From positions 1 through 7,177 of the forward strand of contig JAADIO010000057.1 of the NCBI GenBank assembly GCA_013151235.1: 7,177 nucleotides of DNA. Reading direction: 5' to 3'. Position numbers and translations under genes: made by a program. A model generated the notes under the pieces. The model made no database searches, was not told the DNA's origin, and saw only the letters and a list, made by a program, of their open reading frames with translations. Source of the stretch: Deltaproteobacteria bacterium. GTDB taxonomy: Bacteria; CG2-30-53-67. Positions 1-7,177 of the stretch are shown in pieces (the stretch's first letter is position 1; the number at the start of each line of letters is the position of its first letter).

Positions 1-2
1 AC

Positions 3-1217
3 CGGCCGGAGGGGGCCGATCTGATCTTGCTGAACACCTGTGCGATTCGCGAGAAGGCGGAGCAGAAGGTATTCAGCGATCTCGGCAGACTGAAGATTTT
101 CAAGGCGAGGGATCCGGGGGTTCTGATCGGGGTTCTCGGCTGCGTGGCCCAGGCTGAGGGGGAGAAGATCCTCGACCGGGAACCGGCGGTTGATTTTGTC
201 GTCGGTACCCGGGGGATGGCGGAACTTCCGGAGATCATCCGCAAGGCGGAAGCGGGGGAGAAGAGTCTCTTCCTCCGGCTGGAGGGGGAATTCGATCCCG
301 GACGTTTCCGGGAGGCGTCGGTCCGGCAGAGCCGGATATCGGCTTTTGTGCCGATCATTTACGGTTGCGACAACTTCTGCTCCTATTGTGTGGTCCCCTA
401 TGTGCGGGGAAGGGAGTGGAGCCGTCCCGTGGATGAGATCCTTCGGGAAGTTTGCGGACTGGCTGAAAAGGGATATAAAGAGATTGTTCTGATCGGTCAG
501 AACGTAAACTCTTATGGTAAAAAGAATAATATTAACAATGACTTTTGTGGATTGCTTCATCTTGTGAGTGAGGTAGATGGTGTCGAGCGAATTCGTTTTG
601 TCACCTCTCATCCCCGGGATCTTTCCGGATCGGTGATTGCCGCCATGGCCTCTCTGCCCGCGATCTGCGAGGCGCTTCATCTCCCTGTCCAGTCCGGTTC
701 GGACCGAGTTCTCGGCATGATGAACCGAGGGTACGACCGGGCGGACTATCTCGGGAAGGTGAAACGTCTCCGGGAGGCGATTCCGGGAATTGCTCTGACG
801 ACGGATATTATTGTCGGTTTCCCGGGGGAGAGCGAGTCCGATTTTGAAGAGACCCTTTCCCTGATTCGGGAGGCGGATTTTGACCGCCTCTTTGCTTTTG
901 CCTACTCCCCCCGTCCCGGAACATCGGCCGTGAAGTTGCCCGATCCGGTAGCTGAGAAGACGAAGTCGAGGCGGCTTGCCGCCGTTCTCGACCTGCAGAA
1001 AAAACTGACCCTGCGGAAGCATCAGGCTCTTGTCGGGAGTTCCGTGGAGGTCCTGGTCGAAGGGGCCAATCCGAAGGTTGATGGGGAGTGGACGGGGAGG
1101 ACCCGAACCAACAAGATCGTCCATTTCAGCGGCGCCCGGTCGGCGCCGGGTGAACTTCTGAACGTAATCATTGAAAAGGGGCTTCCGAACTGTTTGATCG
1201 GAAGGGCGGTCTCCTGA
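3..1217 (+). CDS. miaB: tRNA-2-methylthio-N6-dimethylallyladenosine synthase MiaB (5' partial)
   Basis: A radical SAM methylthiotransferase that converts i6A37 to ms2i6A37 in tRNAs reading UNN codons, in the cytoplasm. The frame is open to the left edge. The first visible residues (PEGADLILLNTCAIREKAEQ) match the MiaB N-terminal domain at about residue 40, so roughly 35-40 residues, including the first N-terminal cluster Cys, are missing. Two further auxiliary cluster Cys are visible (codons 39-41 and 141-143). The radical SAM CxxxCxxC motif (YGCDNFCSYC) has its Cys codons at 366, 378 and 387. A C-terminal TRAM domain of about 65 residues ends in LIGRAVS. The NTCAIREKAEQKVF signature favours MiaB over RimO or MtaB. 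A TTG at 27 is in frame but lies inside the conserved domain and is not the start. The TGA stop (1215-1217) overlaps the ATG of the next gene, suggesting co-translation. Confidence 0.96.
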   Translation, partial: RPEGADLILLNTCAIREKAEQKVFSDLGRLKIFKARDPGVLIGVLGCVAQAEGEKILDREPAVDFVVGTRGMAELPEIIRKAEAGEKSLFLRLEGEFDPGRFREASVRQSRISAFVPIIYGCDNFCSYCVVPYVRGREWSRPVDEILREVCGLAEKGYKEIVLIGQNVNSYGKKNNINNDFCGLLHLVSEVDGVERIRFVTSHPRDLSGSVIAAMASLPAICEALHLPVQSGSDRVLGMMNRGYDRADYLGKVKRLREAIPGIALTTDIIVGFPGESESDFEETLSLIREADFDRLFAFAYSPRPGTSAVKLPDPVAEKTKSRRLAAVLDLQKKLTLRKHQALVGSSVEVLVEGANPKVDGEWTGRTRTNKIVHFSGARSAPGELLNVIIEKGLPNCLIGRAVS

Positions 1218-1609
1218 TGAATGGGCAGGCCAAAAGCCGCATGACTGGAAGGGTGAACGCCTGGCTTCCTCCGATCCTTTATGCCGTAATGATCTTTTTG
1301 CTCTCGTCGCAAAGTTTTGAGACGGTCCACCTGAAGCATGGAACGGATAAACTGGTTCACCTGTTTTTATATGGCGGCTTCGGCTATCTGTTATTGCGGG
1401 CCTTTCATCAGGATGGGCAATGGACCGGCCGGGATGCCTGGGTCATCTTGATCGTTGTCCTCTACGGGATCAGTGATGAATGGCATCAATCTTTTGTTCC
1501 GGGCAGGAGTGTAGAGGCGTTGGATGTTTTTGCCGACGCTCTCGGAGGGGTGTCGGCCGTGATCTTCGGGAATGTCGCCGACCGTCTGGGTTGGAAGATC
1601 TGGTTCTGA
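1217..1609 (+). CDS. VanZ-like family membrane protein
   Basis: A small integral membrane protein of 130 residues, a normal length for single-domain VanZ-like proteins. About four hydrophobic segments can be seen, near residues 14-30, 45-63, 74-90 and 104-120. Family hallmarks are the SSQS after the first helix, the DKLVHLFLYGGFGYLL segment, and the DEWHQSFVPGRS motif followed by DVFADALGG. VanZ itself confers low-level teicoplanin resistance, but the chromosomal relatives have no settled biochemical function, so resistance should not be assumed. The ATG at 1217 overlaps the miaB stop (TGATG). A purine stretch (GGAAGGG) about ten bases upstream could serve as the ribosome binding site. The coupling to miaB and the 14-base gap to the PilZ gene suggest one transcript. 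Confidence 0.9.
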   Translation: MNGQAKSRMTGRVNAWLPPILYAVMIFLLSSQSFETVHLKHGTDKLVHLFLYGGFGYLLLRAFHQDGQWTGRDAWVILIVVLYGISDEWHQSFVPGRSVEALDVFADALGGVSAVIFGNVADRLGWKIWF

Positions 1610-1611
1610 TA

Positions 1612-1619
1612 GAGGGGGG
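1612..1619 (+). promoter_or_regulatory. Ribosome binding site deciding the PilZ gene start
   Basis: A strong purine run, GAGGGGGG, begins three bases after the VanZ stop and lies four bases before the ATG at 1624. The same frame is open back to 1480, inside the VanZ gene. This site, plus the start of PilZ homology just after it, supports 1624 as the start. Confidence 0.6.
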
Positions 1620-1623
1620 ATGC

Positions 1624-2031
1624 ATGGATTCGCAATGGCGGGAACAGCGTAAATATGACCGGGCCCGTATTCAAAAACTCGTTCGTTACCGGGTCATTGA
1701 CGGGACGGATCCCGATCATATCTCGAGTACGAAACGAAGCTGCGTAATCAATGTCGGGGGCGGCGGGGTGTTGCTCAAAGCAAATGCGTTGGTTGTCGAC
1801 GGCCTCCACATTTCCTACGATGATAACTCCAACGTCCAGAACTGGATTGCCCTGGAAATCGAGTTGCTCCCCGGACGACCTTCCGTCAAGGCGCTGGGAC
1901 AGGTGGTCTGGTATCAAAGGGCCACGAATGATGAGGAATACCGCTACGATATCGGAATTGAATTCCGAAAAATCCGGGATGAGGACCGTCAGACGATCAT
2001 CGATTTCGTCAGTCATGCGGAACCTTGTTGA
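1624..2031 (+). CDS. PilZ domain protein
   Basis: A 135-residue cytoplasmic protein made almost entirely of one PilZ domain, the usual cyclic-di-GMP receptor fold. The N-terminal RxxxR motif is intact (R9-K-Y-D-R13, in REQRKYDRARI). The second motif, normally (D/N)xSxxG, reads N43-V-G-G-G-G48, so the Ser position is Gly. The C-terminal segment YDIGIEFRKIRDEDRQTIIDFV is typical of the fold's end. With one motif intact and one degenerate, ligand binding is likely but not certain. A strong Shine-Dalgarno lies just upstream, and the gene starts 14 bases after the VanZ-like gene, so it probably belongs to the miaB transcript. An upstream in-frame extension to 1480 is rejected because it lies wholly inside the VanZ gene and has no PilZ homology. 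Proteins of this type modulate motility, pili or exopolysaccharide, and the following pilD gene fits that setting by adjacency only. Confidence 0.88.
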   Translation: MDSQWREQRKYDRARIQKLVRYRVIDGTDPDHISSTKRSCVINVGGGGVLLKANALVVDGLHISYDDNSNVQNWIALEIELLPGRPSVKALGQVVWYQRATNDEEYRYDIGIEFRKIRDEDRQTIIDFVSHAEPC

Positions 2032-2057
2032 GACAAAATTGAACGAAAATTCCGCTA

Positions 2058-2085
2058 TTGATAATATTCCGAAATCAATTATAAT
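2058..2085 (+). promoter_or_regulatory. Putative sigma70-type promoter for pilD
   Basis: TTGATA at 2058-2063 is followed, after a 16-base spacer, by a perfect TATAAT at 2080-2085. The region is distinctly AT-rich against its surroundings. It lies 27 bases after the PilZ stop, in the longest intergenic space of the window. Transcription would start near 2091-2093, giving a leader of about 65-130 bases depending on the pilD start. This suggests pilD and the genes after it can be transcribed separately from miaB-VanZ-PilZ. Based on consensus match by eye only. Confidence 0.6.
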
Positions 2086-2121
2086 AAAAGTATACACAAC
2101 TCGGAAAAAGATCTTCCCGCT

Positions 2122-2187
2122 CAAGTCTTCTGCCTTCCTTTGTGAAGGGAAACTTGTAAATGAGGATACCGTCCCTCCGGGGGTGGT
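2122..2187 (+). promoter_or_regulatory. Possible structured leader of pilD (two hairpins)
   Basis: The first hairpin pairs CAAGT (2122-2126) with ACTTG (2152-2156), with an inner stem TTCCTT (2135-2140) against AAGGGA (2145-2150) around a four-base loop. The AAGGGA arm is also the only good Shine-Dalgarno for an ATG at 2160. The second hairpin spans 2168-2187: an 8-base-pair stem including two G-U pairs with a TCCG loop. If the true start is 2220, both lie in the untranslated leader. No known riboswitch class is recognised. Such small hairpins can arise by chance. Confidence 0.25.
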
Positions 2188-2219
2188 TGTTTATTCATCC
2201 TTCCTGCATCAGAGTCATT

Positions 2220-2978
2220 ATGCCCATCGAAATCCTGATTCCCGTAGCGGTCTTCATCTTCGGCGCCATCGTCGGCAGCTTTTTGAATGTCTGCATCTAC
2301 CGTCTTCCGAGGAAGGAGTCGCTTGCCTTCCCCGGTTCCCACTGCCCCGTCTGTAATACCTCGATCCGTTTTTACGACAATGTCCCGATCGCAAGTTGGA
2401 TCTTTCTGCTCGGGAAGTGCCGAAAATGCAGGAGCCCGATCTCGATTCAGTATCCCATTGTCGAAGCGGTCAATGCCGGGGGGTACTTCTATCTTTATAC
2501 CCGTTTCGGCCTGACCGGAGAGGCAGCGGTCTATGCTCTCTTTTTTTCAGCCCTGTTGGTGATCACGTTCATTGATCTCCACCATAAGATCATTCCCGAC
2601 GTGATCAGTCTTCCCGGCATCGGGGTCGGCCTGTTGGCATCCCTCTTTGTTTTGCCCCTCACTTTTTGGGATGCCCTGATTGGGGCCGCCCTGGGATGGG
2701 GGCTCTTCTATCTGGTTGCCCTGCTCAGCCGCGGCGGCATGGGAGGGGGGGATATCAAACTGATCTCCATGATCGGCGCTTTCCTGGGCTGGGAAAAGAT
2801 GCTCCTGACCATTATGTCGGGCGCTTTCGCCGGGTCCATTGTCGGGATCGTCCTGATGATCCTTTTCAAAAAGAGCCGGAAATACGCTGTTCCCTTCGGC
2901 CCTTTTCTCGCCCTGGGGGCGCTGGCCAGCCTCTTTTGGGGAACTTCCATGATTCAATGGTATCTCCATTTTATGTAA
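2220..2978 (+). CDS. pilD: Type IV prepilin leader peptidase / N-methyltransferase
   Basis: A polytopic inner-membrane aspartic protease of family A24A. It cleaves the leader of type IV prepilins and type II secretion pseudopilins and methylates the new N-terminal residue. From this start it has 252 residues. It opens with the first helix and GSFLNVCIYRLPR, followed by the cytoplasmic zinc-binding domain with Cys at 42, 45, 67 and 70 (CPVC and CRKC), indicating the bifunctional, methylating form. The catalytic aspartates are D119 (FIDLHHKIIPD) and D178 (GMGGGDIKL). Several hydrophobic helices follow to the C-terminus. Start choice: an in-frame ATG at 2160 has the better Shine-Dalgarno (AAGGGA, nine bases upstream) and would add 20 residues (MRIPSLRGWLFIHPSCIRVI) not typical of the family. 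The ATG at 2220 has only a weak AGAG but gives the usual N-terminus. The gene follows its own promoter and ends 25 bases before the kinase gene. Confidence 0.93.
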   Translation: MPIEILIPVAVFIFGAIVGSFLNVCIYRLPRKESLAFPGSHCPVCNTSIRFYDNVPIASWIFLLGKCRKCRSPISIQYPIVEAVNAGGYFYLYTRFGLTGEAAVYALFFSALLVITFIDLHHKIIPDVISLPGIGVGLLASLFVLPLTFWDALIGAALGWGLFYLVALLSRGGMGGGDIKLISMIGAFLGWEKMLLTIMSGAFAGSIVGIVLMILFKKSRKYAVPFGPFLALGALASLFWGTSMIQWYLHFM

Positions 2979-3003
2979 ATTCTCACAGGGTTCGGAATCA
3001 CGA

Positions 3004-4377
3004 ATGGACAATGTGACGGTCTTTCAATCCACTTTTATTCTGATTGCCTTGCTCCTCTTCGTGATTCTTCTGGCGATCTATGCCCTGCAGAAGGTCCGGA
3101 GAGGATTTCTCCGCCTCACCGAATCGGAGGAGATCCTGGAAAAGGGAAAGATTCCCGGTGCCAACAAAGAGATGTCATTTGTCTTCGGGGCCTTTCAACA
3201 GACGTTGCAGGAGATTACCCAGAAAAAACAAGAACTGATCCGGATGCATCAGGATGCCGTGGAACGGGTGCGCCGTATGGAACGGTACAACGAGTGTATC
3301 CTGGAGAGTATGGTGAGCGGAGTTGCGGCATTCGATCGTCAGGGCAAACTCACATCATTGAACGGAGCCGCGGCACGGATCTTCGGCCGGGAGTTGGGGG
3401 GCGGTGCCATCGGCCAATCCTATGACGAGGTTCTCGCTGGATCGGAGGCGATGAAGGAGATCCTGCAGCGGGTCCTGCAGGAGAATCGCCGAATCCTCCG
3501 GGAAGAAGTTCTGCTGACCTTGCCCGGCGGCGAGCGCAAATGGCTGGGGGTGAATGTTTCTCCTCTGAAAGGAGCGGAAGGAGAGATGATCGGTGCGACC
3601 CTCCTCTTCACCGACCTGACGGAAGTAAAGGAACTCCAGCGTCAGGTGGAATTGAAGAATCGGCTGGCCGCCATGGGGGAGATGTCGGCCGGGATTGCCC
3701 ACGAGTTCCGGAATTCGCTGGGGGCGATTCTCGGCTATGCCCGCCTGGCGGACCGGCAGGCCGGGGAAAACTCCGTTCTCAGGGAAGCAGCGGAAGGGAT
3801 TATCACCGAGGTGAAGAGCTTCGATGCCATGCTCTCCGACTTCCTTCATTTCGCTCGTCCAATGGAATTGAACAGGGAAGCATGCCGGCTTGATGAACTG
3901 ATCCGTGAAGCTCTGGAGGTCCTGTCCGATGAGATTGAAACGAAAAAGGCCGAGACGAAGGTGGAATGTAACGAAGTCCCTTCGCTCATGCTTGATCGGA
4001 CGCTGATCCGGCAGTCGATGACGAACTTAATCAAGAATGCTCTTCAGGCGATCCCGGAAGGAGGGAGCATTGCGATCGAGGTGCAAGAGAGGACCGACAG
4101 AGTGGAGGTCCGGATCCGGGACAACGGGCCGGGGATTCCGCGGGATCTACAGAAAAAGATCTTTGAACCTTTCTTTACCACCAAACGGGAAGGCACCGGC
4201 CTGGGACTGGCGATTACGCAGAAGACCATTGTTGCCCACCAGGGAAACATACGGATCAAAAGCGATCCGGGGCAGGGGACGTTGATGATCGTTTCCCTCC
4301 CTTCGCAGGGAAACGCAGGCACAAAGGGGCAGAGGCACAAAGAAACAGGGGCAAAGGAGAAAGCCGGAAGAACATAG
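3004..4377 (+). CDS. PAS-domain sensor histidine kinase (NtrB/AtoS-like)
   Basis: A 457-residue two-component sensor that autophosphorylates on His and should pass the phosphate to the NtrC-type regulator just downstream. One transmembrane helix lies at about residues 9-28, with no periplasmic loop of any size. A charged helical linker follows, then a PAS domain at about 95-210, a DHp domain with phosphoacceptor H233 (GIAHEFRNSLGAI), and a HATPase domain. The HATPase has N-box N341/N345 (NLIKNALQA), G1 box D373 (DNGPGIP), the FEPFFTTK box and G2 box GTGLGL at 397-402. The signal is probably sensed inside the cell or membrane by PAS. The conserved kinase ends near LP433. The last 24 residues, rich in K, G, R, T and A, are encoded by an inverted-repeat arm and look like read-in from an inserted element. 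The start at 3004 has only a weak upstream purine signal (GGA, seven bases away). Adjacency to pilD recalls PilS but does not prove it. Confidence 0.93.
   Translation: MDNVTVFQSTFILIALLLFVILLAIYALQKVRRGFLRLTESEEILEKGKIPGANKEMSFVFGAFQQTLQEITQKKQELIRMHQDAVERVRRMERYNECILESMVSGVAAFDRQGKLTSLNGAAARIFGRELGGGAIGQSYDEVLAGSEAMKEILQRVLQENRRILREEVLLTLPGGERKWLGVNVSPLKGAEGEMIGATLLFTDLTEVKELQRQVELKNRLAAMGEMSAGIAHEFRNSLGAILGYARLADRQAGENSVLREAAEGIITEVKSFDAMLSDFLHFARPMELNREACRLDELIREALEVLSDEIETKKAETKVECNEVPSLMLDRTLIRQSMTNLIKNALQAIPEGGSIAIEVQERTDRVEVRIRDNGPGIPRDLQKKIFEPFFTTKREGTGLGLAITQKTIVAHQGNIRIKSDPGQGTLMIVSLPSQGNAGTKGQRHKETGAKEKAGRT
4291..4314 (+). repeat. Perfect 8-bp hairpin at the end of the kinase gene
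   Basis: GTTTCCCT (4291-4298) and AGGGAAAC (4307-4314) form a perfect inverted repeat with an eight-base loop. It falls on the last conserved codons of the kinase, just before the purine-rich repeat arm. It may mark the left boundary of the inserted element or a fold in the mRNA. It is not followed by a T tract, so it is not an intrinsic terminator. Confidence 0.5.
4323..4342 (+). repeat. Left inverted-repeat arm
   Basis: The sequence AAAGGGGCAGAGGCACAAAG matches the reverse complement of 4591-4610 at 19 of 20 positions. Inside and just before it, AGGCACAAAG occurs twice as a direct repeat (4317-4326 and 4333-4342). The arm is translated as part of the kinase tail. A second related block, CAGGGGCAAAGG, follows at 4346-4357. 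Confidence 0.8.
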
Positions 4378-4400
4378 GTATAGAGGGGCAAAGAAAATCG

Positions 4401-4625
4401 ATGAAAACCTATCGTGATTTAATGGTTTGGCAGAAATCCATGCTCCTTGTAACGGCCGTTTACCGAGAAACAAAATCATTTCCCCCGGATGAACGCTACG
4501 GTTTGACATCACCGTTGCGCAGAAGTGCCGTATCCGTTCCCGCGAACATGGCGGAAGGTTACGGCAGGAACTCTACATTGGACTTTGTGCCTTTGTGCCT
4601 CTGTCCCTTTGACCCTTGTTTTTAA
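4401..4625 (+). pseudogene. Truncated four-helix-bundle protein (23S rRNA IVS protein family)
   Basis: The first 62 or so residues match the family closely: MKTYRDLMVWQKSMLLV, FPPDERYGLTSPLRRSAVS, then VPANMAEGYGRNSTLDF. Full-length members have about 115-130 residues and continue into two more helices (usually EF/DF followed by a FLxIA-type helix). Here the homology stops at the right repeat arm, which is read as VPLCLCPFDPCF before a TAA. Only the first half of the fold remains, so it is called a remnant. The start at 4401 is the canonical family start, with a purine-rich stretch (GAGGGGCAAAG) upstream. The ORF may still be translated: its stop lies one base before the regulator ATG, so it could act as a leader cistron. 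The function of full-length members is unsettled. They form homo-oligomers and resemble the Avd accessory protein of diversity-generating retroelements, but no reverse transcriptase or template repeat is seen here. Confidence 0.85.
4591..4610 (-). repeat. Right inverted-repeat arm
   Basis: CTTTGTGCCTCTGTCCCTTT is the reverse complement of the left arm with one mismatch (A for G at the seventh base on the complementary strand). It is preceded by a direct duplication of CTTTGTGC (4583-4590 and 4591-4598). The arm interrupts the four-helix-bundle reading frame and supplies its premature end. Confidence 0.8.
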
Positions 4626-4626
4626 C

Positions 4627-6009
4627 ATGGACAACATTCTCCTTGTAGAAGACAAAAAGAGCATGCGGCGCATGCTGACGCAGACCCTCCAGGCGGAAGG
4701 TTACCAGGTCTTCGAGGCCCGGGACGGGGTCGAGGCGCTGGAGCTTTATCGGAAGAACTGGATCGATTTGATCCTGACCGACCTTCAGATGCCGGAGATG
4801 GACGGGTTGGAGTTGCTTCGGAATCTCAAGGAAGAAGGTTCTCTCGTCGATGTTATCATCATGACTGCTTACGGCACGATTGAAAAGGCCGTGGAAGCGA
4901 TGAAGATCGGTGCCCTTGATTTTATCACCAAGCCCTTTGACACTGATTATCTCCTGATCCTTGTCGGTCGGGCCTTGAAAAACCGCCGGATGGTCCGGGA
5001 GAATATGCTCCTCAGGGAGACCTTCTCCAAAGAATACGGAATGCCGGAGATTATCGGCCGGAGTCCGGCGATTCAGAATGTAGCGGAAAAAATCCGGAAG
5101 GTTGCCGCAACGGAGAGTTCGGTTCTTCTTCAGGGAGAGAGCGGGACCGGGAAGGAACTCTTTGCCCGGGCCGTCCATCAACTGAGTGATCGGAAGGATT
5201 CGAATTTTGTGGCCATCAATTGTGCCGCCATCCCCTCGGAACTGTTGGAGAGCGAACTCTTCGGTTACGAAAAGGGGGCCTTCACCGGAGCGGACCGCCG
5301 CAAGATCGGCTACTTTGAACTCGCACACCGCGGGACACTTTTCCTCGACGAAATTGTAGAGTTGCCTCTTTCCCTTCAGAGCAAACTCCTCCGGGTGCTC
5401 CAGGAAAAATCCCTCCAGAGGCTGGGAGGAACGCAGACCATCCGGATTGATGTGCGGATTCTCTCCGCGGCGAACCTCGATATTGAAGAGTGTCTTCGGC
5501 AAAAGCGTTTTCGTGAAGATCTTTATTATAGATTGGCCGTTGTCCCGATCGTCATCCCCCCTCTCCGTGAACGGGCGGAAGATGTTCCGCTCCTGGTCGA
5601 TCATCTGCTGAAGAAGTACGAAAAGGAACTGAATAAGAAAGGACTCCGAGTGGAGGAGGATGCCGTTGCCGAGCTGTGCCGGCAGGAATGGAGGGGGAAT
5701 GTCCGGGAGCTGGAAAACTGTGTTGAACGGGGTGCGATCCTCTGTCCCGGGAACAAAATCGGCCTGGAGGACATGGGGATTATTCCTTCTCGGAAGAAAA
5801 GCGGTCCCTCGGCTTCCTTCCCGGCAGGAAGAAGCCTTCAGGAAATTTCCGCCGAGGCGGCGTCCTGTGCCGAACGTAAGGTTATCCTCGCTGCGCTGCT
5901 GGAGAACGAATGGAACAAAACACGTGTTGCCGAACAACTAAAGGTCAGTTACAAAACCCTCCTCACGAAGATCAAAGACTATGACCTTGAAAAGGAGCGA
6001 GCCGGGTAG
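4627..6009 (+). CDS. Sigma54-dependent NtrC-family response regulator
   Basis: A 460-residue two-component transcription activator. The receiver domain (about 1-120) has acidic pocket E8/D9, phosphoacceptor D52 (LILTDLQMPEMDG), T80 and K102. The AAA+ sigma54-interaction domain (about 142-370) has Walker A GESGTGKE at 170-177, the sigma54-contacting GAFTGA loop at 217-222 and Walker B GTLFLDE at 236-242. The next residues read IVELPL where most relatives have IGELPL. A Fis-type helix-turn-helix closes the protein (about 415-455, AERKVILAALLENEWNKTRVAEQL). It should be phosphorylated by the upstream kinase and open promoters with RNA polymerase-sigma54. The ATG at 4627 begins the receiver directly (MDNILLVEDKKSMRRML). 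An in-frame GTG at 4525 lies inside the inserted element and is rejected. No Shine-Dalgarno precedes 4627: the upstream DNA is pyrimidine-rich. A TAA at 4623-4625 sits one base before it, suggesting translation by reinitiation. Targets are unknown; pilin genes are a guess from adjacency. Confidence 0.95.
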   Translation: MDNILLVEDKKSMRRMLTQTLQAEGYQVFEARDGVEALELYRKNWIDLILTDLQMPEMDGLELLRNLKEEGSLVDVIIMTAYGTIEKAVEAMKIGALDFITKPFDTDYLLILVGRALKNRRMVRENMLLRETFSKEYGMPEIIGRSPAIQNVAEKIRKVAATESSVLLQGESGTGKELFARAVHQLSDRKDSNFVAINCAAIPSELLESELFGYEKGAFTGADRRKIGYFELAHRGTLFLDEIVELPLSLQSKLLRVLQEKSLQRLGGTQTIRIDVRILSAANLDIEECLRQKRFREDLYYRLAVVPIVIPPLRERAEDVPLLVDHLLKKYEKELNKKGLRVEEDAVAELCRQEWRGNVRELENCVERGAILCPGNKIGLEDMGIIPSRKKSGPSASFPAGRSLQEISAEAASCAERKVILAALLENEWNKTRVAEQLKVSYKTLLTKIKDYDLEKERAG

Positions 6010-6030
6010 CTCGTTTCCTGGTTTTCGTTT
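5996..6030 (+). terminator. Possible intrinsic terminator after the regulator gene
   Basis: CGAGC (5998-6002) pairs with GCTCG (6009-6013) around a six-base loop that contains the regulator stop codon, and weaker A-T and G-U pairs can extend the stem by two or three. A T-rich stretch with TTT, TTTT and TTTT runs follows to 6030. The stem is short and the T tract broken, so termination may be weak. It lies in the 21-base gap between convergent genes. In the opposite direction the hairpin lacks a good T tract. Confidence 0.45.
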
Positions 6031-7176
6031 TCACTGAGCCCGGAGGTGTAGTTCCAGTTTCCGTATCGGCACGGCCACTCCGTTCAGACCGACGGCCGGG
6101 ATTGCAAGTTTCCGGATTGCCTTTGGGGTGAAGAGCCGGTAAAAGAGTGTGAGGGTCACCTTCTCGGTTTCAGCCGGGAGCCGGTAGGTGAGATGCCGTT
6201 TTTCTCCGGCTTTCAGCCGTTTGTCGAAGGCGATCCGGTCCGCCTTCCAGGCCGGCACTCCGACCTGCGTGCCGGCGGCGAAGGCCTTGAGGAAGACTCC
6301 CTGCTTGTCTTCCATCGGCCCTTTTGAAAAGTTCGACCAGATCATTTCATCCCGGGCGTTCCTTGCCGTTATCCTGAGAAAGGCCATCCGCATCGGGTTG
6401 GTTGCCGGAAAGGAGTGGGGGGTCCGGTTGGCAAGAGTGATCTTCAGCTCTTTCTTCCCATTTGCTGTTGTGATCCTTCCGGAGAGGTTGACTGATTTTT
6501 TCAACATTTCCGGATCGTGTCCTCCCATGATGAAATGCGACCGATGGGTCTTCTTCGCCGAGCCGACCGCCGGTGCGCCTTCCTTTTTCTCCATATGGCA
6601 GGAGAGGCAGTTTCCCGCCCCTTCGGTTTTCATGACGCAGATCGGCGTTCCCTTGGGGTTGACCATATGACTGTGGCAACCCATGCAGAGACGGCCCTTT
6701 GCAAAGAGGGCGGATCCCCGTGTCTTGTGCGGGGCTTTGCCGGAAGGGGAGGAGACGGCAAAGGTCCTCTCCCGGCTGATCCGGTAGCGGTTGAAATTCT
6801 TCCGATGAATGATGGCCTCGATACGATGACAGAAGGTACAACCCACACCTTCCCGTTCCATCCGGGCACTCGGATCCGGTTGTGCCTTCCCCGACATGAG
6901 CGCCTTCAGGTTCTTCGCCATCGGGGTATGGCAGCTGCCGCAGTGATAGTTTCCGGGCTTGCCTGCCTTTTTCCGGGCGGCGATGAACTTTCTGTAAACC
7001 GCGCGATGGGCCGGGTCTTTGTGCAGCGAGGATCGTGCATGTATTGAACTGTTCCATTCCTCGAAGATTGCAGGATGACACCCCTTACAGCTCCTTGATG
7101 GAGTAAAAGAGACCGCTCCTTGGGGGATTGCGTGTGCAAAGCTCAGGGTCGGAAAGAAGATCAGCAGAGAGATGAA
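6031..7176 (-). CDS. Secreted pentaheme c-type cytochrome, cytochrome c554-like (5' partial)
   Basis: A periplasmic or extracytoplasmic multiheme cytochrome, likely an electron carrier or part of a respiratory complex. The frame is open to the right edge, giving 381 visible residues with the start codon just outside. The visible N-terminus is a hydrophobic signal segment (ISLLIFFPTLSFAHA) with likely cleavage after AHA. Five CxxCH heme motifs follow, at visible residues 30-34 (CKGCH), 79-83 (CGSCH), 113-117 (CTFCH), 164-168 (CMGCH) and 190-194 (CLSCH). Further His residues near 44, 57, 124, 150 and 170 could be distal ligands. CKGCHPAIFEEWNSSIHA resembles the first heme segment of cytochrome c554-like proteins. 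After the last heme about 187 residues carry no heme motif and look beta-rich (TLANRTPHSFPATNP). The first in-frame Met, at 6919-6921, is internal: two heme motifs and the signal peptide lie upstream of it. Substrate is not evident from the sequence. Confidence 0.9.
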   Translation of the reverse strand, partial: FISLLIFFPTLSFAHAIPQGAVSFTPSRSCKGCHPAIFEEWNSSIHARSSLHKDPAHRAVYRKFIAARKKAGKPGNYHCGSCHTPMAKNLKALMSGKAQPDPSARMEREGVGCTFCHRIEAIIHRKNFNRYRISRERTFAVSSPSGKAPHKTRGSALFAKGRLCMGCHSHMVNPKGTPICVMKTEGAGNCLSCHMEKKEGAPAVGSAKKTHRSHFIMGGHDPEMLKKSVNLSGRITTANGKKELKITLANRTPHSFPATNPMRMAFLRITARNARDEMIWSNFSKGPMEDKQGVFLKAFAAGTQVGVPAWKADRIAFDKRLKAGEKRHLTYRLPAETEKVTLTLFYRLFTPKAIRKLAIPAVGLNGVAVPIRKLELHLRAQ

Positions 7177-7177
7177 G

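Follow-up and report, generated by a model that had tools for sequence, protein, structure and literature searches.

To our knowledge, the proteins of rRNA intervening sequences (IVSs) and the heptamer arrays of bacterial genomes have both been known for decades while their function and origin are unsettled. We know of no activity, transposition included, for the IVS protein (IVP). The 23S rRNA IVS of Coxiella carries tandem heptamers (GACAGAT) beside its S23 ORF and can be cleaved with RNase III in vitro, and internal deletions of the gene occur in rRNA IVSs too (PMC4990558). Heptamer arrays were described separately. Those of Xanthomonas (GGGAATC) and Nostoc include inverted pairs (PMC4692102), and for the arrays of Beggiatoaceae and cyanobacteria (TAACTGA in both groups) and of Bacteroidetes a horizontal spread was proposed, with the remark that 'no mechanism is evident' (PMC4679880, 2015). 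In both papers the arrays are short, tandem and intergenic, and some of them overlap stop codons (PMC4679880, PMC4692102).

Here we describe an IVP gene fragment enclosed by inverted arrays in a protein-coding operon. The window, i.e. the whole stretch of 7,177 nucleotides that was analysed, is the entire contig C57 of the host genome (G000), which belongs to a phylum with no more than 7 genomes in the searched collection.

A truncated IVP gene between inverted arrays

The unit lies between a sensor kinase gene and the gene of a response regulator, and the features of this region are as follows.

3004-4377, + strand: PAS/HisKA/HATPase sensor kinase ORF (Pfam), the last 18 codons (4321-4374) of which lie within the left array; the kinases of relatives end at or near the array start
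4317-4347, + strand: left arm, an array of ~8-nt units AGGCACAAAGGGGCAGAGGCACAAAGAAACA (from arm pairing and the genome pattern family), with looser units on to ~4390
4321-4323, + strand: position that aligns with the kinase stop codon of the relative G002, at residue 440 of the window kinase and 4 nt into the left array (manual alignment of SLPSQGNAG/T with SLPIHNAPV/stop)
4401-4589, + strand: 5' half of an IVP (four-helix-bundle) gene, PF05635 positions 1-59 of 106 (profile matches to PF05635 and TIGR02436)
4401-4625, + strand: 74-aa ORF in which the IVP fragment continues into the right arm, with TAA at 4623-4625, 1 nt before the regulator ATG (ORF list)
4583-4616, - strand: right arm, the array copy inverted (CTTTGTGCCTTTGTGCCTCTGTCCCTTTGACCCT), from arm pairing
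4627-6009, + strand: NtrC-type response regulator with receiver, sigma-54 activation domain and Fis-type HTH (Pfam)

The ORF at 4401-4625 matched PF05635 with E=1e-20 and 74.3 bits (curated cut-off 33.8) over profile positions 1-59 of 106 only, and TIGR02436 ('four helix bundle protein') with 66 bits (cut-off 24), which agrees with the first-pass annotation of a truncated gene of the 23S rRNA intervening-sequence protein family between the arms. The gene does not encode a complete four-helix bundle. Its match ends at profile position 59, beyond which the frame continues into the right arm, and, as read from its sequence, this copy is unable to make a whole IVP. It is the single PF05635 match in the host genome. 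The ORF had no match among the phage gene families of PHROGs, and no rRNA or other known RNA family was matched in the window by Rfam.

Recomputed pairing of the arms at 4323-4342 and 4591-4610 returned the complementarity at 19 of 20 positions and the 248-nt separation that had been noticed at first sight, and longer arms (4317-4347 and 4586-4616) are complementary at 26 of 31 positions. The local score of the arms, calculated between the 300 nt upstream and the reverse complement of the 300 nt downstream, was 21.5, compared to a mean of 10.6 (sd 1.5, maximum 19.0) in 1000 dinucleotide shuffles, none of which reached 21.5. The predicted fold of 4304-4626 has an energy of -116.9 kcal/mol (z = -5.6 against shuffles). 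Chance pairing of the arms is ruled out by the shuffle scores and the fold z-score, and the arms thus match each other beyond chance, as do the inverted short-tandem arrays of the IVP elements surveyed below. Rather than forming a unique 20-nt repeat pair, the arms consist of ~8-nt units in short tandem arrays (GGCACAAA/GGCACAGA) and belong to one family of such arrays spread through the genome. In a transcript of the unit the arms would pair as a stem of ~31 bp, a plausible substrate of RNase III.

The left array is open in the kinase frame and therefore extends the kinase ORF by 18 codons. At the other end, the sequence TAA-C-ATG is present at 4623-4629 and no clear Shine-Dalgarno sequence is seen ahead of the regulator ATG. 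Judged from this arrangement, translational coupling of the truncated IVP ORF with the regulator is possible. The stem may change the kinase and regulator mRNA or their ratio, as the predicted fold would allow, and the effect of this copy on the operon is most likely slight.

The kinase-regulator junction in relatives

The orthologous junction could be located in three relatives, namely G001 (same genus), G002 and G004. The junction of G002 is plain: the kinase ends with a TAG stop codon, and a short gap that includes the ribosome-binding sequence GAGAGGG separates it from the regulator. G004 carries a gene-less hairpin element of ~300 nt at this place, and G001 carries other solo arrays with no IVP. 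Since G002 is empty and the other two have different contents, the unit of the window is a lineage-specific insertion, and conservation of the same unit in place among relatives, the finding that would have spoken against a mobile unit, is ruled out by all three junctions. Together with the PF05635 match, this comparison upholds the earlier proposal of an IVS-type unit with a truncated, non-autonomous gene in a protein-coding operon.

The insertion sits at the stop codon of a co-directional gene. The kinase stop is lost in the window, and hand alignment to G002 places it at 4321-4323, so that the left arm starts 4 nt before this position. The ribosome-binding site GAGAGGG, present in both G002 and G004, is also lost at the junction. 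The relatives are too distant for a target duplication to be read at this site.

Arrays in the host genome and its relatives

The first-pass annotation had suggested a search for further copies of the arm, and the arm pattern was found 41 times in the host genome compared to 5 times for the reversed control; these and the other array counts in genomes rest on pattern searches. At most of 20 array sites read in G000, the array lies directly 3' of a stop codon and on the sense strand, and arrays behind stop codons are often followed by other arrays, e.g. ACCACGGGGAACACGGGG. Of 12 orthologous junctions compared in G001, 3 are plain and a different array type is present at 2. These differences show that arrays come and go between species at gene 3' ends. 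Another dispersed palindromic repeat (GTCGTAAAAAGTC...GAACGGTGTAAG...CATGAACGGAATCCG), separate from the arrays, was observed in G000 at L254, L258 and L259.

In G004, 52 matches were found to an array-bearing family with defined ends (GGWTCATCTCC...GGAGAAGAACC) and subterminal arrays, for example at L226, L227, L230, L232, L241 and L044. The family is MITE-like, has at least 40 copies, and several copies are flanked by perfect 8-bp AT-rich target duplications. Most copies are without an IVP; some hold truncated IVP genes in which the 5' part of the gene is kept. A classical transposase likely acts on this family. Its ends were sought in G000 and are absent there, the window copy included.

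Inverted arrays also bracket the genes of another small protein family, the GxxExxY (PF13366, PDDEXK_3) nucleases at L313-L342, with units of ~9 nt. The own-pair median of the arms is 22 in these loci as compared to a cross-pair median of 11 (n=24), and at L319 TCACCGCAGAGACGCAGAGGACGCAGAGG flanks the gene on both sides. One such locus is present in G000 (L326, G000:C19:66885-67232), and solo copies of these units stand behind stop codons in both G000 and G001.

Survey of IVP genes and their arms

A total of 94 IVP genes with usable flanks, taken from eighty loci of named organisms and from further relatives, were surveyed; they are spread across bacterial phyla and some archaea. Inverted pairing between the two arms of the same gene had a median of 20, compared to 10.5 for arms of different genes (p=1.5e-39), whereas 404 other genes from the same loci had a median of 12 and a 95th percentile of 17.4. 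This percentile was exceeded by 56 of the 94 IVP genes (60%), which are referred to here as clear-arm genes. Direct rather than inverted repetition of the arms was considered and rejected, its own-pair median being 12.5 as against 20.

The arms of the clear-arm genes have a period of 7 in 96 of 112 cases. Units of 8 nt, as in the window, occur in nine survey arms, and a period of 7 is therefore common in IVP elements, yet no defining trait. The upstream arm is G-rich at 50 of 55 clear-arm loci and the opposite holds at the other 5. Of 48 consensus 7-mers, 43 are distinct between elements, i.e. the matching arms are specific to each element. At most IVP loci the arms adjoin unique sequence, with no further shared ends.

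The stop of the preceding co-directional gene lies at a median of -4 nt from the arm start, a distance that is biased because arrays often hold stop codons and can end an incoming ORF; paired filled and empty sites, presented in the next section, are free of this bias. The right arm ends at a median of 14 nt before the next start. Enrichment of stop codons within the units, tried as the cause of the stop-codon placement, was only marginal (31 of 48 units, where shuffling predicts 26; p=0.05).

Intact IVPs have dN/dS values of 0.05-0.16, which indicates that they are under purifying selection. In the PDB, the IVP profile matched XCC0516 (2gsc, E=7e-33) and 2rld, and no structure of Avd was matched by it.

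Arm units can be followed into the genomes that carry them. The pattern TAGGCAGTAGGCAGTAGG gave 113, 36 and 21 matches in genomes with the IVP arm unit in question, against 0, 3 and 1 for the control, and is absent or nearly so from most genomes with other units, the exceptions being G048 and G051. A second arm-unit pattern behaved similarly and less cleanly. Three genomes, G048 (46 matches), G051 (13) and G054 (44), contain arrays whose unit differs from that read at, or expected for, their own IVP locus. In G015, nineteen partial PF05635 matches were seen, many of them as closely spaced pairs on opposite strands (e.g. L028, L040).

Filled and empty sites on plasmids

Annotated cyanobacterial plasmids offered direct comparisons of filled and empty sites, in which IVP elements stand at stop codons where genes are tightly packed. 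The best-resolved site is that of L286, which is 98% identical to the empty L307: AAAAAGTAATTAACAAATAAATATG is changed to AAAAAGTAAT[element]GTAATTAACAAATAAATATG, with GTAAT duplicated (5 bp) and the stop codon inside the duplication. At L289, as compared to L297-L300, TTCTAG-GTT-ATG has become TTCTA[element]TTCTAGTTATG and TTCTA is duplicated. The target duplication is thus ~5 bp at two Nostoc-type plasmid sites, against 8 bp in the G004 copies. The empty form of the L288 site (L294-L296) consists of a stop codon, 3 nt and ATG, and in the filled form the whole element stands in between. Insertion took place at a directly adjacent stop and start in L300 (compared to L297/L298), and behind the stop, in a gap of 11-12 nt, in L304 (compared to L309/L310). 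As L286 and L289 show, related IVP genes have taken the same arms with them into different sites.

Gene-less and truncated forms are found at these sites as well. The L287 site is empty in L293 and L303 and holds a gene-less hairpin with the unit of this site in L292. At the L286 site, L308 (NZ_CP040277.1 77417-79150) has the left array and the start of the IVP gene and no right arm, while in L311/L312 (compared to L306) the left arm persists together with the 5' portion of the gene. The decay of L308 and L311/L312 is of the same kind as that of the window copy, and such deletion remnants are recurrent. The units move by insertion as DNA at stop-codon sites, and their gene-bearing, gene-less and truncated forms share arms. 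As judged from the survey and these plasmid sites, the class is neither rare nor confined to rRNA.

Origin of the window unit

We consider it probable that the window unit is a copy, dead and non-autonomous, of a mobile element which is widespread, inserts at stop codons and has rRNA IVSs as one of its cases. The unit (4317-4616) would be the internal-deletion remnant of an element whose intact form has an IVP (PF05635) gene between inverted arrays of 7-8-nt units, the left arm having its G-rich strand on the coding side. Such an element would insert as DNA where a gene ends with its stop codon and another gene follows downstream, and would duplicate ~5 bp, judged from the best-resolved site. 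The window copy would have entered at the kinase stop codon after divergence from the near relatives; its array would have happened to be open in the kinase frame, adding 18 codons to the kinase, and the second half of the IVP gene would have been lost later while the right arm remained. We infer that the IVP, a relative of XCC0516 with a pentameric four-helix bundle, participates in the movement; it would help to copy or insert array-bounded hairpins, and the gene-less arrays elsewhere in these genomes would be its non-autonomous products or debris. Against this explanation speak the period of 8 in the window, the target duplication that is unreadable there, the IVP having no known transposition activity and no identified catalytic residues, the arrays of differing unit in G048, G051 and G054, and the G004 family, whose movement may be due to a conventional transposase; the stop-codon placement could partly result from selection against insertions inside genes.

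The part given to the IVP is where other explanations differ most. A conventional DNA transposon or MITE could move the arrays with the IVP as a passenger that has no role in mobility, as the G004 family with its 52 matches, defined ends, 8-bp duplications and mostly IVP-less copies would suggest. We find this rather unlikely, since the ends of that family are absent from G000, the arms abut unique sequence at most IVP loci without further shared ends, the IVP is under purifying selection and the Nostoc-type plasmid sites show ~5 bp and not 8. We give about the same small weight to an RNA-borne element, in which RNase III would excise the stem and a reverse transcriptase would copy the RNA back at gene 3' ends, the IVP acting like Avd of the diversity-generating retroelements. 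Excision of IVS elements by RNase III (PMC4990558), the placement of insertions at stop codons, the sense strand carrying the G-rich arm, and the strong predicted stem of the window are all consistent with this route, but no reverse transcriptase is found among the ORFs of the 7-kb window and a 5-bp target duplication is equally typical of ordinary DNA transposition.

The remaining alternatives give the host the leading part, and both seem improbable. The element might have been adopted by the operon, its stem setting the ratio of kinase to regulator mRNA and its truncated ORF coupling regulator translation. The predicted stem, the TAA-C-ATG junction and the loss of GAGAGGG would fit with such a use; however, close relatives manage without the unit and the contents of the junction vary by species, which makes it doubtful. 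Least probable of all, by a small step, are arrays made by the host as intergenic tandem repeats, through slippage or as regulatory or termination sequences, with IVP genes merely located there. Solo arrays without an IVP do outnumber IVP elements in G000, and heptamer arrays were published as simple-sequence repeats of intergenic regions for which roles in translation were proposed (PMC4679880, PMC4692102). Against host-made repeats, the arms are inverted, matched within an element and different between elements, entire element-sized insertions face empty sites at ~98% identity, and arms are shared between related IVP genes that have moved to different sites.

With regard to the class as a whole, we lean somewhat towards the view that IVP (S23) genes define an undescribed and very widespread class of stop-codon-inserting mobile elements with element-specific inverted arrays of ~7-nt units, which includes rRNA IVSs as one case and is the source of the heptamer arrays, and that the GxxExxY (PF13366) genes are a second small family with the same kind of arrays in ~9-nt units. 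Joining IVS proteins with heptamer arrays provides a testable explanation for both. An element that lands exactly at stop codons survives by breaking no gene; if true, this would account for the different repeat arrays that fill operon junctions of related bacteria, and would give annotators a rule for recognizing IVP units and their dead copies.

Comparison with known systems

The window unit has in common with the 23S rRNA IVSs of Coxiella and Leptospira a PF05635 ORF within stem-forming inverted repeats. It differs from them in its host site, which is the stop codon of a protein gene and not an rRNA helix and places the unit between a kinase and a regulator, and in its arms, which belong to a genome-wide array family with a period of 8. 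MITEs are likewise non-autonomous, hairpin-forming and multi-copy, and the G004 family is MITE-like, but the window copy is without the G004 ends and its target duplication is unreadable. In REP/REPIN sequences and their RAYTs, a small gene also has flanking repeats of which copies are scattered gene-less through the genome; compared with the general description of that system, the units of IVP elements are tandem 7-mers that differ between elements. Avd of the diversity-generating retroelements, which we take to be kin to the IVP, is of the same fold class of four-helix-bundle pentamers; in contrast to those retroelements, no reverse transcriptase or variable repeat is apparent in the 7,177-base window.

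As for the published heptamer arrays, the searched passages of PMC4679880 and PMC4692102 do not tie them to the IVP gene family. IVSs with heptamers and heptamer arrays were already known, each separately. Our literature search, outside of which lay preprints and most subscription journals, found no paper in which IVP genes are connected with inverted arrays and with insertion at stop codons.
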